Below the pieces are notes generated by a model. The model was not told where the DNA came from. It did not search any database and saw only the letters and a program-made list of their open reading frames with translations. Positions 1 through 64,000 of a stretch of 64,000 nucleotides of DNA are shown here, piece by piece. Both the position numbers and the translations under genes were made by a program. Location: contig NZ_SIRT01000002.1 of assembly GCF_004310325.1 (NCBI RefSeq), forward strand, positions 310,001-374,000, given 5' to 3'. This stretch comes from Hyunsoonleella flava (GTDB lineage Bacteria > Bacteroidota > Bacteroidia > Flavobacteriales > Flavobacteriaceae). The stretch's first letter is position 1. Every line of letters begins with the position of its first letter.

Positions 1-58
1 TAACATATTATTGTTCTTAATAACATGTCGTCTGTTTTCACAGAAAAAGAAATATAAG

Positions 59-66
59 TACTTTTG
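59..66 (+). promoter_or_regulatory. valS promoter, -7 element
   Basis: TACTTTTG matches the Bacteroidota -7 consensus TAnnTTTG. It lies about 30 bases before the chosen valS ATG. No clean -33 TTTG is visible; the nearest candidate is TGTTTT at 33-38. Confidence 0.6.
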
Positions 67-96
67 CACATCAAAAGTCAAAAACTGTTCCAAAGT

Positions 97-2730
97 ATGC
101 AAATTCCATCAAAATATGATGCTAGTAAGGTAGAAGGCAAGTGGTACGATTACTGGATGAAACACAATTATTTTCATTCAGAACCAGATGAAAGAGAGCC
201 TTATACAATTGTAATTCCTCCGCCTAACGTAACTGGGATATTGCATATGGGGCATATGCTGAACAATACGATTCAGGATGTGCTTATTCGTCGCGCCCGC
301 TTACAAGGTAAAAATGCTTGTTGGGTACCAGGAACAGATCATGCTTCAATTGCTACTGAGGCCAAAGTCGTTGCAAAATTAAAGGAGCGAGGTATTGATA
401 AAAATGACCTTTCGCGCGAAGAATTTTTAAAACATGCCTGGGATTGGACACATGAATATGGAGGTGTGATTTTAGATCAACTTAAGAAATTAGGCTGTTC
501 CTGCGATTGGGATCGCACAAAATTTACTATGGATGACGATATGTCAGAGGCAGTAATTAAGGTTTTTGTGGATTTATACAACAAGGGCTTGATTTATCGT
601 GGTTATCGTATGGTAAATTGGGATCCTGAGGCAAAAACCACGTTGTCTGACGAAGAAGTAATCTATGAAGAGCGTCAAGGAAATCTATATTACATCAACT
701 ATCAAATTGAAGGAAGTGATGATGTTTTAACCATTGCCACCACCAGACCTGAAACCATCTTTGGGGATACTGCCATCTGTATTAATCCTAATGATGAACG
801 TTTTTCCCATTTAAAAGGTAAAAAGGCTATTGTACCTATTTGCAATCGTATAGTACCTATAATTGAAGATGAATATGTTGATTTAGAGTTTGGTACGGGC
901 TGTCTTAAAGTTACCCCAGCGCATGATGAAAACGATAAGGTTTTGGGTGATAAACACAATTTAGAAGTTATCGATATTTTTTATGAAGATGCTTCTTTAA
1001 ATAGTTATGGCTTGCAATTTGAAGGTCAAGACCGATTTATAGCTAGAAAAGCCGTAGCCAAAGAACTTGAAACTTTAGGAGTTTTAGTCAAAACTGAAAC
1101 TCACGTTAATAAAGTTGGTACTTCTGAGCGCACTAAAGCTGTTATTGAGCCAAGATTAAGTGATCAATGGTTTTTGAAAATGGAAGATTTGGTAAAACCA
1201 GCAATCAAAGCGGTTTTACATGAAGATGATATAAAGCTATTTCCAAAGAAATTTGAAAATACCTATCGCCATTGGATGGAGAATATTCGCGATTGGAATA
1301 TTTCGCGTCAATTATTATGGGGGCAACAAATTCCAGCTTACTATTATGGAGACGGAAAAGATGATTTTGTAGTTGCTGAAACGCTAGAAAACGCCTTGGA
1401 ATTAGCAAAACAAAAGGCTAAGAACCCTCAATTAAAGGTTGACGGTTTGCGTCAGGACACTGACGCCTTGGATACTTGGTTTTCGTCATGGTTATGGCCA
1501 ATGTCTGTATTTGATGGCATTCGAAACCCTGATAATGAGGACATAAAATATTATTATCCCACTAACGATTTGGTAACTGGTCCCGATATCTTATTCTTCT
1601 GGGTAGCGAGAATGATTATTGCTGGTTACGAATTTAGAGATGAAAAACCTTTTGAAAATGTGTATCTCACCGGTTTGGTTCGGGATAAGCAACGTAGAAA
1701 GATGAGTAAATCCTTAGGGAATTCTCCAGACGCTTTAAAACTTATAGAGGAATATGGTGCTGATGGTGTTCGTGTAGGACTCCTATTAAGTTCTGCTGCA
1801 GGTAATGATTTACTATTTGATGAGGCATTGTGTCAGCAAGGTAAAGGTTTCGGAAATAAAATATGGAATGCCTTTAGACTTGTTCAAGGCTGGGAAATCG
1901 ACGATAGTTTAGATCAACCAGAAACTGCAAAAATAGGTTTGGAGTGGTACCATGCTAAATTTCAAAAAGTATTAGCTGAAATTGAAGATCATTTTAGCAA
2001 ATATAGATTAAGTGATGCACTAATGACGCTCTATAAATTGATCATGGACGATTTTTCGTCATGGCTTTTGGAGATTATAAAACCTGCTTATCAGCAACCA
2101 ATTGATATAAAAACATACAATGCAGTTATAACTGCTTTTGAGAATAATTTAAAGGTTTTGCATCCATTTATGCCTTTTCTAACAGAGGAGATTTGGCAAT
2201 TTATTTCAGAAAGAACTCCAGAGGAAGCCTTAATCGTTGCAAAATGGCCAGAGTCTACAACCGTTAATACCACTCTAATTTCAGAATTTGAGTTTGCTTC
2301 AGAAGTTATATCTGGCATTCGAAATATTAGAAAACAAAAAAATATAGCATTTAAAGACGCCATCCCTTTTTCTGTAATCAATAATGAAAAGATAACGAAT
2401 ACATTTGATGCTGTGATTGCTAAATTGGGTAATTTAGATGCTATTGCCTATGTTGAAAGTGCTGTTGAGGAGGCGCTTACATATCGTGTAAAATCTAATG
2501 AGTATTTTATTCCAATGTCTGGAGCCGTTGATGTTGAAGCAGAAATTAAGAAATTAACAGATGAGCTAAACTATACCGAGGGCTTCTTGAAATCTGTTCA
2601 GAAAAAATTATCAAACGAACGTTTTGTAACTAATGCGCCAGAGCAGGTAGTGGCCAGCGAAAAGAAGAAAGAAGCTGATGCCTTGGCTAAGATTGAAACT
2701 ATAAAGACAAGTTTGGCTAATTTAGAGTAG
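97..2730 (+). CDS. valS: valine--tRNA ligase
   Basis: Class I aminoacyl-tRNA synthetase that charges tRNA-Val in the cytoplasm. The HIGH-type motif HMGH is near residues 50-53 and KMSKS is at 535-539. The editing domain lies between them and contains [13 protein letters not shown]. The C-terminal end is a charged coiled-coil arm, as in other ValS. The length of 877 residues is normal for bacterial ValS. I start at the ATG of [16 protein letters not shown]; the frame is open from a TTG at 64, but that TTG lies inside the -7 promoter element, so the longer form is unlikely. It is monocistronic and converges on the ACBP gene. Confidence 0.97.
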
Positions 2731-2799
2731 ATGGATTTATAAACCAACTTTGTTTAACTATTGATAGATTTTTATCTAAATAAAATTTTAGGGTAATAC

Positions 2800-3066
2800 T
2801 TATTTTCGATATAAGAAATATTGATTTACTAAATCAATGTACGCTTGTTTCGCTTCATCTTCAGAAACATCTTTAACCTGAAATAGTGCATTTGTTTTAA
2901 ATGCGTTGATTATAGATTTTTTACTGCTGGGTTTACCATAATTATTAGTAGCTTTTTTATAGTAAGCATAAAGCTTTAGGAGTGTGTCGGCTGGAAATGG
3001 GTCAGTATGTGCATTAACTCGCGCAACTGCTTCTTCAAATACTTTATCTAAAGATTCATTACTCAT
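2800..3066 (-). CDS. acyl-CoA-binding protein
   Basis: Small soluble four-helix protein of 88 residues, the normal ACBP size, that binds long-chain acyl-CoA esters. Family hallmarks are visible: the early FEEAVARVN helix, then LLKLYAYYKKAT, then a shortened central region and the AKQAYIDLVNQYF helix. It is the last gene of the minus-strand run rsfS-ftsH-LUD-cdsA-psd-ACBP. Its start overlaps the 3' end of psd by 8 bases, so translation is probably coupled. Its place after psd and cdsA fits a role in supplying acyl-CoA to lipid synthesis, which is an inference from context. Confidence 0.9.
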   Translation of the reverse strand: MSNESLDKVFEEAVARVNAHTDPFPADTLLKLYAYYKKATNNYGKPSSKKSIINAFKTNALFQVKDVSEDEAKQAYIDLVNQYFLYRK

Positions 3067-3715
3067 TAATTTCAGCTATAATACTCTCCCCGCCACGAAC
3101 CTTTTCGTTTAACTTTACTTTTATATTCGTATCCAAGGGTAAAAATAGATCCACTCTAGATCCAAATTTAATAAATCCAGAATCGGCACCTTGTATGGCG
3201 TTATCATCTACTTTGGCATAGTTTACTATTCGTTTTGCTAAAGCTCCCGCAATTTGACGATATAATACTTTACCGTATGTTTTGTTCTCTACAACTACGG
3301 TGGTACGTTCGTTTTCTTCACTAGCTTTGGGATGCCATGCTACTAAGTATTTTCCAGGATGATACTTGCTAAAGACAACTTTTCCATCAATTGGGTAGCG
3401 AGTTACATGCACGTTTATAGGAGACATAAACACACTTACCTGCAAACGCTTTTCTTTAAAATATTCTTTTTCAAAAACCTCTTCAATAACAACAACCTTT
3501 CCATCTACTGGCGATACTACATTTTTATCATTTTGTTTGGTGTGACGTTTAGGATTTCTAAAAAACTGTAAGATGAGAATTAGAAATATCAACAGCACTA
3601 TGAGAATTAGAGTTCTTAACCAAAACACAGAGATAAAACTATCTACCAGCAAAAAACAGCCAACAACTATAATTAGAGTGAAGAGGATTATTTTATGGCC
3701 TTCTTTATGAAACAT
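3059..3715 (-). CDS. psd: phosphatidylserine decarboxylase family protein
   Basis: Makes phosphatidylethanolamine from phosphatidylserine in the inner membrane. Residues 8-50 hold two hydrophobic segments. The catalytic domain follows, with the VSPVDGKVV and VHVTRYPIDGKV blocks. The near C-terminal FIKFGSRVDLFLP contains the Gly-Ser pair where the proenzyme self-cleaves to form the pyruvoyl group. At 218 residues it belongs to the short Psd type typical of Bacteroidota, rather than the roughly 320-residue E. coli type. It overlaps cdsA by 11 bases and the ACBP gene by 8, so all three are likely co-translated. Confidence 0.93.
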   Translation of the reverse strand: MFHKEGHKIILFTLIIVVGCFLLVDSFISVFWLRTLILIVLLIFLILILQFFRNPKRHTKQNDKNVVSPVDGKVVVIEEVFEKEYFKEKRLQVSVFMSPINVHVTRYPIDGKVVFSKYHPGKYLVAWHPKASEENERTTVVVENKTYGKVLYRQIAGALAKRIVNYAKVDDNAIQGADSGFIKFGSRVDLFLPLDTNIKVKLNEKVRGGESIIAEINE

Positions 3716-4523
3716 AATGTATAATATTTAAAAATGAGTAAATAAATGGGGAAGCAAAAATAATACTATCTAAACGATCTAGCAGTCCACCATGTCCAGG
3801 CATAATTGTACCACTGTCTTTTACATTAGCTTGCCTCTTAAATTTTGATTCAATTAAATCTCCCAACGTGCCAAAAACCGTTATGACAATAGCAAGTAAT
3901 AACCAGTTGGTAAAGTTTAAAGTTGTTGTCATAGTTGAAATAAAGTAACTGGCAATACAAGAAAATAAAAGTCCTCCTAAGAAGCCTTCAACCGTTTTCT
4001 TTGGAGAAATTTTTTCAAACAGTTTTTGTTTTCCAAAATTCTTACCTACAAAATAAGCAAAAGAATCGTTTACCCAAACCAAAATGAAAGCTCCGAGTAA
4101 AATTTTTGGACTAAAGACACTGGCTATAAGCACAAGAAATACAAACCCACTAGAAAGATAAAATGTAGTAATAATAAAGCGTTTCGTAATAAATAGTGGA
4201 ATTACTTTTCGGGAGAACAAATCCTTGATTAAGAACAAGTTTACGAAAATTGTAAGCACCATTAATATTTGAGTTGCTTCATTTAAGCCTTTATCAGAGT
4301 TTAACATGTTTTGCCAATATCCAAAAACTGCATAGAGAATTACAAAGATGATATAGGGAACAATACTTTTCAACTGGATTAACTTATTAAACTCAAACAA
4401 AGAGAGTAATCCTAGAATAAAAAATAAAATGATGAAACCGTGAGGCGAGTTCAAATTTAAAACAATAATTAGTGCCGCTACATAGAATAAACCAGATAGT
4501 GAGCGCAATAACATGTCTTTCAT
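3705..4523 (-). CDS. cdsA: phosphatidate cytidylyltransferase
   Basis: Integral membrane enzyme that converts phosphatidic acid and CTP to CDP-diacylglycerol, the precursor used to make the substrate of the adjacent psd. It has 272 residues with about eight hydrophobic segments. The CDS signature is intact near the C-terminus: ESKFKRQANVKDSG followed by MPGHGGLLDRLDS. The gene overlaps psd downstream and follows the LUD gene after a gap of only 18 bases, so it lies in one transcription unit. Confidence 0.95.
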   Translation of the reverse strand: MKDMLLRSLSGLFYVAALIIVLNLNSPHGFIILFFILGLLSLFEFNKLIQLKSIVPYIIFVILYAVFGYWQNMLNSDKGLNEATQILMVLTIFVNLFLIKDLFSRKVIPLFITKRFIITTFYLSSGFVFLVLIASVFSPKILLGAFILVWVNDSFAYFVGKNFGKQKLFEKISPKKTVEGFLGGLLFSCIASYFISTMTTTLNFTNWLLLAIVITVFGTLGDLIESKFKRQANVKDSGTIMPGHGGLLDRLDSIIFASPFIYSFLNIIHYVS

Positions 4524-4541
4524 TTCCTAAATTTGCTTAAA

Positions 4542-5150
4542 TTATAAATCTTCTAAAAGCAGCAAATATAAGTTTTTTGCACTACTACCATAGCTTAAAA
4601 AATCTTTTTCATCTCCAGATTTAAAATGTTTGATTGTAGTAATGTTTGTGGGGATATGTCGTTTGTTCTTTGATTTAATACCACGGAGGCCTTCGCCAAT
4701 ATTGTCCACAATCTGACTGGTAGTGGCGAAAACAATAACATTAAAAGGTAATTCAGGTAACTTTTTTGTCGCTATTTGATTTGAACTTATGAGTAGAGAA
4801 CCATCAGTAGCAATTAAGTTTTCACAGGTGGTTAAAAAATAAGTGGCTTGACCTGAATTTTTAATAGCATCAATATTACACGATTTAAACTTCTCTAAAA
4901 GATTGTTATCTATGACCAATGCAGGTTTATCTTCCCAAGAATTTTCTTGAATGATCTTAGTGAAGTTAAGAAATACCTCGTTTAAGTCATCGCAATATAA
5001 GAACTTACCACCATTAGCTTTAAAATTTATAGTGAACTTTTCATCTATTGGCAATTTAAGTTCGGGCATGTATTTGCCTCGGTCATCAGACTTTATTTCC
5101 TTTTCGGATTGTTTTGATTTTGATCCGAAAATTTTCTTAAAAAGATTCAT
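4542..5150 (-). CDS. LUD domain protein (LutC/YkgG-like)
   Basis: Soluble protein of 202 residues. The second half has the LUD/LutC-like features ATDGSLLISS, LPFNVIVFATTSQIVDNI and PTNITTIKHFKSGDEKD. LUD proteins are linked to lactate utilisation (LutB/LutC), but here no lutA or lutB is nearby. In flavobacteria a single LUD gene often sits between ftsH and cdsA, and its role there is unknown to me. The start MNLFKKIFGSKSKQ is preceded by its own -7 element at 5191-5198. A lactate function should not be assumed from the family name. Confidence 0.8.
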   Translation of the reverse strand: MNLFKKIFGSKSKQSEKEIKSDDRGKYMPELKLPIDEKFTINFKANGGKFLYCDDLNEVFLNFTKIIQENSWEDKPALVIDNNLLEKFKSCNIDAIKNSGQATYFLTTCENLIATDGSLLISSNQIATKKLPELPFNVIVFATTSQIVDNIGEGLRGIKSKNKRHIPTNITTIKHFKSGDEKDFLSYGSSAKNLYLLLLEDL

Positions 5151-5190
5151 TCAGGTACTTGCTATTAACCTTTTTTGTTGAGAGTTTTCC

Positions 5191-5237
5191 AAATATAAAA
5201 AATCTTAAACTATTCCTTAGATTAATTTAAGATTTTT
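5191..5237 (-). terminator. ftsH terminator fused to LUD-operon promoter
   Basis: Read on the minus strand, the hairpin arms AAAAATCTTAAA and TTTAAGATTTTT (5226-5237 and 5199-5210) follow the ftsH stop and end in a T run. That run passes directly into TATATTTG at 5191-5198, a -7 promoter element for the LUD-cdsA-psd-ACBP unit. So ftsH and the lipid genes can be transcribed separately. Confidence 0.65.
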
Positions 5238-5260
5238 ACCAAAAGCTTAACTATAATGAG

Positions 5261-7198
5261 CTATTTGTCAAGATTTTCACGTTCTTCTTTTTCAAAAGGA
5301 CGTTTACCAAATATTTTTTCCAGATTATCCTTAAAAATAACTTCTTTTTCCAGAAGTACTTCTGCAAGTTCTGTAAGTTTGTCTTTATTGGCCTCTAACA
5401 ACTTTACGGCACGCTCATATTGCTTCTCTATTATATCTGAGATTTCCTTGTCTATAAGTTCAGCTGTTTTTTCACTGTAGGGTTTTGTAAACCCATATTC
5501 GTTTTGGCCAGAGTCGTAATAGGTCAGGTTTCCTACTTTATCACTTAACCCATAAATAGTTACCATGGCTCGGGCCTGCTTAGTAACTTTTTCCAAATCA
5601 CTTAAAGCTCCAGTTGATATTTTATTGAAAATCACTTGTTCTGCTGCACGACCACCTAAAGCGGCGCACATTTCATCAAGCATCTGTTCTGGTCTAACAA
5701 TTAATCGTTCTTCTGGCAAATACCATGCAGCTCCCAAAGAGCGTCCTCGTGGAACAATAGTTACCTTTACTAAAGGCGCTGCATGCTCCAACATCCAACT
5801 TACGGTTGCATGACCAGCTTCGTGATAGGCAACAGCTTGTTTTTCACTAGGAGTTATAATTTTATTCTTCTTTTCCAGACCACCAATAATTCTATCAACT
5901 GCATCAAGAAAATCTTGCTTATCTACTGCTTTTTTACCGTTTCTTGCTGCTATTAAAGCTGCTTCATTACAAACATTTGCAATATCAGCTCCAGAGAAAC
6001 CAGGGGTTTGTTTTGATAAGAAATCTGTATCCAGATCTTTTGTTTTCTTCAAAGGTCTTAAGTGTACTTCAAATATTTCTTTACGCTCACGAACATCCGG
6101 TAAATCCACAAAAATCTGTCTATCAAAACGTCCAGCACGCATTAAAGCCTTATCTAAAATATCAGCCCTATTTGTTGCGGCCATAACAATAACGTTGGTG
6201 TTTGTGCCAAACCCATCCATTTCTGTTAATAACTGATTTAGGGTGTTTTCACGCTCGTCATTACTTCCAGACATGGCATTTTTTCCACGAGCTCTACCTA
6301 TGGCATCAATTTCGTCAATAAAGATGATGGAAGGCGATTTTTCCTTGGCTTGCTTAAATAAATCACGAACACGAGAAGCTCCAACGCCTACAAACATCTC
6401 CACGAAATCAGATCCCGATAATGAAAAGAAAGGCACTTTAGCTTCGCCAGCAACAGCTTTTGCTAACAAGGTTTTACCAGTTCCCGGAGGGCCTACAAGC
6501 AATGCACCCTTAGGTATTTTACCACCAAGAGTTGTGTATTTTTCAGGATATTTCAGGAAATCTACAATTTCTTGAACTTCTTCTTTTGCACCCTCTAAAC
6601 CAGCTACATCTTTAAAAGATGTTTTCACTTCAGTATTTTGGTCAAATAATTTTGCCTTAGATTTTCCAATATTAAAAATCTGTCCACCAGCACCGCCGCC
6701 AGCACCACCAGACATGCGTCTCATGATAAAAATCCAAACACCAATTAGTAATACGAATGGTAAGATTCCAATCAGAAAATCTGCTAAATGATTCTCCTCT
6801 GTAAGATATACGGGTTCTAATTCTAGATTTTCTTCTTCAATAATTTTGTTCAACTCATTTTGAAAAATTTCTAATTCTCCAAATTCAAATCTATAATTCG
6901 GAATTTGAGCAGCTGATAAGCTAAAACTTGTAGGTTTAGATTTTCTGTGAATCTCTTTTTGCGACGCTTCCTTGGTCAGATAAACTTTTGCAAGCCGTCT
7001 ATTTACTATTTCAACCTTTTCTACTTCTCCATCCTTTACAAAATTGAAGAACTGCGTTGGATTTGTGGTATTTCCGCTATCTAGTCCACTATTATTGAAT
7101 AGGGTAAACACCAAAAAGAGGGATAGTATAATCCCATAAATCCAATACGGACTAAATTTTGGTTTTTTTTCTTTTATATTTTTATTGTCTTTTGCCAT
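5261..7198 (-). CDS. ftsH: ATP-dependent zinc metalloprotease FtsH
   Basis: Inner-membrane AAA+ protease that extracts and degrades membrane and short-lived proteins. There is an N-terminal transmembrane segment around residues 17-35, a periplasmic domain and a second transmembrane segment around 140-160. The AAA domain has Walker A GPPGTGKT at 236-243, Walker B IIFIDEID at 291-298 and the arginine-finger region RAGRFDRQ near 354. The zinc motif HEAGH is at 459-463. The 645-residue length is normal. The Gly-rich linker GGAGGGAGG follows the second membrane segment. The gene lies 9 bases after rsfS. Confidence 0.97.
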
Positions 7199-7207
7199 GT
7201 TTTGTTT

Positions 7208-7579
7208 TTAGTAACTTGTTTCTATTACTGTTGTTTTTGCATCTCCCCAAAGGCTTTCAATGTCATAATACTCCCTAATATGCTTTTGAAACACATGTAC
7301 AGCAATATTTACATAATCTAATAAAACCCATTCAGCATTGTCAGCACCTTCAACGTGCCATGGGTTATCCTTAAGTTCTTTACTTACCTTTTTCTGAATG
7401 GAATTAACGATGGCGTTAACTTGAGTGTTTGAAGTCCCTTCACAAATTATAAAATAATCGCAAACTGTATTTTCAATTTCCCTAAGGTCTAAAATACTTA
7501 TTTCTTTACCTTTTACATCTTCAATTCCACTAATTATAACTGATATTAACTGATCTGCGCTTATTTTTTCTTTCGCCAT
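7208..7579 (-). CDS. rsfS: ribosome silencing factor RsfS
   Basis: A 123-residue protein of the RsfS/Iojap family. It binds uL14 on the large subunit and blocks subunit joining in slow growth. Family signatures are seen: VCDYFIICEGTSNTQVNAI, then PWHVEGADNAEWVLLDY, then VHVFQKHIREYYDIESLWGD. It is the first gene of the run and reads straight into ftsH, a pairing common in flavobacteria. A -7 element, TAACTTTG, lies about 20 bases before its ATG. It diverges from birA. Confidence 0.95.
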   Translation of the reverse strand: MAKEKISADQLISVIISGIEDVKGKEISILDLREIENTVCDYFIICEGTSNTQVNAIVNSIQKKVSKELKDNPWHVEGADNAEWVLLDYVNIAVHVFQKHIREYYDIESLWGDAKTTVIETSY

Positions 7580-7598
7580 TAATTTTAATTAATTTGTG

Positions 7599-7606
7599 CA
7601 AAGTTA
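7599..7606 (-). promoter_or_regulatory. rsfS-ftsH promoter, -7 element
   Basis: On the minus strand this reads TAACTTTG, a full match to TAnnTTTG, 20 bases upstream of the rsfS ATG. No convincing -33 TTTG was found. Confidence 0.55.
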
Positions 7607-7672
7607 TTATTTTTTTAGTTCTTTAGCCTTTAAAATTTTCACAAGATTTTAAACAACAAAAATAACCTGTAA

Positions 7673-8404
7673 ATGCCTATAATCAAACTTGATGCCATTG
7701 ATTCTACTAATACTTTTTTAAAAGATATGGTTAGTGCCGAAAAGGTAGAGGATTTTACTGTGGTTACCGCGAAATATCAAACCGAGGGTAAGGGGCAGAT
7801 GGGCGCTGTTTGGACATCAGAAGCGTCGAAGAACTTGATGTTTAGTGTGTTTGTTGATATTTCAAAATTTAAACTGGAACACCCATTTTACATTAGTATG
7901 GTTACAGCTTTAGCATTGAGGCATAGTTTAAAAACGTTTTTAATTCCGCAATTGCACATAAAATGGCCTAACGACATTTTGTCACAAAATAAAAAGATTT
8001 GTGGTATTTTGGTTGAAAATGTCATAAAACAAAATCATTTAAATGCAACAATCATTGGTGTTGGCTTGAACGTTAACCAAACGGATTTTGATAACTTACC
8101 GTATGCATCATCTCTAAAACAGATTACAGGGCGATTTTTTGAAACAGATGAGCTTTTAAGCATTATTATAAACAGTTTGAAAATGTATTTTTCAAAACTA
8201 AAAGAAGGCCATTACAAAGAATTGAAAGCCGAGTATGAATCTTTTTTATTCAGAAAAAATAAACCCTCAACATTCAAGGATGCCAAGGGTAATTTGTTTT
8301 CAGGTTATATTTTAAATGTGTTAGATTCTGGAGATTTACAGATTCTGATGGAAGATAATATCATCAAATCTTTCGCATTGAAAGATGTCACATTAATGTA
8401 CTAA
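7673..8404 (+). CDS. birA: biotin--[acetyl-CoA-carboxylase] ligase
   Basis: Attaches biotin to the carrier domain of acetyl-CoA carboxylase in the cytoplasm. The catalytic domain spans almost the whole 243 residues: DSTNTFLKD, then TEGKGQMGAVWTSE (a variant of the usual GRGRxG loop), HIKWPNDIL, KICGILVEN and IIGVGLNVN. There is no N-terminal helix-turn-helix, so it is the monofunctional type and not a repressor. It reads divergently from rsfS and its last 4 bases overlap the end of the convergent SRPBCC gene. Confidence 0.94.
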   Translation: MPIIKLDAIDSTNTFLKDMVSAEKVEDFTVVTAKYQTEGKGQMGAVWTSEASKNLMFSVFVDISKFKLEHPFYISMVTALALRHSLKTFLIPQLHIKWPNDILSQNKKICGILVENVIKQNHLNATIIGVGLNVNQTDFDNLPYASSLKQITGRFFETDELLSIIINSLKMYFSKLKEGHYKELKAEYESFLFRKNKPSTFKDAKGNLFSGYILNVLDSGDLQILMEDNIIKSFALKDVTLMY

Positions 8405-8796
8405 ACAGCTTTTGGTAAATTAGTAGCCAGCGTTTCTATAAATTTGCTAATTGGCCCTTTCACCATCATTGCCATCATAGGGTTAAAGTCTCCGCTAAAC
8501 TCAAGTTTTACATTACTTTCATCATTTTCACCTTCAGAAATAATAGCAGTTAAAGAAAAATCTATTTTACCACCAGCGGCACCAAAAACAATTTTATTTG
8601 GTGGTATTTCCTCTTTCTTCTTCAGAATAATTTCTGGCATGCCTTTTAAGGCAAATAAAAATTTGTCTTCACCTAAAACTTCAAACTTACTGATGTTCTC
8701 AGGCATTAAGGCTTCAAAATTTTCAATATTCGATATAAAGTTAAATGTGGCTTCTGGTGTTTTGGACACACTTACTTCTGGAGATTCTAAATTCAT
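8401..8796 (-). CDS. SRPBCC (START-like) family protein
   Basis: A 131-residue cytoplasmic protein with the pattern of the SRPBCC/START-like fold. An N-terminal strand comes first, then SKTPEATFNFISNIENFEALMPE, central strands, and a long C-terminal helix around MVKGPISKFIETLATNL. These domains bind hydrophobic ligands, and no ligand can be read from the sequence. It lies 31 bases downstream of pyrE on the same strand and is probably co-transcribed with it. A specific function is not assignable. Confidence 0.72.
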   Translation of the reverse strand: MNLESPEVSVSKTPEATFNFISNIENFEALMPENISKFEVLGEDKFLFALKGMPEIILKKKEEIPPNKIVFGAAGGKIDFSLTAIISEGENDESNVKLEFSGDFNPMMAMMVKGPISKFIETLATNLPKAV

Positions 8797-8827
8797 AAAT
8801 TAATAATTTGTGTTTAGCTGTTAATTA

Positions 8828-9472
8828 TCAAATAGCGTTCCATTCGCTAGGGTTAGAATTCCATTCGGTAAGCAATTCTAATTCTTTTTTAGTAATGTAA
8901 TTGGTCTGTAAGGCTTGCTCCAAGAGGTTTTCGTAATTTCCTAAAGTATGAAGTGTAACATCTTCTTTTTCAAAATTTTCTTTTGAAACTTCAAATCCGT
9001 AAGTGAAAATGGCTATCATACCTTTTACGTTGATACCACCTTCACGAAGGGCTTTAACAGCATTTAAACTGCTTTTGCCTGTACTGATTAAATCTTCTAC
9101 AACCACTACGTTCTGTCCTTTTTCTATAAAACCTTCAATTTGGTTTTTTCTCCCATGACCTTTGGCATCTGGCCTAACATAAATAAAGGGTAGATTTAAA
9201 TATTCGGCCACCAACATACCTATCCCTATGGCGCCTGTAGCAACTCCGGCAATAGCGTCTGGTTTCCCATATTGACGCTCAATATGTTTTGCCATAGTTT
9301 CTCTAACATAGTTACGAATGGGAGGGAATGACAAAATGATACGGTTATCACAATAAATGGGCGATTTCCATCCAGAAGCCCATGTAAAAGGCGTTTTCGG
9401 ACTTAATTTTATAGCATTTACCTGCAATAAAACTTCTGCTGTTTTTTTGGCGATATCTTTGTTAAAAATCAT
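8828..9472 (-). CDS. pyrE: orotate phosphoribosyltransferase
   Basis: Joins orotate to PRPP to give OMP in de novo pyrimidine synthesis. The PRPP-binding motif VVVVEDLISTGKSS is clear near the middle of the 214 residues, with the upstream RPDAKGHGRKNQIEG flexible loop carrying the catalytic Lys/His. IAGVATGAIGIGMLVAE is also diagnostic. The length is normal. The -7 element sits only 4 bases upstream of the ATG, so the message may be leaderless. It probably forms a unit with the SRPBCC gene. Confidence 0.96.
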   Translation of the reverse strand: MIFNKDIAKKTAEVLLQVNAIKLSPKTPFTWASGWKSPIYCDNRIILSFPPIRNYVRETMAKHIERQYGKPDAIAGVATGAIGIGMLVAEYLNLPFIYVRPDAKGHGRKNQIEGFIEKGQNVVVVEDLISTGKSSLNAVKALREGGINVKGMIAIFTYGFEVSKENFEKEDVTLHTLGNYENLLEQALQTNYITKKELELLTEWNSNPSEWNAI

Positions 9473-9476
9473 AGCA

Positions 9477-9484
9477 CAAAATTA
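9477..9484 (-). promoter_or_regulatory. pyrE promoter, -7 element close to the start codon
   Basis: Minus strand TAATTTTG matches TAnnTTTG. It ends 4 bases before the pyrE ATG, which would place the transcription start at or very near the start codon. Confidence 0.5.
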
Positions 9485-9603
9485 AGCATATATTGCAGTA
9501 TTACATAACCTGTTTTAACAGAATAAAATATTTTTTTCAACAATAGTTGGTTTGTATTTAAAAATGATATTTTTACCACCAAGAAACAGCTAATAATCTC
9601 TTT

Positions 9604-10188
9604 ATGCACAAAATATTTGTTGGTGACAAGCCTATAATTTTATCTACAAAACCTAAAGACAAAAAAGGGGTTAAAAACTATGATCTTAAAAAGGTTGTTT
9701 TAAGAAATGTTATTAGAAAGTTAAACACATCTTCAACCAAGGAAGCGTATTTGGTTCATAAGAATGAAAAAAAACTGCTAAATAAATTTTTAAAAAAGGC
9801 CCCAGTGGTTATTGCTGGCGGCGGTAAGGTATACAATAAAGAGGGTAAGGTGCTTTTTATTTTTAGAAATGGAAAATGGGATTTACCAAAAGGCAAGACG
9901 GAGAAAAAGGAGAGTATAGAGGAAACAGCAATGAGAGAGGTTGAGGAGGAAACAGGCGTTACCAAATTAAAAATTGTGAAACCGCTGGAAACAACCTACC
10001 ATATTTTTAAACGGAGAGGACGGTATCGTATAAAAATCACCTATTGGTTTGAAATGAAAACATCTTTTAAAGGAAAACTATATCCAGAAGAAAAAGAGGG
10101 TATCACTAAAGTAAAGTGGCTAGGAAAAAAGAAAATAAAAAAAGCCATGGAGAACTCTTATGCCAATATTAAGCTGCTAATTGATTAA
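9604..10188 (+). CDS. NUDIX hydrolase
   Basis: Cleaves nucleoside diphosphates linked to another group; the substrate is not predictable here. The Nudix box GX5EX7REUXEEXGU is present as GKTEKKESIEETAMREVEEE followed by TGV, near residues 98-120. It is preceded by AGGGKVYNKEGKVLFIFRNGKWDLP in two strands. An N-terminal extension of about 65 residues comes before the Nudix domain and is Lys-rich. It diverges from pyrE and converges on the M14 peptidase gene with a 2-base gap. Confidence 0.85.
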   Translation: MHKIFVGDKPIILSTKPKDKKGVKNYDLKKVVLRNVIRKLNTSSTKEAYLVHKNEKKLLNKFLKKAPVVIAGGGKVYNKEGKVLFIFRNGKWDLPKGKTEKKESIEETAMREVEEETGVTKLKIVKPLETTYHIFKRRGRYRIKITYWFEMKTSFKGKLYPEEKEGITKVKWLGKKKIKKAMENSYANIKLLID

Positions 10189-10190
10189 TA

Positions 10191-11915
10191 CTATTTTATT
10201 CTGAATACGGGATATAATAAATGTGCTTCTTCATAATGCTTACTTTGTTTGTGCAACCAATCTAGCTGTGCATACCAATTATCTTTAAACTCAGATATAT
10301 CTTGTTTTCGGTGCTCAAATTCCTGTTTTAATTGAGGGTTGTTTTGAAGTAGTTCAAGTGCTTTGTCTTCCCAAACGTAGGGTGAAAATCCTTCTTTTTG
10401 CTGTAGAATGGTATCGAAAAAATTCCAATTAAAAAAGGAATCTGGAGCCTGTGGTTCTAGGGTAGCCATTAGATATCTAAAAGTGTTTTGATTGGTGTTT
10501 ATAAAATAATCACCTTTTGAGAATTGCCTATCTTCTTCAGATATACTTATTTTTACGTCATAGTGCGGATAATGTCCCTCGTAGGGCGACTTACGGGTTT
10601 TATAACCCTTAATACGATAGCTTTCTACTGTAATTATGCTGTCGTTTTTAAGCGGTATCATCTCCACTTCATTTAGTTTTAATAACGCAATAACATTATG
10701 CCAGCCTTGGGGAATAATGTATGCAGACGGAATTTCAACTTTCAATTTAGGTTCGTAGTAATTTTGGTAGTTCACTTCTTTTACAAAAGGTTTTGTCCTG
10801 TTATATTTTAATCTTTTAAAACCAGTAACCTCACTTGTAATTACATCGGCTTCATAACCTTTAAAATTTAATATTGAAGCTTTTGTGGTGTCTACTGCCC
10901 AATCCAAGGTATAGTACTTGTTTTTGTGCATCAATAAGGGCATTTCTTCTCTAATGGACTTGATTTTATCAGAATCAGAATCCGTAATTTTAATCATGCT
11001 TTTCAATATTTCATAAGTGCCTTCAACACGTTGTTTGTAGGGTTTGAGCATGTGCGTTTCTATCATCATACCTAATGTGTTGAAAAGTGTAGTGTAGCCT
11101 GTGGAATACCTAGGGTAGTCCATAAATTGCGAAAACCCTTGTTCAGGAGTACGGTTAAAAACATTTACATATGGTGTGATGTCCAAGTCCTTTTCGTTTA
11201 GTTTTTTTTCTAATTTGGGCATCATTTCAGTATGTAAATAAATACCCAGTTTATCACCCAATTTATTATGTTGCGTAAACAAATGTGTGAGCGTGTATTG
11301 GTAGTCCGCACCATTGCTTACATGCGTATCGATAAATACATCAGGTTTCAATAAGTGAAAAATTTCAGCAAAGGTCTTAGCATTTTTCGTATCGCATTTA
11401 ATAAAGTCCCTATTCAAATCATAGTTTCTTGCGTTACCTCGAAAACCATAGGCTTTTGGACCATTTTGATTAGTACGCGTGTTTGAATTTCTATTGAGAC
11501 TGCCACCAATATTGTAAATAGGAATACTCGCAATTACAACATTTTCTGGTATTTTGATATTGCCTTGTGCTAGGTCTCTAAATAACAGCATTGTTGCATC
11601 GATGCCATCAGGTTCTCCTGGGTGAATACCATTATTTATGAGTAAGATCCGTTTGTCTTCCCTGATAGTTTCATAATTGAATTCTGCATCTGGATTAAAA
11701 GTTACCAAATGTAAAGGCTTTCCAGCATCAGTTTCCCCGATAGCCTCCAGAGAAATTTCATTGTAAACTTCAGCGAGTTGAGAATAAAATGTGATAATCT
11801 CCTCGTAAGTTACCGTTTCTAGACCATTGGATGTCTCAAAACGGGTGCTAAAATCATAGTTCGGTGAGTTCTTACAAGCAAAACACAAAACAAGTATCAA
11901 TAAAAATTTTCTCAT
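10191..11915 (-). CDS. M14-family zinc carboxypeptidase, secreted
   Basis: Metallopeptidase of the M14 family. Zinc ligands His and Glu lie in NNGIHPGEPDG, and the third His in FIDTHVSNG. A catalytic Glu candidate is in MMIETHMLKPY. I start at MRKFLLILVLCFACKNS, a signal peptide ending in a Cys that could be lipidated, rather than at a TTG 114 bases upstream whose extra residues are not signal-like. The mature protein of about 555 residues is longer than a bare M14 domain; the C-terminal 250 residues are probably beta-rich. A similar layout is usual for flavobacterial M14 proteins. Confidence 0.85.
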   Translation of the reverse strand: MRKFLLILVLCFACKNSPNYDFSTRFETSNGLETVTYEEIITFYSQLAEVYNEISLEAIGETDAGKPLHLVTFNPDAEFNYETIREDKRILLINNGIHPGEPDGIDATMLLFRDLAQGNIKIPENVVIASIPIYNIGGSLNRNSNTRTNQNGPKAYGFRGNARNYDLNRDFIKCDTKNAKTFAEIFHLLKPDVFIDTHVSNGADYQYTLTHLFTQHNKLGDKLGIYLHTEMMPKLEKKLNEKDLDITPYVNVFNRTPEQGFSQFMDYPRYSTGYTTLFNTLGMMIETHMLKPYKQRVEGTYEILKSMIKITDSDSDKIKSIREEMPLLMHKNKYYTLDWAVDTTKASILNFKGYEADVITSEVTGFKRLKYNRTKPFVKEVNYQNYYEPKLKVEIPSAYIIPQGWHNVIALLKLNEVEMIPLKNDSIITVESYRIKGYKTRKSPYEGHYPHYDVKISISEEDRQFSKGDYFINTNQNTFRYLMATLEPQAPDSFFNWNFFDTILQQKEGFSPYVWEDKALELLQNNPQLKQEFEHRKQDISEFKDNWYAQLDWLHKQSKHYEEAHLLYPVFRIK

Positions 11916-12045
11916 GATTTCAACTTTGATGGCTAAAACTACAATATTTTTAAATGAGTACTTCATAAGAAAGTGGCAGAAATACTGGCAATTTTGTAAC
12001 TCATCCAATTTTAATTGCTTAATCTGCAAATTCTTAGGGCATTAC

Positions 12046-12075
12046 TTGTACGTCCTGTTTTAAACTGTAAATTTG
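12046..12075 (+). promoter_or_regulatory. sulP promoter (-33 and -7)
   Basis: TTG at 12046-12048, a 19-base spacer, then TAAATTTG at 12068-12075. This is a good match to the Bacteroidota primary-sigma promoter (TTG-N19-TAnnTTTG). The gene's ATG follows 18 bases later. Confidence 0.65.
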
Positions 12076-12093
12076 CAGCTTCAAAAACAAACC

Positions 12094-13707
12094 ATGACTG
12101 CATTTTTTAGAAAGCGCGCTAAAAACGCCAAAAACGATATTTTAAGTGGACTAACTGTGGCATTGGCATTGGTGCCAGAAGCTGTTGCGTTTGCATTTGT
12201 TGCAGGTGTAGACCCATTAGTAGGGTTATATGCGGCATTTATGATAGGATTAATCACCTCAGTTTTTGGAGGCCGTCCAGGAATGATAAGTGGTGCCACA
12301 GGCGCCTTAGCAGTAGTGATGGTGAGCTTAGTTGCCGAAGGAAATGCTATGGGAGAACCTTCAGAACAGTTGGGTTTATATTACTTGTTTGCTACCGTAA
12401 TTCTTATGGGAATTATTCAAATTTTAGCAGGTGTTTTTAAACTTGGAAAATTTGTAAGATTGATTCCACATCCTGTGATGATGGGGTTTGTAAATGGACT
12501 AGCTATCGTAATTTTCCTATCACAACTTAATCTTTTTAAAGATGCAAATGGAGACTGGTTTACAGGCTCAAAAATGTGGATTATGTTAGGTTTGGTGGCA
12601 TTAACCATGGGAATTATGTTTGGATTACCAAAACTAACAAAGAAATTGCCAGAAGCATTAATTGCCATTTTAGTGGTATCCGCCATTGTGATCTTTGGAA
12701 ATCTAGATGTCGCCACAGTGGGAAGTTTTATTCGTGATGGAGGTGGCGAAGGCTTAAAAGGTGGTTTACCACAATTCCAGACAGAGATATTTAATAAAGT
12801 GCCATTTAATTGGCAAACCATAAAGTTTATTGGGCCATACGCCTTAATTCTAGCGGCCATCGGCTTGATAGAATCATTGATGACCTTAAACTTAGTTGAT
12901 GAGATTACAGAAACTAGAGGAAATGCCAACCGCGAATGTATGGCACAAGGAGGCGCAAACATTGTCACAGGATTTTTTGGTGGAATGGGTGGTTGCGCCA
13001 TGATTGGACAATCATTGATAAATATAAAGGGAGGTGGAAGAGGCAGGCTTTCCGGTATTGTTGCTGCTGTGGCCTTATTAATCTTTATTTTGTTTGCATC
13101 CGGACTCATTGAGCAAGTACCTATTGCTGCCTTAGTTGGCGTCATGTTCATGGTGGTTATTGGCACATTTGCATGGAGTAGCTTTAGAATTTTACGAAAA
13201 ATACCGCTAACCGATGCTATTGTTCTTATAGCCGTATCGCTTATCACCGTTTGGAAAGATTTAGCCATAGCCGTAATCGCCGGTGTCATTATCAGTGCCT
13301 TGGTTTTCTCTTGGGAAAACGCAAAACGTATTCGTGCCAGAAAACGCATGAGGGAAGATGGTACTAAGGTTTACGAAATTTGGGGGCCACTTTTCTTCGG
13401 TTCTATAAAAGCCTTCAACGAAAAGTTTGATGTGAAGAACGACCCAGACAACGTAGAGATAGATTTTGTAGAGTCGCGCGTAAGCGACCATTCCGCTTTC
13501 GAAGCCATATACAATTTGGTAGAAAAGTACGAAGCCGCAGGAAAATCCATAAAACTAAAGCACCTTAGTGAAGACTGTAAAATACTGCTCCATAAGGCAA
13601 GCCCAAAGTTTAAGGAAGTTATCGTAGAGGATATTGACGATCCTCGCTATCACCTCGCTGAAAATCCAGAAGCGTTTACAAAACCACTGTCGGAGTATAA
13701 ACTTTAG
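12094..13707 (+). CDS. SulP-family anion transporter with STAS domain
   Basis: Inner-membrane transporter of the SLC26/SulP family. In bacteria these carry sulfate, bicarbonate or organic anions; the substrate is not readable here. About 12 hydrophobic segments fill residues 20-410. Family blocks include VALALVPEAVAFAFVAGVDP near the start and GGMGGCAMIGQSLINIKGGG in the middle. A C-terminal STAS-like domain follows from about residue 430 (YEIWGPLFFGSIKAF, then SRVSDHSAFEAI). The ATG was chosen because it lies after the -7 element, while the TTG at 12073 lies within it. Repeats follow its stop codon. Confidence 0.92.
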   Translation: MTAFFRKRAKNAKNDILSGLTVALALVPEAVAFAFVAGVDPLVGLYAAFMIGLITSVFGGRPGMISGATGALAVVMVSLVAEGNAMGEPSEQLGLYYLFATVILMGIIQILAGVFKLGKFVRLIPHPVMMGFVNGLAIVIFLSQLNLFKDANGDWFTGSKMWIMLGLVALTMGIMFGLPKLTKKLPEALIAILVVSAIVIFGNLDVATVGSFIRDGGGEGLKGGLPQFQTEIFNKVPFNWQTIKFIGPYALILAAIGLIESLMTLNLVDEITETRGNANRECMAQGGANIVTGFFGGMGGCAMIGQSLINIKGGGRGRLSGIVAAVALLIFILFASGLIEQVPIAALVGVMFMVVIGTFAWSSFRILRKIPLTDAIVLIAVSLITVWKDLAIAVIAGVIISALVFSWENAKRIRARKRMREDGTKVYEIWGPLFFGSIKAFNEKFDVKNDPDNVEIDFVESRVSDHSAFEAIYNLVEKYEAAGKSIKLKHLSEDCKILLHKASPKFKEVIVEDIDDPRYHLAENPEAFTKPLSEYKL

Positions 13708-13727
13708 GATTTAAGAATTTTTTATTT

Positions 13728-13812
13728 GGGCGTTACCACGCCACAGGCGCGGTCGGGCTTTCGGCAGTCGCTCTCTGCGAGGAGCTTCAACAAATGCCTC
13801 AATCCCTAACGC
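13728..13812. repeat. dispersed repeat family A, copy 1
   Basis: Runs from GGGCGTTACC to CCCTAACGC, with GCGTTA/TAACGC as inverted ends. Inside are GTCGGGCTTTC and the hairpin GCTCTCTGCGAGGAGC. Related copies lie at 30134-30209 (inverted), 50233-50311, 54413-54555 (inverted, interrupted) and 59341-59428 (inverted, different centre). It fills the gap after the SulP gene and could form RNA structure there. No protein is encoded. Confidence 0.8.
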
Positions 13813-13867
13813 GGGCGTGTTTGCTGGCTTGTTTTTTAACCTAAAGTGATGTTGTTTTTTAGAGAGG

Positions 13868-14006
13868 TTCGTTTACCGGCTACGTATATGGAAAGTTGCG
13901 TGTTTGTGTGCGAGGATTTTCCGAAGGAAAATCAGATGCAAGCAAACAAAGCAACTCACATTGGTTAAGCACAAAATAGCAATTTTTTATATACAATGTT
14001 GCCAAC
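13868..14006. repeat. left end of a hairpin-bounded lipoprotein cassette
   Basis: Starts with TTCGTTTACCGGC, which recurs inverted at 14651-14663, and ends with GTTGCCAAC, which matches the inverted GTTGGCAAC at 14603-14611. Between them is an extended imperfect hairpin around the perfect stem-loop GATTTTCCGAAGGAAAATC at 13915-13933, flanked by AGTTGC and GCAACT. The paired ends bracket the single gene at 14014-14598, an arrangement like a gene cassette. Confidence 0.65.
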
Positions 14007-14013
14007 AGTATTT

Positions 14014-14598
14014 TTAATTCAGTTGCGTATATGTCACATATATTAAATCCAAAAATAATTTCCGATATATAATTAATTGAAATTTTTCTTCTGGAATTTT
14101 ATTCAAGGCGTCAATCAAATACTTGCTATCACTTTTTAAATCTCCATAAGCTTCAAATTTGTTATATGCTAATACGAAATCATATTGCCAATTTGATTTG
14201 TCTAAAATTTTTAAAGGGTCAAATAGAAAGCCGTAACAAGATAAATAAGAGTTTATTGGAAATAACATATAAGGGTCAAATTCCAAATCTGACTTAAATT
14301 TTTCAAAAAATTCAGGACTTATTTCTTTTCGCCCTGCTTTTTGCAACAATTCCGAATAACCATTTTTACTTATTTTGGTCAAGTATTTTTCTTGTATCAA
14401 TGCGTTTTCAAGTAAACTATGAATATTCTGCTTGTAAATTAATTTCCCTTCTATTGGCGTAAACTCTGTTATCAGTCGATTATATTTGATTTCAGAGCAT
14501 AATTCAAATTTTTCGTCCGCAATTCGGTCGTCAGCATATTTGGTTGAACCACAAGCTGTGATTAAAAGCAGAATTATTATTTGAAGCAGTCTTTTCAA
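14014..14598 (-). CDS. small lipoprotein of unknown function, repeat-bounded
   Basis: About 194 residues with a lipoprotein signal: KRLLQIIILLLITACGS, where the Cys would be lipidated. The rest is mixed helical with many Tyr and Phe, and I recognise no family. No ATG is available. I choose the TTG directly before AAAAGACTG. A TTG four codons upstream lies inside the GTTGGCAAC end repeat. One extra T in ATATTG suggests an ancestral ATG, so the gene may be weakly translated. It is the only gene between the paired repeats. Confidence 0.6.
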   Translation of the reverse strand: MKRLLQIIILLLITACGSTKYADDRIADEKFELCSEIKYNRLITEFTPIEGKLIYKQNIHSLLENALIQEKYLTKISKNGYSELLQKAGRKEISPEFFEKFKSDLEFDPYMLFPINSYLSCYGFLFDPLKILDKSNWQYDFVLAYNKFEAYGDLKSDSKYLIDALNKIPEEKFQLIIYRKLFLDLIYVTYTQLN

Positions 14599-14602
14599 TA
14601 TT

Positions 14603-14663
14603 GTTGGCAACGAGACTTCGGATATGCGCCGTTGGTAATGGCTTATATCCGCCGGTAAACGAA
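14603..14663. repeat. right end of the hairpin-bounded cassette
   Basis: GTTGGCAAC at 14603-14611 and GCCGGTAAACGAA at 14651-14663 are inverted copies of motifs at 13998-14006 and 13868-13880. Between them GGATAT and GCC pair with GGC and ATATCC, giving an imperfect hairpin at 14620-14650. It is shorter than the left end. Confidence 0.65.
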
Positions 14664-14759
14664 GGTAGCTGAATTTTTTTACAATATCAAGTGTTAGAAA
14701 GTGTGGAATTTGTCATTAAGCATCTAAAAAGACTTGTGAATTAAAGCGCATAATTACCT

Positions 14760-15206
14760 TTAGCGTATCGGTCGTTTTAGGCGCTCCTTAACTATTTCAA
14801 AAGACTTTTTACTGGCGCGTTCCCAACGGTAAATATTATGTTTTTTGTCTTTGTTGGCTTCTTGTTTAGCTGCTCTGTCTCTAACTTCCTTTACCCAATT
14901 AAAACGTTTTCTGGTAATGGTAACAACTAAATCATCATTACATCCCAAAGCTTCCAAAGTATTTAAAGCTGCAATAGATACGTTTTGTACTTTATCATTC
15001 ATAGCTTTTAATAATACGGGTACGGAAGAACATTGTCCAGCATGCGCCAAAGCTTCTGCAGCTAGTTTTCTGGTATTGTAGTTACCATGTTTTAAGGCAT
15101 ACTCCAGTTTAGGTACATCTTTGATGTCCATCCAAAAAACAATAGTGCTTTCAGACGGCTGAATGATATTCAACTTGAAAAATAAGTATGTAATGTGGTG
15201 TAACAT
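14760..15206 (-). CDS. HEAT-repeat protein
   Basis: 148 residues. The middle carries HEAT/PBS-lyase-type helical repeats: LEYALKHGNYNTRKLAAEAL, then SVPVLLKAMNDKVQNVSIAA, then a third from LNTLEALG. The N-terminal 25 residues are hydrophobic without a clear cleavage site. The C-terminus is strongly basic (RWERASKKSFEIVKERLKRP). Such repeats are protein-protein scaffolds, and no partner can be named. It stands alone between the cassette and coaD. Confidence 0.7.
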   Translation of the reverse strand: MLHHITYLFFKLNIIQPSESTIVFWMDIKDVPKLEYALKHGNYNTRKLAAEALAHAGQCSSVPVLLKAMNDKVQNVSIAALNTLEALGCNDDLVVTITRKRFNWVKEVRDRAAKQEANKDKKHNIYRWERASKKSFEIVKERLKRPIR

Positions 15207-15355
15207 GGTGTGATGACAATTAGCTATTTATATGTAGCAAAATCAATCAAGACGTTACATGCTCCCTCACAAAGTCGTGGAGACGTAAAGAAAAACGTGA
15301 CTTTTTATTTTTTAGAAAATAATGAGAAATTCAACAATTTACACTGCGACTGCGA

Positions 15356-15811
15356 CTATTTCACCCTAACGCTATCTGGTACCAACTTCGTATAGTCCCC
15401 ATTATTTCTAATCACATCGCGAACAATAGAAGATGCAATATAGGAGGTGTCTGCAGATGTCAATAAAAAAATAGTTTCAATAGGAGCAAGGTCTCTGTTG
15501 GTGTGGGCAATAGCTTTTTCGAACTCGAAATCTGCTGGGTTTCTTAGGCCTCTTAGAATAAATTCTACATCATTTTTAAGACAGAAATCCACGGTTAAAC
15601 CTTCGTAGGTTACTACCTTTACCTTAGGCTCATCTTTAAAGGCGTCGATGATGAATTGCTGACGCTCCTCAAGCGAAAACATGTATTTTTTTGATGAATT
15701 AACACCAATGGCGACGATTATTTCATCAAACAGACGTACACCACGTTTTATGATGTCGAAATGTCCTAAAGTTAATGGATCAAAAGACCCTGGGAAAATT
15801 GCACGTTTCAT
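15356..15811 (-). CDS. coaD: pantetheine-phosphate adenylyltransferase
   Basis: Fourth step of coenzyme A synthesis, transferring AMP from ATP to phosphopantetheine. The nucleotidyltransferase motif PGSFDPLTLGHFD, the central LRGLRNPADFEFE and the distal YIASSIVRDV (in place of the usual ISSSxVRE) are all present. The 151-residue length is normal. Upstream lies repeat D with a possible -7 element, TATATTTG, at 15852-15859 on the minus strand. ddl is the next gene upstream on the same strand, but the repeat separates them. Confidence 0.95.
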   Translation of the reverse strand: MKRAIFPGSFDPLTLGHFDIIKRGVRLFDEIIVAIGVNSSKKYMFSLEERQQFIIDAFKDEPKVKVVTYEGLTVDFCLKNDVEFILRGLRNPADFEFEKAIAHTNRDLAPIETIFLLTSADTSYIASSIVRDVIRNNGDYTKLVPDSVRVK

Positions 15812-15814
15812 AAG

Positions 15815-15912
15815 CCCCTCTTAATCTCCCCTAAGGGGAGAAACGAATGCTCAAATATACAAATCTTTAACTAGGTTTTGAGTTCCTCTCCTTGGGAGGG
15901 GTTAGGCGAGGC
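15815..15912. repeat. inverted repeat pair, CCCCTC...GAGGGG type (family D)
   Basis: CTCCCCTAAGGGGAG at 15826-15840 is a near-perfect palindrome. A second, inverted element, CTCTCCTTGGGAGGGG, lies at 15886-15901. The two arms could form a large hairpin between ddl and coaD. The right arm runs into the last codons and stop of ddl. Confidence 0.7.
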
Positions 15913-16891
15913 TTTTAAGGCTTTCCTGTATCGCATTGTCAAACAAATCAGATAATGAAATACCAGCCGCTGCCGCCTGTTGAGGTAAAATACTTTCCTT
16001 GGTTAACCCAGGAACAGTATTCATTTCAAGTAAATGAGGTTCTCCGTCCTTAAAAATATATTCGCTTCTGGAAAAGCCTTTCATTTTTAATACCTCATAT
16101 ACTTTTTTAGCCAAAGCATTTACTTTTTCTTCTTGTTCAGGAGTTAGTCGCGCTGGTGTTATTTCTTGCGATTTTCCAAGGTATTTTGCCTCATAGTCAA
16201 AAAAATCGTTTTCAGAAACTATTTCAGTAATCGGTAAAACTTTAGTTTCTCCTTTATAAGTAATCACACCTACCGAAACTTCTGTGCCATCTAAAAAAGA
16301 CTCAATTATAATTTCATCATCTTCCTTAAATGCAGTATCAATTGCTGGTAGTAAGTTCTCCTTTTTATGAACTTTGGTTACACCAAAACTACTTCCAGCT
16401 TTATTGGCCTTTACAAAACAGGGTAAACCTACTTTTTTAACGATGGCATCTTCGTTTATAGCATCGCCAAGATTTACAAAATAAGATTCTGCAGTTTTTA
16501 TGCCGTAAGGCTTTAGAACACTTAAACAGTCACGTTTATTAAAGGTAATTTGTGCTTGATACATCGGGCAACTGGTATGTGGAATGCCCAATAACTCAAA
16601 ATATCCCTGCATGTAGCCATCCTCTCCGGGAGAACCGTGAATAGCGTTAAACACACAATCAAACGTAATTTTGAAACTATCCACATTAATAGAAAAATCA
16701 TTTTTGTCTATGGGAAACTCCATATCTTCTTCATCAACATATACCCATTTATCTTTAAAAATATGAATGCGATAAGGATTGTACTTTTCTCTATCTAAAG
16801 TTTCAAATACCACGTTGCCACTGGTTAATGATATTTTGTATTCACTGGAATAGCCACCCATGATGATGGCGATGTTCTTTTTATCAGTCAT
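15902..16891 (-). CDS. ddl: D-alanine--D-alanine ligase
   Basis: Makes D-Ala-D-Ala for peptidoglycan. ATP-grasp fold: N-terminal IAIIMGGYSSEYKISLTSG, then NAIHGSPGEDGYMQGYFELL, the ATP-binding KANKAGSSFGVTKVHKKE, IIESFLDGTEVSVGV, and the metal-binding HLLEMNTVPGLTKES. The 329-residue length is normal. Its last codons and stop overlap the GC-rich repeat D arm, so the C-terminal SLKSLA may be partly repeat-derived. It diverges from the PASTA gene. Confidence 0.96.
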   Translation of the reverse strand: MTDKKNIAIIMGGYSSEYKISLTSGNVVFETLDREKYNPYRIHIFKDKWVYVDEEDMEFPIDKNDFSINVDSFKITFDCVFNAIHGSPGEDGYMQGYFELLGIPHTSCPMYQAQITFNKRDCLSVLKPYGIKTAESYFVNLGDAINEDAIVKKVGLPCFVKANKAGSSFGVTKVHKKENLLPAIDTAFKEDDEIIIESFLDGTEVSVGVITYKGETKVLPITEIVSENDFFDYEAKYLGKSQEITPARLTPEQEEKVNALAKKVYEVLKMKGFSRSEYIFKDGEPHLLEMNTVPGLTKESILPQQAAAAGISLSDLFDNAIQESLKSLA

Positions 16892-16983
16892 ATATTTGTG
16901 TGCTCTTCATCTAAAAACTACAATAATTCGTATCTATTATAGTTAAGCTAAAATAATGATATAAACAGCAAAACAAAATATTA

Positions 16984-16991
16984 TATATTTG
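16984..16991 (+). promoter_or_regulatory. promoter -7 element for the PASTA-rluD unit
   Basis: TATATTTG, a full match to TAnnTTTG, about 20 bases before the ATG at 17012. No clear -33 TTTG was found. Confidence 0.55.
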
Positions 16992-17011
16992 TCTCACCGA
17001 AAAATCTTCAA

Positions 17012-17566
17012 ATGAGTTTCTTTAAGTTTCTGTTCAGCAAAACATTTTTAAAACAATTAGGTTTAGCCATTGTTGCCATTATTGTTTTATGCTTTATAAT
17101 GTTAAAAGTGCTAAAATCAATGACCAATCATGGCGAATTTGAAACGGTGCCAGAACTTAAAGGCAAATCTATTAGTGTGGCAGAGATAGAATTAAACGAA
17201 AATAATTTGGTTATGCAAATTCAGGATTCAGCTAATTTTAATCCAGATTATCCAAAGTTTTCGGTAATCGATCAAGAACCGGCTGCGGGCACAAAAGTAA
17301 AAGAAGACCGAAAGATATACCTAACACTTAATCCGTCCGGCTATAGAAAAGTTGAAGTGCCAGATTTAAGAGAGCGTACCTTTAGACAAGCCGAACCTAA
17401 TCTGGAAGCTTTAGGCTTTAAAGTGGGCAATATTACTTACGTGGATAACTTAGGAAAAGATATTGTACTGCAATTAAAATACAAGGGCAAGACATTAAAT
17501 CCAGGCGAAAAGCTACCAAAAACATCTAAGATTGATTTGGTTTTGGGTAATGGAAATCGCCCTTAG
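17012..17566 (+). CDS. PASTA-domain membrane protein
   Basis: 184 residues. A transmembrane segment lies around 13-35 (LGLAIVAIIVLCFIMLKVL), followed by two PASTA repeats facing the periplasm: first from VPELKGKSISVAEIEL, second from VEVPDLRERTFRQAEPNL. PASTA domains bind peptidoglycan or beta-lactam-like ligands in kinases and PBPs; here there is no kinase or PBP domain. The neighbours are ddl (divergent) and rluD 25 bases downstream. A cell-wall link with ddl is plausible but inferred only from position. Confidence 0.85.
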   Translation: MSFFKFLFSKTFLKQLGLAIVAIIVLCFIMLKVLKSMTNHGEFETVPELKGKSISVAEIELNENNLVMQIQDSANFNPDYPKFSVIDQEPAAGTKVKEDRKIYLTLNPSGYRKVEVPDLRERTFRQAEPNLEALGFKVGNITYVDNLGKDIVLQLKYKGKTLNPGEKLPKTSKIDLVLGNGNRP

Positions 17567-17591
17567 CATTAGCACAAACTAGTGCAACATT

Positions 17592-18617
17592 ATGGAAGAA
17601 TACACGCCGCAATTACCCGAGGGAGATAATCTTCACGAGCACCACACATTTACTGTAGACAAGGGACAAGCACCACTACGTATTGATAAATATGTGATGA
17701 ATTACATCGAAAATATCACACGTAGTAAAATTCAAAATGCAGCAAAAAATGGCGGTATTTTGGTAAATGGCGTACCCGTAAAATCCAATTATAAAGTAAG
17801 ACCTAACGATCATATAAAAGTATTGTTTCCTCATCCAACTTATGAAGCACTTTTAATAGGAGAGGATATACCACTAGATATTTTGTATGAAGACGATGAA
17901 CTGCTGGTGGTTAACAAACCTGCGGGATTGGTAGTGCACCCAGGCCATGGCAACTATTCGGGTACCTTGATTAACGGACTCATTTATCGCTTTGAAAATC
18001 TGCCAAATAATTCTAGCGAGCGTCCAGGATTGGTACATCGCATAGATAAAGACACGAGCGGTTTGTTGGTAGTTGCCAAAACCGAAAAAGCGATGGCACA
18101 TTTATCTTTGCAATTTGCGGAAAAAACGAGCGAACGTGAATATGTGGCTTTAGTTTGGGGCAATGTGGAAGCGGATGAAGGCGTCATTGAAGGCAATATT
18201 GGACGTCACCCTAAAAACCGACTCCAAAACACTGTGTTTTTAGACGAAGAAGCCGAAAAAGGCAAACCCGCTGTGACGCATTATAAAGTGTTAGAGCGTT
18301 TGGGCTATGTTACTCTAGTGTCTTGCAAGTTAGAAACTGGGCGCACGCACCAAATACGTGTGCACATGAAACACATTGGGCATACCCTATTTAACGACGA
18401 ACGTTACGGTGGTAACGCCATTCTAAAAGGCACCACATTTACAAAATACAAGCAATTTGTAGATAACTGTTTTAAAATTTTGCCAAGGCAAGCATTACAT
18501 GCCAAAACTTTGGGTTTCAAGCATCCTAAAACCGGAGAATTTATGCGTTTTGAAACTCCTGTTCCTGAGGATATAGAGGCTTGTGTAGAGAAGTGGCGTG
18601 GGTATTCTAAGTTTTAG
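17592..18617 (+). CDS. rluD: RluA-family 23S rRNA pseudouridine synthase (RluD type)
   Basis: Converts uridines to pseudouridine in large-subunit rRNA. An N-terminal S4 RNA-binding domain lies at about residues 25-85 (LRIDKYVMN, GGILVNG). The catalytic domain carries HRIDKDTSGLLVVAKT with catalytic Asp 152, LPRQALHAKTLGFKHPKTGE near the C-terminus, and CKLETGRTHQIRVHMKHIGH. The length of 341 residues is normal. It follows the PASTA gene by 25 bases, so it is probably in the same operon. A nearly identical copy of its last 100 bases recurs at 21594-21706. Confidence 0.93.
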   Translation: MEEYTPQLPEGDNLHEHHTFTVDKGQAPLRIDKYVMNYIENITRSKIQNAAKNGGILVNGVPVKSNYKVRPNDHIKVLFPHPTYEALLIGEDIPLDILYEDDELLVVNKPAGLVVHPGHGNYSGTLINGLIYRFENLPNNSSERPGLVHRIDKDTSGLLVVAKTEKAMAHLSLQFAEKTSEREYVALVWGNVEADEGVIEGNIGRHPKNRLQNTVFLDEEAEKGKPAVTHYKVLERLGYVTLVSCKLETGRTHQIRVHMKHIGHTLFNDERYGGNAILKGTTFTKYKQFVDNCFKILPRQALHAKTLGFKHPKTGEFMRFETPVPEDIEACVEKWRGYSKF

Positions 18618-18662
18618 CGTGTTTGGTTTATGCCATTTGTCTGCATATTTCTTAGATTTTGA

Positions 18663-19358
18663 TTAGTTTGCTAAAGGAATCGCAATACCAATTCCTAAGT
18701 TTAATCCAGACCAGCCCGTAGTTACTTTATTTCCATCACTATCCAATAAATGCGCCTCTTTCATATCTTCAAATTTTAATTTTCCACCGATGTAAAAATC
18801 GGCACCTAAAGTTGCTCGTAAAGTAATCACTTTTAAGGGGTATCTATATATCATTATAGCACCAGAACCAAAGTCAATAGATCTAAAATTCAACACATCA
18901 TTATCAAAAGAATTAGCAATATTACTTTCACTTTTTACTATGAGCTTTGAACTGGTAATTAAACCTTTTACACCAAAAGATAGAGATCCTTTTTTGAATT
19001 GTTGAATATCAAATTCATAAATACCTCCAAAAGTATATCCTCTTAGCTCATCAGTAAGTCTAATATATCCAGAGAAATCAGCAACAGACGATTTTGCTCC
19101 TGCTACTTTATTCTGAAAGAAAAAAGAGGTTTTTATGCTGTTAATTTTAAATCCAATTGAGAATCCATAATTTATACCATAATTATCGGTAGTTTCGAAC
19201 CCTTCAATTGTTAATTGTTCTGATAGGTCTTCATGGAATGTTTTTAGAGGTTGATGAGATAGTAAGCCGATACCAAAATCAGTAAAAATCTCAGAGTTTT
19301 GGGCGCTTACATTTAACGAGAACACTAGAAATATTACTAAACTAAAAATATATTTCAT
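18663..19358 (-). CDS. outer-membrane beta-barrel-like protein, unknown
   Basis: 231 residues with a cleavable signal peptide, MKYIFSLVIFLVFSLNVSAQ. The mature part alternates hydrophobic and polar residues, rich in Gly, Phe and Tyr, and ends in GWSGLNLGIGIAIPLAN, as expected for a small outer-membrane barrel. No family motif was recognised. It lies 9 bases downstream of a large lipoprotein gene on the same strand. The two are probably co-expressed and may act together at the cell surface, which is inferred from context. Confidence 0.6.
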   Translation of the reverse strand: MKYIFSLVIFLVFSLNVSAQNSEIFTDFGIGLLSHQPLKTFHEDLSEQLTIEGFETTDNYGINYGFSIGFKINSIKTSFFFQNKVAGAKSSVADFSGYIRLTDELRGYTFGGIYEFDIQQFKKGSLSFGVKGLITSSKLIVKSESNIANSFDNDVLNFRSIDFGSGAIMIYRYPLKVITLRATLGADFYIGGKLKFEDMKEAHLLDSDGNKVTTGWSGLNLGIGIAIPLAN

Positions 19359-19367
19359 AAATATTTT

Positions 19368-21236
19368 TTAAAAATTATCGATGTAAATCCCTTTTGTGTG
19401 AAAAAGACGCTCATTCTGTAAGTACACAAAATGATCGCCACCTCCATTAATATGTTCATAATGAAAAGTTTCAAGGATATCTGAATTTATATCGAATATG
19501 CCGGCACCACCATTATTGATCAATAAAAGTTTTTCCGACACAGGATCATATTGCATTGATTTTTGGTAAGTTCCAAATTCAAAAGTTTTTTTAGTATTTG
19601 TGTTCAGGTCTGCAATTGAAAATTTACCTGAAAATTCTCCGCTATAGTGTGAATAAATAAGCCGATTCCCAACAACAATTAGCTTTGAAACGTAATCGTC
19701 TTCAATTATGTCTATTATCTTTGATAATTGATTCCCGTCAATCTCATAAATACCTCTGCCGTTTTCATCTGCTATAAAAATATATTTGGCATCGTCCGAA
19801 AGAACACTGCCGATTGAATTTCCAGAACGTATTATGGTATTGGTCTGTATGTTCTCAATGGTTGTATGGGTAGGAAAATATCCAGTACGGGTAATTACTA
19901 TATTACCTCTAAAAACTTTTCTTATATCATTAGCACTACCCGTAACTTGTTTTATGATAGAGAGGTCGTCTTTATCAATCAAGTATGAACTATTAAAAGT
20001 GTCTACATAAAAATTCTGAGTTAATGGGTCTATATAAATGGATAAATGCCGCCCTAATGCTTCACTATTAGAAATATAATTTCTTCTAATAAATTCCATG
20101 TCTTTGGAATATTCATAAATATATAACTCATAGCCCTCAATATTTGATATACGGGCACCATTAACTAATATGTAATATTTTTCATTAGTTGTGTGATATA
20201 CAATTCCTTTATAGTTTGGTACTCCAAAATTGAAAGAGCCAAATGTGTCTTCGTCTAATTTTGCGTTACGAAAAGAATAAATTTCATAACCACCCAAATT
20301 AACTTTGGGTTTAAAATTAATTGTATAATCAGAGCCAAAAATAAAAGGACGATCTACAACCATTTCGCCACCTGCACTTGAACCTAGAAAGCCTGATATT
20401 TGAAGATTTTCAAAATTTCCATATAATGGATGTGATGGCCATTTGATAATATAATCATTGAAACCATTGAACACAATTTTTGGTTCAAACCATTCAATAT
20501 TATATTCTATTTCCTTACTTGATCCATAGTTGTCAGTATACTGATTTGTTAATAAAATTGAATATTCTGCTTTAGAGTAATAGTCATAAAATGGAGTGTT
20601 CCGATTACCCGTATGAAGCACTGTAGTTTTATCAATAAATTTTTTTTGGGAGAGAATTTCTGGGCTTAAGGGCACTTTTTGCTCTGATTCTTTAAATTTT
20701 ATGCTTAAATATGCTTTTTCATAGTCATTACCATTCATTTCTCCCCATTTAACAGTAATACTCCCGTTTTCTATTTTAACTTCGGTAATTGGAGGAGGTG
20801 TTGAGGTTTTTCTGCGAACAACAAAATTAAACTCTTCGATTTTAGTTAAAACTTCTTGACCAAGTTGGTCGGCAATACTACCAGAACCAGAAAAAAAGGA
20901 ATGTTCAAATCTAAGTTTATGAATGCCATCTTTATACCTAGCAGGATATAGGCTAAACCTGCCTGTTTCAGTTTCTGCATTCCATTCAGCTCCTATTTTT
21001 TCTCCATCTAAATATACAATAGATTCTGCTCTAAATGGATTAGAAGGCCCCTCAAAAGTATACGTCATTACTCTTTGAGAATTTATTGTATCACCATTTT
21101 TGAAGTTGCTAATAAGTATTGAGTTGTTTTTTGTTGAAGGCCTATCAATTTCATTAAGATTATCCTCAGAAAAATTATAGGAACAATTAAAACAAATTAT
21201 GGTTAAAATTGAAAATAGTAAGACACTCTTTTTCAT
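19368..21236 (-). CDS. large lipoprotein with propeller-like C-terminal half, unknown
   Basis: 622 residues. MKKSVLLFSILTIICFNCS looks like a lipoprotein signal with Cys near residue 18. The frame is open for 59 codons further upstream, but that part is not signal-like, so I start at this ATG. Residues around 35-140 look like an Ig-like domain (ISNFKNGDTINSQRVMTYTF), followed by a fibronectin-like stretch. The C-terminal 300 residues contain repeated short strand motifs such as YIFIADENGRGIYEID and KLLLINNGGAGIFDI, typical of a beta-propeller. I know no named family. It pairs with the barrel-like gene downstream. Confidence 0.6.
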   Translation of the reverse strand: MKKSVLLFSILTIICFNCSYNFSEDNLNEIDRPSTKNNSILISNFKNGDTINSQRVMTYTFEGPSNPFRAESIVYLDGEKIGAEWNAETETGRFSLYPARYKDGIHKLRFEHSFFSGSGSIADQLGQEVLTKIEEFNFVVRRKTSTPPPITEVKIENGSITVKWGEMNGNDYEKAYLSIKFKESEQKVPLSPEILSQKKFIDKTTVLHTGNRNTPFYDYYSKAEYSILLTNQYTDNYGSSKEIEYNIEWFEPKIVFNGFNDYIIKWPSHPLYGNFENLQISGFLGSSAGGEMVVDRPFIFGSDYTINFKPKVNLGGYEIYSFRNAKLDEDTFGSFNFGVPNYKGIVYHTTNEKYYILVNGARISNIEGYELYIYEYSKDMEFIRRNYISNSEALGRHLSIYIDPLTQNFYVDTFNSSYLIDKDDLSIIKQVTGSANDIRKVFRGNIVITRTGYFPTHTTIENIQTNTIIRSGNSIGSVLSDDAKYIFIADENGRGIYEIDGNQLSKIIDIIEDDYVSKLIVVGNRLIYSHYSGEFSGKFSIADLNTNTKKTFEFGTYQKSMQYDPVSEKLLLINNGGAGIFDINSDILETFHYEHINGGGDHFVYLQNERLFHTKGIYIDNF

Positions 21237-21459
21237 TCTGAAATTGTAGATTTTAAAATAATACAAGTTAAAACTACTCATACGTTTCTTACCAACCAAC
21301 TCTTTTCTATTAAATAAACAATTATTAAGTTTTATGGTATGCTGTGGCATATAATATAATAAATAAGAACATTGTAAAATCTTATTAATACTGTAGTTAA
21401 TAAATTTAAGCATTGATTTTAATCCTTCTTAAGTACCTGTAACTTTAAAAAATAAACAC

Positions 21460-21590
21460 ATGAAACTCTTATATCCCCAGCAAAATTTTTAGACTTTGTA
21501 ACAAAATTGCCAACATCAAGACATACAGAACCTTAGTTTTTAAAACAGTCAGAGTATTTGAATAAATTACTTAAAAGAAATAAGTCAAAA
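21460..21590 (+). pseudogene. decayed 5' fragment of yaaA
   Basis: Aligns by eye over about 130 bases with the first 130 bases of the intact yaaA at 22509, at roughly three-quarters identity or better. It starts at the equivalent ATG and includes the matching block CCAGCAAAAT and TTGAATAAA. Indels after codon 2 and in-frame stops destroy the frame. It ends where the rluD fragment begins, so it is one side of an old recombination junction. Confidence 0.8.
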
Positions 21591-21593
21591 TTT

Positions 21594-21706
21594 TAGGATT
21601 TGAGCACCCTAAAACATTAGCGTTTATGCGTTTTGAAACACCTGTTCCTGAGGATATAGAGGCTTGTGTAGAGAAGTGGCGTAATTACTCTAAACATTCA
21701 GGATAA
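21594..21706 (+). pseudogene. 3' fragment of rluD
   Basis: Matches the last part of rluD (about 18511-18614). The stretch from TTTATGCGTTTTGAAAC to GAGAAGTGGCGT differs at only about one base in 59. There is no start codon or catalytic domain, so it cannot be functional. It joins directly to the yaaA fragment, the reverse of the gene order expected outside a tandem duplication junction. Confidence 0.85.
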
Positions 21707-21720
21707 CAACTATTCAATAT

Positions 21721-22344
21721 TTATAGTTTTAAATGTTTAAGCAATTCTTTTATACCAAACTCAGGACTAGTAAATACCTCTTTATCTAAGTTTTGTAAAT
21801 GGTTTTTTGCGCCAGCCATTGATGCTTGTGCTAGGAAAAATACATCAACTTCAGATGCTTTTTCAATAGTCTTTTTTGCAATGCCTTTGTTGTAGCTGTC
21901 TATATCGTCTTTTTCAAAAAGTTGCCATAACTCAGAACAATCAACGTCCACTATTTCAATAGCTTTTTTTGTTTCATGGGCTATCTTAAGCATCAAGTTT
22001 TCGCTTACTGTTTTTGTAGAGTTAGCAGTGTATACCAATCCTATTTTGGCATAATTATTTACCAAATAAGCTATGACAGGATAATCTATTCTGTAAACAT
22101 CAGGATATTTATCACTTTCCGCGCCATACGTGGAACAGGTGCAAATAATAAGAGAAGGATTATCTTTTCTAATAGCTTCAATTTCTTTTTCAAACTGAAC
22201 AGAATCTGTTACTCCAGTTTCTAAAGCACTATCCAATATGTTTTTGTTGACATAATGTTGTATGCCAATTTCAATATTTTGAGTTCTCACTAATGCTTCA
22301 AAAGTATCAATATGTGCTTTATTTGTGTGTAGAAATGCAATCAT
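21721..22344 (-). CDS. Asp/Glu racemase-family protein, probably non-canonical
   Basis: 207 residues with the layout of the Asp/Glu racemase and hydantoin racemase superfamily. The first active-site Cys is in LIICTCSTYGAESD. The region that should hold the second Cys reads VFFLAQASMAGA, with Ala/Ser instead. Without the second Cys, true racemisation is doubtful and another reaction (decarboxylase or isomerase type) or a binding role is possible. It is alone, between the rluD fragment and the divergent yaaA. A substrate cannot be inferred. Confidence 0.6.
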   Translation of the reverse strand: MIAFLHTNKAHIDTFEALVRTQNIEIGIQHYVNKNILDSALETGVTDSVQFEKEIEAIRKDNPSLIICTCSTYGAESDKYPDVYRIDYPVIAYLVNNYAKIGLVYTANSTKTVSENLMLKIAHETKKAIEIVDVDCSELWQLFEKDDIDSYNKGIAKKTIEKASEVDVFFLAQASMAGAKNHLQNLDKEVFTSPEFGIKELLKHLKL

Positions 22345-22508
22345 TTTACTGTGGTATTTTTGGATAAGTATATCTAATGTAAATTTAAATAGTTATAAGT
22401 TTAGATTATGACTTCATCACAAATAATAGTTAGCTTACACTACAATTGCTAAAAATGAATTGTAAATTTGAACTATTATAGAATGAACGTAAATAAATAA
22501 AATATAAA

Positions 22509-23267
22509 ATGAAGTTAGTCATTTCTCCAGCAAAATCTTTGGACTTTGAAACAGAATTACCAACCTCAAAATATACTGAGCCTCAGTTTTTGAAACAATC
22601 GGAGCGTTTGAATAAACTACTCAAAAAGAAATCAGCTAAAAGTTTGTCAAAGCTTATGAGCATTTCGGATGCATTGGGTCAACTCAATTACGAGCGCAAC
22701 CAATCTTGGGAGCTACCTTTTACAACTGATAATTCTCGGCCAGCAGTTTATGCATTTAATGGTGATGTATATCGTGGACTAGATGCCTACACTATTCCAG
22801 AAGAAAAATTAGATACATTACAAAATACAGTGCGTATTCTTTCTGGATTGTATGGTGTTTTAAAACCAACAGATTTAATTCAACCTTATCGCTTAGAAAT
22901 GGGGACGAAATTACCTGTAGGTTCAAAAAAGAATTTATATGAATTTTGGAAAAAAGATATCACTAAGGCTTTAAATGAAGAGCTGGAAGACGATGAGCTA
23001 TTTCTAAATTTGGCAAGTAACGAATACTTTAAAGCCATTGATAAAAAAGCGTTGAAAGTTCCTGTAATAACAGCTAATTTCAAGGACTTTAAGAACGGTA
23101 CATATAAGGTTATTTCATTTTTTGCAAAAGAAGCGCGGGGCGCCATGGCTAGATATATTATCGATACAAATGCCCAAACCATAGAAGACTTAAAAGGTTT
23201 TAATTATATGGATTATGGTTTCAGCGAAGATATGTCTACCAATACCGATTTGGTTTTTATAAGGTAG
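22509..23267 (+). CDS. yaaA: peroxide stress protein YaaA
   Basis: 252 residues, the normal size of the YaaA (UPF0246) family. In E. coli this protein lowers free iron during hydrogen peroxide stress and binds DNA. Signature blocks: [15 protein letters not shown] at the N-terminus, [48 protein letters not shown] and [17 protein letters not shown]. It diverges from the racemase-family gene. A decayed copy of its first 130 bases lies at 21460-21590. Confidence 0.94.
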
Positions 23268-23322
23268 GTTAGTTTCAGTTTTTTCGTTAAGTTTAAAACC
23301 TCAACCCATTCCAATTTAATAC

Positions 23323-24045
23323 ATGTGGTATTACCTAATAATTGCACTTCAGGGATTTTGTATTTATCATGCCATAAAGAATAGACGTCCGTATTATTGG
23401 ATATTCATCATTTTCTTTTTGTCGCTTTTGGGTTGTATTATTTATATCATAACTCAAGTTTATAGTAAGCGCGACGCCGAAAAAATCAGTTCGGAGATTA
23501 CCAATATTATCAATCCCACTAAGAAGATTAGAGACTTAGAGAAGCAAGTGGAGTTTTCAGATACGTATCAAAACAGGGTGAATCTGGCTGACGCACATTT
23601 GGAGAATAAAGATTACCAAAATGCCTTAAAACATTATCAAAATGCTTTGGATGGTAATTTTCAAAATGACTTTTATGTGATTAAAAATATGATTGAAGCC
23701 TATCATCATATCGAAGATTATAAAAGTGTGGTGTCTTATGGAGAACAAATAAAATCGCATCCAGAATTCAAAAAATCCAGAACACAGTTTTTGTATGGAT
23801 TGGCGCTTGAAAAGGAAGGTGAGATTGCTAAGGCTGAAGAAAATTTAAAAGCGATAGATATCCGGTTTTCATTCTACAATGAACGTTTAGTTTATGCCAA
23901 CTTTCTATTAAATATTAATAAGAAAGATGAAGCCAAAGAGATTTTAGAGTCCTTAATTTCTGAAGGACAACACATGACAAAACCGAATAAAAAGCTATAT
24001 GGCACAACAATTTCCGAAGCTAAAAAGCTGTTGGAAGTTTTGTAG
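23323..24045 (+). CDS. membrane-anchored TPR protein
   Basis: 240 residues. The first 50 hold two hydrophobic segments, WYYLIIALQGFCIYHAI and YYWIFIIFFLSLLGCIIYII, of the PLD-nuclease-N-like type seen in cardiolipin synthases. TPR helices follow in the cytoplasm: NRVNLADAHLENKDYQNALK, VIKNMIEAYHHIEDYKSVVS, and further degenerate units to the end. It probably serves as a scaffold. It follows yaaA by 55 bases on the same strand. Its stop codon directly abuts the stop of the bTHX gene on the other strand. Confidence 0.75.
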   Translation: MWYYLIIALQGFCIYHAIKNRRPYYWIFIIFFLSLLGCIIYIITQVYSKRDAEKISSEITNIINPTKKIRDLEKQVEFSDTYQNRVNLADAHLENKDYQNALKHYQNALDGNFQNDFYVIKNMIEAYHHIEDYKSVVSYGEQIKSHPEFKKSRTQFLYGLALEKEGEIAKAEENLKAIDIRFSFYNERLVYANFLLNINKKDEAKEILESLISEGQHMTKPNKKLYGTTISEAKKLLEVL

Positions 24046-24180
24046 TTATTTGGCTTTAGCTTTTTTTTCTACACTTATTTTTTGCTCAACACTTGGTTTC
24101 TTTTTAATGCGAGGTCGTCTTGCACCAAAAGTACCTCTATTAATTTTACCGCGTTTTGTTTTTTTATCGCCTTTTCCCAT
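24046..24180 (-). CDS. small ribosomal subunit protein bTHX
   Basis: A 44-residue, very basic protein starting MGKGDKKTKRGKI, then GTFGARRPRIKKKPS. This is the signature of the small-subunit protein THX (bTHX/S31), which in Thermus sits in a pocket of the 30S head. The Lys/Ala tail is longer than in the shortest homologues. The ATG and TAA are both clear. The gene is short and ends exactly against the TPR gene's stop, so it is easily missed. Confidence 0.85.
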   Translation of the reverse strand: MGKGDKKTKRGKINRGTFGARRPRIKKKPSVEQKISVEKKAKAK

Positions 24181-24195
24181 TCAATTGTAATATTT

Positions 24196-24242
24196 GTCAT
24201 TCCCACGGCTTGAGCTGAACTTGTTTCAGTAAGGCGGGAATC
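24196..24242. repeat. GTCATTCCC...GCGGGAATC repeat (family B, degenerate)
   Basis: Begins GTCATTCCC and ends GCGGGAATC, with arms able to pair. It is a degraded relative of the palindromes at 36062-36079 and 36410-36427. It lies in the 140-base gap upstream of the bTHX gene. Confidence 0.55.
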
Positions 24243-24318
24243 TTTATTAATTTTAATTTCAAGTTTAATCTACAAAAAATTAATCCCGAGAGCAAAAGAT
24301 TAACACCTGATTAACGGT

Positions 24319-24326
24319 TAAATTTG
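24319..24326 (+). promoter_or_regulatory. promoter -7 element for the glycosylase-like gene
   Basis: TAAATTTG matches TAnnTTTG 21 bases before the ATG at 24348. It also overlaps an in-frame TTG, which argues against that TTG as the start. Confidence 0.5.
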
Positions 24327-24347
24327 TTATATCAGGAAAGACATAAA

Positions 24348-25025
24348 ATGTTCAAACTTAAACATCCATATCCACCATTTATTCAAAATAATACCACAAA
24401 ACTGATTGTTGGTACATTACCGCCACCTCGCTTTTCAACAGGAGCGCTTTTAGAAAAGGATGTTGATTTCTGTTACGGTAGTTATTACAATTCACTGTGG
24501 TTATTCATAGATAAAATTCATAATTTAAATTTACGATACGATAATTCAAATGAGGCTATTGCCCAACGCAAAGATTTTCTTATTGAAAATAAAATAGGTG
24601 TTTGTGATATTGTAGAAAGTGCAGAACGCGATAAAATTGATGCTTCAGATTTAGGTATGAAAAATATCAAACTCCGAGATATTATTGGCTATTTAAAGCA
24701 ATATCCAAATATTGATACCTTACTATTTACAGGTGGAAATAGTAAAAACGGACCTGAATATTTCTTTAGAAAACATCTTAAAGATTATAATTTGAAGTTG
24801 GAGTTGATGAATAATGAAGTGCCGAGAATCCATCAATTCACGATACGTCACACTGAGCGCAGTCGAAGTGTCTCAAGAACGATAAAAACCGTTTCCCTTA
24901 CCTCAGGTTCTGGTGCTGCAAATATTTCAATAAGTAGAATGCCACTTTACAAACAACTAAAGGCCAAAAACCCAGATTTTAATACGTTTGATTTTAGAGT
25001 GATGCAGTATCGGGAGTTCTTTTAG
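24348..25025 (+). CDS. uracil-DNA-glycosylase-superfamily-like protein with in-frame repeat insert
   Basis: 225 residues. LIVGTLPPPRFSTGALLEKD resembles motif 1 of the uracil-DNA glycosylase superfamily, and TVSLTSGSGAANISIS resembles motif 2. Such enzymes remove damaged or mismatched bases, but the activity here is not certain. Between the two motifs, HTERSRSVS is encoded by a dispersed repeat (24846-24874) that keeps the frame open. The insert lies just before motif 2, so the fold may tolerate it as a surface loop or the protein may be inactive. Started at ATG because the upstream TTG is part of a promoter element. Confidence 0.6.
   Translation: MFKLKHPYPPFIQNNTTKLIVGTLPPPRFSTGALLEKDVDFCYGSYYNSLWLFIDKIHNLNLRYDNSNEAIAQRKDFLIENKIGVCDIVESAERDKIDASDLGMKNIKLRDIIGYLKQYPNIDTLLFTGGNSKNGPEYFFRKHLKDYNLKLELMNNEVPRIHQFTIRHTERSRSVSRTIKTVSLTSGSGAANISISRMPLYKQLKAKNPDFNTFDFRVMQYREFF
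24846..24874. repeat. dispersed repeat (family C) inside a coding sequence
   Basis: The core CACTGAGCGCAGTCGAAGTG has partly palindromic arms (CACT/AGTG, ACTG/CAGT). From memory it resembles a short repeat widespread between genes in Bacteroidota. Here it lies in the glycosylase-like gene and is read as HTERSRSVS without a frameshift. Confidence 0.6.
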
Positions 25026-25054
25026 TACATTTAAAAAAAACCAACAGCTTCAAA

Positions 25055-26038
25055 TTAATAAACACCTCTTATATGCTCATGCACTTTTTCGTCATAAAAA
25101 TGTTTTAAATCTTGCATCAATTTTTCAGAAAGTTGCGGTAGGCTACTTGTTTTCGAATTTTGAATGACATGTTTTGTATTACTAGCTCCTGGAATAATGG
25201 TAGTAACCGCTTTATGGTCTAAAATCCATCTAAGCGATAAGTCTGCTAACGACATTTCATCAGGACATAAGCCTTTTAATTCCTCAGACAGTGTAACACC
25301 TGTTTTAAAGGGTAAACCCGCAAAGGTTTCACCAACGTTAAAGGCTTCGCCATTTTTGTTGTAATTTCTATGGTCGTTTTCTGGAAATTCTGTGTCCACA
25401 TTAAATTTGCCACTAAGCAAACCACTAGCCAAAGGAAGCCTCACTATAATACCAACCTCTTTTTTAGCTGCTTGTGGTAATAACTCGGTAACCAATTTTT
25501 GTCTAAAAATATTAAAGATGACTTGTAGTGATTGCAAACCTTCTTGTTCTAAACATATGAGTCCTTGTGCTACACTTTCTACACTGGCACCAAAATGAGC
25601 TATTTTACCTTCTTGCTGTAATAATCTTAGCCAATTAAAAATAGCGCCATTTTCTAAAATTTCAGTGGGTATACAGTGCAACTGCAAGAGATCTATACAA
25701 TCTACACCCAATCTTTTAAGTGATTTTTCAACACAGTTTCTTAAGGTTTGTTCTGTATAATTATTAGGATATACATCGGCAGTTCGTCCAAATTTGGTAG
25801 CCACTTTTATGTTATGAGATGATATTTTTAGAAACTCACCAATTAAAGTTTCGCTTCTTCCATCGCCATACACATCGGCAGTGTCAAAGAAATTTATTCC
25901 ATTATTTACGGCTTCATTTAAAATATCAAATGCTTTTGTTTTGTCTATTTCGTTGCCCCAATCTGCACCTAATTGCCAGCATCCCAATCCAACTTCACTA
26001 ACTTTAAATCCGTTATGCCCTAATTGTCTTTGTTTCAT
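25055..26038 (-). CDS. aldo/keto reductase
   Basis: NADPH-dependent oxidoreductase of the AKR superfamily, 327 residues, TIM barrel. Catalytic residues are visible: Asp and Tyr in FFDTADVYGDGRSE, Lys in VATKFG, His in LLQLHCIP. The C-terminal cofactor block TTIIPGASNTKHV is present. The N-terminal MKQRQLGHNGFKVSEVGLGC is typical of the AKR11/12-like group. The carbonyl substrate is unknown. It diverges from rhlE. Confidence 0.9.
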   Translation of the reverse strand: MKQRQLGHNGFKVSEVGLGCWQLGADWGNEIDKTKAFDILNEAVNNGINFFDTADVYGDGRSETLIGEFLKISSHNIKVATKFGRTADVYPNNYTEQTLRNCVEKSLKRLGVDCIDLLQLHCIPTEILENGAIFNWLRLLQQEGKIAHFGASVESVAQGLICLEQEGLQSLQVIFNIFRQKLVTELLPQAAKKEVGIIVRLPLASGLLSGKFNVDTEFPENDHRNYNKNGEAFNVGETFAGLPFKTGVTLSEELKGLCPDEMSLADLSLRWILDHKAVTTIIPGASNTKHVIQNSKTSSLPQLSEKLMQDLKHFYDEKVHEHIRGVY

Positions 26039-26126
26039 AATAAATTTTTGATTTACAAATTTAAGTATTTATAAATAGTCTTAAAATTAGATGTACCTTC
26101 GTGCCCTAATAGAAGAAGGAGGTAAA

Positions 26127-26201
26127 ATGCATAATGTTTTGTTATCTCAAATGCTCGTTTGGAGTCTTCATAAACAAAATATATGTCATTTCAATCTTTA
26201 G
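26127..26201 (+). other. candidate upstream ORF with strong Shine-Dalgarno before rhlE
   Basis: AAGGAGGT at 26116-26123 precedes an ATG at 26127 that opens a 24-codon frame ([19 protein letters not shown] and five more). The frame ends 19 bases inside rhlE, in a different reading frame. A full Shine-Dalgarno is unusual in this phylum. A degenerate -7 element, TACCTTCG, lies just upstream of the leader. It could be a regulatory leader peptide or a chance ORF. Confidence 0.4.
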
Positions 26202-27460
26202 GCTTATCCGAAGCCTTGCTAAAAGCAATTAGCAAAAAAGGATACACTACCCCTAGTCCCATTCAACAAAAAGCCATTCCACCAGTTTTAGAAGGCAAAG
26301 ATGTATTAGCATCGGCACAAACAGGAACAGGAAAAACAGCAGGGTTTACGCTGCCACTTTTACACATACTTTCTGAAAACCCAAAGCAAAAATATAGACC
26401 CATTCGCGCTTTGATTTTAACGCCAACACGAGAACTAGCAGCACAAGTTTATGCTAATGTTAGAGAATATAGTGAGTTTTTAAACTTACGAAGTGCTGTA
26501 ATTTTTGGCGGTGTTAATCAAAAGCCACAGGTTGCAACCATTCGTCAAGGTGTTGATGTTTTGGTTGCAACTCCTGGTCGTTTATTAGATTTACAAAACC
26601 AAGGTTTATTATCACTAAAGCGTGTTGAAATTTTTGTTTTAGATGAAGCCGATAGAATGTTAGATATGGGCTTTTTAAGAGATATTCAAAAGGTGATTAA
26701 TTTGATGCCCGATAAACGTCAGAATTTGATGTTTTCGGCAACCTTTTCAAAAGATATCAAAAAATTAGCACATGGTATTTTAAATAATCCTATTCAAGTT
26801 GAAGCCACTCCTGAAAACACAACTGTTGAAGTAATTTCACAAAAAGTATATCGCGTAGCGAAAGCAAAAAAAACAGATTTAATTATAAAGTTAATCTCAG
26901 AAGGTAATTGGAAACAAGTTTTAGTGTTTACAAGAACGAAGCATGGTGCTAATCGTTTATGCGAAAAGATGGTAAAATCCGGAATTACTGCTGCAGCCAT
27001 TCATGGGAATAAAAGCCAAGGTGCTAGAACAAAAGCCTTATCTGGTTTTAAAAGCGGACGTGTTCGTGTTTTAGTAGCAACAGATATTGCGGCGCGTGGA
27101 TTAGATATTCCGTTATTGCCACATGTTATTAATTTTGAATTGCCTAATATTTCTGAAGACTATGTACACCGAATAGGTAGAACTGGTAGAGCAGGAGCTA
27201 ACGGACAAGCATTATCTTTAGTAAGTGCAGATGAAACCTCTTTTTTAAAAGGTATTGAAAAATTAATAGGAGAAAAAATTGAGGTAGAAATTATAGAAGG
27301 CTTTGAGCCCGACCCTAATGCCTCTACTGAACCCATTAAGCAAGGCCAAAACAGGCAACACAGAAATAGACCAAGAAATTCTAATTCAAATAATTCTGGA
27401 AGACAAAGAAATAGAAATAATAAAAACAACGCTAAACGTCGTAATAATAGGAGAAATTAA
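26183..27460 (+). CDS. rhlE: DEAD-box RNA helicase, RhlE type
   Basis: ATP-dependent RNA helicase, 425 residues. Motifs are in order: Q motif [10 protein letters not shown], motif [11 protein letters not shown], Ia PTRELAAQV, Ib [56 protein letters not shown] and [12 protein letters not shown]. The C-terminal tail of about 50 residues is Asn/Arg-rich and disordered, usual for RhlE-like proteins that act on rRNA or mRNA. An upstream ORF with a Shine-Dalgarno overlaps its start. Repeat family B follows the stop codon. Confidence 0.95.
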
Positions 27461-27473
27461 GGTAAGTTGATAT

Positions 27474-27557
27474 TGTCATTCCGAACGAAGCATGAGGAGG
27501 AATCTCATTGCTTTTGAGATTTCTCGTCGTTCGTGCCTCACTCTTTCGAAATGACAA
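27474..27557. repeat. GTCATTCCGAACGAAG...CGAAATGACA inverted repeat element
   Basis: Begins TTGTCATTCCGAACGA and ends CTTTCGAAATGACAAG, so the termini are near-perfect inverted repeats. The interior includes GGAATCTC and GAGATTTC, which also pair. The whole 84 bases could fold into one hairpin just after rhlE and may act as a terminator or mRNA-stabilising structure. Confidence 0.7.
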
Positions 27558-27608
27558 GTCTCTATTATTTATAATATTATATTTAAAAATATATTGTATT
27601 AAAATCTA

Positions 27609-27824
27609 ATGCAGCAGGTTCTAAAAGATAAAATTATTGAAGTTTGTAATACAAAGATAGCCGCCAAAGGCGAAAATGTAGGCTTATCGTTTTATGCGTT
27701 TTTCAAAAACAAAAATGATAACCCAGAGCTGTTAATGGAAGCAGTAATATGGTGGATAGAAACCCATAAGCTAGATCATTTTGAAAAGGCTGAAAAAATT
27801 AAGAATCTAGTTGAAAATTTATAG
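27609..27824 (+). CDS. small conserved protein, unknown
   Basis: 71 residues, acidic-helical, no signal peptide. Notable blocks are [20 protein letters not shown] and [20 protein letters not shown] associate the pattern with a small uncharacterised family but cannot name a function. Its stop codon overlaps the GTG start of the next gene by one base (TAGTG), so the two are translationally coupled. Confidence 0.6.
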
Positions 27825-28051
27825 TGGCATCACAACCCAATAACCCATTACACGGCATAAAGCTAGAACAAATCATTAATGATTTAGTGGCGCATTATGG
27901 TTGGGAATATATGGGGTATCAAATAAAGATCAGGTGCTTTACACATGATCCTTCGGTAAAATCCAGTTTAAAATTTTTAAGACGAACACCATGGGCAAGA
28001 GCCAAAGTAGAGCAGTTGTATTTAAAAATGCTTCAAAACAAGAGGCACTAA
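27824..28051 (+). CDS. VF530-like DNA-binding protein
   Basis: 75 residues matching the VF530 (DUF2132) pattern: [20 protein letters not shown], then [20 protein letters not shown], then [13 protein letters not shown]. The Vibrio VF530 structure was solved as a small helical DNA-binding-like protein, but no role is established. It starts at GTG overlapping the previous stop. Its 3' end overlaps the convergent DUF1080 gene by 4 bases. Confidence 0.8.
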
Positions 28052-28839
28052 TCTAAAACCTTAATTTCAATATCCTTAAAGTTGATGCCTTGTCCTTCAG
28101 CTTGTAATCCAATATAGCCTTCGTTAAGAAGTGTGCCATCAATTTTAATACTTGGGTCAAAATCGCGTAATAATATATTACCGCCTATTTGTGGTTTACT
28201 ATATTCTAGAACCTTTTTGCCATTTACAAAATGTTGTACTAAAGAGTCTTTGTAAACAATAAGTTCGCCATTAACCCACTCATCCCATTTATAATTTTTA
28301 GAAGATGATCTAACGCAATGCGAGTCGCTTATTTTATTATTAATCACAACATCAGTACCAGGAGAGCACATGTTTCCTGTTGGCCTTGGTTCATTTTCTT
28401 TAGCTTCAGCGAGTATTTGATATTCTACCGAGATAGGCCAATTTTGATCCTTAAGAATGGTTTTAGGGTCTTGAGTATGAAACATAACACCACTATTTCT
28501 ATACGTAAAATGAGGGGCATCTTCCATCCACTGACTCGTAAATTGATATTTGAATTTTAAATGATAAGAAGAAAACGGTATTTTATAAAATAAGTGTCCA
28601 TAACGCTCATCAAAATGTGTATAATTACCGTAATTTACCTGAATAGCACCTTCTGAAACTCTAAAGGTGTTTAAGTAGTTTACACCAGTTTCTTCTTTAT
28701 AGAATTTAGGAACCCAACCATCTAGATTTTTACCATTAAATAAGGGCGTCCAACTATTTTCAGCTTGTGGGTTTTTATTTTTACAGTTAAAAAAAACTGT
28801 TGTTACGATAATGAGAGAAATAAATTTTAAATGCTTCAT
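28048..28839 (-). CDS. DUF1080 (3-keto-disaccharide hydrolase-like) lipoprotein
   Basis: 263 residues with a lipoprotein-type signal, [20 protein letters not shown]. The mature part is a laminin-G/concanavalin-like jelly roll of the DUF1080 family: [41 protein letters not shown], and [20 protein letters not shown], ending [23 protein letters not shown]1080 proteins act on glycosides outside the cell, and some are 3-keto-glycoside hydrolases. No sugar oxidoreductase partner is adjacent here. Confidence 0.85.
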
Positions 28840-28898
28840 TCGTAAAAAATAGTAATTTAATTTTTTTGATAAAAATATATAATCTTAACTGAGAGTTA

Positions 28899-29336
28899 TC
28901 AATCTAAAAGCGGTTTGCCAATATCATCAATCTCATCATTAATTTCGGGATTCTTCGGGTCTGGACCATATCGGTTTGCTCCATATTCTCCATCTGTACA
29001 CATCAATACCAAATACCAAATACGACCAACTATTGGAATGAAGTTTATGAAAAAATAACCTCCACTTTTCCCTTGATCATGTAGGCGTCTTACATTTACT
29101 GCTAGCCATGGTATTAGAGTAGCTAGGGCAAAAACACCAATAATCATTGGGAACCATCCAATATCAATAAAATCCGATAGCACATAAGATAGCAGATTAA
29201 TCGCAAAAACAGTGAGAAACCAAAATAGTACATACATCCAATACTCTTCTCGTCTTGCCCTACCTGAAAAGTTAGCATAATTATCAATTAAAACGGTTAA
29301 GTACCATTTCAAAACTCCTTTTCTTTTGTTATGCAT
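28899..29336 (-). CDS. DUF805 membrane protein
   Basis: 145 residues. FSGRARREEYWMYVLFWFL at residues 23-41 and NVRRLHDQGKSGGYFFINFI further on are the DUF805 signature, with three or four hydrophobic segments between and after. The tail is acidic. The function is unknown. Its ATG overlaps the last 8 bases of trpA, so it is translated with the trp operon. That placement may be incidental. Confidence 0.85.
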   Translation of the reverse strand: MHNKRKGVLKWYLTVLIDNYANFSGRARREEYWMYVLFWFLTVFAINLLSYVLSDFIDIGWFPMIIGVFALATLIPWLAVNVRRLHDQGKSGGYFFINFIPIVGRIWYLVLMCTDGEYGANRYGPDPKNPEINDEIDDIGKPLLD

Positions 29337-30096
29337 TTAAGATACTATTTGTAAAAGTATCAATACTATCAACCCCATGTTTGGTAACATGCTTCACAAA
29401 TGCACTACCAATAATAGCACCTTTAGCATATTTAGTAGCCTGGGTAAATGTTTCATTATTGCTAATACCAAAACCAATGACTTGTGGGTTGTTTAAATTC
29501 ATATTACCAATGCGCTCAAAATACGCCGTTTGTTCTTCTCCAAATCCAGATTTAGCGCCAGTAGTACTCGCGCTACTTACCATATAAATAAAACCGTTTG
29601 ATATAGAATCGATATAACGAATACGCTCATCGCTGGTTTGTGGTGTAATTAAAAACACATTAATCAACCCGTATTTTTCAAAAATAGCTTGGTATTTTTC
29701 ATGATACACATCTACTGGTAAATCGGGGATAATCAACCCATCAATCCCTAATTCTTGGCATTTTTTACAAAACGCTTCCACACCATATTGAAACATTGGG
29801 TTAAAATAACCCATAATTATTAGTGGAATAGAAACCATCTCACGAATACCTTCCAACTGCTTAAAAAGCACCTCGGTAGTCATACCATTTTTTAAAGCAG
29901 CTGTAGAACTATCTTGTATCGTAGGGCCATCGGCCAATGGGTCGCTAAAAGGTAGTCCAATCTCAATCATATCCACACCATTTTTCTCTAAATCTTGGAT
30001 TATGGAAACAGTATCGTTAATTTCTGGATAACCTGCTGTAAAATATATTGACAATAATTTTTTGTCTTCTTGTAGTTTTTGATTTATTCTGTTCAT
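29329..30096 (-). CDS. trpA: tryptophan synthase alpha chain
   Basis: Cleaves indole-3-glycerol phosphate to indole and glyceraldehyde 3-phosphate. The catalytic Glu and Asp lie in MIEIGLPFSDPLADGPTIQ. GLIIPDLPVDVY, STTGAKSGF and VIGFGISN mark the barrel's phosphate-binding loops. The 255-residue length is normal. It is separated from trpF/trpB by 118 bases that contain repeat A copy 2. Last biosynthetic gene of the operon. Confidence 0.97.
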   Translation of the reverse strand: MNRINQKLQEDKKLLSIYFTAGYPEINDTVSIIQDLEKNGVDMIEIGLPFSDPLADGPTIQDSSTAALKNGMTTEVLFKQLEGIREMVSIPLIIMGYFNPMFQYGVEAFCKKCQELGIDGLIIPDLPVDVYHEKYQAIFEKYGLINVFLITPQTSDERIRYIDSISNGFIYMVSSASTTGAKSGFGEEQTAYFERIGNMNLNNPQVIGFGISNNETFTQATKYAKGAIIGSAFVKHVTKHGVDSIDTFTNSILNA

Positions 30097-30133
30097 TTTC
30101 CTTTCTATGAATTTTAATCAATGTTCAAAACCC

Positions 30134-30209
30134 GCGTTAGGGATTGAGCGATTGTTGGAGCTCCTCGCAGAGAGCGACTCGTGAAAGCCCGACCCTTGTG
30201 GTAACGCCC
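30134..30209. repeat. dispersed repeat family A, copy 2, inside the trp operon
   Basis: Inverted relative to copy 1: GCGTTAGGGATTG at one end, GGTAACGCCC at the other, with GAAAGCCCGACCC and the hairpin AGCTCCTCGCAGAGAGC between. It lies between trpB and trpA and would be part of the trp mRNA. Confidence 0.8.
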
Positions 30210-30214
30210 AAATT

Positions 30215-32038
30215 TTAAATTTTAAAATAATCTATATAATTCTGTAAGTCTTTATCACCTCTACCCGATAAACTCATAACCACAACATCGTCTGGTTTAA
30301 AGGTTTTATGTTTGAAAATAGCAAATGCATGCGAGGTTTCTATAGCTGGAATAATACCTTCTAATTTGGATAATTCTAAGCCAGCTTCCATGGCATCACT
30401 ATCGGTTATAGATAAAAATTCGGCACGCCCCGTTTTGGATAAATGCGCATGCATTGGGCCAACACCAGGGTAATCCAAACCTGCAGAAATAGAGTAAGGC
30501 TCTGTAATTTGTCCGTCTTTGGTTTGCATCAATAAGGTTTTACAACCGTGAATGATACCTTCTTTTCCTAAAACAGAAGTTGCAGCACTTTCGCCAGAAT
30601 CAATACCTAAACCAGCAGCTTCTACGGCAATAATGCCAACATCGGGTTCATGTAAATAATGGTAATAGGTGCCAGCGGCGTTACTACCACCACCAATACA
30701 GGCTACCACATAATCGGGGTTTTCTCGTCCTTCTTGCTCACGTAGTTGCCATTTTATTTCCTCCGAAATTACGGCTTGAAAACGCGTTACCATATCTGGA
30801 TACGGGTGTGGCCCAATAGCAGAACCAATAATGTAGTGTGTGTTTACGGGATTATTAATCCAATCGCGAATCGCTTCGTTAGTGGCATCTTTAAGTGTAC
30901 GACTTCCAGATAGTGCTGGCACAACCTTGGCGCCTAACATTTTCATTCTGGCTACGTTTGGTGCTTGTCTTGCAATGTCTATTTCACCCATGTAAACAAT
31001 ACACTCCATACCCATTAATGCACAAACAGTGGCAGTGGCAACGCCGTGTTGTCCTGCTCCTGTTTCGGCAATAATTCTAGTTTTGCCTAAACGTTTAGCC
31101 ATTAAAATCTGGCCGATGGTATTATTTATTTTGTGAGCTCCTGTGTGGTTTAAATCCTCACGTTTTAAATAGATTTTAGTATTATATTTTTCTGAAAGGC
31201 GTTTAGCAAAATATAGGGGAGAAGGGCGACCAACATAATCTTTTAAAAGCTTATCAAATTCCTTTTGAAACTCTGGTTCTGCCATTACTTTTAAATAGTT
31301 TTGGCGTAACTCTTCTACATTTGGGTATAGCATTTCTGGTATAAATGCTCCCCCAAATTCGCCATAATAACCTTTGTCGTCTACATTATAATTCATTGTT
31401 TTTTTATTGTGCAATTTGTTAATGAATTCTCTTAATATTGAACTGTTTTTTAATCCTGGTTCGGTTTCAAATTTACTATTTACATCAATAGCATAACAGT
31501 ATTTTGAAGCATCGCTTTTTTGAAACGTCTTTATTGCTTCTATTTGATCAATCCCAATACCACCACTTAAAAAGAAGGGTTTTGTTGATGGGTAATCGTT
31601 TAGCAAGCTCCAATCAAAAGTATAGCCATTGCCACCAGGAAGTTTTCCTTTGGTATCGAACAAATAATAGTCACATACATTTTCGTAAGGTTCTAAAACT
31701 TCAAAGTTAAAGCCTTCTTTAACTGAAAATACTTTAATAATCTCAATGGGTCTAGATAACAAACTTGTAGAACGTAATATACTACAGAAATATGGCGATT
31801 CTTCGCCATGGAGTTGCACCGCATCAAGTTTAAATTCGTTAACTTTTTCAACAATGGTGCCTATTTCTGCATTTACAAAAACACCTGTTTTTTTAATATT
31901 GTCTGAAATATCGGGGATTTTAGTATCGAAATGGCGCGGTGTTTTTTCGTAAAATATAAATCCAAGATAATCTGGTTTTAAAGCCGCAATGCTTTCAATA
32001 TTATCTTGGTATTTCATACCGCAAACTTTTAGTTTCAT
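30215..32038 (-). CDS. trpF/trpB: fused TrpF-TrpB: phosphoribosylanthranilate isomerase and tryptophan synthase beta
   Basis: One open frame of 607 residues. Residues 1-214 are Trp[44 protein letters not shown]. Residues 215-607 are a full Trp[25 protein letters not shown] with the PLP Lys, [22 protein letters not shown]. They are joined by LHNKKT then MNYNVDDKG, with no stop. The internal ATG at 31394-31396 is preceded by an A-rich stretch, so separate TrpB translation is also possible. The frame overlaps the trpC 3' end by 4 bases. Whether the fusion is real depends on sequence accuracy near a run of seven As. Confidence 0.88.
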
Positions 32039-32820
32039 AGCTCTAAATTTTTTATAAATTGTGAAGCACTTTCTCCTGGATTATCTGTTTTCATAAAGTT
32101 TTCGCCAATTAAAAAGCCTTGATAACCGTATGGTTGTAGTTCTTTTATGGCTTCAATATTACTAATGCCACTTTCGGAAACTTTTACGAAATCATCTGGA
32201 ATAATGGTGCTTAACGTTTTACTGGTTTCTAAACTTACCTCAAAGGTTTTTAGGTTTCTGTTATTCACTCCAAGCATGTCTAAACTTGGCATTACCGATT
32301 TATGTAATTCTTCTTCATTATGAACTTCTAAAAGCACATCGAGATTTAAGTTTTTAGCAAACTCTGAAAATTGTTTTATTTCATCTCTAGATAGTATTGC
32401 TGCAATTAAAAGAATGACATCAGCTCCGTAGGCTTTGGCTTCTAATAATTGGTATCGGTCTATGATGAACTCTTTACGTAATAAAGGTAAATTACAGCTG
32501 GCTCTTGCCGTTAATAAATCATCAAGTGAGCCTCCAAAATATTTGCCATCGGTTAATACTGACATACCGCAAACGCCTGCATCTTCATAACCTTTGGCTA
32601 CATCTTGGACGTTTAGATTATTGTTGATGACTGATTTTGATGGTGAACGCCTTTTGTGTTCTGCAATAATGCCCGATGTACTGTTGCGTAAGTTATTCGC
32701 TAAAGATACAGTTGCTCTTTCAAATAAAACAGATTGTTCTAACTGTGAAACTGGAATTAAACCTTTTCTAAGCTCAACTTCTTTGCGTTTATCTAGTGTT
32801 ATTTTATCTAGTATATTCAT
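32035..32820 (-). CDS. trpC: indole-3-glycerol phosphate synthase
   Basis: Closes the indole ring from CdRP. TIM-barrel motifs are seen: [12 protein letters not shown] with the catalytic Lys, [40 protein letters not shown] and VSESGISN, then GFLIGENFM. The 261-residue length from [15 protein letters not shown] is normal. The frame is open 15 codons further upstream, but that part is encoded by a repeat-like intergenic stretch. It overlaps trpF by 4 bases. Confidence 0.95.
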
Positions 32821-33062
32821 TTTTTCTACTTTACGTTCATTTTTTCTTGATAAAAAACGAACCAAAAAATTATATCAATCTGAGGAAATTGCTAAAGCAC
32901 CATTCGCTTTCGGAATTACGCGCTTGATGCTGCGCATCGCGACTCCATTCCTTCTCTCTTTATTTCTGCAGATTGATGATTCGGACGTTGTCCGAACTCG
33001 GGTGTTGACTTTTTGTTATTTTCTTTTATGTTTCTCAAATTATTTTCTAATCTTTCTAGTTT
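32821..33062. repeat. 240-base gap in the trp operon with several small palindromes
   Basis: No gene. Contains CGGACGTTGTCCG (32982-32994), ATGCTGCGCAT, and a TTTTTTCTTGATAAAAAACG stretch of the kind found between genes in this phylum. It separates trpD from trpC where other trp genes nearly touch, so it is probably an inserted repeat element. Confidence 0.5.
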
Positions 33063-34058
33063 CTAACCCTTGCTCAACTCAATCAATCTATCCAAACTCG
33101 CTTTTGCCTTACCAGAAAACAACGATTCCTTAGCCATTTCAAAACCTTCTTGATGCGATATTTGTTTGCTAGTTGCAATGGCTAATCCTGCATTGGCACA
33201 TACTACATTGTTTTGGGCTTCGGTACCGTTTCCACTAATGATGTCTATAAATATTTTGGCTGCATCTTCAACCGTATCGCCTCCGTAAATGGAGTCTTGT
33301 TTTATTTTTGAAAGTCCTAAATCTTCTGGTGCAAACAATTTTTCAGAATGATTGGATATTATTTTAGCTTTTCCTGTTAATGAAATTTCATCATAGCCAT
33401 CTAAGGCATAAACTATACTATAATTATGTCCTGAGTTTTGGTGCATAAAACTGTACAGTCTCAACACTTCTAAATTAAATACTCCAAGGACATGATTTTT
33501 TGGAAATGAAGGGTTTACTAATGGACCTAACATATTAAAAAAAGTTTTCACACCTAACTCTCTTCTAATAGGTGCAACGTTTTTCATAGCAGGATGAAAC
33601 AATGGTGCGTGTAATATGCAAATTCCAGCTTGCTCTAAACAACGTTTTAAAAAGGCTTCATCGTTTGAAAATTTTACACCTAGATTTTCCATAACATTGG
33701 ATGAACCCGATGTTGATGATACACCATAATTTCCATGCTTAGACACATGTACACCAGCACCTGCTGTAATAAAAGATGATAGTGTAGAAATGTTAAATGT
33801 GTTTTTACCATCACCGCCTGTACCAACAATATCGATAGCATTAAAGTCGCTTAAATCTATAGCAAGACAAAGCTCTAAGAGTGCATTTCTAAATCCAGTT
33901 AGTTCTTCAATAGTAATGCTACGCATCATAAATACTGAGAGAAAACATGCTATTTGGCTAGGGTTGTACATATCGTTGGATATGTTAACAATAACTTGTT
34001 TAGCCTCTTCTGTAGAGATAGTTTCGTGATTAATTAATCTGTTAAGTATGTCTTTCAT
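33063..34058 (-). CDS. trpD: anthranilate phosphoribosyltransferase
   Basis: Transfers phosphoribose from PRPP to anthranilate. Diagnostic stretches are IVGTGGDGKNTFNIST, VHVSKHGNYGVSSTSGS, ILHAPLFHPAMKNVAPIRRE and MLGPLVNPSFPKNHVLGV. The 331-residue length is normal. It is a single-domain TrpD, not fused to TrpG, and lies 12 bases after trpG. Confidence 0.97.
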   Translation of the reverse strand: MKDILNRLINHETISTEEAKQVIVNISNDMYNPSQIACFLSVFMMRSITIEELTGFRNALLELCLAIDLSDFNAIDIVGTGGDGKNTFNISTLSSFITAGAGVHVSKHGNYGVSSTSGSSNVMENLGVKFSNDEAFLKRCLEQAGICILHAPLFHPAMKNVAPIRRELGVKTFFNMLGPLVNPSFPKNHVLGVFNLEVLRLYSFMHQNSGHNYSIVYALDGYDEISLTGKAKIISNHSEKLFAPEDLGLSKIKQDSIYGGDTVEDAAKIFIDIISGNGTEAQNNVVCANAGLAIATSKQISHQEGFEMAKESLFSGKAKASLDRLIELSKG

Positions 34059-34070
34059 TTTTACTATTGA

Positions 34071-34637
34071 CTAATTATTAACCCAATTTTCTAAAATCTT
34101 TTTACCATCTGGTGTTAAAACAGATTCAGGGTGGTATTGTACACCTCTAACATCATATACTTTGTGTCTTAGTGACATGACCTGTCCGTTTGCATCAAAA
34201 GAGGTAGCTTCTAAACTGTCTGGTAATTCTGAATTTACAACCCAAGAATGGTAACGACCAACTTCTATGTTTTTGTCTAAATCGTTAAAAATATATTCAT
34301 CATGTACACATATAGTTACATTGGTTGCAACGCCATGATATACATCATCTAAATTTACTAACGAACCGCCAAATACTTCGCCAATGGCTTGCTGGCCTAA
34401 GCATACCCCAAAAATACTTTTGGTGGCAGCGTATTTTTCAATAATAGCTTTTAGTAAACCTGCTTCATCTGGAATTCCTGGACCAGGCGATAACACAATC
34501 TTATCAAAAGGTTCAACATCCTCTAAAGCTAATTTGTCGTTTCTTACTACGGTGACGTCACAGTTTAAATCTTCTAAATAATGAACAAGATTGTATGTGA
34601 AACTGTCGTAATTATCTATAACTAATACTTTTTTCAT
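34071..34637 (-). CDS. trpG: anthranilate synthase component II (glutamine amidotransferase)
   Basis: Supplies ammonia from glutamine to TrpE. Class I amidotransferase triad: Cys in IFGVCLGQQAIGE, His and Glu in VQYHPESVLT. VLSPGPGIPDEAG and VIDNYDSFTYNLVHYLED are also characteristic. The 188-residue length is normal. It starts 1 base after the trpE stop and may also serve folate synthesis if no separate pabA exists, which cannot be judged from this window. Confidence 0.96.
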   Translation of the reverse strand: MKKVLVIDNYDSFTYNLVHYLEDLNCDVTVVRNDKLALEDVEPFDKIVLSPGPGIPDEAGLLKAIIEKYAATKSIFGVCLGQQAIGEVFGGSLVNLDDVYHGVATNVTICVHDEYIFNDLDKNIEVGRYHSWVVNSELPDSLEATSFDANGQVMSLRHKVYDVRGVQYHPESVLTPDGKKILENWVNN

Positions 34638-34638
34638 C

Positions 34639-36045
34639 TTAAATATCTTCTGCTAATTGAATAGCTTTTGTTAAGGCGCCTAGTTTATTATATACTTCTT
34701 GCAATTCGTTTTCTTGGTTTGATTTTGATACCAAACCTGCGCCGGCTTGCCAGAACAATTTGTAATCTTTACTTAAAAATGTACGTATCATGATGGCGTG
34801 GTTAAAATTCCCTTCGAAATCCATGAAGCCAATGGCGCCGCCGTAAAAGGCGCGACTTGTTTTTTCGTAATCTTCTATAAGTTGCATGGCCCTGTGTTTT
34901 GGCGCGCCACTTAATGTGCCTGCTGGAAAGGTGTCTGCCACAACCTGCATGGTTGAGGTAGTATTATGCTTTTGCCCTGTAACTTTACTTACCAAATGGA
35001 TAACATGCGAGAAGAACTGCACCTTGCGATAGGTTTCTACTTTTACTTGGCTGCCGTGGCGACTTAAATCGTTTCTGGCCAAATCGACAAGCATAACGTG
35101 TTCTGCATTTTCCTTATCGTCGTTTTTTAAATTTTCGGCTAAAATCTCGTCTTTTTCGTAATCGCCTGTTCTTTTATATGTTCCGGCAATGGGATGAATT
35201 TCTGCTAAACCATCTTCTACGATTAATTGTGCTTCGGGCGAGCTGCCAAAGATTTTAAAATCACCATAATCAAAATAAAATAGGTATGGCGATGGGTTTA
35301 TGCTTCTAAGGGCGCGGTAAATATTAAATTCGTCGCCTGTAAATTCTTGAGAAAAACGTCTGGATAATACGAGTTGAAATACGTCTCCACGTTGGCAATG
35401 TTTTCTGGCTACTTCTACGTTTGCTCTAAATTCGTCGTCGGTTAAATTAGATTTTATATCGCCTTTTGCATTAAACTTATATGACGCAAAATTTTGCACA
35501 TTAATGAGTTTATCAATTTCATCAATATTATTTTCAACACCTTCATAACAATGCGCAAAAATATAGGCTTCGTTTTTAAAATGGTTTATGGCGATGATGT
35601 TTTGATACACTGCATAATATATGTCTGGAATGACTACAGAATCGTCTTTTTTACTGATTTGAACATCTTCAAAATAGCGTACCGCATCATAAGCGGTGTA
35701 ACCGAATATACCATTGTTGATGAATTTGAAATTTTCTTCAGATTTTGTGTCAAACTTTTTTGTGAAATTATAAATTTCATCAACTACATTTATATCATCT
35801 GTAATTTCAATAGACTTAGAACTTCCATCAGGAAATGTTTCTGAAATCACTTCATTTTCAACCTTAATTGTAGCAATGGGGTTGAAACAGATATATGAAA
35901 AGTTTTTTTGACTTTTATGATAATCGCCACTTTCTAATAAAATACTATTGGGGTATTTGTCACGAATTTTATAATATACTGTAACGGGTGTAATAGTATC
36001 TGTAAGGATACGTTTGTGGTGTGTATATAGGCTGTATTTTTTCAT
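34639..36045 (-). CDS. trpE: anthranilate synthase component I
   Basis: Converts chorismate to anthranilate, the first committed step. The feedback motif ILLESGD near the N-terminus is intact, so tryptophan inhibition is expected. Chorismate-binding motifs follow: RRFSQEFTGDEFNIYRAL, EIHPIAGTYKRTGD, DLARNDLSRHG, FPAGTLSGAPKHRAM, and GAGLVSKSNQENELQEVYNK. The 468-residue length is normal. Upstream on the same strand lie the GIY-YIG gene and then the trp attenuator at 36447-36569. Confidence 0.97.
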   Translation of the reverse strand: MKKYSLYTHHKRILTDTITPVTVYYKIRDKYPNSILLESGDYHKSQKNFSYICFNPIATIKVENEVISETFPDGSSKSIEITDDINVVDEIYNFTKKFDTKSEENFKFINNGIFGYTAYDAVRYFEDVQISKKDDSVVIPDIYYAVYQNIIAINHFKNEAYIFAHCYEGVENNIDEIDKLINVQNFASYKFNAKGDIKSNLTDDEFRANVEVARKHCQRGDVFQLVLSRRFSQEFTGDEFNIYRALRSINPSPYLFYFDYGDFKIFGSSPEAQLIVEDGLAEIHPIAGTYKRTGDYEKDEILAENLKNDDKENAEHVMLVDLARNDLSRHGSQVKVETYRKVQFFSHVIHLVSKVTGQKHNTTSTMQVVADTFPAGTLSGAPKHRAMQLIEDYEKTSRAFYGGAIGFMDFEGNFNHAIMIRTFLSKDYKLFWQAGAGLVSKSNQENELQEVYNKLGALTKAIQLAEDI

Positions 36046-36061
36046 AAATTAGTTACTGTCT

Positions 36062-36079
36062 TTTCCGCGAAGGCGGAAA
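36062..36079. repeat. family B palindrome, trpE side of the GIY-YIG gene
   Basis: TTTCCGCGAAGGCGGAAA: seven-base arms with a four-base loop. The same hairpin in inverted loop orientation is at 36410-36427, on the other side of the GIY-YIG gene. Confidence 0.75.
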
Positions 36080-36092
36080 TTTTTTTGTTTTA

Positions 36093-36389
36093 TTATATAA
36101 AGAAATGTGATAAATCATTCCAATGTGGATTTAAATCGTTAATAAGGTTTATTTTCCATTGCCTATTCCATTTCTTTATTTGCTTTTCTCTTTTTATTGC
36201 TTCTCCAGCAGTTTCAAAATTTTCATAATAAACCAATACATCTAGTCTATGTTTATTTGCAAACCCTCTGGTGTATTTCTTTTTATATTGAGTTAGTCTT
36301 TGTTTTATATTTCCTGTCATTCCTAGATACAAAATGCCATCCTTTTTATTTGTTATAATGTATATATAACATGTTTTATCGTTAAACAT
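36093..36389 (-). CDS. stand-alone GIY-YIG nuclease-domain protein
   Basis: 98 residues consisting of only a GIY-YIG domain: YIYIITNKKDGILYLGMTGN, where the second motif is YLG, then IKQRLTQYKKKYTRGFANKH and the Glu-containing VYYENFETAGEAIKREKQIK. This is the short UPF0213/YhbQ-like type, with no DNA-recognition domain. The frame is open upstream through a family B palindrome (read as VISAKAEI), so I start at MFNDKTCYIY. It lies between the trp attenuator and trpE, flanked by palindromes on both sides. Role unknown; a mobile-repeat link is inferred. Confidence 0.85.
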   Translation of the reverse strand: MFNDKTCYIYIITNKKDGILYLGMTGNIKQRLTQYKKKYTRGFANKHRLDVLVYYENFETAGEAIKREKQIKKWNRQWKINLINDLNPHWNDLSHFFI

Positions 36390-36409
36390 TGAACGAACGA
36401 ACCTCATGA

Positions 36410-36427
36410 TTTCCGCCTTCGCGGAAA
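36410..36427. repeat. family B palindrome, upstream of the GIY-YIG gene
   Basis: TTTCCGCCTTCGCGGAAA followed by TGACA. It is the inverted partner of 36062-36079, with the loop CTTC instead of GAAG. It begins 20 bases before the chosen GIY-YIG start. Confidence 0.75.
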
Positions 36428-36446
36428 TGACACTATTTTTACACAA

Positions 36447-36476
36447 AAAAGGCTTGTCGTGAATGACAAGCCTTTT
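36447..36476 (-). terminator. trp attenuator terminator hairpin
   Basis: On the minus strand AAAAGGCTTGTC, loop ATTCAC, GACAAGCCTTTT followed by more Ts: a 12-base stem and a strong intrinsic terminator. It sits after the leader peptide and before any trp gene. TTCACGA, formed by the loop and the right arm, is complementary to TCGTGAA at 36512-36518, which could form the antiterminator. Confidence 0.85.
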
Positions 36477-36521
36477 CGATATTTTAAGATTTAAATATAC
36501 TAGGATTTTACTTCACGAATG

Positions 36522-36569
36522 TTAGTTTCGAAAGCACCACCACCAAGTATTATTTAAACTTTTATTCAT
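36522..36569 (-). CDS. trpL: trp operon leader peptide
   Basis: A 15-codon ORF, MNKSLNNTWWWCFRN, with three consecutive Trp codons at 36537-36545, about 20 bases downstream of a promoter and followed by a terminator hairpin. When charged tRNA-Trp is scarce, ribosomes should stall on the Trp codons and leave the TCGTGAA segment free to pair with TTCACGA, opening the terminator. This is the classic attenuation logic. It rests on sequence pattern alone; the predicted antiterminator is only seven base pairs. Confidence 0.8.
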   Translation of the reverse strand: MNKSLNNTWWWCFRN

Positions 36570-36587
36570 TTTTCTTTATTTATGGCT

Positions 36588-36618
36588 CAAATATAAAAAT
36601 GAAAATATAATTACGCAA
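36588..36618 (-). promoter_or_regulatory. trp operon promoter
   Basis: On the minus strand TTG (36616-36618), a 20-base spacer, then TATATTTG (36588-36595). This is a good match to the Bacteroidota promoter. The trpL ATG follows 18 bases later. Confidence 0.7.
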
Positions 36619-36643
36619 TTGTTTGCCGCTTTTTTTAAACAAA

Positions 36644-36671
36644 AAAACTACCATATTTCTATGGTAGTTTT
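36644..36671 (-). terminator. MarR gene terminator
   Basis: AAAACTACCATA, loop, TATGGTAGTTTT: a 12-base perfect stem with a T run on the minus strand. It ends the MarR transcript just before the trp promoter. Confidence 0.8.
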
Positions 36672-36695
36672 AGAGATTATTAAGTGTTGAGAGAG

Positions 36696-37157
36696 TTAGT
36701 TCGCTATTAACCTTATTTTACTTAATAATCTAATTAGTTCGGTAGCTTCTTTATCTGTTAAAGAATTTACCATGTTTACTTCACTGCTATCAATCAATGT
36801 ATCAATACTCTTTAGAAAAGCCAACCCCTCTGTTGTTATTTTGATATCAATTTTTCTTCTATTAGTTTTATTTATTCGCTTTTTTACTAGTCCTTTCTTA
36901 ATAAGCTTATCAACCAATCTCGTGGTATTGCTCATCTTGCTGATCATCCTGTCCTGTACAACACTTAAAGATGCTGGATTGCCTTTTTGCCCTCTTAAAA
37001 TTCGCAAAACGTTGAATTGTTGTAATGAAATATCATAAGGTTTCAGTACTTTATTCAGTTCGCCATTTATCTTTCCAGATGTGTACAAGAGATTGACGAT
37101 AACACTTTTTGATAGTGGGATATCAGCATTTAATTTTAAGATATCTTCAATCCTCAT
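36696..37157 (-). CDS. MarR-family transcriptional regulator
   Basis: 153-residue winged-helix DNA-binding protein: SLQQFNVLRILRGQKGNPAS, recognition region MISKMSNTTRLVDKLIKKGL, wing VKKRINKTNRRKIDIKITTE. MarR proteins often respond to phenolics or oxidants. The divergent neighbours are two thioredoxin-like genes, which hints at redox or stress control, but no ligand is readable. A perfect palindrome lies over its own promoter, so autoregulation is likely. Confidence 0.92.
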   Translation of the reverse strand: MRIEDILKLNADIPLSKSVIVNLLYTSGKINGELNKVLKPYDISLQQFNVLRILRGQKGNPASLSVVQDRMISKMSNTTRLVDKLIKKGLVKKRINKTNRRKIDIKITTEGLAFLKSIDTLIDSSEVNMVNSLTDKEATELIRLLSKIRLIAN

Positions 37158-37167
37158 ACAATAACTG

Positions 37168-37184
37168 TTGTATATACAAATGTA
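37168..37184 (-). promoter_or_regulatory. MarR promoter with overlapping palindromic operator
   Basis: TTGTATATACAA (37168-37179) is a perfect 12-base palindrome. It overlaps the minus-strand -7 element TACATTTG (37177-37184) of the MarR gene, so bound MarR would block its own promoter. Confidence 0.6.
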
Positions 37185-37281
37185 GGTAAAATTATCGACT
37201 TAAAGTTTTATTGTTTAAATATTTGTTAAACCCTAAGTTGCTAAGGATGTAATGTTTAATTTTATATAAATAATTTGAAGA

Positions 37282-37815
37282 ATGAAGTTGAAACTCTTTT
37301 TAGTGATCTTATTTCTTACGTTTTCATGTAAGGACAAAACCACTTCTAAAGTTGTTGCTAACATTGAAACTGTTGAAGAAAAAGCGGTTGAACCAAAAAT
37401 TGATTTGGAAGTATACGACTTTGAAGGTTTTAAAAAGTTTTTAAATAAAACTGATGAAAAAACTTATGTTATTAATTTTTGGGCAACATGGTGCGGACCG
37501 TGCGTAAAAGAGTTGCCTTATTTTGAAAAGTTAAACGCCGAATATAAAGATAAAGACGTTGAAGTAATTTTAGTGAGTTTAGATTTTCCACATGTTTATG
37601 AATCTAAATTGAAACCGTTTATCCAAAAGAAAAATTTAAAAAGTAGAGTAGTGGTTTTAGACGATGACAATGAAAATAAATGGATTAACGAGATAGATAC
37701 ATCTTGGTCTGGGTCAATTCCTGCCACCATTTTATACAATAAAAATGAACGAAAGTTTTTTGAAAAGTCGTTCACTTATGAAGAATTAGAACAAGAAGTA
37801 AAACAATTAAAATAA
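37282..37815 (+). CDS. TlpA-like thioredoxin-fold lipoprotein
   Basis: 177 residues. Lipoprotein signal MKLKLFLVILFLTFSCK, then a thioredoxin domain with WATWCGPCVKELPYF, the active CxxC pair. EVILVSLDFPHV and SWSGSIPATILYNKNERKFF complete the fold with the cis-Pro region. It should act in the periplasm as a thiol-disulfide oxidoreductase. It is followed 6 bases later by another thioredoxin-fold gene and diverges from the MarR gene. Confidence 0.88.
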   Translation: MKLKLFLVILFLTFSCKDKTTSKVVANIETVEEKAVEPKIDLEVYDFEGFKKFLNKTDEKTYVINFWATWCGPCVKELPYFEKLNAEYKDKDVEVILVSLDFPHVYESKLKPFIQKKNLKSRVVVLDDDNENKWINEIDTSWSGSIPATILYNKNERKFFEKSFTYEELEQEVKQLK

Positions 37816-37821
37816 ACTGTA

Positions 37822-38439
37822 ATGAAAAAACTAGTTAAGTTAATTCCTGTTATGGTATTTGTATTTTTTGCAAGTGCTTTTACAAATAGTGCATCATTAG
37901 ACGATGGTTATGATGTTGGAGATATCATTGAAGATTTTAAGCTAAAGAATATTAACGGAGATTTTGTTTCCTTAGCAGACTACAAAGATGCAAAAGGCTT
38001 CATAATTACGTTTACCTGTAATACATGTCCGTATGCCATAGCTTACGAAGACAGAATTATTGCTTTAGACAAAAAATACGCATCCAAAGGGTATCCCGTG
38101 ATTGCAATAAACCCTAATAATCCAAACACTAAACCTGGGGATAGTTTTGAGGCAATGCAACAAAGAGCTAAAGAAAAAGGATTTACCTTTCCTTATTTAG
38201 TTGACGAAGGACAAAAAGTATATCCAAAATTTGGAGCGACAAAAACGCCACATAATTATGTGGTTAAAAAAACAAAAAAGGGTATGGTGGTAAAATATAT
38301 TGGAGCCATAGATGATAGCTCAAGAAACCCTGATGCAGTTCAGGAGACCTATCTTGAGGATGCAGTAGACGCCCTTATTGATGGAAAAGAAATTAAACTT
38401 AAGAAGACCAAGGCTATTGGTTGCTCTATAAAAGTGTAA
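37822..38439 (+). CDS. secreted redoxin/thioredoxin-like protein
   Basis: 205 residues with a signal peptide-like start, MKKLVKLIPVMVFVFFASAF. The redoxin domain has YDVGDIIEDFKLKNINGDFV, then FTCNTCPYAIAYEDRI with a CxxC, VIAINPNNPNTKPGDSFEAM and PYLVDEGQKVYPKFGATKTP. It is probably a periplasmic thiol-redox protein acting with the TlpA-like protein 6 bases upstream. A strong terminator follows. Confidence 0.85.
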   Translation: MKKLVKLIPVMVFVFFASAFTNSASLDDGYDVGDIIEDFKLKNINGDFVSLADYKDAKGFIITFTCNTCPYAIAYEDRIIALDKKYASKGYPVIAINPNNPNTKPGDSFEAMQQRAKEKGFTFPYLVDEGQKVYPKFGATKTPHNYVVKKTKKGMVVKYIGAIDDSSRNPDAVQETYLEDAVDALIDGKEIKLKKTKAIGCSIKV

Positions 38440-38460
38440 ATGTAATATAGATACAGATAA

Positions 38461-38489
38461 AAATCCGAGGTGTAATACTTCGGATTTTT
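38461..38489 (+). terminator. intrinsic terminator after the redoxin gene
   Basis: AAAATCCGA and TCGGATTTT arms, extended by GT/AC, with a following T run. Confidence 0.8.
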
Positions 38490-38514
38490 TTTCGTCTATA
38501 TTTTTAAGAAGTTT

Positions 38515-38522
38515 TAACTTTG
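38515..38522 (+). promoter_or_regulatory. rhodanese promoter, -7 element
   Basis: TAACTTTG, a full match to TAnnTTTG, 18 bases before the ATG at 38541, just downstream of the previous terminator. Confidence 0.55.
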
Positions 38523-38540
38523 TCAAAAACCAAATTAACA

Positions 38541-38861
38541 ATGGAAGATTTAACACAAGATGAATGGGCTGAACAACTAGCAAATGATGAAAATGCAGTT
38601 GTACTAGATGTAAGAACAGATGAAGAAGTTGCAGACGGTATTATACCGAATGCCATTCATATAGATATTTATAAAGGACAGGAATTTATTGATGCCATAG
38701 AAGCACTTGATACATCTAAAAGTTATTACGTGTATTGTCGTTCTGGAAATAGAAGTGGACAAGCATGCCAAATTATGGAAGAACTAGGCTTTGAAAAAGC
38801 TTATAACCTTGAAGGCGGAATGCTCCAATGGACAGGAGATGTTGTTGATTTTGAATCATAA
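38541..38861 (+). CDS. rhodanese-like protein, cytoplasmic
   Basis: 106 residues, single rhodanese domain: EDLTQDEWAEQLANDENAVV, VLDVRTDEEVADGIIPNAIH, active-site loop YVYCRSGNRSGQA with the catalytic Cys, and NLEGGMLQWTG. It probably carries a persulfide. No signal peptide. The TTG at 38520 was rejected as start because it is in the promoter -7 element. A secreted rhodanese follows 7 bases later. Confidence 0.92.
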   Translation: MEDLTQDEWAEQLANDENAVVLDVRTDEEVADGIIPNAIHIDIYKGQEFIDAIEALDTSKSYYVYCRSGNRSGQACQIMEELGFEKAYNLEGGMLQWTGDVVDFES

Positions 38862-38868
38862 ACCGAAG

Positions 38869-39264
38869 ATGAAATACAGTCTTATTCTACTTTCAGCTAT
38901 ATTTACATTAGCAGGTTGTATTTCTTCTAACGATAATTCGGTGGTCCTAAAACCAGAAACGTTTAAAAGTAAAATTGAAACTAGGGAAGTACAATTAATA
39001 GATGTAAGAACCCCAAAAGAATTCAATTCAGGGCATATCAAAAATGCCGTAAATATTAATTACTTCTCTGAGAATTTTCAAGACAGTCTTAGATTACTAC
39101 AAATAAAGTCACCAGTTTTTGTCTATTGTCGCTCTGGTAAGCGAAGCTCAAAAAGCGTAGCCGCATTTAAAGCTGTTGGTTTCGATTCTATTTATCAATT
39201 AGCAGGAGGCCTTTTAAAATGGCAATCTCTAGACTTCGAAATAGAGAAAAAACAAAAAAAATAG
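38869..39264 (+). CDS. rhodanese-like lipoprotein
   Basis: 131 residues. MKYSLILLSAIFTLAGCISS is a clear lipoprotein signal with lipobox LAGC. The rhodanese domain has LIDVRTPKEFNSGHIKNAVN and active-site VYCRSGKRSSKSV. It is the exported partner of the cytoplasmic rhodanese just upstream, so this may be a tandem pair acting on both sides of the inner membrane. I start at this ATG, not at an in-frame ATG 26 codons upstream inside the previous gene. Confidence 0.9.
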   Translation: MKYSLILLSAIFTLAGCISSNDNSVVLKPETFKSKIETREVQLIDVRTPKEFNSGHIKNAVNINYFSENFQDSLRLLQIKSPVFVYCRSGKRSSKSVAAFKAVGFDSIYQLAGGLLKWQSLDFEIEKKQKK

Positions 39265-39457
39265 TATTCTTTTAAATATTCTAAACAGAGTCTGTTAAAA
39301 TATTGTATATTTAATTGCTTCATCTCTCGATCTCTCAACCAATAGTATTTACATGCTATTTGGCTTATCTTTTTTAATATTTCCCTATTACCCTAACTAA
39401 TAAGCAACCGCTATATAATAGTTATATAGTTTATTAACTAACCAAAATAGTTTTATT

Positions 39458-40231
39458 ATGATTAAAAAATTAGTTTTTTTACCGTTACTAGCCATTGTGT
39501 TTTTTGGCTCAAACCTAAAGTCTAATGCTCAAGATGATTCACAGGATTATACAATGTTTGAAAGTATAATGTTAACTCCAGATTACAAGGATTTAAAAAC
39601 ATTAGGCGATAATATGCGATCTCACAATGCAAAATATCATAAAGATGGAGCGCATAGAGCTATCGTCTATAATATATCCACGGGACCAAACGCTGGTAGT
39701 TTTATATGGATGATGGGGCCAACCACCTATACACATTTAGATACGCGCCCATCGGATGATGGTCATGATGAAGATTGGCGAGACAATGTAATGCCTTTCA
39801 TTAAAAAAATTGAAACAGTAGAATTTTGGAGAATGGATGATAAGCTATCTAATTTGGAAATGATGGATGGAGATATCTCTAAAACACCTGTTATTTTTGT
39901 TAGATATCATGAGATTAAAAATGGCGAAATCCCAGGTGCTTTGCAGTTTTTAGATTATGTTAGTAAAACCATAAAGGCAATGGATGGAGATAATCCTTGG
40001 GGTGTTTATGTTAATGAATTCAGACAAGGTGATTTAGGAAGACATATAGCTACAGTAGGGTTTATGAAGAATTGGGCAGAAATGGATGAAGAAAGCAATA
40101 ATTTTAAAGGAACTTTTGAAAAAGTTCATGGCAAAGAAAAGTGGGAGTTCTTTCTTGATTTAGGAGAAGAAAGTTTTTCTAACTCATGGGATGAAATATG
40201 GAATTACAATGCTTATATGACAGGTAAATAA
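39458..40231 (+). CDS. secreted protein of unknown function
   Basis: 257 residues with a signal peptide, MIKKLVFLPLLAIVFFGS, and probable cleavage after SNAQ. The mature part is rich in His, Trp, Met and Asp. The C-terminal half, with FVRYHEIKNGEIPGALQFLD and WGVYVNEFRQGDLGRHIATV, resembles a dimeric alpha-beta barrel, but I cannot name a family. It stands alone and is followed by a strong terminator. The 190 bases upstream hold no clear promoter. Confidence 0.65.
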   Translation: MIKKLVFLPLLAIVFFGSNLKSNAQDDSQDYTMFESIMLTPDYKDLKTLGDNMRSHNAKYHKDGAHRAIVYNISTGPNAGSFIWMMGPTTYTHLDTRPSDDGHDEDWRDNVMPFIKKIETVEFWRMDDKLSNLEMMDGDISKTPVIFVRYHEIKNGEIPGALQFLDYVSKTIKAMDGDNPWGVYVNEFRQGDLGRHIATVGFMKNWAEMDEESNNFKGTFEKVHGKEKWEFFLDLGEESFSNSWDEIWNYNAYMTGK

Positions 40232-40252
40232 AAACAACATGTATAATCCTAG

Positions 40253-40286
40253 AAAGCTCTAACTTAATCTTATTAGTTAGAGCTTT
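40253..40286 (+). terminator. intrinsic terminator
   Basis: AAAGCTCTAACT and AGTTAGAGCTTT form a 12-base perfect stem with a following T run, ending the secreted-protein gene. Confidence 0.85.
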
Positions 40287-40429
40287 TTTAACTTTTACCT
40301 TTTTTTTAAGCACTTCACCTTTTTTATTTTTAGTCAAGTACTTCTTTTACCTAATTTTAATGAAAATTTAAAGTGCAATGTGATGGCATTTTAAGATTTT
40401 AATAATTTTTACCCTCAAAGATTAGAATT

Positions 40430-40756
40430 ATGGAAAATGGCTTACTCATATTAGGATTGATATCGTTGTTGTTTTTAAGCATGTATGGATATGCCTATGG
40501 TACTGTAGCATTAGAAAAAAGAAAACTTAAAAAGCAGCAACTAGAAATAGAGCGTATTGAAGCTATTAAGAAGGAAGAGCGTCTTGCGCGTCAAAAAGCT
40601 AGAGAAGAAAAGCTAGAAAAGCTTAAAAAACGTAGTGAAGAAATTAGACTAGAATTAAATAGGCTTGAAAAAGTAAACCTTCAAAGAGCTACTAAAGATC
40701 AAAAGAAGGTTGAAAAAATGAAAGAACGCATTGAGCAAAAGCAACAGGCAAGCTAA
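40430..40756 (+). CDS. single-pass membrane protein with coiled coil, unknown
   Basis: 108 residues. One N-terminal hydrophobic segment, GLLILGLISLLFLSMYGYAY, is followed by about 80 very charged residues rich in Lys, Glu and Arg (KKQQLEIERIEAIKKEERLA), predicted to form a long helix or coiled coil. No family is recognised. It is followed by a small bidirectional terminator and converges on the LacI gene. Confidence 0.55.
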   Translation: MENGLLILGLISLLFLSMYGYAYGTVALEKRKLKKQQLEIERIEAIKKEERLARQKAREEKLEKLKKRSEEIRLELNRLEKVNLQRATKDQKKVEKMKERIEQKQQAS

Positions 40757-40783
40757 CAGCAAAGACATTTAAAAATTACATGC

Positions 40784-40810
40784 AGACACTCTAAAATGGG
40801 TGTCTTTTTT
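40784..40810. terminator. short terminator between convergent genes
   Basis: AGACAC and GTGTCT arms followed by a T run on the plus strand. It lies at the 3' ends of the coiled-coil and LacI genes. Confidence 0.6.
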
Positions 40811-41834
40811 ATTTTCTTTTAGAAGAAGTTCTTACAATAAGTTCAGCGTCTAAAATCATTTTATTCAGACTTACCTTTTCTTTAGGATTTGATATTCTTT
40901 TTAAAAAGGTTTTCGCGGCGAGCTCCCCAATTTTTTTGCTCTGCTGTTCTACAGAGGATATCGCAGGGGTAGAAATTGCCGAAAAAGGTTCGTTACCAAA
41001 GCCAACTAAGGCTATATCGTCAGGAACTCTTATGTTGTTTTCTTTCATAACTTCTAGCGCTCCCAAAGCAGCATAATCACTTGATACGTAAATGCCGTCA
41101 GGTCTATCAGGAAGGTTTATTATTTTCTTCATGATGTCCCTGCCGTCACTTTGCCTTAAATTACATTCATAAATTAAATTGTCTTCAAAAGGGCGGTTGT
41201 GTTTTTTTAGAGCGTCAAAATATCCTCTAATCCTGTTTTTATATATTCTGGTATGGCTAAAACCGCCAATATGGGCAATGCGTTTGCAGCCTTGCTCAAC
41301 AAGATGGTCTATTACAATATGGCTACTCATATAATCATCAATACCAACATAATCAACATTAAGGTCGTTTTCACCTCTATCAAACAATATAAGGGGAATG
41401 CCTTTTTGTTTTATCTTATTGTAATAATCAAGTTTTACGGTTTCATTGGCCATTGAAGCAATAATCCCATCTACCTGTGTAAATAGAAGTGCTTCTATAT
41501 TTTTACATTCTTTCTCATAGGATTCATTAGATTGTGTAATGATGACGTTGTATCCTTTTTTATTTAGGACTTCTTCTATTTTTTCAATAACAGAAGAAAA
41601 GAAATTGCTGTTGGCTCTCGGTATAATAACGCCAACCAAATTGCTTTTTCCTTTTCTAAGAGCCGTTGCTATGTGATTGGGTTGATAGTTAAGATTCTCG
41701 GCAACTTGTAAAACAGCTTTTTTAGTTTTTTTACTTATTCTAGGGTGGTTATTTAGAGCTTTTGAAACAGCAGAAGGCGTAATTCCTAAAACATTAGCAA
41801 TATCTTTTATGGTTGATTTTTTTTTATTTCCCAA
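40809..41834 (-). CDS. LacI-family transcriptional regulator
   Basis: 341 residues. N-terminal HTH: TIKDIANVLGITPSAVSKAL and hinge NYQPNHIATALRKGKS. The periplasmic-binding-protein-like sensor follows (VGVIIPRANSNFFSSVIEKI, DGIIASMANETVKLD, DDIALVGFGNEPFSAISTPA). It starts at TTG before GGAAAT, with no in-frame ATG upstream. It diverges from kdgK-eda, with matching operators in front of each side. It probably represses KDG catabolism and itself, with KDG or a related sugar acid as a likely inducer (inferred). Confidence 0.92.
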   Translation of the reverse strand: MGNKKKSTIKDIANVLGITPSAVSKALNNHPRISKKTKKAVLQVAENLNYQPNHIATALRKGKSNLVGVIIPRANSNFFSSVIEKIEEVLNKKGYNVIITQSNESYEKECKNIEALLFTQVDGIIASMANETVKLDYYNKIKQKGIPLILFDRGENDLNVDYVGIDDYMSSHIVIDHLVEQGCKRIAHIGGFSHTRIYKNRIRGYFDALKKHNRPFEDNLIYECNLRQSDGRDIMKKIINLPDRPDGIYVSSDYAALGALEVMKENNIRVPDDIALVGFGNEPFSAISTPAISSVEQQSKKIGELAAKTFLKRISNPKEKVSLNKMILDAELIVRTSSKRK

Positions 41835-41847
41835 TTTTTATTTACTT

Positions 41848-41867
41848 TTGTTCCAACGTTTGAACAA
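41848..41867 (-). promoter_or_regulatory. LacI-type operator and lacI promoter
   Basis: TTGTTCCAACGTTTGAACAA is a near-perfect palindrome centred on CG. The minus-strand -7 element TATATTTG (41865-41872) overlaps its edge, so bound repressor would shut its own gene. Confidence 0.7.
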
Positions 41868-42004
41868 ATATAACGTTTTTATCCAAAATTACAACTAAAC
41901 CATCTTAAACTAATTCAATACTTTCCCTTTTATTATTGACGTTGTTATCATTTAGATTTCATTTTATAAAAGAAGATTGAGGCCGTTTTTGTTTAGTTTT
42001 TAAT

Positions 42005-42024
42005 TTGTTCAAACGATAGAACAG
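42005..42024 (+). promoter_or_regulatory. LacI-type operator before kdgK
   Basis: TTGTTCAAACGATAGAACAG is a second palindrome with the same TTGTTC-AACG centre as the one at 41848-41867, about 30 bases upstream of kdgK. Confidence 0.65.
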
Positions 42025-42056
42025 TTTAAAAAAGTAAATAAAATTAATTGAGTACA

Positions 42057-43103
42057 ATGGCAAAAGTAGTAACATTTGGAGAAATCATGTTAAGATTAGC
42101 TCCACACGGATTTTTAAGATTTTCACAATCCACATCATTTGATGTAATTTATGGTGGAGGAGAAAGTAATGTGGCGGTATCACTAGCCAATTATGGAGTT
42201 CCTGTTGATTTTGTAACACGTTTACCTAAAAACGACATAGGCGAATGTGCCTTTATGGAAATGAGAAAAAGAGGCGTTGGTGTTGATAAAGTTGTTTGGG
42301 GTGGTGACCGTTTAGGAATTTATTTTCTTGAAACTGGTGCCGTAAATCGTGGTAGTAAAGTTGTTTATGACCGTGCTCATTCAGCAATGGCTGAGATTGA
42401 GGCAGGTATGGTAGATTGGGACGCTGCGTTTGAAGGTGCTACTTGGTTTCACTGGACAGGTATTACACCAGCTATTTCTCAAGGTGCAGCTGATGCATGT
42501 TTAGAAGCTTTAAAGGTTGCAAGTGCTAAAGGATTGACTATCTCTACAGATCTAAATTATCGTCAAAAACTTTGGAAGTACTGTGATGAAGCGCACCGAG
42601 AAACTGTAATGACGGAATTAACATCTTATTGTGACATCATTTTAGGAAACGAAGAGGATGCCGAAAAACACTTTGGAATTAAGCCTGAAGGATTAGATAT
42701 CACTACGCAGGGAGAGCACGTAAAAGGAGCTGCATTTTTATCTGTTTGCGACCAAATGTTGAAGAAATTCCCTCGTGCTAAAAAAGTGATTACTACATTA
42801 AGAGGTTCCATATCTGCATCTCACAACACGTGGGCGGGTGTTTTATATGACGGTGAAACGTTGTTTGAATCGCCTCAATATCAAATTACCGATATTGTTG
42901 ACCGTGTTGGTGGTGGTGATAGCTTTATGGGAGGTCTAATTTACGGATTGATTGAGTATGAAGGAGACGACCAGAAAGCTTTAAACTTTGCTGTAGCAGC
43001 GTCATGTTTAAAACATACTATCAAGGGAGATGCGAATTTATCTTCTATTGATGAAGTTAAAAAACTAATGAGCGGAGACGCATCAGGTCGTGTAGCAAGA
43101 TAA
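42057..43103 (+). CDS. kdgK: 2-dehydro-3-deoxygluconokinase (PfkB family sugar kinase)
   Basis: Phosphorylates KDG to KDPG in uronate or alginate breakdown. Ribokinase fold: N-terminal KVVTFGEIMLRLAPHGFLRF, GGGESNVAVSLANYGVPVDF, and the C-terminal PfkB signature DRVGGGDSFMGGLIYG with the catalytic Asp. The length of about 348 residues is normal. Started at ATG; a TTG three codons upstream is also possible. Downstream eda supplies the next step, which supports KDG over other sugars. Confidence 0.9.
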   Translation: MAKVVTFGEIMLRLAPHGFLRFSQSTSFDVIYGGGESNVAVSLANYGVPVDFVTRLPKNDIGECAFMEMRKRGVGVDKVVWGGDRLGIYFLETGAVNRGSKVVYDRAHSAMAEIEAGMVDWDAAFEGATWFHWTGITPAISQGAADACLEALKVASAKGLTISTDLNYRQKLWKYCDEAHRETVMTELTSYCDIILGNEEDAEKHFGIKPEGLDITTQGEHVKGAAFLSVCDQMLKKFPRAKKVITTLRGSISASHNTWAGVLYDGETLFESPQYQITDIVDRVGGGDSFMGGLIYGLIEYEGDDQKALNFAVAASCLKHTIKGDANLSSIDEVKKLMSGDASGRVAR

Positions 43104-43108
43104 AAAAG

Positions 43109-43182
43109 TGTTTAATTGTTGATCTGTTGAATCGGTTATGCGGTTTAACAGTTCAACAACTGCACAAATCAACAATTAAACA
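43109..43182. repeat. long inverted repeat between kdgK and eda
   Basis: TGTTTAATTGTTGAT (43109-43123) and its exact reverse complement ATCAACAATTAAACA (43168-43182), with inner arms TGTTGAA/TTCAACA. The mRNA would form a large hairpin between the two cistrons. The right arm recurs exactly at 50426-50440. Confidence 0.8.
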
Positions 43183-43190
43183 TTTATAAA

Positions 43191-43859
43191 ATGGCACAAT
43201 TTTCAAGATTAGAAGTTGCAACTGCAATGAAAGAAACAGGGATGATTCCTTTGTTTTTTAATCAAGATATAGAGTTAAGTAAAAAAGTATTAAAGGCTTG
43301 TTATGACGGTGGCGCACGTTTAATGGAATTCACAGCTCGTGGTGATTTTGCACACGAAGTTTTTGGTGAATTAACTAAATATGCCATAGCAGAATTACCT
43401 GGAATGATTATGGGAGTGGGTTCAGTTACCGATGCAGGACAAGCATCGTTATACATGGCATTAGGAGCAAACTTTGTGGTAACTCCTGTACTACGGGAAG
43501 ATATTGCAATTGTTTGTAATAGAAGAAAAGTGCTTTGGTCACCTGGCTGTGGCACACTTACAGAAATTACAAGAGCCGAAGAATTGGGATGCGAAATTGT
43601 AAAGTTATTTCCTGGCGATATTTACGGGCCTCAGTTTGTAAAAGGCATAAAAGGTCCGCAACAATGGACGTCAATCATGCCAACAGGTGGAGTTTCCCCA
43701 ACTGAGGAAAACTTAAAAGCTTGGTTTGATGCAGGTGTAACATGCGTTGGCATGGGATCAAAACTAATATCGAAAGAGATAATTGCTAATAAAGATTATT
43801 CTAAATTAGAGCAGGACGTAAAAAATGCACTAGCGATCGTAAAAGCTGTAAGAAAGTAA
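43191..43859 (+). CDS. eda: 2-dehydro-3-deoxyphosphogluconate aldolase
   Basis: Cleaves KDPG to pyruvate and glyceraldehyde 3-phosphate. TIM-barrel class I aldolase, 222 residues. EFTARGDFAHEV, MGVGSVTDAGQASLYMALGA, NFVVTPVLREDI, SPGCGTLTEI and the Schiff-base Lys in EIVKLFPGD, then MPTGGVSPTEENLKAWF. It follows kdgK and completes the KDG branch to central carbon metabolism. Confidence 0.94.
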   Translation: MAQFSRLEVATAMKETGMIPLFFNQDIELSKKVLKACYDGGARLMEFTARGDFAHEVFGELTKYAIAELPGMIMGVGSVTDAGQASLYMALGANFVVTPVLREDIAIVCNRRKVLWSPGCGTLTEITRAEELGCEIVKLFPGDIYGPQFVKGIKGPQQWTSIMPTGGVSPTEENLKAWFDAGVTCVGMGSKLISKEIIANKDYSKLEQDVKNALAIVKAVRK

Positions 43860-43908
43860 ATTTTTTTAGAAATTCTTAACTGTACATTCGTCCGATAAAA
43901 TAGGATTA

Positions 43909-43953
43909 AAAAGCTATTAATCACCTTAAAATTGTGATTGATAGCTTTTTTTT
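43909..43953 (+). terminator. terminator of kdgK-eda
   Basis: AAAGCTATTAATCAC and GTGATTGATAGCTTT form a long stem with one mismatch, followed by a T run. Confidence 0.8.
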
Positions 43954-44045
43954 GGTGAAGCCAATCAATTTTTTTTATTTTGATCTTTGTATTTTGCATC
44001 TATACAGGATGTTTAAATCATTAAAAAGTAAACCCAAATCGTAAA

Positions 44046-46367
44046 GTGAAGCATTTTATACTATTTATAGTACTATCTATTACCTCAATTAATATCTACG
44101 CTCAAGATGAGGTTGTGAGGACAAAGTTTATTGAAAACGGAAGTATTCACGAAAGTGTTGATGCTAATTCCTCAATAGTCATTCAATTTAAAAGAAATCA
44201 AAAGTGTATAGTTTTAGAGTATTCCGGTCAGAATACATATAAGGTTAAATATGATGAAGTTTTAGGTTATGTAGGTGATGAGTTCCTTGATATTACTGAC
44301 GAAATGATGGATTTATTCTATGATTACGAAGAGCGGGAGATGCAAAAATTAATTGCTGAAGAAGAAAGTAGACAGAAGAAAATACGTGATATTGTTGAGG
44401 AGAAAGAGAAAAGAATAAGGGATTCCATTGCTAAAATTGAAGAGGCTAAGAGACAAAAAGCATTGGCAATTCAACGAGCAAAAGAATTAAGGGAAAAGCG
44501 CATCAAGGATTCTATTACAAAGGTTGAAGAAGCCAAACGTATTAAGGAGCTGGAACGCCAACGTTTAGAAGCTTTAAAGGAAAAGAGAAGACTGGACTCC
44601 ATAGCCAAGGTTCAAGAGGAACTAAGGCGTATCGAACGAGAGAAGGAGGAAGCCAGAAAGCGCGCCGAGGCGTTAAAAGAACAACGTAGGTTGGACTCGA
44701 TTGCCAAAGCGGAAACAGAGGCCAAAAGACAATTTGAACGACAAAGAGAGCTGGAACGCCAGCGTTTAGCAGCCTTAAAGGAAAAGAGAAGACTGGACTC
44801 CATAGCCAAGGTTCAAGAGGAGCTACAGCGTATAGAGCGCGAGAAGGAAGAGGCCAGAAAGCGCGCCGAGGCGTTAAAAGAACAACGTAGGCTGGACTCG
44901 ATTGCCAAAGCGGAAGCAGAGGCCAAAAGACAACTGGAACGACAAAGAGAGCTGGAACGCCAGCGTCTAGCAGCCTTAAAAGAAAAGAAGAGATTGGACT
45001 CCATAGCCAAGGTTCAAGAGGAGCTACGGCGTATCGAACGCGAGAAAGAAGAGGCCAGAAAGCGCGTCGAGGCGTTAAAAGAACAACGTAGGCTGGACTC
45101 GATTGCCAAAGCGGAAGCAGAGGTCAAAAGACAACTGGAACGACAAAGAGCGTTAGAACGCCAGCGTTTAGCAGCCTTAAAGGAAAAAAAGAGATTGGAC
45201 TCCATAGCCAAGGTTCAAGAGGAGCTACGGCGTATCGAACGCGAGAAGGAAGAGGCCAGAAACCGCGCCGAGGCGCTAAAAGAACAACGTAGGTTGGACT
45301 CGATTGCCAAAGCAGAAGCAGAGGCCAAAAGACAACTGGAACAACAAAGAGAGCTAGAACGCCAGCGTCTAGCAGCCTTAAAGGAAAAGAAGAGATTGGA
45401 TTCGATCGCGAAGGTTCAAGAGGAGCTACGGCGTATCGAACGTGAGAAGGAGGAAGCCAGAAAGCGCGCCGAGGCGTTAAAAGAACAACGTAGGTTGGAC
45501 TCGATTGCCAAAGCGGAAGCAGACGCCAAAAGACAACTGGAACAACAAAGAGCGTTAGAACTTCAGCGTCTAGCAGCCTTAAAGGAAAAGAAGAGATTGG
45601 ACTCCATAGCAGAAGCACAAGAAGCTGAAGCCTCAAGACAGTTAAAATTGCAAAAGGCTCTTGAACGGCAAAAGCGAGAGGCAGCAGAAGCTAAGCGTAA
45701 GTTAGATTCAATTGCTAGGGCAAAAGAGTTAGAAAAGCAAAAACTTGCAAATGAGTTAAAATTAGCAAGAAAGCAACTAGAAGAGCTAAAAGAAAAACGT
45801 TTAATGGATTCAATTGCTAAAATTAGAGAAGATGAAGAACGCAGGTTGCAAGAGGTTTCAGGGCAAAGGGAAACGGTATTAGAAAACCAAAATACCCAAC
45901 AGGATATTGAAAGACAACAAAAAGAGGCTAGAGAAAGATTAAAATATAGAGATTCTTGTCATTATCAAATTAACGAATATGACAGATTTTATAACATTAG
46001 AACCATAAGAACTATTGAGTATAGTATAGCAAGGAATTTAACAGTTGAACTGTATAAACAAGGCTCAAAAACAAATGTATTTTTTAATTTATCCGAATAC
46101 AATTTAGGATGTGCCAGTTATTTGCCAAACCAACGTTCTAGCGTAAAAGTTACTCTAGAAAGTGGTCAAGTAGTTTCCTTTTACCACTCGTGGGATATTG
46201 AATGTGGACGCTTTCTATTTAAAGCGAACTTAGATAATGGAAAAATTTCTAGTTTAGTAAAATCTCCAATAAAATCTGTTCTTCTTAAAGGCACTGAGGA
46301 CACATTGGAAATAAAAGATATAATTTACAAGGAGTTTTTTATGGATAAGTTAAAATGCATAAAATAA
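44046..46367 (+). CDS. secreted SH3-like protein with long tandem-repeat coiled coil
   Basis: 773 residues from a GTG start. Signal peptide KHFILFIVLSITSINIYAQ. Residues 25-80 look like an SH3-like domain (SIHESVDANSSIVIQF, YSGQNTYKVKYDEVLGYVGD). Residues 95-620 are almost purely charged helix with recurring LDSIAK, and contain five 67-residue tandem units. The C-terminal 150 residues are an ordinary folded domain (YRDSCHYQINEYDRFYNIRT, CASYLPNQRSSVKVTLESGQ). Function unknown; a rigid periplasmic or surface spacer is plausible. Confidence 0.7.
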   Translation: MKHFILFIVLSITSINIYAQDEVVRTKFIENGSIHESVDANSSIVIQFKRNQKCIVLEYSGQNTYKVKYDEVLGYVGDEFLDITDEMMDLFYDYEEREMQKLIAEEESRQKKIRDIVEEKEKRIRDSIAKIEEAKRQKALAIQRAKELREKRIKDSITKVEEAKRIKELERQRLEALKEKRRLDSIAKVQEELRRIEREKEEARKRAEALKEQRRLDSIAKAETEAKRQFERQRELERQRLAALKEKRRLDSIAKVQEELQRIEREKEEARKRAEALKEQRRLDSIAKAEAEAKRQLERQRELERQRLAALKEKKRLDSIAKVQEELRRIEREKEEARKRVEALKEQRRLDSIAKAEAEVKRQLERQRALERQRLAALKEKKRLDSIAKVQEELRRIEREKEEARNRAEALKEQRRLDSIAKAEAEAKRQLEQQRELERQRLAALKEKKRLDSIAKVQEELRRIEREKEEARKRAEALKEQRRLDSIAKAEADAKRQLEQQRALELQRLAALKEKKRLDSIAEAQEAEASRQLKLQKALERQKREAAEAKRKLDSIARAKELEKQKLANELKLARKQLEELKEKRLMDSIAKIREDEERRLQEVSGQRETVLENQNTQQDIERQQKEARERLKYRDSCHYQINEYDRFYNIRTIRTIEYSIARNLTVELYKQGSKTNVFFNLSEYNLGCASYLPNQRSSVKVTLESGQVVSFYHSWDIECGRFLFKANLDNGKISSLVKSPIKSVLLKGTEDTLEIKDIIYKEFFMDKLKCIK
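44574..45578 (+). repeat. five in-frame 201-bp tandem repeats
   Basis: Five units of 201 bases (67 codons) start at 44574, 44775, 44976, 45177 and 45378. Each holds two half-units of 33 and 34 residues beginning LKEKRRLDSIAK and LKEQRRLDSIAK. Units differ at only a few bases, so copy number is probably still changing. A partial unit follows. Confidence 0.9.
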
Positions 46368-46385
46368 ACTGAAGCTCTTTATTAA

Positions 46386-46423
46386 ATCAAAACCCTCGTC
46401 TATAATTGATCGAGGGTTTTGAT
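46386..46423. terminator. terminator between convergent genes
   Basis: ATCAAAACCCTCG and CGAGGGTTTTGAT: a 13-base perfect stem. It can serve both the repeat-protein gene and the convergent BNR gene. Confidence 0.75.
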
Positions 46424-46450
46424 TTGAGTGGAGAATAAAATCTTTTTTTA

Positions 46451-49400
46451 CTAATCTAAAATTTGAGGAACTCCCGCATCTAACAAGGCTTTTTCAATTT
46501 TAGGAACTTCTACGTCAATAAGTTTAGTAAGCCTAGGCTTCACCCTGTAAAAAAGTGATTTAGCCATTTCTAAACTTTTCATATGTGTTTTTGTTGGGCC
46601 ATAAATAGTACTAAAACCACGCTGTGCCACAGATAATCTTGAAGCAATAGATTGAACATCTTTTTCACCAACTTCTGCCTTAGCAGAATTTCCTCCTAAT
46701 AATTGTTTTAACGCCAGCATTTCTTTCTTCAAAGCACTAATATCCCTTTCAATTACTCCAGGGTTACTTTTTGCATAAACCGTTGCTTTACTCAGGGCAT
46801 CGAGTTTTTTGCTTGCAGTATTAAAATCGTTTACAATAGACTCGTATTCGGCTTTGAACGTTTTTAAATCTTCAACATAGCTGTCCATTTTGGTAGCTAC
46901 AGGATTATTCAGAACATTTTCCCTAATTCTTACTACTTCAAAAGTTTGAGATTCTGATAGGGCTTTAATTTCTCCATTAATTTTCGAAAACATTGATACT
47001 TCATATATGCCTTGGTCAGCAAAGGTACTATAATAATATGTTGAAGGATTATCATTAATTCTTTCAATATTTAAAGAAGTATTGGTTGGAATTTTTAAAT
47101 TCCATGCAACCCGATTAAATCCTTTTTTATAGGGAGCATTTATTCTGGTGATAAAGTTGCCTTTACTGTCTTTAATCACCATAATTATTGAAGCGCCTTC
47201 TTCATTCTTTTCGGTTTCTAAAACATCCCATCCTGGAAATGGAATATTCTTGTTTTCCTTTTTTAACTGCTTTTCAGATTTTTGACGCTTTGCTTTTAAA
47301 CTTTTAAAACTTTCTGGCAGGTAATAAGTAAAAACCGCCCCATAGTCGGGATTTTTGGCCGTAAAGTATGAACCTCCCTGACTTGACGTACCACCACTTA
47401 CAGGTTTGTACTGTAAAGCCTTTCTGGGTTTAAATAAAGCGGCCGACGAAAAGGATCTAGCATCCATATTCCTTAGGGGGCTATAGTCATCCAAGATATA
47501 AAAACCACGTCCAAATGAAGCAGCAACCAAATCGTTTTCTCGCTTTTGAATAGCCAAATCCCTAAAAGAAATGGTGGGCAAACCTTCTGAAAACTTCATC
47601 CACTTTTCACCTTGGTTTAAGGTAACATAAATACCGTATTCTGTAGCTAAAAACATTAAATTAGGGTCTACATGATCTTGCACAATTCGCCATATTAGTG
47701 TATTTCCTGGTATGCCATTTACGATGTTTTTCCATGATTTCCCACCATTTGTACTCTTCAATAAGTAGGGCTTGTAATCTCCAAATTTATGATTGTCCAA
47801 CGCAATATAAACTGTATTTACATCGTGCAAATCAGCTTTAATATCATTTACAAAAGCTGTTGATGGGACATTAGGTAAACTACCAACTAACAGTTTGGTC
47901 CAAGAGCTTCCTCCATTTTTGGTATACTGAATAATACCGTCATCCGTTCCTGCATATAAAACATTTTCATCCAACGGAGATTCTGCAAGAGAAGTAATGG
48001 TGTTGTAAGTAGACATGGCATAAACGTCCCAAGCAGCATCCCAACTTTGTTGCTTGCCCATTATCGGCAATGACAAACGTTCTTCATTTTTTGTTAAATC
48101 TTTAGAAATAGGTGTCCAGCTATCGCCTCTATCATCAGATTTCCAAACGCGCTGTGTGCCAAAGTAAAGACGCTTTGGGTCGTGATGACTCACTAAAATT
48201 GGAGAGTCCCAATTGTTACGTTCATAAGGTTCATCAATATCCGATTGTGGTTTTATATATACCGCTTCTCCAGTCGTTCTATCTACCCTGTGCAAATTAC
48301 CCTGTTGTGATTGTGCATAAACAATATTGGGGTTTCCTGGTTCTGTGGCAGGTTGATGCCCATCGCCTCCCAAGAGCACAAACCAATCAGAGTTCGCAAT
48401 CCCATTGGTTCTGAACGTTCTTGAAGGACCTCCTTGAGAATTATTGTCTTGTGTGCCTCCGTAAATATTGTAAAAGGGTTCAGCATCATCTACCGCCAAT
48501 TTGTAAAATTGCGTAATAGGAAGGTTGCTCACAAACTTCCATGTTTCTGAGCCATCAAACGATTCGTAAATTCCACCATCAGTTCCAATCAACATATAAT
48601 TAGGGTCATCAGGTCTAAAGGTTAAGCTATGGTCGTCGCCATGTTTGTTGAGTTTTTTCATGACGTTAAAAGTCTTTCCTCCATCTTCAGAATACAATGT
48701 GCTGTTGTTCATTAAATAAAGTTTATCAAAAACATGGGGCGATGCAATTAACTCTTGATAGTAATGTGGACCGGTACCGCCCGAAACGGTATTCGACATT
48801 TTTTTCCAACTCAGCCCTTGATTTTCCGATCTGTAAATGCCACCGGTTCTTCTTTCTAACTCAATAGCAGCATATATCACATCAGGATTTATAGGAGAAA
48901 TGGCTAAACCTATTTTGCCCATATCTGTTTTTGGTAACCCGGTTTTTAACTTATTCCAAGATTCTCCCCCGTCTGTACTTTTGTAAATGGCAGTCCCGGG
49001 ACCGCCGCCCATATATGCAGCAACGTTTCTATGGCGTTGCCAGGTGGCAGCATAAAGTATGTTTTCGTTTCTCGGATCTATAACAATATCGGTTACTCCT
49101 GTCCATTCATTATCGCTCAATACTAGCTTCCAAGTGTCGCCACCATCCGTAGTTTTATATAAGCCCCGCTCTCCACCAGAACTCCATAATGGACCTTGTG
49201 CAGCAACCCAAATTTCATCAGAGTTTTTTGGATTAACTATAATTTTAGAAATATGCTCAGACTTTTTAAGTCCCTTATTTTTCCAACTTTTCCCGCCGTC
49301 GTAGCTTACGTAAATACCATCACCAATGCCAATGTGTCTTCCACCAACATTTTCACCAGTACCTAACCAAACTACATTCGAATTATTAGGGTCTAAGGTG

Positions 49401-49693
49401 ATACATCCCGTAGAATAGAACGATTCTTTGTCCGTTAACGGTGTCCAAGTAGTGCCAGAATTAACAGTTTTCCACACACCTCCTGAACCTACTGCAACAT
49501 ACCATATGTTTTGGTTGTTGGGGTCTATGGCAATATCAGCAATACGTCCAGACATAAAAGCGGGACCAATACTTCTAAATTTTAAACCAGTTAATGTGGA
49601 ATCTTTTTTAGTTTCTGATGATTTCTGCGCGCTTCCGTTTAGTGCAAAACAAAAAATCATCATTAAAGCGATGAAGAATTTTGAATTAGTCAT
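46451..49693 (-). CDS. secreted BNR/VPS10-like beta-propeller protein
   Basis: 1080 residues. Signal peptide with core FFIALMMIFCFALNGSAQ. About eleven Asp-box (BNR) repeats of the SxDxGxxW type, e.g. SYDGGKSWKN, TTDGGDTWKL, STDGGESWNK, SDDRGDSWTP, STNGGKSWKN, giving two propellers as in sortilin/VPS10 and xyloglucanase-like proteins. A C-terminal region from about residue 780 is not propeller and ends in a helical part. It is often labelled glycosyl hydrolase, but no catalytic pair can be identified here. Probably an exported surface protein. Confidence 0.82.
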   Translation of the reverse strand: MTNSKFFIALMMIFCFALNGSAQKSSETKKDSTLTGLKFRSIGPAFMSGRIADIAIDPNNQNIWYVAVGSGGVWKTVNSGTTWTPLTDKESFYSTGCITLDPNNSNVVWLGTGENVGGRHIGIGDGIYVSYDGGKSWKNKGLKKSEHISKIIVNPKNSDEIWVAAQGPLWSSGGERGLYKTTDGGDTWKLVLSDNEWTGVTDIVIDPRNENILYAATWQRHRNVAAYMGGGPGTAIYKSTDGGESWNKLKTGLPKTDMGKIGLAISPINPDVIYAAIELERRTGGIYRSENQGLSWKKMSNTVSGGTGPHYYQELIASPHVFDKLYLMNNSTLYSEDGGKTFNVMKKLNKHGDDHSLTFRPDDPNYMLIGTDGGIYESFDGSETWKFVSNLPITQFYKLAVDDAEPFYNIYGGTQDNNSQGGPSRTFRTNGIANSDWFVLLGGDGHQPATEPGNPNIVYAQSQQGNLHRVDRTTGEAVYIKPQSDIDEPYERNNWDSPILVSHHDPKRLYFGTQRVWKSDDRGDSWTPISKDLTKNEERLSLPIMGKQQSWDAAWDVYAMSTYNTITSLAESPLDENVLYAGTDDGIIQYTKNGGSSWTKLLVGSLPNVPSTAFVNDIKADLHDVNTVYIALDNHKFGDYKPYLLKSTNGGKSWKNIVNGIPGNTLIWRIVQDHVDPNLMFLATEYGIYVTLNQGEKWMKFSEGLPTISFRDLAIQKRENDLVAASFGRGFYILDDYSPLRNMDARSFSSAALFKPRKALQYKPVSGGTSSQGGSYFTAKNPDYGAVFTYYLPESFKSLKAKRQKSEKQLKKENKNIPFPGWDVLETEKNEEGASIIMVIKDSKGNFITRINAPYKKGFNRVAWNLKIPTNTSLNIERINDNPSTYYYSTFADQGIYEVSMFSKINGEIKALSESQTFEVVRIRENVLNNPVATKMDSYVEDLKTFKAEYESIVNDFNTASKKLDALSKATVYAKSNPGVIERDISALKKEMLALKQLLGGNSAKAEVGEKDVQSIASRLSVAQRGFSTIYGPTKTHMKSLEMAKSLFYRVKPRLTKLIDVEVPKIEKALLDAGVPQILD

Positions 49694-49775
49694 GATAGTT
49701 TTTTTTCAAATTTAACTATTGGACTAACAGATATTTTAATTTTTAATAAAAAAATAACATTATTAAAAGTAAAAA

Positions 49776-49805
49776 CTCCAATAACAACAAAAATTGTCAT
49801 TGGAG
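49776..49805 (-). terminator. ssrA terminator
   Basis: CTCCAATAACAA and TTGTCATTGGAG pair with one mismatch. On the minus strand a T run follows, directly after the tmRNA 3' end. Confidence 0.75.
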
Positions 49806-49813
49806 CCTTTCTG

Positions 49814-50204
49814 TGGAGTCGGAGAGAATCGAACTCTCGTCCAAACAAGTAACCAAAGGGCTTTCTACACGTTTAGTCTATTCTTGGGTTTTCGATTGCA
49901 AGCTGGCTAAAGACAGCCTACTTACAACTTAGCTTCTAAATCTCGAAAGGGCACCAAAGCACTACCCAATCTTAGTCAATATTTACGATGCCTTAAAAAG
50001 GAACGCCATTAACCAAGGCTTTCCGGAGACATTTAGCTTGTACACCTTGTGTACCTAGGCCAATCCTACTATAATTCAGATTATGCAGCTAAAGCGTAGT
50101 TATTCTCGCCGTTTAAAATTTGGTCTAGCCTTTTACGTGTTTCAATGCCATTACACGACGTGCTTACCGTTCAATTAATCTCGCTGTCAAAACCAGTCGA
50201 CCCC
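49814..50204 (-). ncRNA. ssrA: transfer-messenger RNA (tmRNA)
   Basis: Rescues stalled ribosomes. Minus-strand 5' end GGGGTCGACTGGTTTTGACA pairs with the 3' end CGACTCC to form the acceptor stem (one G-U). The T arm region GTTCGATTCTC is clear. The tag ORF at 50081-50110 reads GENNYALAA then TAA, typical of Bacteroidota. The length is about 391 bases, so it is a one-piece tmRNA. The 3' CCA is not encoded (the discriminator A is followed by CAG) and must be added afterwards. Confidence 0.95.
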
Positions 50205-50232
50205 GTTATCAATAGAATAGTAATAAACATTA

Positions 50233-50311
50233 GGGCGTTACCCACAAGGGGTCGGGCTTTCACTACTCGCTCTCTGCGAGGAGCTCAAACATGCCGTTCA
50301 ATCCCTAACGC
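50233..50311. repeat. dispersed repeat family A, copy 3
   Basis: GGGCGTTACCCACAAGGGGT, GTCGGGCTTTC, hairpin GCTCTCTGCGAGGAGC, ending ATCCCTAACGC. It is closest to copy 1. It lies just upstream of ssrA in the 250-base gap before the dehydrogenase gene. The remainder of that gap holds TATCAACAATTAAACA at 50425-50440, shared with the kdgK-eda hairpin, and nothing else recognisable. Confidence 0.8.
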
Positions 50312-50454
50312 AAGCGGCAAATTTACCAAAAACTTTGCTAATCATGCCAAATCCAACTAATTTAGAGCAAAAATTATTCCAAATTATCAGTTGGCAGTGT
50401 ACAGTCGCAGTATGCAGTTAAACGTATCAACAATTAAACAAATCAACAACAGAT

Positions 50455-51663
50455 ATGAAATTCGCCATCATCAAAGAACGTAAAAACCCACCAGACCGTC
50501 GTGTGGTATTTTCGCCATCAAAACTAGCCGACGCCAAAGCAAAATATCCCGAAGCTACGTTTAAAGTAGAGTCTTCAGATATACGTGTTTTTCTAGATGA
50601 AGCTTATGCATCAAAAGGTTTTGAAGTTACCGACGATGTGTCAGATTGCGATGTGATGATAGGTGTAAAAGAAGTGCCAATTGACGCTTTAATTCCGAAT
50701 AAAAAATACTTTTTCTTTTCGCATACCATAAAAAAGCAACCTTATAACAGAAAGCTATTAAAAGCCATTTTAGAGAAGAATATTGAACTGTATGACCATG
50801 AAACCATAGTCAACGAAAAAGGATTCAGGTTAATTGGGTTTGGACGTTACGCAGGTATTGTTGGTGCATATAACGGATTTAGAGCTTGGGGCTTAAAATA
50901 CAATTCTTGGGAATTGCCAAAAGCAGGTCCATTACCAAATCAAGCTGCTTTAATTGATGAGCTAAATAAAATCGACATGCCAACCATCAAAATATTACTC
51001 ACAGGAAGTGGTAAAGTAGCAAGAGGTTCTCAAGAAATGCTGGATGCCATGAATATCAAATCGGTTTCAGTAGAAGACTATCTCAATAAAAACTACGAAG
51101 AACCTGTGTATTGTAAAATAGATGTACTAGATTACAATAAACGATTGGATGGAACCCAAGTAACCGATGTGTTTGATTTTTTCAATCACCCAGAAAAGTA
51201 CGAATCCAATTTTATGAGATTCGCTAAAGTGACTGATTACTACATTGCTGGTCATTTTTACGGAGATGGTGCACCATATCTTTACACAAGAGCAGATGTA
51301 AAATCGAAAGATTTTAATATCAAAGTTGTGGCAGATGTAAGTTGTGATGTTGATGGTCCAGTGGCCACTACATTACGCGCATCAACCATAGCAGACCCCA
51401 TTTACGGCTACGACCCAGAAACCGAATCTGAAGTAGATTATAAAACCAAAAACGCCATAACTGTAATGGCAGTAGATAATCTTCCTTGTGAATTACCACA
51501 AGACGCTAGTGAAGGTTTCGGAGAGATGTTTCTACAGCATGTTATTCCTGCATTTTTCAATAATGATGCAAATGGTATTTTAGAACGTGCCAAAATCACT
51601 GAAAACGGAGAATTAACAGAACGATTTAGCTATTTACGGGATTATGTGGATGGTTTGGAGTAA
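50455..51663 (+). CDS. saccharopine dehydrogenase-like/AlaDH-PNT-like oxidoreductase
   Basis: 402-residue NAD(P)-dependent enzyme. The N-terminal MKFAIIKERKNPPDRRVVFS and DVMIGVKEVPIDALIPNKKY match the AlaDH/PNT N-terminal domain. The Rossmann region has ILLTGSGKVARGSQEML, and VVADVSCDVDGPVATTLRAS is typical of the lysine-forming saccharopine dehydrogenase (LYS1-like) group. The in vivo substrate is uncertain. Its 3' end overlaps the convergent radical SAM gene by 22 bases. Confidence 0.8.
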   Translation: MKFAIIKERKNPPDRRVVFSPSKLADAKAKYPEATFKVESSDIRVFLDEAYASKGFEVTDDVSDCDVMIGVKEVPIDALIPNKKYFFFSHTIKKQPYNRKLLKAILEKNIELYDHETIVNEKGFRLIGFGRYAGIVGAYNGFRAWGLKYNSWELPKAGPLPNQAALIDELNKIDMPTIKILLTGSGKVARGSQEMLDAMNIKSVSVEDYLNKNYEEPVYCKIDVLDYNKRLDGTQVTDVFDFFNHPEKYESNFMRFAKVTDYYIAGHFYGDGAPYLYTRADVKSKDFNIKVVADVSCDVDGPVATTLRASTIADPIYGYDPETESEVDYKTKNAITVMAVDNLPCELPQDASEGFGEMFLQHVIPAFFNNDANGILERAKITENGELTERFSYLRDYVDGLE

Positions 51664-53072
51664 GTATTTATTTGAGTTTTACTTTCAAGAATAACAGACT
51701 GGTTCATTTTATTATAGTTCACTTTAGATAAAATTGACTCCAATAAAGGCAACATGTTATTTAAGTTTTTGGTCTTAATTATAAAATTCCAAAGCGGTTC
51801 AAATTTTTTCCAACCGCCAGAATAGAGAAGGTGTTTTAGTTTATGCTTATGCGATTCATGGTTAAAACTTGCTTCAAAAATGTTGGACCATTTGTAAAAT
51901 TCTTTATATGCCCAATCATAACCGTTTTTTAATTCTTCTGCTGATAAATTTGTGGTTTTGTACACTACATTCCTAGTATCATATAAGTCCCAGTTTTTTG
52001 TAACGATTCGATTTTGCTGCTCCATATCCTTGTATAATTTTGTTCCAGGATAAGGTGTTAAAACATGATAAGTAGAAGTGGTTACGGCATTTTTTACACC
52101 CCAATCAACCGTTCGTTTAAACACATCTTTATCATCTTCATCTAAACCAAATACAAAACTGCCATTTATCATGATGCCCAAGGCATGCAACCGATTTACA
52201 GCTGCTTCATAGTCCTTTTTAAGATTCTGTTTTTTATTGCTTTGTTTTAAGTTGTTCGGTGAAAATGTTTCAAAACCTACAAATACACTGCGTAAACCAG
52301 CTTCTGCTGCTTTTTCAATAAGATTACCTCTCAAAATTGCATCTACTGTAGATGCCGCTTGAAAAACACGATTCATACCTTTCATCCCTTCAAAAAGGTC
52401 GGTAGCAAATTTGGCATTACCCAATAAATGATCATCTAAAAAATAAAGATGTTTACCAGGAAGTCGGTCAATTTCAGCAAGTGCATCATCGACTAATTGT
52501 GTGTAAAATGATTTACCACCTTGGAAAAATGCATCTTTGTAGCAAAAACTACAGTGATGTGGGCAACCTCTTGTAACTACAATTGAGTTTGGCACTAAGT
52601 ATTTATGGCGTTTAATTAAATCGCGTCTAATAGGTGGTAAAGTAGTTAATGTTCTCACAGAAGAACTGTATCTCTTTTTAGGGTTTCCGTTTTTGAAATC
52701 TTTTAAAAACTCAGGAAACGTATCTTCACCTGGTCCTAAAAAAATAGAATCGGCATGTTTTGCGGCTTCATCTGGTAAAGAAGTAACATGTAACCCACCA
52801 AGAATAACGTAACATCCTTTAGCTCTATAGCTATTAGCAATTTTGTAAGATCTGTAGGCATTGGTAATGTAGACTTGAATTAACACCAAGTCTGGTTCGT
52901 CATTAAATTTTAATGTTTCTACATGCTGATCCTGTAAATCAATCTCATCATCTGGTGACAAAAATGCAGCTAAAGTAGCTAATCCCAAAGGCGGGAATAA
53001 TGAGTATTTTATGGGTCTCCAAAATGGACTTTCGGCTTCTGCCAACGCGGGTAGTATAAGTTTTACTTTCAT
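51642..53072 (-). CDS. B12-binding-domain radical SAM protein
   Basis: 476 residues. The N-terminal cobalamin-binding-like domain (residues 1-130) is followed by the radical SAM cluster motif CPHHCSFCYK, with Cys at 170, 174 and 177. A TIM-barrel part follows (HLYFLDDHLLGNAKFATDLF, VFVGFETFSPNNLKQSNKKQ). Members methylate or rearrange lipids and secondary metabolites; the substrate is unknown. Its start overlaps the DUF1361 gene end by 4 bases (ATGA-type coupling), so the membrane proteins and this enzyme share an operon. Confidence 0.88.
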   Translation of the reverse strand: MKVKLILPALAEAESPFWRPIKYSLFPPLGLATLAAFLSPDDEIDLQDQHVETLKFNDEPDLVLIQVYITNAYRSYKIANSYRAKGCYVILGGLHVTSLPDEAAKHADSIFLGPGEDTFPEFLKDFKNGNPKKRYSSSVRTLTTLPPIRRDLIKRHKYLVPNSIVVTRGCPHHCSFCYKDAFFQGGKSFYTQLVDDALAEIDRLPGKHLYFLDDHLLGNAKFATDLFEGMKGMNRVFQAASTVDAILRGNLIEKAAEAGLRSVFVGFETFSPNNLKQSNKKQNLKKDYEAAVNRLHALGIMINGSFVFGLDEDDKDVFKRTVDWGVKNAVTTSTYHVLTPYPGTKLYKDMEQQNRIVTKNWDLYDTRNVVYKTTNLSAEELKNGYDWAYKEFYKWSNIFEASFNHESHKHKLKHLLYSGGWKKFEPLWNFIIKTKNLNNMLPLLESILSKVNYNKMNQSVILESKTQINTYSKPST

Positions 53073-53743
53073 GACTGACTTTGTTTGTGCGTTGTATTAA
53101 GTGACTGGAACATCCAAAACCCTAAACTTAAAAAGAGACCAAATAGAAATGTGAATAACCAAGCTTCTGGATTAGAAAACGGTTGTAATAGGATGGTAAA
53201 AATATCTTCAAATAAATATTTAGGATTACTTAATATTTCCCAAGAATTGTAACGTAAAAACCGCCCAAGATATACCCCAAAACCATTTAAGAAAAAAAGA
53301 CTAAAAATTAAGTACTTGATTTTAGAAGCACTCACATAAGGTTTTAGAATACTTTTCATGTCTAATACTGATAAGAAAAACAGTAATAGCCCATTACTGG
53401 CAAAGGATAAAACAACTAAAACATCTAACCATAAAAGTGAGGTATTGCCCATTTTTAAATGCAGCAAATCTGTAACGATGTAGGGCGCATTGGGTAAAAA
53501 AAGCAGCCAAACCCCAAAACAAAGTACTAACCACAACCAATTAGGTTTGGGGATACTTATTAAATATGTGGTTATGGCAAAGGGAATGGCTGCCAGAAAT
53601 AAATTCCATACTAAAAATAAGTAGAAGAATGAATGTGTTAACTTCATTCTAATCATTAATAAAATGATGCTAAATAGCATGGAAACGCTTACTAACGCAA
53701 ACGTTTTGAATCGGGACAAAAAGAGGTTTTTTACGTAATCCAT
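53069..53743 (-). CDS. DUF1361 membrane protein
   Basis: 224 residues with about six transmembrane segments. LFLAAIPFAITTYLI, LLFLPNAPYIVTDLLHL and FGVYLGRFLRYNSWEI are the DUF1361 signature. The function is unknown. It overlaps the radical SAM gene downstream (4 bases) and the DUF2809 gene upstream (13 bases), so all are translated together. Confidence 0.88.
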   Translation of the reverse strand: MDYVKNLFLSRFKTFALVSVSMLFSIILLMIRMKLTHSFFYLFLVWNLFLAAIPFAITTYLISIPKPNWLWLVLCFGVWLLFLPNAPYIVTDLLHLKMGNTSLLWLDVLVVLSFASNGLLLFFLSVLDMKSILKPYVSASKIKYLIFSLFFLNGFGVYLGRFLRYNSWEILSNPKYLFEDIFTILLQPFSNPEAWLFTFLFGLFLSLGFWMFQSLNTTHKQSQS

Positions 53744-54114
53744 AGTTTATATATTTTGTATTCTAAGCCTACTACGGTAATGATACCGAGAGTGTAAGCC
53801 ACTAAATCTGAGATATGAAATGAGCTACCTAAAATCAATTTTGCGAGATAATTATCTTGTAAATTGAATAGCTTTAGATAATTAGTGAGCTGCAAAAATT
53901 CTATAACAAAGGCAAATGCTAAAACAGATATAGCTATTTTAAAATGGTTGTCTTCAATAAAAATTTTAAAAAAACTGTACATGAGAATTGCAACTAGAAA
54001 GTCACCAACAGTATGACGAATAAAGCCAGTTTTTAGGTAGATTGCTATTAGTGCTTCTGTTAGAAATAAAAGCAGTGTTATTAATGCGTATGTTTTGTGG
54101 AATTTGAGTTTCAT
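53731..54114 (-). CDS. DUF2809 membrane protein
   Basis: 127 residues, four hydrophobic segments. YLKTGFIRHTVGDFLVAILM near residues 27-46 and SSFHISDLVAYTLGI towards the end fit DUF2809, a small family with a VanZ-like layout. No known function. It overlaps its neighbours on both sides by 4 and 13 bases. Confidence 0.8.
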   Translation of the reverse strand: MKLKFHKTYALITLLLFLTEALIAIYLKTGFIRHTVGDFLVAILMYSFFKIFIEDNHFKIAISVLAFAFVIEFLQLTNYLKLFNLQDNYLAKLILGSSFHISDLVAYTLGIITVVGLEYKIYKLWIT

Positions 54115-54401
54115 ATAAATTCAATTAGTATATAGAAATAAATGAATGCAATTGGGATATTTAGTAGTACAATACCTATGGTTTTTAGAATCTCTGTTTT
54201 GTCGGTACTCGACCCCAACATTGAAAACCCAAGAGCTAAAAATGTTATAGTATTTAATATGAATGCTATAATTATGAATAGTATTCCAGGATAAACAAAT
54301 GCAAATGAAGTGGTATTATACATTTGTAGCGCAAACAGAATAGTGCCAATTATAAAGCTTATAAAGGCAATGGATTTACTTGCTGTTATTAAATTTTTCA
54401 T
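54111..54401 (-). CDS. small membrane protein, unknown
   Basis: 96 residues with three hydrophobic segments from MKNLITASKSIAFISFIIGT. An open frame extends 65 codons upstream, but that part is encoded by repeat A copy 4 and is not protein-like, so I start at this ATG. It overlaps the DUF2809 gene by 4 bases. No family is recognised. Confidence 0.6.
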   Translation of the reverse strand: MKNLITASKSIAFISFIIGTILFALQMYNTTSFAFVYPGILFIIIAFILNTITFLALGFSMLGSSTDKTEILKTIGIVLLNIPIAFIYFYILIEFI

Positions 54402-54412
54402 CGGTGTCTTTT

Positions 54413-54555
54413 GCGTTAGCGATTGAACGGCCTGTTTGAGCTCCCCGACGTAGGAGGGAGCGAGTAGTGAAATGTTTACATTCACGATTTCATAAATTTG
54501 AAATAAAATGAGATGAGTAAAGCGCGACCCCCGCTTTTGGGCGGGGGAAACGCCC
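54413..54555. repeat. dispersed repeat family A, copy 4, interrupted
   Basis: Inverted copy: GCGTTAGCGATTGAAC at one end and GCGCGACCC...AACGCCC at the other. Between the middle AGTAGTGAAA and GCGCGACCC lies an extra stretch of roughly 55-65 bases not found in copies 1-3. It fills the gap between creD and the small membrane-protein gene. Confidence 0.7.
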
Positions 54556-54580
54556 TCAAAAAAAACACTAACCAATACAA

Positions 54581-55951
54581 TTAACCATTGTTCCAATCTA
54601 TTTTTCGGGATACATACATGACGATGGCGAGTATGAGGAACAGACCTATACTGCCTACTAGTAGTGCATAGTTTTCGAGTTGTATGATGACATAGATAAA
54701 CGCATATAATGCACTTAACGATGCCCCAATGAATAATGGGAACTTAAATGTTTTTAATATAGATTTTGAGTATAGTGTGATGAGAACAATCACTGATATT
54801 CCTGCTATTAAATAGGCTTTTAAGAAATTACTGTGCTCTGATATTGAGACTAAAAGTGTATAAAACATAGTAAGCGCCAGCCCAATCATTAAGTACTGAA
54901 AAGGATGAATGTTGATTTTGCTTAATGTTTGAATGAGGAAGAATACTAAAAATGTAAGACCGATTACAAGGAAACCGTATTTTGCAGAGCGTTCACTTTT
55001 TTGATATTCGTCTACCATGACCATAAACTTTGTGCCGAATGCAAATTGAGTAAGGTTGGGAATGCTTTTAAGGTGTTGTTGTGAAAAAGCACGATTGATG
55101 TGCAGTACTTTCCAGTCTGCCTTAAATCCATCTTTAGAGATTTGTTTGGTTTCATCGTTAGGCAGATAATTGCCCATAAAACTTGGGTCTGCCCAATTGG
55201 AAGTCATGTGCATGGTAGTTGTTTTGCCTATAGGAATAAGCTCAACTTTTCGGCTACCATTAAACGTAATTGAGAAGGTGAAATCTGTATTTTTAGATTT
55301 GAATAGGTCTGCATCTTTAATGAAACTAGACTCTAATACATCGAGATTATTATTTTTATTTTGGTTAAAATTGGTTTCAAAATTATAGGCTTTATCCTCT
55401 AGCTTTATTTGAACTTCACTTTTGATACCTTTTAGATTTGAAGTTTTAATAACGATTTTTGCTTTGTCCCACATAATATCTTTGGGTTTAATACCCTTAG
55501 CGGTCAAGTCAACCGGAATATAGTGTCCAGCAAAGTCCATTTGAGTGGTAAACACAGCAGATTCAAAATTGCCACGTTTTAAAGTTTTGGAGTTTACTTC
55601 TACTTTAGAGTTTAGTTGCTCTGGAAATACGTAAGCATATTTAATGTGCGTTTGGGTTTCTTTAAAGTAGGTTTTTGTTTTTTCATTATACGTTTTGGTT
55701 TCCGTATAGGTTTTATATGGAAGCTTTAATATAGGGCCGTAAACTAAAACATTGTTGCCCCATTTTTGATTGATTTCGTTTACAACATCTTGTTGTCTAT
55801 AAGCGCGCTCGTTAATTAAACTGCTGATATACGATAATGGGATTAATAGAATGATAACTAAAAATCCAACCATAAGCATGCGTGCTGTAATTGATGTTTT
55901 AAGCCAATGGCCAAATTTGTTGTTTTGTGGTGTGTGTTCTTGTGTTTCCAT
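54581..55951 (-). CDS. creD: cell envelope integrity protein CreD
   Basis: 456 residues. One N-terminal transmembrane helix (MLMVGFLVIILLIPLSYISS) is followed by a large periplasmic domain and five or six C-terminal membrane segments. VNEINQKWGNNVLVYGPILK, NIHPFQYLMIGLALTMFYTL and ISEHSNFLKAYLIAG are CreD (inner-membrane) signatures. In E. coli it belongs to the CreBC regulon, but here no creB or creC is near. Instead a small winged-helix regulator lies upstream, and a perfect palindromic operator lies just before the ATG. Confidence 0.93.
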   Translation of the reverse strand: METQEHTPQNNKFGHWLKTSITARMLMVGFLVIILLIPLSYISSLINERAYRQQDVVNEINQKWGNNVLVYGPILKLPYKTYTETKTYNEKTKTYFKETQTHIKYAYVFPEQLNSKVEVNSKTLKRGNFESAVFTTQMDFAGHYIPVDLTAKGIKPKDIMWDKAKIVIKTSNLKGIKSEVQIKLEDKAYNFETNFNQNKNNNLDVLESSFIKDADLFKSKNTDFTFSITFNGSRKVELIPIGKTTTMHMTSNWADPSFMGNYLPNDETKQISKDGFKADWKVLHINRAFSQQHLKSIPNLTQFAFGTKFMVMVDEYQKSERSAKYGFLVIGLTFLVFFLIQTLSKINIHPFQYLMIGLALTMFYTLLVSISEHSNFLKAYLIAGISVIVLITLYSKSILKTFKFPLFIGASLSALYAFIYVIIQLENYALLVGSIGLFLILAIVMYVSRKIDWNNG

Positions 55952-55970
55952 TGTTATGATTTTTAAAGTA

Positions 55971-55987
55971 CTTTGAAATTCAAAGTA
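55971..55987 (-). promoter_or_regulatory. palindromic operator before creD
   Basis: ACTTTGAAATTCAAAGT is a perfect 17-base palindrome, 20 bases before the creD ATG. A near-identical site precedes the gene at 56599-57213. On the minus strand TTACTTTG at its edge resembles a -7 element. Confidence 0.75.
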
Positions 55988-56001
55988 AAGTGATAAAAAA
56001 A

Positions 56002-56298
56002 TTATTTTTGCTTATTGATAATAGCCTCGAGGGCTTCAATATGTTTTCTAAATGCAGCTCTACCTAGTTTTGTGGTAGAGTAGCGGGTATTGGGTTTTCG
56101 TCCTATAAATTGTTTTTCTACTTTTATATATTCAGCTTTTTCAAGTGCTTTGGTATGGCTTGCCAAATTGCCGTCCGTAGCTCCTAAAAGCTCTTTCAAC
56201 ATATTAAAATCAGCGTATTCGTTAACCATTAGAATAGACATGATGCCTAGCCTAATTCGGTGATCAAATAGTTTATTTATGTTGTTTATGATGCTCAT
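56002..56298 (-). CDS. winged-helix transcriptional regulator
   Basis: 98 residues comprising only a winged-helix domain: NINKLFDHRIRLGIMSILMV, recognition part LLGATDGNLASHTKALEKAE, wing RKPNTRYSTTKLGRAAFRKH. This is the small HTH_34/ArsR-like type often found beside creD in Bacteroidota. It is the best candidate to bind the twin palindromes before creD and before the 56599 gene (inferred). It has no sensor domain, so its signal is unknown. Confidence 0.88.
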   Translation of the reverse strand: MSIINNINKLFDHRIRLGIMSILMVNEYADFNMLKELLGATDGNLASHTKALEKAEYIKVEKQFIGRKPNTRYSTTKLGRAAFRKHIEALEAIINKQK

Positions 56299-56323
56299 AT
56301 CGTTTTCTGCAAAGACAGGAATC

Positions 56324-56581
56324 TTAATTTTTGATTATATATTTTTTTATTAGGCGGTATGCGATGTATATGATTAATGCAATATTCAAAATTATCCAAA
56401 GATAATAAGAGAAATACGCTACTTTTTCAATTAATGACATACTTTCTAAACTGAAATATTCTCCTTTTGATTCGTCATAAAAATCTTCATAATTTAAAAG
56501 GATTAATCCAATAATAATCCATAAACCTAAATCAATTACTATGAATATTATAACTAAGAGAATATTTTTGAGGACTTTCAT
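56324..56581 (-). CDS. small membrane protein, unknown
   Basis: 85 residues with two hydrophobic segments (NILLVIIFIVIDLGLWIIIG and YLWIILNIALIIYIAYRLI). An acidic loop, YEDFYDESKGEYFS, lies between them. No family is recognised. It lies between the 204-residue membrane-protein gene and the regulator in the same short run, 17 and 25 bases from them. Confidence 0.6.
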   Translation of the reverse strand: MKVLKNILLVIIFIVIDLGLWIIIGLILLNYEDFYDESKGEYFSLESMSLIEKVAYFSYYLWIILNIALIIYIAYRLIKKYIIKN

Positions 56582-56598
56582 AATGCAAATCGAAATTG

Positions 56599-57213
56599 CT
56601 ATTGCTTTTTAACATCATATTTAAAGTGCATCCACGAACCATAAATAATATGCATTAACCCAAAACCAATCACCCAAAGCCAAAAGCCATAACCAGGTTT
56701 CCAAGCTCCAATCAATCCTAAAATTATTTGAACGTAGCCTAAAAATTGAATATCTCCAATACTATATTTTGATGCATTAACTAATGCTAAGCCATAAAAA
56801 ATTAACATTAACCCTCCTGATTGCCCGTATTTACCTTGACTTAAAATGATTAAGATATAAAGACCTCCGACAACTAGAGGAATCAAAAAGTTTAATACCA
56901 AACGACGGGAAGTGCTATCCCAAATTTTTGCATCATCTTTTTTGGCTTTTCTTGTGGTTAATAAAATACCAGTACCAATGCTTAATATTGCCACAATTAC
57001 TAAAGTGAGAAGACAGGTTTCATAAACCCAGCCATCTAAAATTAAAATGCCGTTGCTATAAGTCATTACTAACCAATACGCTATTGCTGCACCTATTAAT
57101 GCATAAACCCCTGCTAAAATTCCAGACAATCCACTTAGTGAAATAAAGCGGGAGGATTTATTCATCATATTTTTAATTTCGCTAATGTCTTTTAGATAAT
57201 CTTTTGATTCCAT
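56599..57213 (-). CDS. membrane protein in creD operon, unknown
   Basis: 204 residues with six hydrophobic segments and a cytoplasmic N-terminus, ESKDYLKDISEIKNMMNKSS. FISLSGLSGILAGVYALIGA and GFGLMHIIYGSWMHFKYD are features I have seen next to small winged-helix regulators. No function is known. It is the first gene of the run 56599-56324-56002-creD, and the second copy of the palindromic operator lies 9 bases before its ATG. Confidence 0.65.
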   Translation of the reverse strand: MESKDYLKDISEIKNMMNKSSRFISLSGLSGILAGVYALIGAAIAYWLVMTYSNGILILDGWVYETCLLTLVIVAILSIGTGILLTTRKAKKDDAKIWDSTSRRLVLNFLIPLVVGGLYILIILSQGKYGQSGGLMLIFYGLALVNASKYSIGDIQFLGYVQIILGLIGAWKPGYGFWLWVIGFGLMHIIYGSWMHFKYDVKKQ

Positions 57214-57221
57214 TTTAAAGT

Positions 57222-57238
57222 ACTTTGAAATACAAAGT
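57222..57238 (-). promoter_or_regulatory. palindromic operator before the creD-operon membrane protein
   Basis: ACTTTGAAATACAAAGT differs at one base from the perfect site at 55971-55987 and lies 9 bases before the ATG at 57213. Confidence 0.7.
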
Positions 57239-57315
57239 AAATAAAATAATTTTAATTTACCTGAATAAATTTTTGTTAATTTTATTGATGGTTAAAATTT
57301 TTGCTTAAAGTTTAG

Positions 57316-57726
57316 ATGAGATCCAAACTCTGGAATATAACTTTGATTTTAGTATTATTTTATAGTTGTAAGAACGACCGAAATCTTGATGGGAATTATT
57401 CTATATGTAATTATGGAGAATATGCAGAAGTATATTTCAAGGGAGATTTTATGAGGGTTGCATCTGAAAGTGAGTGGGTGAAGTTATCTGAATGGAAACA
57501 AGTTAAAATTAATAATGATACTCTTTATTTTGAATCGTTCGGCGAATGGAGAGATAATTGGAAAGCAGAGATAAAATATATTGGAAAAAATAAAATTGAA
57601 CTATATAACTTAGCAACTGATATAAGTGTTAGCTTGGAGCCAATTAATGTCGATTTAAATTTTGAAAATTCTAAAGAATTTTGGAAAGGTTTTAAGACTC
57701 GAAAAAATTTAAAGGGTTGTAAATGA
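57316..57726 (+). CDS. small lipoprotein, unknown
   Basis: 136 residues. Lipoprotein signal RSKLWNITLILVLFYSCKND. The mature part is a short beta-rich domain (YSICNYGEYAEVYFKGDFM, KIELYNLATDISVSL). No family is recognised. It diverges from the creD-operon genes. Confidence 0.6.
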   Translation: MRSKLWNITLILVLFYSCKNDRNLDGNYSICNYGEYAEVYFKGDFMRVASESEWVKLSEWKQVKINNDTLYFESFGEWRDNWKAEIKYIGKNKIELYNLATDISVSLEPINVDLNFENSKEFWKGFKTRKNLKGCK

Positions 57727-57765
57727 AGATATCTAATATTAAAAAAATTACTTAGAGAATTGCTC

Positions 57766-58134
57766 ATGAATCCAGCCGAAGAATATATCCTCAACCAACC
57801 AGATCCGTATCGTTCTATTCTATTACATATTCAAATGATAATTGAACGGACTATTCCAGAAGCAGAATTAAAATACAAATGGAGAATCCCTTGTTATTAC
57901 CATGGCGAAACACCTATCTGTTATTTAAATGCAAGCCATAAAAAACAGTTTGTAGATATTGGGTTTTGGCATTCGGCATCCTTGTCTAAATTTGATGAAT
58001 ACCTCGTTAGTGAAAATCGCAAAGTTGTAAAATCACTACGCTACTCGTCTTTAGAAGAAATTGATGACACTATTTTTATAGCCATACTCGAAGAAGCAAA
58101 AAAACAAAAGGGAAAATTATTTTATAATAAGTAA
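57766..58134 (+). CDS. DUF1801 (YdhG-like) protein
   Basis: 122 residues. NPAEEYILNQPDPYRSILLH, ELKYKWRIPCYYHGETPICY and the YLNASHKKQFVDIGFWHSAS block are typical of the DUF1801/YdhG/YdeI group, an SCP2-like fold with no assigned reaction. Start taken at ATG; a TTG two codons earlier is also in frame. It follows the lipoprotein gene by 39 bases. Confidence 0.8.
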   Translation: MNPAEEYILNQPDPYRSILLHIQMIIERTIPEAELKYKWRIPCYYHGETPICYLNASHKKQFVDIGFWHSASLSKFDEYLVSENRKVVKSLRYSSLEEIDDTIFIAILEEAKKQKGKLFYNK

Positions 58135-58159
58135 AATGTGTCACTATAACTTTGAATGT

Positions 58160-58396
58160 TTAGTTATGTGAACCATCACAATAAGGAGGGTTTTTAGTTT
58201 GCTTGCATGTGCATAGATAAGCAGTTTTATCTTCATCTACCGTAAATACCATTGATGGCGTAGCTTTTGCTGCTCTGTGTGATCCATTGCAGAACGGTTG
58301 TTCATCACTGTGCCCGCAGGTGCACCATGCATAATTTTTGTTTGCTTCTAATTCGCATTGTATCGGTGCGTCCCCGCCTCGTTTGTTGTTTTCCAT
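58160..58396 (-). CDS. double CDGSH iron-sulfur protein
   Basis: 78 residues with two CDGSH-type cluster sites: CTCGHSDEQPFCNGSH and CTCKQTKNPPYCDGSH. Each three-Cys-one-His site should hold a [2Fe-2S] cluster, so the protein resembles the bacterial MiNT-like group with two sites per chain. It probably acts in electron or cluster transfer. It is 35 bases downstream of kdsA on the same strand. Confidence 0.92.
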   Translation of the reverse strand: MENNKRGGDAPIQCELEANKNYAWCTCGHSDEQPFCNGSHRAAKATPSMVFTVDEDKTAYLCTCKQTKNPPYCDGSHN

Positions 58397-58430
58397 AGTT
58401 TTCTAGTAATTAACGGTTACTAAAATACTA

Positions 58431-59252
58431 TTATTTCAAGCTATTTACAGTTTTTTTAATAGAAACTAAGTTAGTTAATAACAGTTCTAAATTATCCAGA
58501 TGCAACATATTGGCCCCGTCACTCTTGGCGTTAGCGGGATCAAAATGAGTCTCGATAAATAAACCGTCCACATTATTTACTATACCTGCGCGAGCAATCG
58601 TTTCAATCATGTCTGGACGCCCACCAGTAACTCCCGCAGATTGGTTGGGCTGTTGCAACGAATGGGTAACGTCCAAAACAACTGGTGCATATTGGCGCAT
58701 CGTTGGAATGCCCCGAAAGTCTACAATCATATCCTGATAGCCAAACATAGTACCTCTATCGGTTATCCAAGCTTTATTGCTTCCTGAGTCCTTTACTTTT
58801 TGTACTGCATGTTTCATCGCTTCGGGACTCATAAACTGTCCTTTTTTTAAGTTTACGACTTTACCAGTTTTGGCTGCCGCAACGACCAAATCCGTTTGGC
58901 GTACCAAAAATGCAGGAATTTGAAGCACATCTAAATATTCAGCAGCTTTTTCAGCATCAGTTATTTCATGAATATCGGTAACCGTGGGTACATTAAAAGT
59001 ATCTGAAACTTTCTTTAAAATTTTTAATGCCTTTTCATCGCCAATGCCTGTGAAACTATCAATACGGCTGCGGTTTGCTTTTTTAAAGCTACCTTTAAAT
59101 ATGTATGGAATTTCTAATTTATCGGTAATAGAAACTACTTTTTCCGCAATACGTAGTGCCATATCTTCACCCTCAATGGCGCATGGGCCACATAGCAAAA
59201 AGAAATTATTGGAATTGGTGTGTTTTAACTTAGGAATATCGCTTAGTTGCAT
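58431..59252 (-). CDS. kdsA: 3-deoxy-8-phosphooctulonate synthase
   Basis: Condenses arabinose 5-phosphate and phosphoenolpyruvate to KDO 8-phosphate for lipopolysaccharide. NNFFLLCGPCAIEGEDMALR, FKGSFKKANRSRIDSFTGIG, VNLKKGQFMSPEAMKHAVQK and VTHSLQQPNQSAGVTGGRPD are KdsA signatures. The 273-residue length is normal. It confirms a Gram-negative envelope. The CDGSH gene follows it. Confidence 0.96.
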   Translation of the reverse strand: MQLSDIPKLKHTNSNNFFLLCGPCAIEGEDMALRIAEKVVSITDKLEIPYIFKGSFKKANRSRIDSFTGIGDEKALKILKKVSDTFNVPTVTDIHEITDAEKAAEYLDVLQIPAFLVRQTDLVVAAAKTGKVVNLKKGQFMSPEAMKHAVQKVKDSGSNKAWITDRGTMFGYQDMIVDFRGIPTMRQYAPVVLDVTHSLQQPNQSAGVTGGRPDMIETIARAGIVNNVDGLFIETHFDPANAKSDGANMLHLDNLELLLTNLVSIKKTVNSLK

Positions 59253-59340
59253 GTATTTTACATTTAAAGCGTAAAGTTAAGGAAATGATGTGATTTGATG
59301 AGGCTTAATTTTGGAATTACACTGTTGTTGGCAGGCAGGT

Positions 59341-59428
59341 GTTTTAGTTATTGTAGCGGCAGCTTTTGGCGAGGCGCGCATCAAGCCAAAACTATTAGCG
59401 GAAAGCACGACCCGCAGGGTAACACCCT
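59341..59428. repeat. dispersed repeat family A, copy 5, different centre
   Basis: Shares only the outer parts with copies 1-4: GTTTTAGTTATTGTAGCGGC at one end, GAAAGCACGACCC and GGTAACACCC at the other. The centre is a different hairpin, with CTTTTGGC and GCCAAAA arms. Confidence 0.6.
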
Positions 59429-59434
59429 AAAAAC

Positions 59435-59794
59435 TTATAGGCTTTTGTTTAAAGAGTTTCTAATAATCCACAATGCCATGATTAAGCTTGCAAATATAAA
59501 GATGCCACCATATACTGTGAGTTCCTTTATAGGCTGTGAGAGTGATACTAGTTGTAACATGTCTGATAGGAATGCTAAAATGAGATAGGACGAAAGGCAA
59601 ACAAATGTAATGCCTAATGTGAAGTTTAGCTTTTTGTTAGGTTTTATAATTTGCCATAAAAATGGGGTGCCAAAAAGTAAAATGGGATACGCGCTAATGC
59701 CTTCTGTTTGGTTAACGGTTTTAAAGAGATAGGCTGTTACTACAATAAAATATAGGTAAGGTGTGTGTTTTGAGCAATCTTTGATAAAATTCAT
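59435..59794 (-). CDS. small membrane protein, unknown
   Basis: 119 residues with four hydrophobic segments (YLYFIVVTAYLFKTV, AYPILLFGTPFLWQII, ITFVCLSSYLILAFL, GGIFIFASLIMALWII). No family is recognised. It stands alone, with repeat A copy 5 at its 3' end. Confidence 0.6.
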   Translation of the reverse strand: MNFIKDCSKHTPYLYFIVVTAYLFKTVNQTEGISAYPILLFGTPFLWQIIKPNKKLNFTLGITFVCLSSYLILAFLSDMLQLVSLSQPIKELTVYGGIFIFASLIMALWIIRNSLNKSL

Positions 59795-59886
59795 TTTCGA
59801 TAATCTTTAAAATACTTTATTATTTAAACGAATTGAAGGGCTAAATAGTTTTTTGATATCGTTCATATAACATATAATTAACTAAT

Positions 59887-59921
59887 TTTGGTATTAAATG
59901 TTAAAATATGCAGTACCTTTG
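59887..59921 (+). promoter_or_regulatory. typA promoter (-33 and -7)
   Basis: TTTG at 59887-59890, a 23-base spacer, then TACCTTTG at 59914-59921. Both match the Bacteroidota promoter consensus and precede the typA ATG by 23 bases. Confidence 0.7.
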
Positions 59922-59944
59922 CACGCTTAAATAAGGGATTCAGA

Positions 59945-61744
59945 ATGAAGAACATAAAGAACATTGCGATAATTGCTCACGTAGACCACGGAAAGACAAC
60001 ATTGGTAGATAAAATTATGTACCATTGTCAACTTTTTCGTGAAAACGAAAATACAGGTGATTTAATTCTTGATAATAACGATTTGGAACGTGAAAGGGGC
60101 ATTACCATTACTTCTAAAAATGTTTCTGTAATTTATAAAGACACAAAAATTAATATTATTGATACTCCTGGTCACGCTGATTTTGGTGGTGAAGTAGAGC
60201 GTGTGTTGAACATGGCAGATGGTGTGTTGTTGCTTGTTGATGCTTTTGAGGGACCAATGCCTCAAACTCGTTTTGTGCTTCAAAAAGCTATTGATTTAGG
60301 TCTGAAACCTTGTGTGGTTATCAATAAAGTAGACAAGGAAAACTGTACACCTGATGAGGTGCATGAAAAAGTGTTCGATTTAATGTTTGAATTAGGTGCG
60401 GAAGAATGGCAATTAGATTTTCCAACAGTTTACGGTTCTGCCAAAAACAATTGGATGAGTGAGGACTGGCAAAATGAAACTGAAAATATCGAACCGCTTT
60501 TGGATATGGTAATAGAGCATATTCCTTCACCTAAAATTGAAGAGGGGACTACACAAATGCTAATTACCTCGTTAGATTTCTCATCATTTACAGGCAGAAT
60601 AGCCATCGGGAGATTAACCCGTGGCGAATTAAAGGTGAATCAGAATATTTCATTGGTTAAGCGTGATGGTGCAATCGTAAAATCCAGAATAAAAGAATTA
60701 CACACGTTTGAAGGCTTAGGTCGTAAAAAAGTTGATGCGGTAAAAGCTGGGGATATTTGTGCCATAGTGGGGCTTGAAGGTTTTGAAATAGGTGATACGG
60801 TTGCCGATTTTGAAAATCCAGAAGGTTTGAAGACCATAGCAATTGATGAGCCTACCATGAGTATGCTTTTTACTATCAACGACTCACCTTTTTTCGGAAA
60901 AGATGGTAAATATGTCACTTCTCGTCATATTAAAGAGCGTTTAACCAAAGAGTTAGAAAAAAACCTAGCACTAAGAGTTGAAGAAACAGATAGTGCTGAT
61001 AAATTTATGGTTTTTGGCCGCGGTGTTTTGCATTTATCAGTATTGATAGAAACTATGCGTCGTGAGGGTTATGAGCTTCAAATAGGACAACCGCAGGTTA
61101 TAATTAGAGAAATTGATGGTGTTAAATGTGAGCCTGTTGAGGAAATGACCATTGATTTGCCAGAGCATGTCTCAGGAAAAGCCATTGAAATGGTAACGAT
61201 GCGAAAAGGCGAAATGTTGAGTATGGAAGCCAAAGGCGATCGTATGGTTTGTGAATTTATTATTCCATCTAGAGGAATTATCGGTTTAAGAAATCAATTG
61301 TTAACTGCCACAGCTGGAGAAGCCATTATGGCGCACCGTTTTAAGGAATATCAGCCAATAAAAGGGGGAATCCCAGAGCGTCAAAATGGAAGTTTGGTAT
61401 CTATGGAGAACGGAACGGCTATTCCATATTCAATTGACAAATTGCAAGAACGAGGTAAGTTTTTTATCGACCCAGGTGAAGATATCTATGAAGGACAGGT
61501 GATTGGTGAAAATTCGCGTGGTGATGATATGACGGTGAATGTAACGAAAACCAAAAAATTGAGTAATGTACGTTCTGCCGGAGCAGATGATAAAGCTAAA
61601 ATTGTGCCTGCTATCAAGTTTTCTCTGGAAGAAGCATTGGAATATATTCAAAAAGATGAATATGTTGAGGTAACACCAAATCATTTAAGACTCCGAAAAA
61701 TATACCTCACTGAGGTCGAGCGCAAGCGTAATAAAAGTATTTAA
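59945..61744 (+). CDS. typA: ribosome-associated GTPase TypA/BipA
   Basis: Translational GTPase needed under stress and for 50S maturation in cold. 599 residues. G1 AHVDHGKTT, G2/switch ERERGITITSK, G3 DTPGHADFGGEVER, G4 NKVDKE. EF-G-like domains follow, then the BipA C-terminal part (MEAKGDRMVCEFIIPSRGII). I start at MKNIKNIAIIAHVDHGKTT. The frame is open 19 codons further from a TTG that lies in the promoter, so the longer form is rejected. Confidence 0.96.
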   Translation: MKNIKNIAIIAHVDHGKTTLVDKIMYHCQLFRENENTGDLILDNNDLERERGITITSKNVSVIYKDTKINIIDTPGHADFGGEVERVLNMADGVLLLVDAFEGPMPQTRFVLQKAIDLGLKPCVVINKVDKENCTPDEVHEKVFDLMFELGAEEWQLDFPTVYGSAKNNWMSEDWQNETENIEPLLDMVIEHIPSPKIEEGTTQMLITSLDFSSFTGRIAIGRLTRGELKVNQNISLVKRDGAIVKSRIKELHTFEGLGRKKVDAVKAGDICAIVGLEGFEIGDTVADFENPEGLKTIAIDEPTMSMLFTINDSPFFGKDGKYVTSRHIKERLTKELEKNLALRVEETDSADKFMVFGRGVLHLSVLIETMRREGYELQIGQPQVIIREIDGVKCEPVEEMTIDLPEHVSGKAIEMVTMRKGEMLSMEAKGDRMVCEFIIPSRGIIGLRNQLLTATAGEAIMAHRFKEYQPIKGGIPERQNGSLVSMENGTAIPYSIDKLQERGKFFIDPGEDIYEGQVIGENSRGDDMTVNVTKTKKLSNVRSAGADDKAKIVPAIKFSLEEALEYIQKDEYVEVTPNHLRLRKIYLTEVERKRNKSI

Positions 61745-61794
61745 CTAGGTAAACCTAGTTTGGGGTATTATTACCTAAATATAATAAGCATGCT

Positions 61795-62034
61795 ATGGAG
61801 CTATTCGGAATAACATTAACGGAATGTGTTGGTTATCTCGCATCGTTAATGGTATTATTATCCTTTGCGATGAAATCTGTCAGAGTACTGCGAATGGTGA
61901 ATATGGTTGGGTGTATTCTATTTATTATCTATGGGTTTTTACTGCCAACATTAAGGATAGGTTTGCCCATAATAATTGCAAATACGGCCATTTTTTTAGT
62001 GAATCTCTATTATTTATTATATAAGAGGCAATAG
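61795..62034 (+). CDS. small four-helix membrane protein (YgjV/SemiSWEET-like)
   Basis: 79 residues with three hydrophobic segments: ECVGYLASLMVLLSFAMKSV, MVNMVGCILFIIYGF and IIIANTAIFLVNLYYL. The pattern resembles half-SWEET or YgjV-type small transport-like proteins. Some close types carry wrong database names, so I give none. It is 50 bases after typA. Confidence 0.6.
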   Translation: MELFGITLTECVGYLASLMVLLSFAMKSVRVLRMVNMVGCILFIIYGFLLPTLRIGLPIIIANTAIFLVNLYYLLYKRQ

Positions 62035-62061
62035 AGTTCTTATATTTACCGAAAATATCTA

Positions 62062-62274
62062 ATGATGCATTTTCTATATTTCGATCCTACAATCGGGGCA
62101 ATGATAGTTCAAGCCATTGTTGCTGCTATAGCAGGGGTAGTATTGTTTTCAAAAAACTTGATGTATAAAATCAAATCTTTTTTGGGCTTAATTAAAGATG
62201 AAGAAAAAGATATGTTTGATGATATAGATATTGAGAATTCCGATTTAGAAAATAAAAATTCTAGTGACTCCTAA
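62062..62274 (+). CDS. small membrane protein, unknown
   Basis: 70 residues: one hydrophobic stretch, AMIVQAIVAAIAGVVLFS, then a basic part and a very acidic tail (KDEEKDMFDDIDIENSDLEN). No family is recognised. Its end overlaps the next gene's GTG start by 11 bases, so it probably works with the methyltransferase-like protein. Confidence 0.6.
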   Translation: MMHFLYFDPTIGAMIVQAIVAAIAGVVLFSKNLMYKIKSFLGLIKDEEKDMFDDIDIENSDLENKNSSDS

Positions 62275-63652
62275 AAAAGCCATTCCTTCCTCATTTAGAG
62301 ACCCTTCAGGTTATGTGTTTTTAGACAATGGTGTTATTAAACGAGTTATTAAGCCTATTTATTTTGAACAGTACAAATCCCTAAGAGATTCAGGCTTTTA
62401 TAAAAGATTGTTCAATAACAACATTTTGATTCCTCATGAGGAACTCTCAAGCACAAGTTCTGATATTATTATCCAACCAGAACAAATACCATTCATTACA
62501 TATCCTTACGAGTGGTGTTTTAATCAATACAAAGAAGCGGCATTATTAACTTTAAAACTTCAAAAATTTAGTCTGGATCAAGGGTATTCATTAAAAGATG
62601 CTTCAGCGTTCAATATTACATTTCATCAGGGGTCTTCAATTTTTATAGATACACTATCCTTTGATTTTTATAAAGAAAACTACCCTTGGCGTGCTTATAA
62701 ACAGTTTATTTCACATTTTTTAGCACCACTTCTTCTGGCACATTATCATGGTTCTCAATCGCTTAAATTAATGCGTGAGTTTATTGATGGTATTCCGCTA
62801 AGAATGCTATCGTCTATGTTGCCTTTTAAGTCTAAACTAAATCCAATTATATATACAAATGTTCACCTATTGGCAAAATTTGAAGGTAAACATAGCGAAA
62901 ACTATAAAGGAGAGGCTAAGGTAAAATCTTTATCAAAAGGAGGTCAGTTAAAGATTATTGAGAGTTTGTATGGCTTTGTTAAAAAGTTGAAATTAAAAGA
63001 ATATACCGAATGGGGCAATTATTATGATAAAACCAATTATTCCGATACTTCTTTTGGTTTGAAAGCTGAGGTAATCAATACTTGGGTGTCTAAATTAAAC
63101 CCTCAAAATATTATTGATATAGGTGGTAATGATGGGACTTTTGTAAGAGCAATTGCCAGTAAGGTAAAGCAGGCATTAGTTTGTGATATAGATAATAATG
63201 CTGTAGATTTTAATCATCTAAAAGTTAAGAAGCATAAGGAAAATTATATGTTGCCCTTCGTTTTAGACGTTTTAAACCCATCTGCTTCTATTGGATTTAA
63301 TAATAAGGAAAGGGCTTCTTTTCTGCAAAGAATCAAAGATTTTAATTTAGATGTAACTTTGGCCTTAGCGCTAATTCATCATATGACCTTGTCGGGTAAT
63401 GTAACTTTTCATATGTCTGCCCGATTTTTTGCTTCATTTTCCAAAATTTTAATACTTGAATTTCCTAAAAAGAATGATTCATGGGTAGAGCGCTTATTAA
63501 ATTCTAAAGCAGAGTTTAAGAATCATTTTGATTTTTATTCCTTAGAGAATTTTGAAAAAGCGTATTCAGAGTTTTTTGAAACTGTAGAAAAAAAAGAAAT
63601 TGAGGGTAGCGAAAGAGTGATGTTTTTATTGAAAAGAATAAAGGATGTTTAA
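62264..63652 (+). CDS. class I SAM-dependent methyltransferase-like protein
   Basis: 462 residues from a GTG start. The C-terminal third carries a SAM-binding motif, NIIDIGGNDGTFVRAIASKV, then ALVCDIDNNAVDFNHLK and the later ALALIHHMTLSGN. The N-terminal 250 residues (LRDSGFYKRLFNNNILIPHE, YPYEWCFNQYKEAALLTLKL) look like a separate domain I do not recognise. The substrate is unknown. It overlaps its neighbours on both sides, so the cluster is an operon. Confidence 0.8.
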   Translation: MTPKKAIPSSFRDPSGYVFLDNGVIKRVIKPIYFEQYKSLRDSGFYKRLFNNNILIPHEELSSTSSDIIIQPEQIPFITYPYEWCFNQYKEAALLTLKLQKFSLDQGYSLKDASAFNITFHQGSSIFIDTLSFDFYKENYPWRAYKQFISHFLAPLLLAHYHGSQSLKLMREFIDGIPLRMLSSMLPFKSKLNPIIYTNVHLLAKFEGKHSENYKGEAKVKSLSKGGQLKIIESLYGFVKKLKLKEYTEWGNYYDKTNYSDTSFGLKAEVINTWVSKLNPQNIIDIGGNDGTFVRAIASKVKQALVCDIDNNAVDFNHLKVKKHKENYMLPFVLDVLNPSASIGFNNKERASFLQRIKDFNLDVTLALALIHHMTLSGNVTFHMSARFFASFSKILILEFPKKNDSWVERLLNSKAEFKNHFDFYSLENFEKAYSEFFETVEKKEIEGSERVMFLLKRIKDV

Positions 63653-64000
63653 ATTAAGGTCACGAATATTAGCCTTTCTTGAAAGTAAAAAGGAATATCC
63701 CATAATAGCAGCTATAGCAACAGGTTTATATCCGTTTCTATATTATTACAATTCTAATTTTACACTGGTTAATTCTTGGGAACAGTTTGGGTTTTTCATT
63801 TTGTGCTATGTTTTTATTCCAATTTGTGTTTTTTATTTACTGTACATATTTTTTGAGAGAATAGATAAAAATAAAAGATATCTTAAATACTTAATCCCTA
63901 TTTTTAATCTAATTACTTTTAGTGCTTTTGTGGTTATTTCAACTTATGGCTTCAAAACTAAAGCTTTAGTATTAGCAATTACGGTTGCTATTTTGATAGG
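63645..64000 (+). CDS. membrane protein, 5' part only (window edge)
   Basis: Open from ATG to the end of the window, at least 118 codons. It starts FKLRSRILAFLESKKEYPII and has three to four hydrophobic segments (AAIATGLYPFLYYY, FGFFILCYVFIPICVFYLLY, IFNLITFSAFVVI). This looks like the membrane N-terminus of a larger protein, possibly an LTA-synthase- or phosphoethanolamine-transferase-like sulfatase, but the catalytic part lies outside. The start overlaps the methyltransferase stop by 8 bases. Confidence 0.6.
   Translation, partial: MFKLRSRILAFLESKKEYPIIAAIATGLYPFLYYYNSNFTLVNSWEQFGFFILCYVFIPICVFYLLYIFFERIDKNKRYLKYLIPIFNLITFSAFVVISTYGFKTKALVLAITVAILI

Follow-up and report, generated by a model that had tools for sequence, protein, structure and literature searches.

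The trp operon of Hyunsoonleella flava is preceded by a leader of a known RNA family, Bacteroid-trp (RF01692), which probably works as a ribosome-mediated transcription attenuator. Comparison with other genomes reveals Trp-leader attenuators in Bacteroidota lineages that RF01692 misses, together with a concrete and testable mechanism. A palindrome-flanked GIY-YIG nuclease gene inserted between the attenuator and trpE is the best lead and the part most worth following.

Family membership and distribution of the leader

Coordinates (Table 1) refer to the window, the whole stretch of 64,000 nt of DNA that was analysed. The match to RF01692 spans all 131 model positions and lies upstream of trp biosynthesis genes as the family requires, with trpE at 36045, past the GIY-YIG insert. 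The window shares with the family the position upstream of trpE, the leader, the helix and the start of the terminator, and differs in the cassette between terminator and trpE. The Bacteroid-trp motif was catalogued in 2010 by Weinberg et al., whose Table 1 gives y for RNA, y for cis-regulatory and n for switch (PMC2864571); the passages of that paper on the motif state no mechanism. The element is not an undescribed one. A search of open-access papers by title and start of abstract, with subscription papers, supplements and preprints outside its scope, returned none describing the mechanism of the Bacteroid-trp leader.

In whole-genome scans, RF01692 recurs in 208 of 299 genomes of the family (184 above the cut-off) and in all 12 genomes of the genus. 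Only 30 of 296 genomes drawn from the phylum have it, and the model is thus nearly confined to the family.

Table 1. Coordinates of the leader, the GIY-YIG cassette and the trp genes in the window.
Feature	Start	End	Strand	Basis or detail
Promoter: TTG (36618-36616), 20-nt spacer, TATATTTG (36595-36588)	36588	36618	-	Sequence
RF01692 Bacteroid-trp match	36465	36589	-	cmscan, 61.6 bits (gathering cut-off 49)
Leader peptide ORF, 15 codons: MNKSLNNTWWWCFRN, then stop	36522	36569	-	WWW at 36545-36537
5' strand of outer helix P1, UUUAAAUAAUACUUGG, inside the leader ORF	36542	36558	-	Fold and cross-species comparison
Region 2, UUCGUGAA (TTCGTGAA), predicted antiterminator strand, 3 nt past stop	36512	36519	-	Cross-species comparison, pairing
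3' strand of P1, CCUAGUAUAUUUAAA; contains CCU, a possible alternative partner of AGG in the terminator 5' arm	36490	36504	-	
Intrinsic terminator	36446	36477	-	Loop AUUCAC 36464-36459; TTCACGA 36463-36457 complementary to region 2
Left palindrome, TGTC + ATTTCCGC-GAAG-GCGGAAAT, REP-like	36409	36432	-	Criteria in section 6 of PMC3733652
GIY-YIG nuclease ORF, 98 codons	36093	36389	-	PF01541, 6.1e-16
Right palindrome, inverted copy, CTGTC TTTTCCGC-GAAG-GCGGAAAT	36056	36080	+	Sequence
trpE, first gene of the regulated operon	34639	36045	-	Pfam
trpG, trpD, trpC, trpF-trpB ORF, trpA	29329	34637	-	Pfam; NCBIfam for the trpF-trpB ORF

Promoter, leader peptide and operon

A promoter, a 15-codon ORF with three consecutive Trp codons and a 12-bp terminator had been described as standing in this order before the trp operon, and all of them were found in place on the minus strand. 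The trp genes after the leader are, by Pfam, trpE, trpG, trpD, trpC, a single ORF combining trpF and trpB domains, and trpA. The fused ORF (30215-32038, minus strand) encodes 607 residues, and its top NCBIfam model is the bifunctional enzyme, with a score under the cut-off (775.5 vs 819 bits). Promoters of Bacteroidota have the consensus TTTG/N19-21/TAnnTTTG. Of 97 related leaders, 96 have TAnnTTTG no more than 70 nt ahead of the ATG of the leader ORF, and 88 of these 96 possess TTG 17-23 nt farther upstream; by chance, TAnnTTTG occurred in 32 of 770 random stretches.

The related loci included 90 from the family, namely the best-scoring ones plus G132, out of 208 matching genomes. Of 101 loci entered, 100 were parsed; L083 was dropped since the script recognised no terminator in it, and L095 was dropped as a duplicate of L134. 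Three consecutive Trp codons are present in all 100 aligned leaders, and the leader ORF is the only one with them among the 1679 ATG-initiated ORFs of up to 30 codons in the window. CGTGA begins 27-29 nt past the first Trp codon in every one of the 99 leaders that have it, and the stop codon lies between -7 and +8 nt from CGTGA in 96 of the 98 leaders with a resolved stop; in 44 leaders the stop TGA is itself inside UCGUGA. From this spacing and stop position, a ribosome finishing the leader would sit on region 2 and one stalled at the Trp codons would fall short of it. These counts support the ribosome-mediated trp attenuation proposed from the sequence. The expected conservation of the Trp codons extends beyond the RF01692-type leaders, since 12 of 13 trpE upstream regions in family genomes without an Rfam match have a terminator preceded by a short leader with WW or WWW.

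At class level, a WW leader was found at 15 of 27 trpE loci. None of the 26 tested unmatched leader loci reached the Rfam cut-offs. The Trp leaders at L161-L173 and L196-L221 fall under the RF01692 gathering score; in several the Trp run is WW, not WWW, and the stems and loops differ from the model.

Leader helices and proposed antiterminator pairing

The predicted fold of the ribosome-free leader (-38.4 kcal/mol) consists of the outer helix P1 (UUUAAAUAAUACUUGG with CCUAGUAUAUUUAAA), an inner helix P2 holding region 2, and the terminator. The latter has 13 pairs, the outermost being G-U, hence 12 Watson-Crick pairs. Four terminator-like sites were found on the two strands of 36000-36700, against 0.2 expected, and the scan reported the leader palindrome under the plus strand only, because the minus-strand stem extends into the T tract. 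Applied to the 100 RF01692-type leaders, RNAalifold recovered the terminator alone, with zero double changes; as it missed the outer helix, P1 was assessed by per-sequence pairing. The strands of P1 and of P2 pair better with the partner strand of their own species than with that of another (0 of 300 permutations for either helix), to which relatedness may contribute. CCC or CCT occurs within 22 nt after region 2 in 73 of 99 leaders vs 15.9 expected; after a ribosome has opened P1, it could bind the AGG in the 5' arm.

Region 2 is complementary to TTCACGA in the loop and adjoining arm of the terminator, and the preliminary description had taken TCGTGAA and TTCACGA for an antiterminator pair. 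No covariation between region 2 and the loop was seen within the RF01692-type set (228 of 300 permutations were equally good), where the pairing is too uniform to covary. Leaders unmatched by Rfam from the family and the class were therefore taken for the test, giving a diverse set of 26 (the window and 25 others), with L198 left outside due to a miscalled trpE start. In this set region 2 pairs with its own terminator loop at a mean of -9.38 kcal/mol, against -6.66 (sd 0.46) kcal/mol with permuted loops of other genomes, and 0 of 10,000 permutations were as good as the own loops. Reversed and shuffled control loops gave -5.58 and -6.07 kcal/mol, respectively. The 20 leaders without UCACGA in the loop display the same difference (-9.65 vs -6.84 permuted, 0 of 20,000). 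Taken one by one, 12 of the 26 leaders pass the 5% level against shuffled loops and the other 14 do not; pairing was at chance level in L206, L210, L211, L214, L220 and L221.

The pairings of L173 (GGAUUCAG/CUGAAUCC), L212 (GAACAGC/GCUGUUC) and L168 (UCGCGA/UCGCGA) have no sequence in common with the window. L169 has UGCGAUGA/UCAUCGCG, and CGCUGUGA/UCACAGCG was seen by eye in L213, which is outside the count as the script recognised no terminator there. An alternative pairing that would exclude the terminator is thus kept through compensatory change in the diverse set and is invisible within the RF01692 set. The comparison supports an antiterminator complementarity preserved despite altered sequences in the unmatched leaders; this part of the earlier proposal stands, and the compensatory changes expected for the TCGTGAA/TTCACGA pair did not appear among the RF01692-type leaders.

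Proposed mechanism and alternative explanations

From the anatomy of the leader, its conservation and the complementarity retained with changed sequence, we infer the following course of events. When charged tRNA-Trp is ample, the ribosome would reach the stop codon and cover the adjoining region 2, upon which the terminator would fold and transcription would halt ahead of the operon. When Trp is scarce, the ribosome would stall on UGG UGG UGG, opening P1 and freeing region 2, which is located 19-26 nt past the last Trp codon. As UUCACGA of the terminator loop and adjacent arm emerges, free region 2 would pair with it, assisted by CCU binding to AGG in the 5' arm, and RNA polymerase would continue; in H. 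flava the read-through would make the GIY-YIG nuclease first and trpE next. In an untranslated leader, P1 and P2 would sequester region 2 and the terminator would prevail. The loop pairing alone (-8.8 kcal/mol) is weaker than the terminator (-18.7 kcal/mol) and must therefore act kinetically. In a plain minimum-energy fold of the stalled-ribosome leader, computed without pseudoknots, the terminator still forms.

The textbook case of attenuation is E. coli trpL. Both leaders have a short ORF with adjacent Trp codons, a region at its stop complementary to the terminator, and a terminator before trpE, but no shared leader sequence is apparent and E. coli has WW where the window has WWW. The preliminary description had equated the layout with the classic E. 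coli one. This does not hold in two respects: region 2 of E. coli matches the 5' arm whereas that of the window reaches mainly the loop, and the GIY-YIG ORF follows the terminator and precedes trpE, so that the attenuator does not directly adjoin trpE. A strictly E. coli-type mechanism, in which region 2 forms the antiterminator with the 5' arm of the terminator (2:3) and the loop complementarity is secondary, seems to us unlikely, though it is the foremost alternative. When pairing was sought across the whole terminator, 25 of 26 leaders gave predicted 5'-arm pairs, which dominate in L210, L220 and L209, and in L210, L211 and L220 the 5' arm is a better partner than the loop, as in E. coli, but these predictions were run without a permutation control. 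The CCU of the window and the enrichment of CCC/CCT after region 2 fit such pairing as well, and the same script placed leader CGGGC of E. coli K-12 on 5'-arm GCCCG, together with another helix on the 3' side. In the RF01692 type, however, the conserved and best-paired block hits the loop and 2-3 bases of the 3' arm.

The terminator core GGCTTGTC/GACA(A/G)GCC is present in 100 of 100 RF01692-type leaders, with G-U at one pair as the only variation, a count biased by the parsing script and the Rfam selection, which both favour that sequence. This core does not support the view that the leader lacks sequence conservation of its own. Such invariance is beyond the need of a hairpin and would suit a conserved RNA bound by a protein or another RNA at the unchanging stem, the leader peptide being a by-product. 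We consider this very improbable: the invariant set had been selected through its Rfam scores and a pattern favouring the core, and in the unmatched leaders L167, L171, L172 and L173 the stem changes along with its partner arm while the Trp codons are kept. A second copy of the core was sought in the H. flava genome and none was found, the stem being present once. A chance juxtaposition of a short ORF with another gene's terminator, for which no point was found, is contradicted by the Rfam match, the recurrence in family and genus, and the single WWW among 1679 short ORFs, and can practically be dismissed.

A GIY-YIG cassette between the probable attenuator and trpE

The preliminary description contained neither the RF01692 match (36589-36465) nor the GIY-YIG ORF between inverted palindromes. 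The ORF matches PF01541 with 58.9 bits (cut-off 22.6) over model positions 2-78 of 78, and an alternative ATG at 36407 in the H. flava genome would give a protein of 104 residues. CGTC REPs are defined by a CGTC or TGTC tag, a stem of 8-9 bp starting with AT and a loop of 4-5 nt (PMC3733652, section 6). The left palindrome has all three features, with a TGTC tag, an 8-bp stem starting with AT and a 4-nt loop; the right one, an inverted copy, lacks the first stem pair. Unlike the CGTC REPs treated in that section, these palindromes bracket a GIY-YIG gene and are not high-copy, as the pattern has only two matches in the H. flava genome, both of them the cassette copies.

The cassette is found at the identical place in 4 of the 12 genomes of the genus, where the distance from WWW to trpE is 491-500 nt, vs 110-143 nt in the other eight. 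Its four GIY-YIG copies share the 98-codon frame, with dN/dS of 0.07-0.20. Their dS (L126, L127, L130, L131) is 0.20-0.54 vs 0.71-2.10 for the adjoining trpE, a difference that interspecies transfer of the cassette might explain. At L101 and L102, which belong to two further species of the genus (G306 and G307), a GIY-YIG gene with related palindromes is located between trpB and trpA. A TAnnTTTG promoter was sought within the cassette and none was found; expression of the nuclease should therefore follow the tryptophan supply.

GIY-YIG genes and tagged palindromes in other genomes

Inverted repeats, commonly REPs with a CGTC/TGTC tag, flank 108 of 134 GIY-YIG loci, the other 26 being under the threshold; L035 and L312, which are one place, are both counted in the 134. 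Such repeats were found at 23 of 27 loci in the genus set, which excludes the trp-leader cassettes L033, L096 and L098 (similar to L097), vs 0 of 27 in the control, and at 20 of 30 in the class sample vs 1 of 29. A set of 80 loci from named genomes, mostly Flavobacteriaceae plus Ignavibacteria, Endomicrobia, Nitrotoga, Syntrophales, Chlorobiaceae and others, yielded 77 usable loci, with one flank missing in L247, L257 and L270. An inverted repeat with a score of at least 12 between the two 180-nt flanks is present in 65 of these 77, against 3 of 74 with shifted flanks, and GTCA is found at the repeat in 50 of the 65. Tagged hairpins are situated on both sides of the GIY-YIG gene in 60 of the 77 loci, with a density of 6.60 per kb near the gene vs 0.76 farther away, in a control that includes coding sequence. 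Pairing flanks across loci was rejected as a control: 687 of 1139 such pairs scored 12 or more, because the palindromes of different loci look alike, and it was replaced by shifted flanks and motif density.

Similarity of the nucleases is correlated with similarity of their palindromes (Mantel r 0.725, 0 of 500 permutations) in 89 of the 134 loci, with relatedness and horizontal transfer unseparated; the 45 excluded loci had scores under 14 or were outside the length limits. A second palindrome type, sought as solo copies in the H. flava genome, turned up at two places only, both beside its own GIY-YIG gene. This genome thus showed none of the non-autonomous repeats that a REP family should have.

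According to a 2013 survey, CGTC repeats have no dedicated transposase and are not associated with transposase genes (PMC3733652), and the string 'GIY' is absent from the text of this survey by Di Nocera et al. Open-access papers, searched by title and start of abstract with subscription papers, supplements and preprints outside the scope, included none that links GIY-YIG nucleases to REPs. In RAYT/REPtron elements, as characterized in the survey (PMC3733652), an enzyme gene is likewise flanked by REPs whose sequences match the enzyme type, but the enzyme is an HUH tyrosine transposase, whereas the candidate mobile cassette described here encodes a GIY-YIG nuclease fold.

Judged from sequence comparison, there is about an even chance for the following reading as a whole. 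Small stand-alone GIY-YIG proteins may be the dedicated enzymes of CGTC/TGTC REPs, in the same role that RAYTs have for GTAG REPs. The trp operon of the genus may have acquired such cassettes on two occasions, once in front of trpE, after the attenuator (4 of 12 genomes), and once in the trpB-trpA spacer (two genomes); in the former place the nuclease would have become the first, Trp-attenuated gene of the operon. The nuclease would spread the tagged hairpin by cutting it or a site next to it. The insert in this way suggests a candidate enzyme for widespread palindromic repeats whose spread was reported as unexplained in 2013.

In the trpB-trpA spacer of the window (30097-30214, minus strand), a stretch GAGGAGCTCC...CTCAATCCCTAACGC is similar to one 3' of the GIY-YIG gene in L120 and possibly represents another repeat family. 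The window also contains a tmRNA gene (49811-50204, minus strand) with the tag GENNYALAA.
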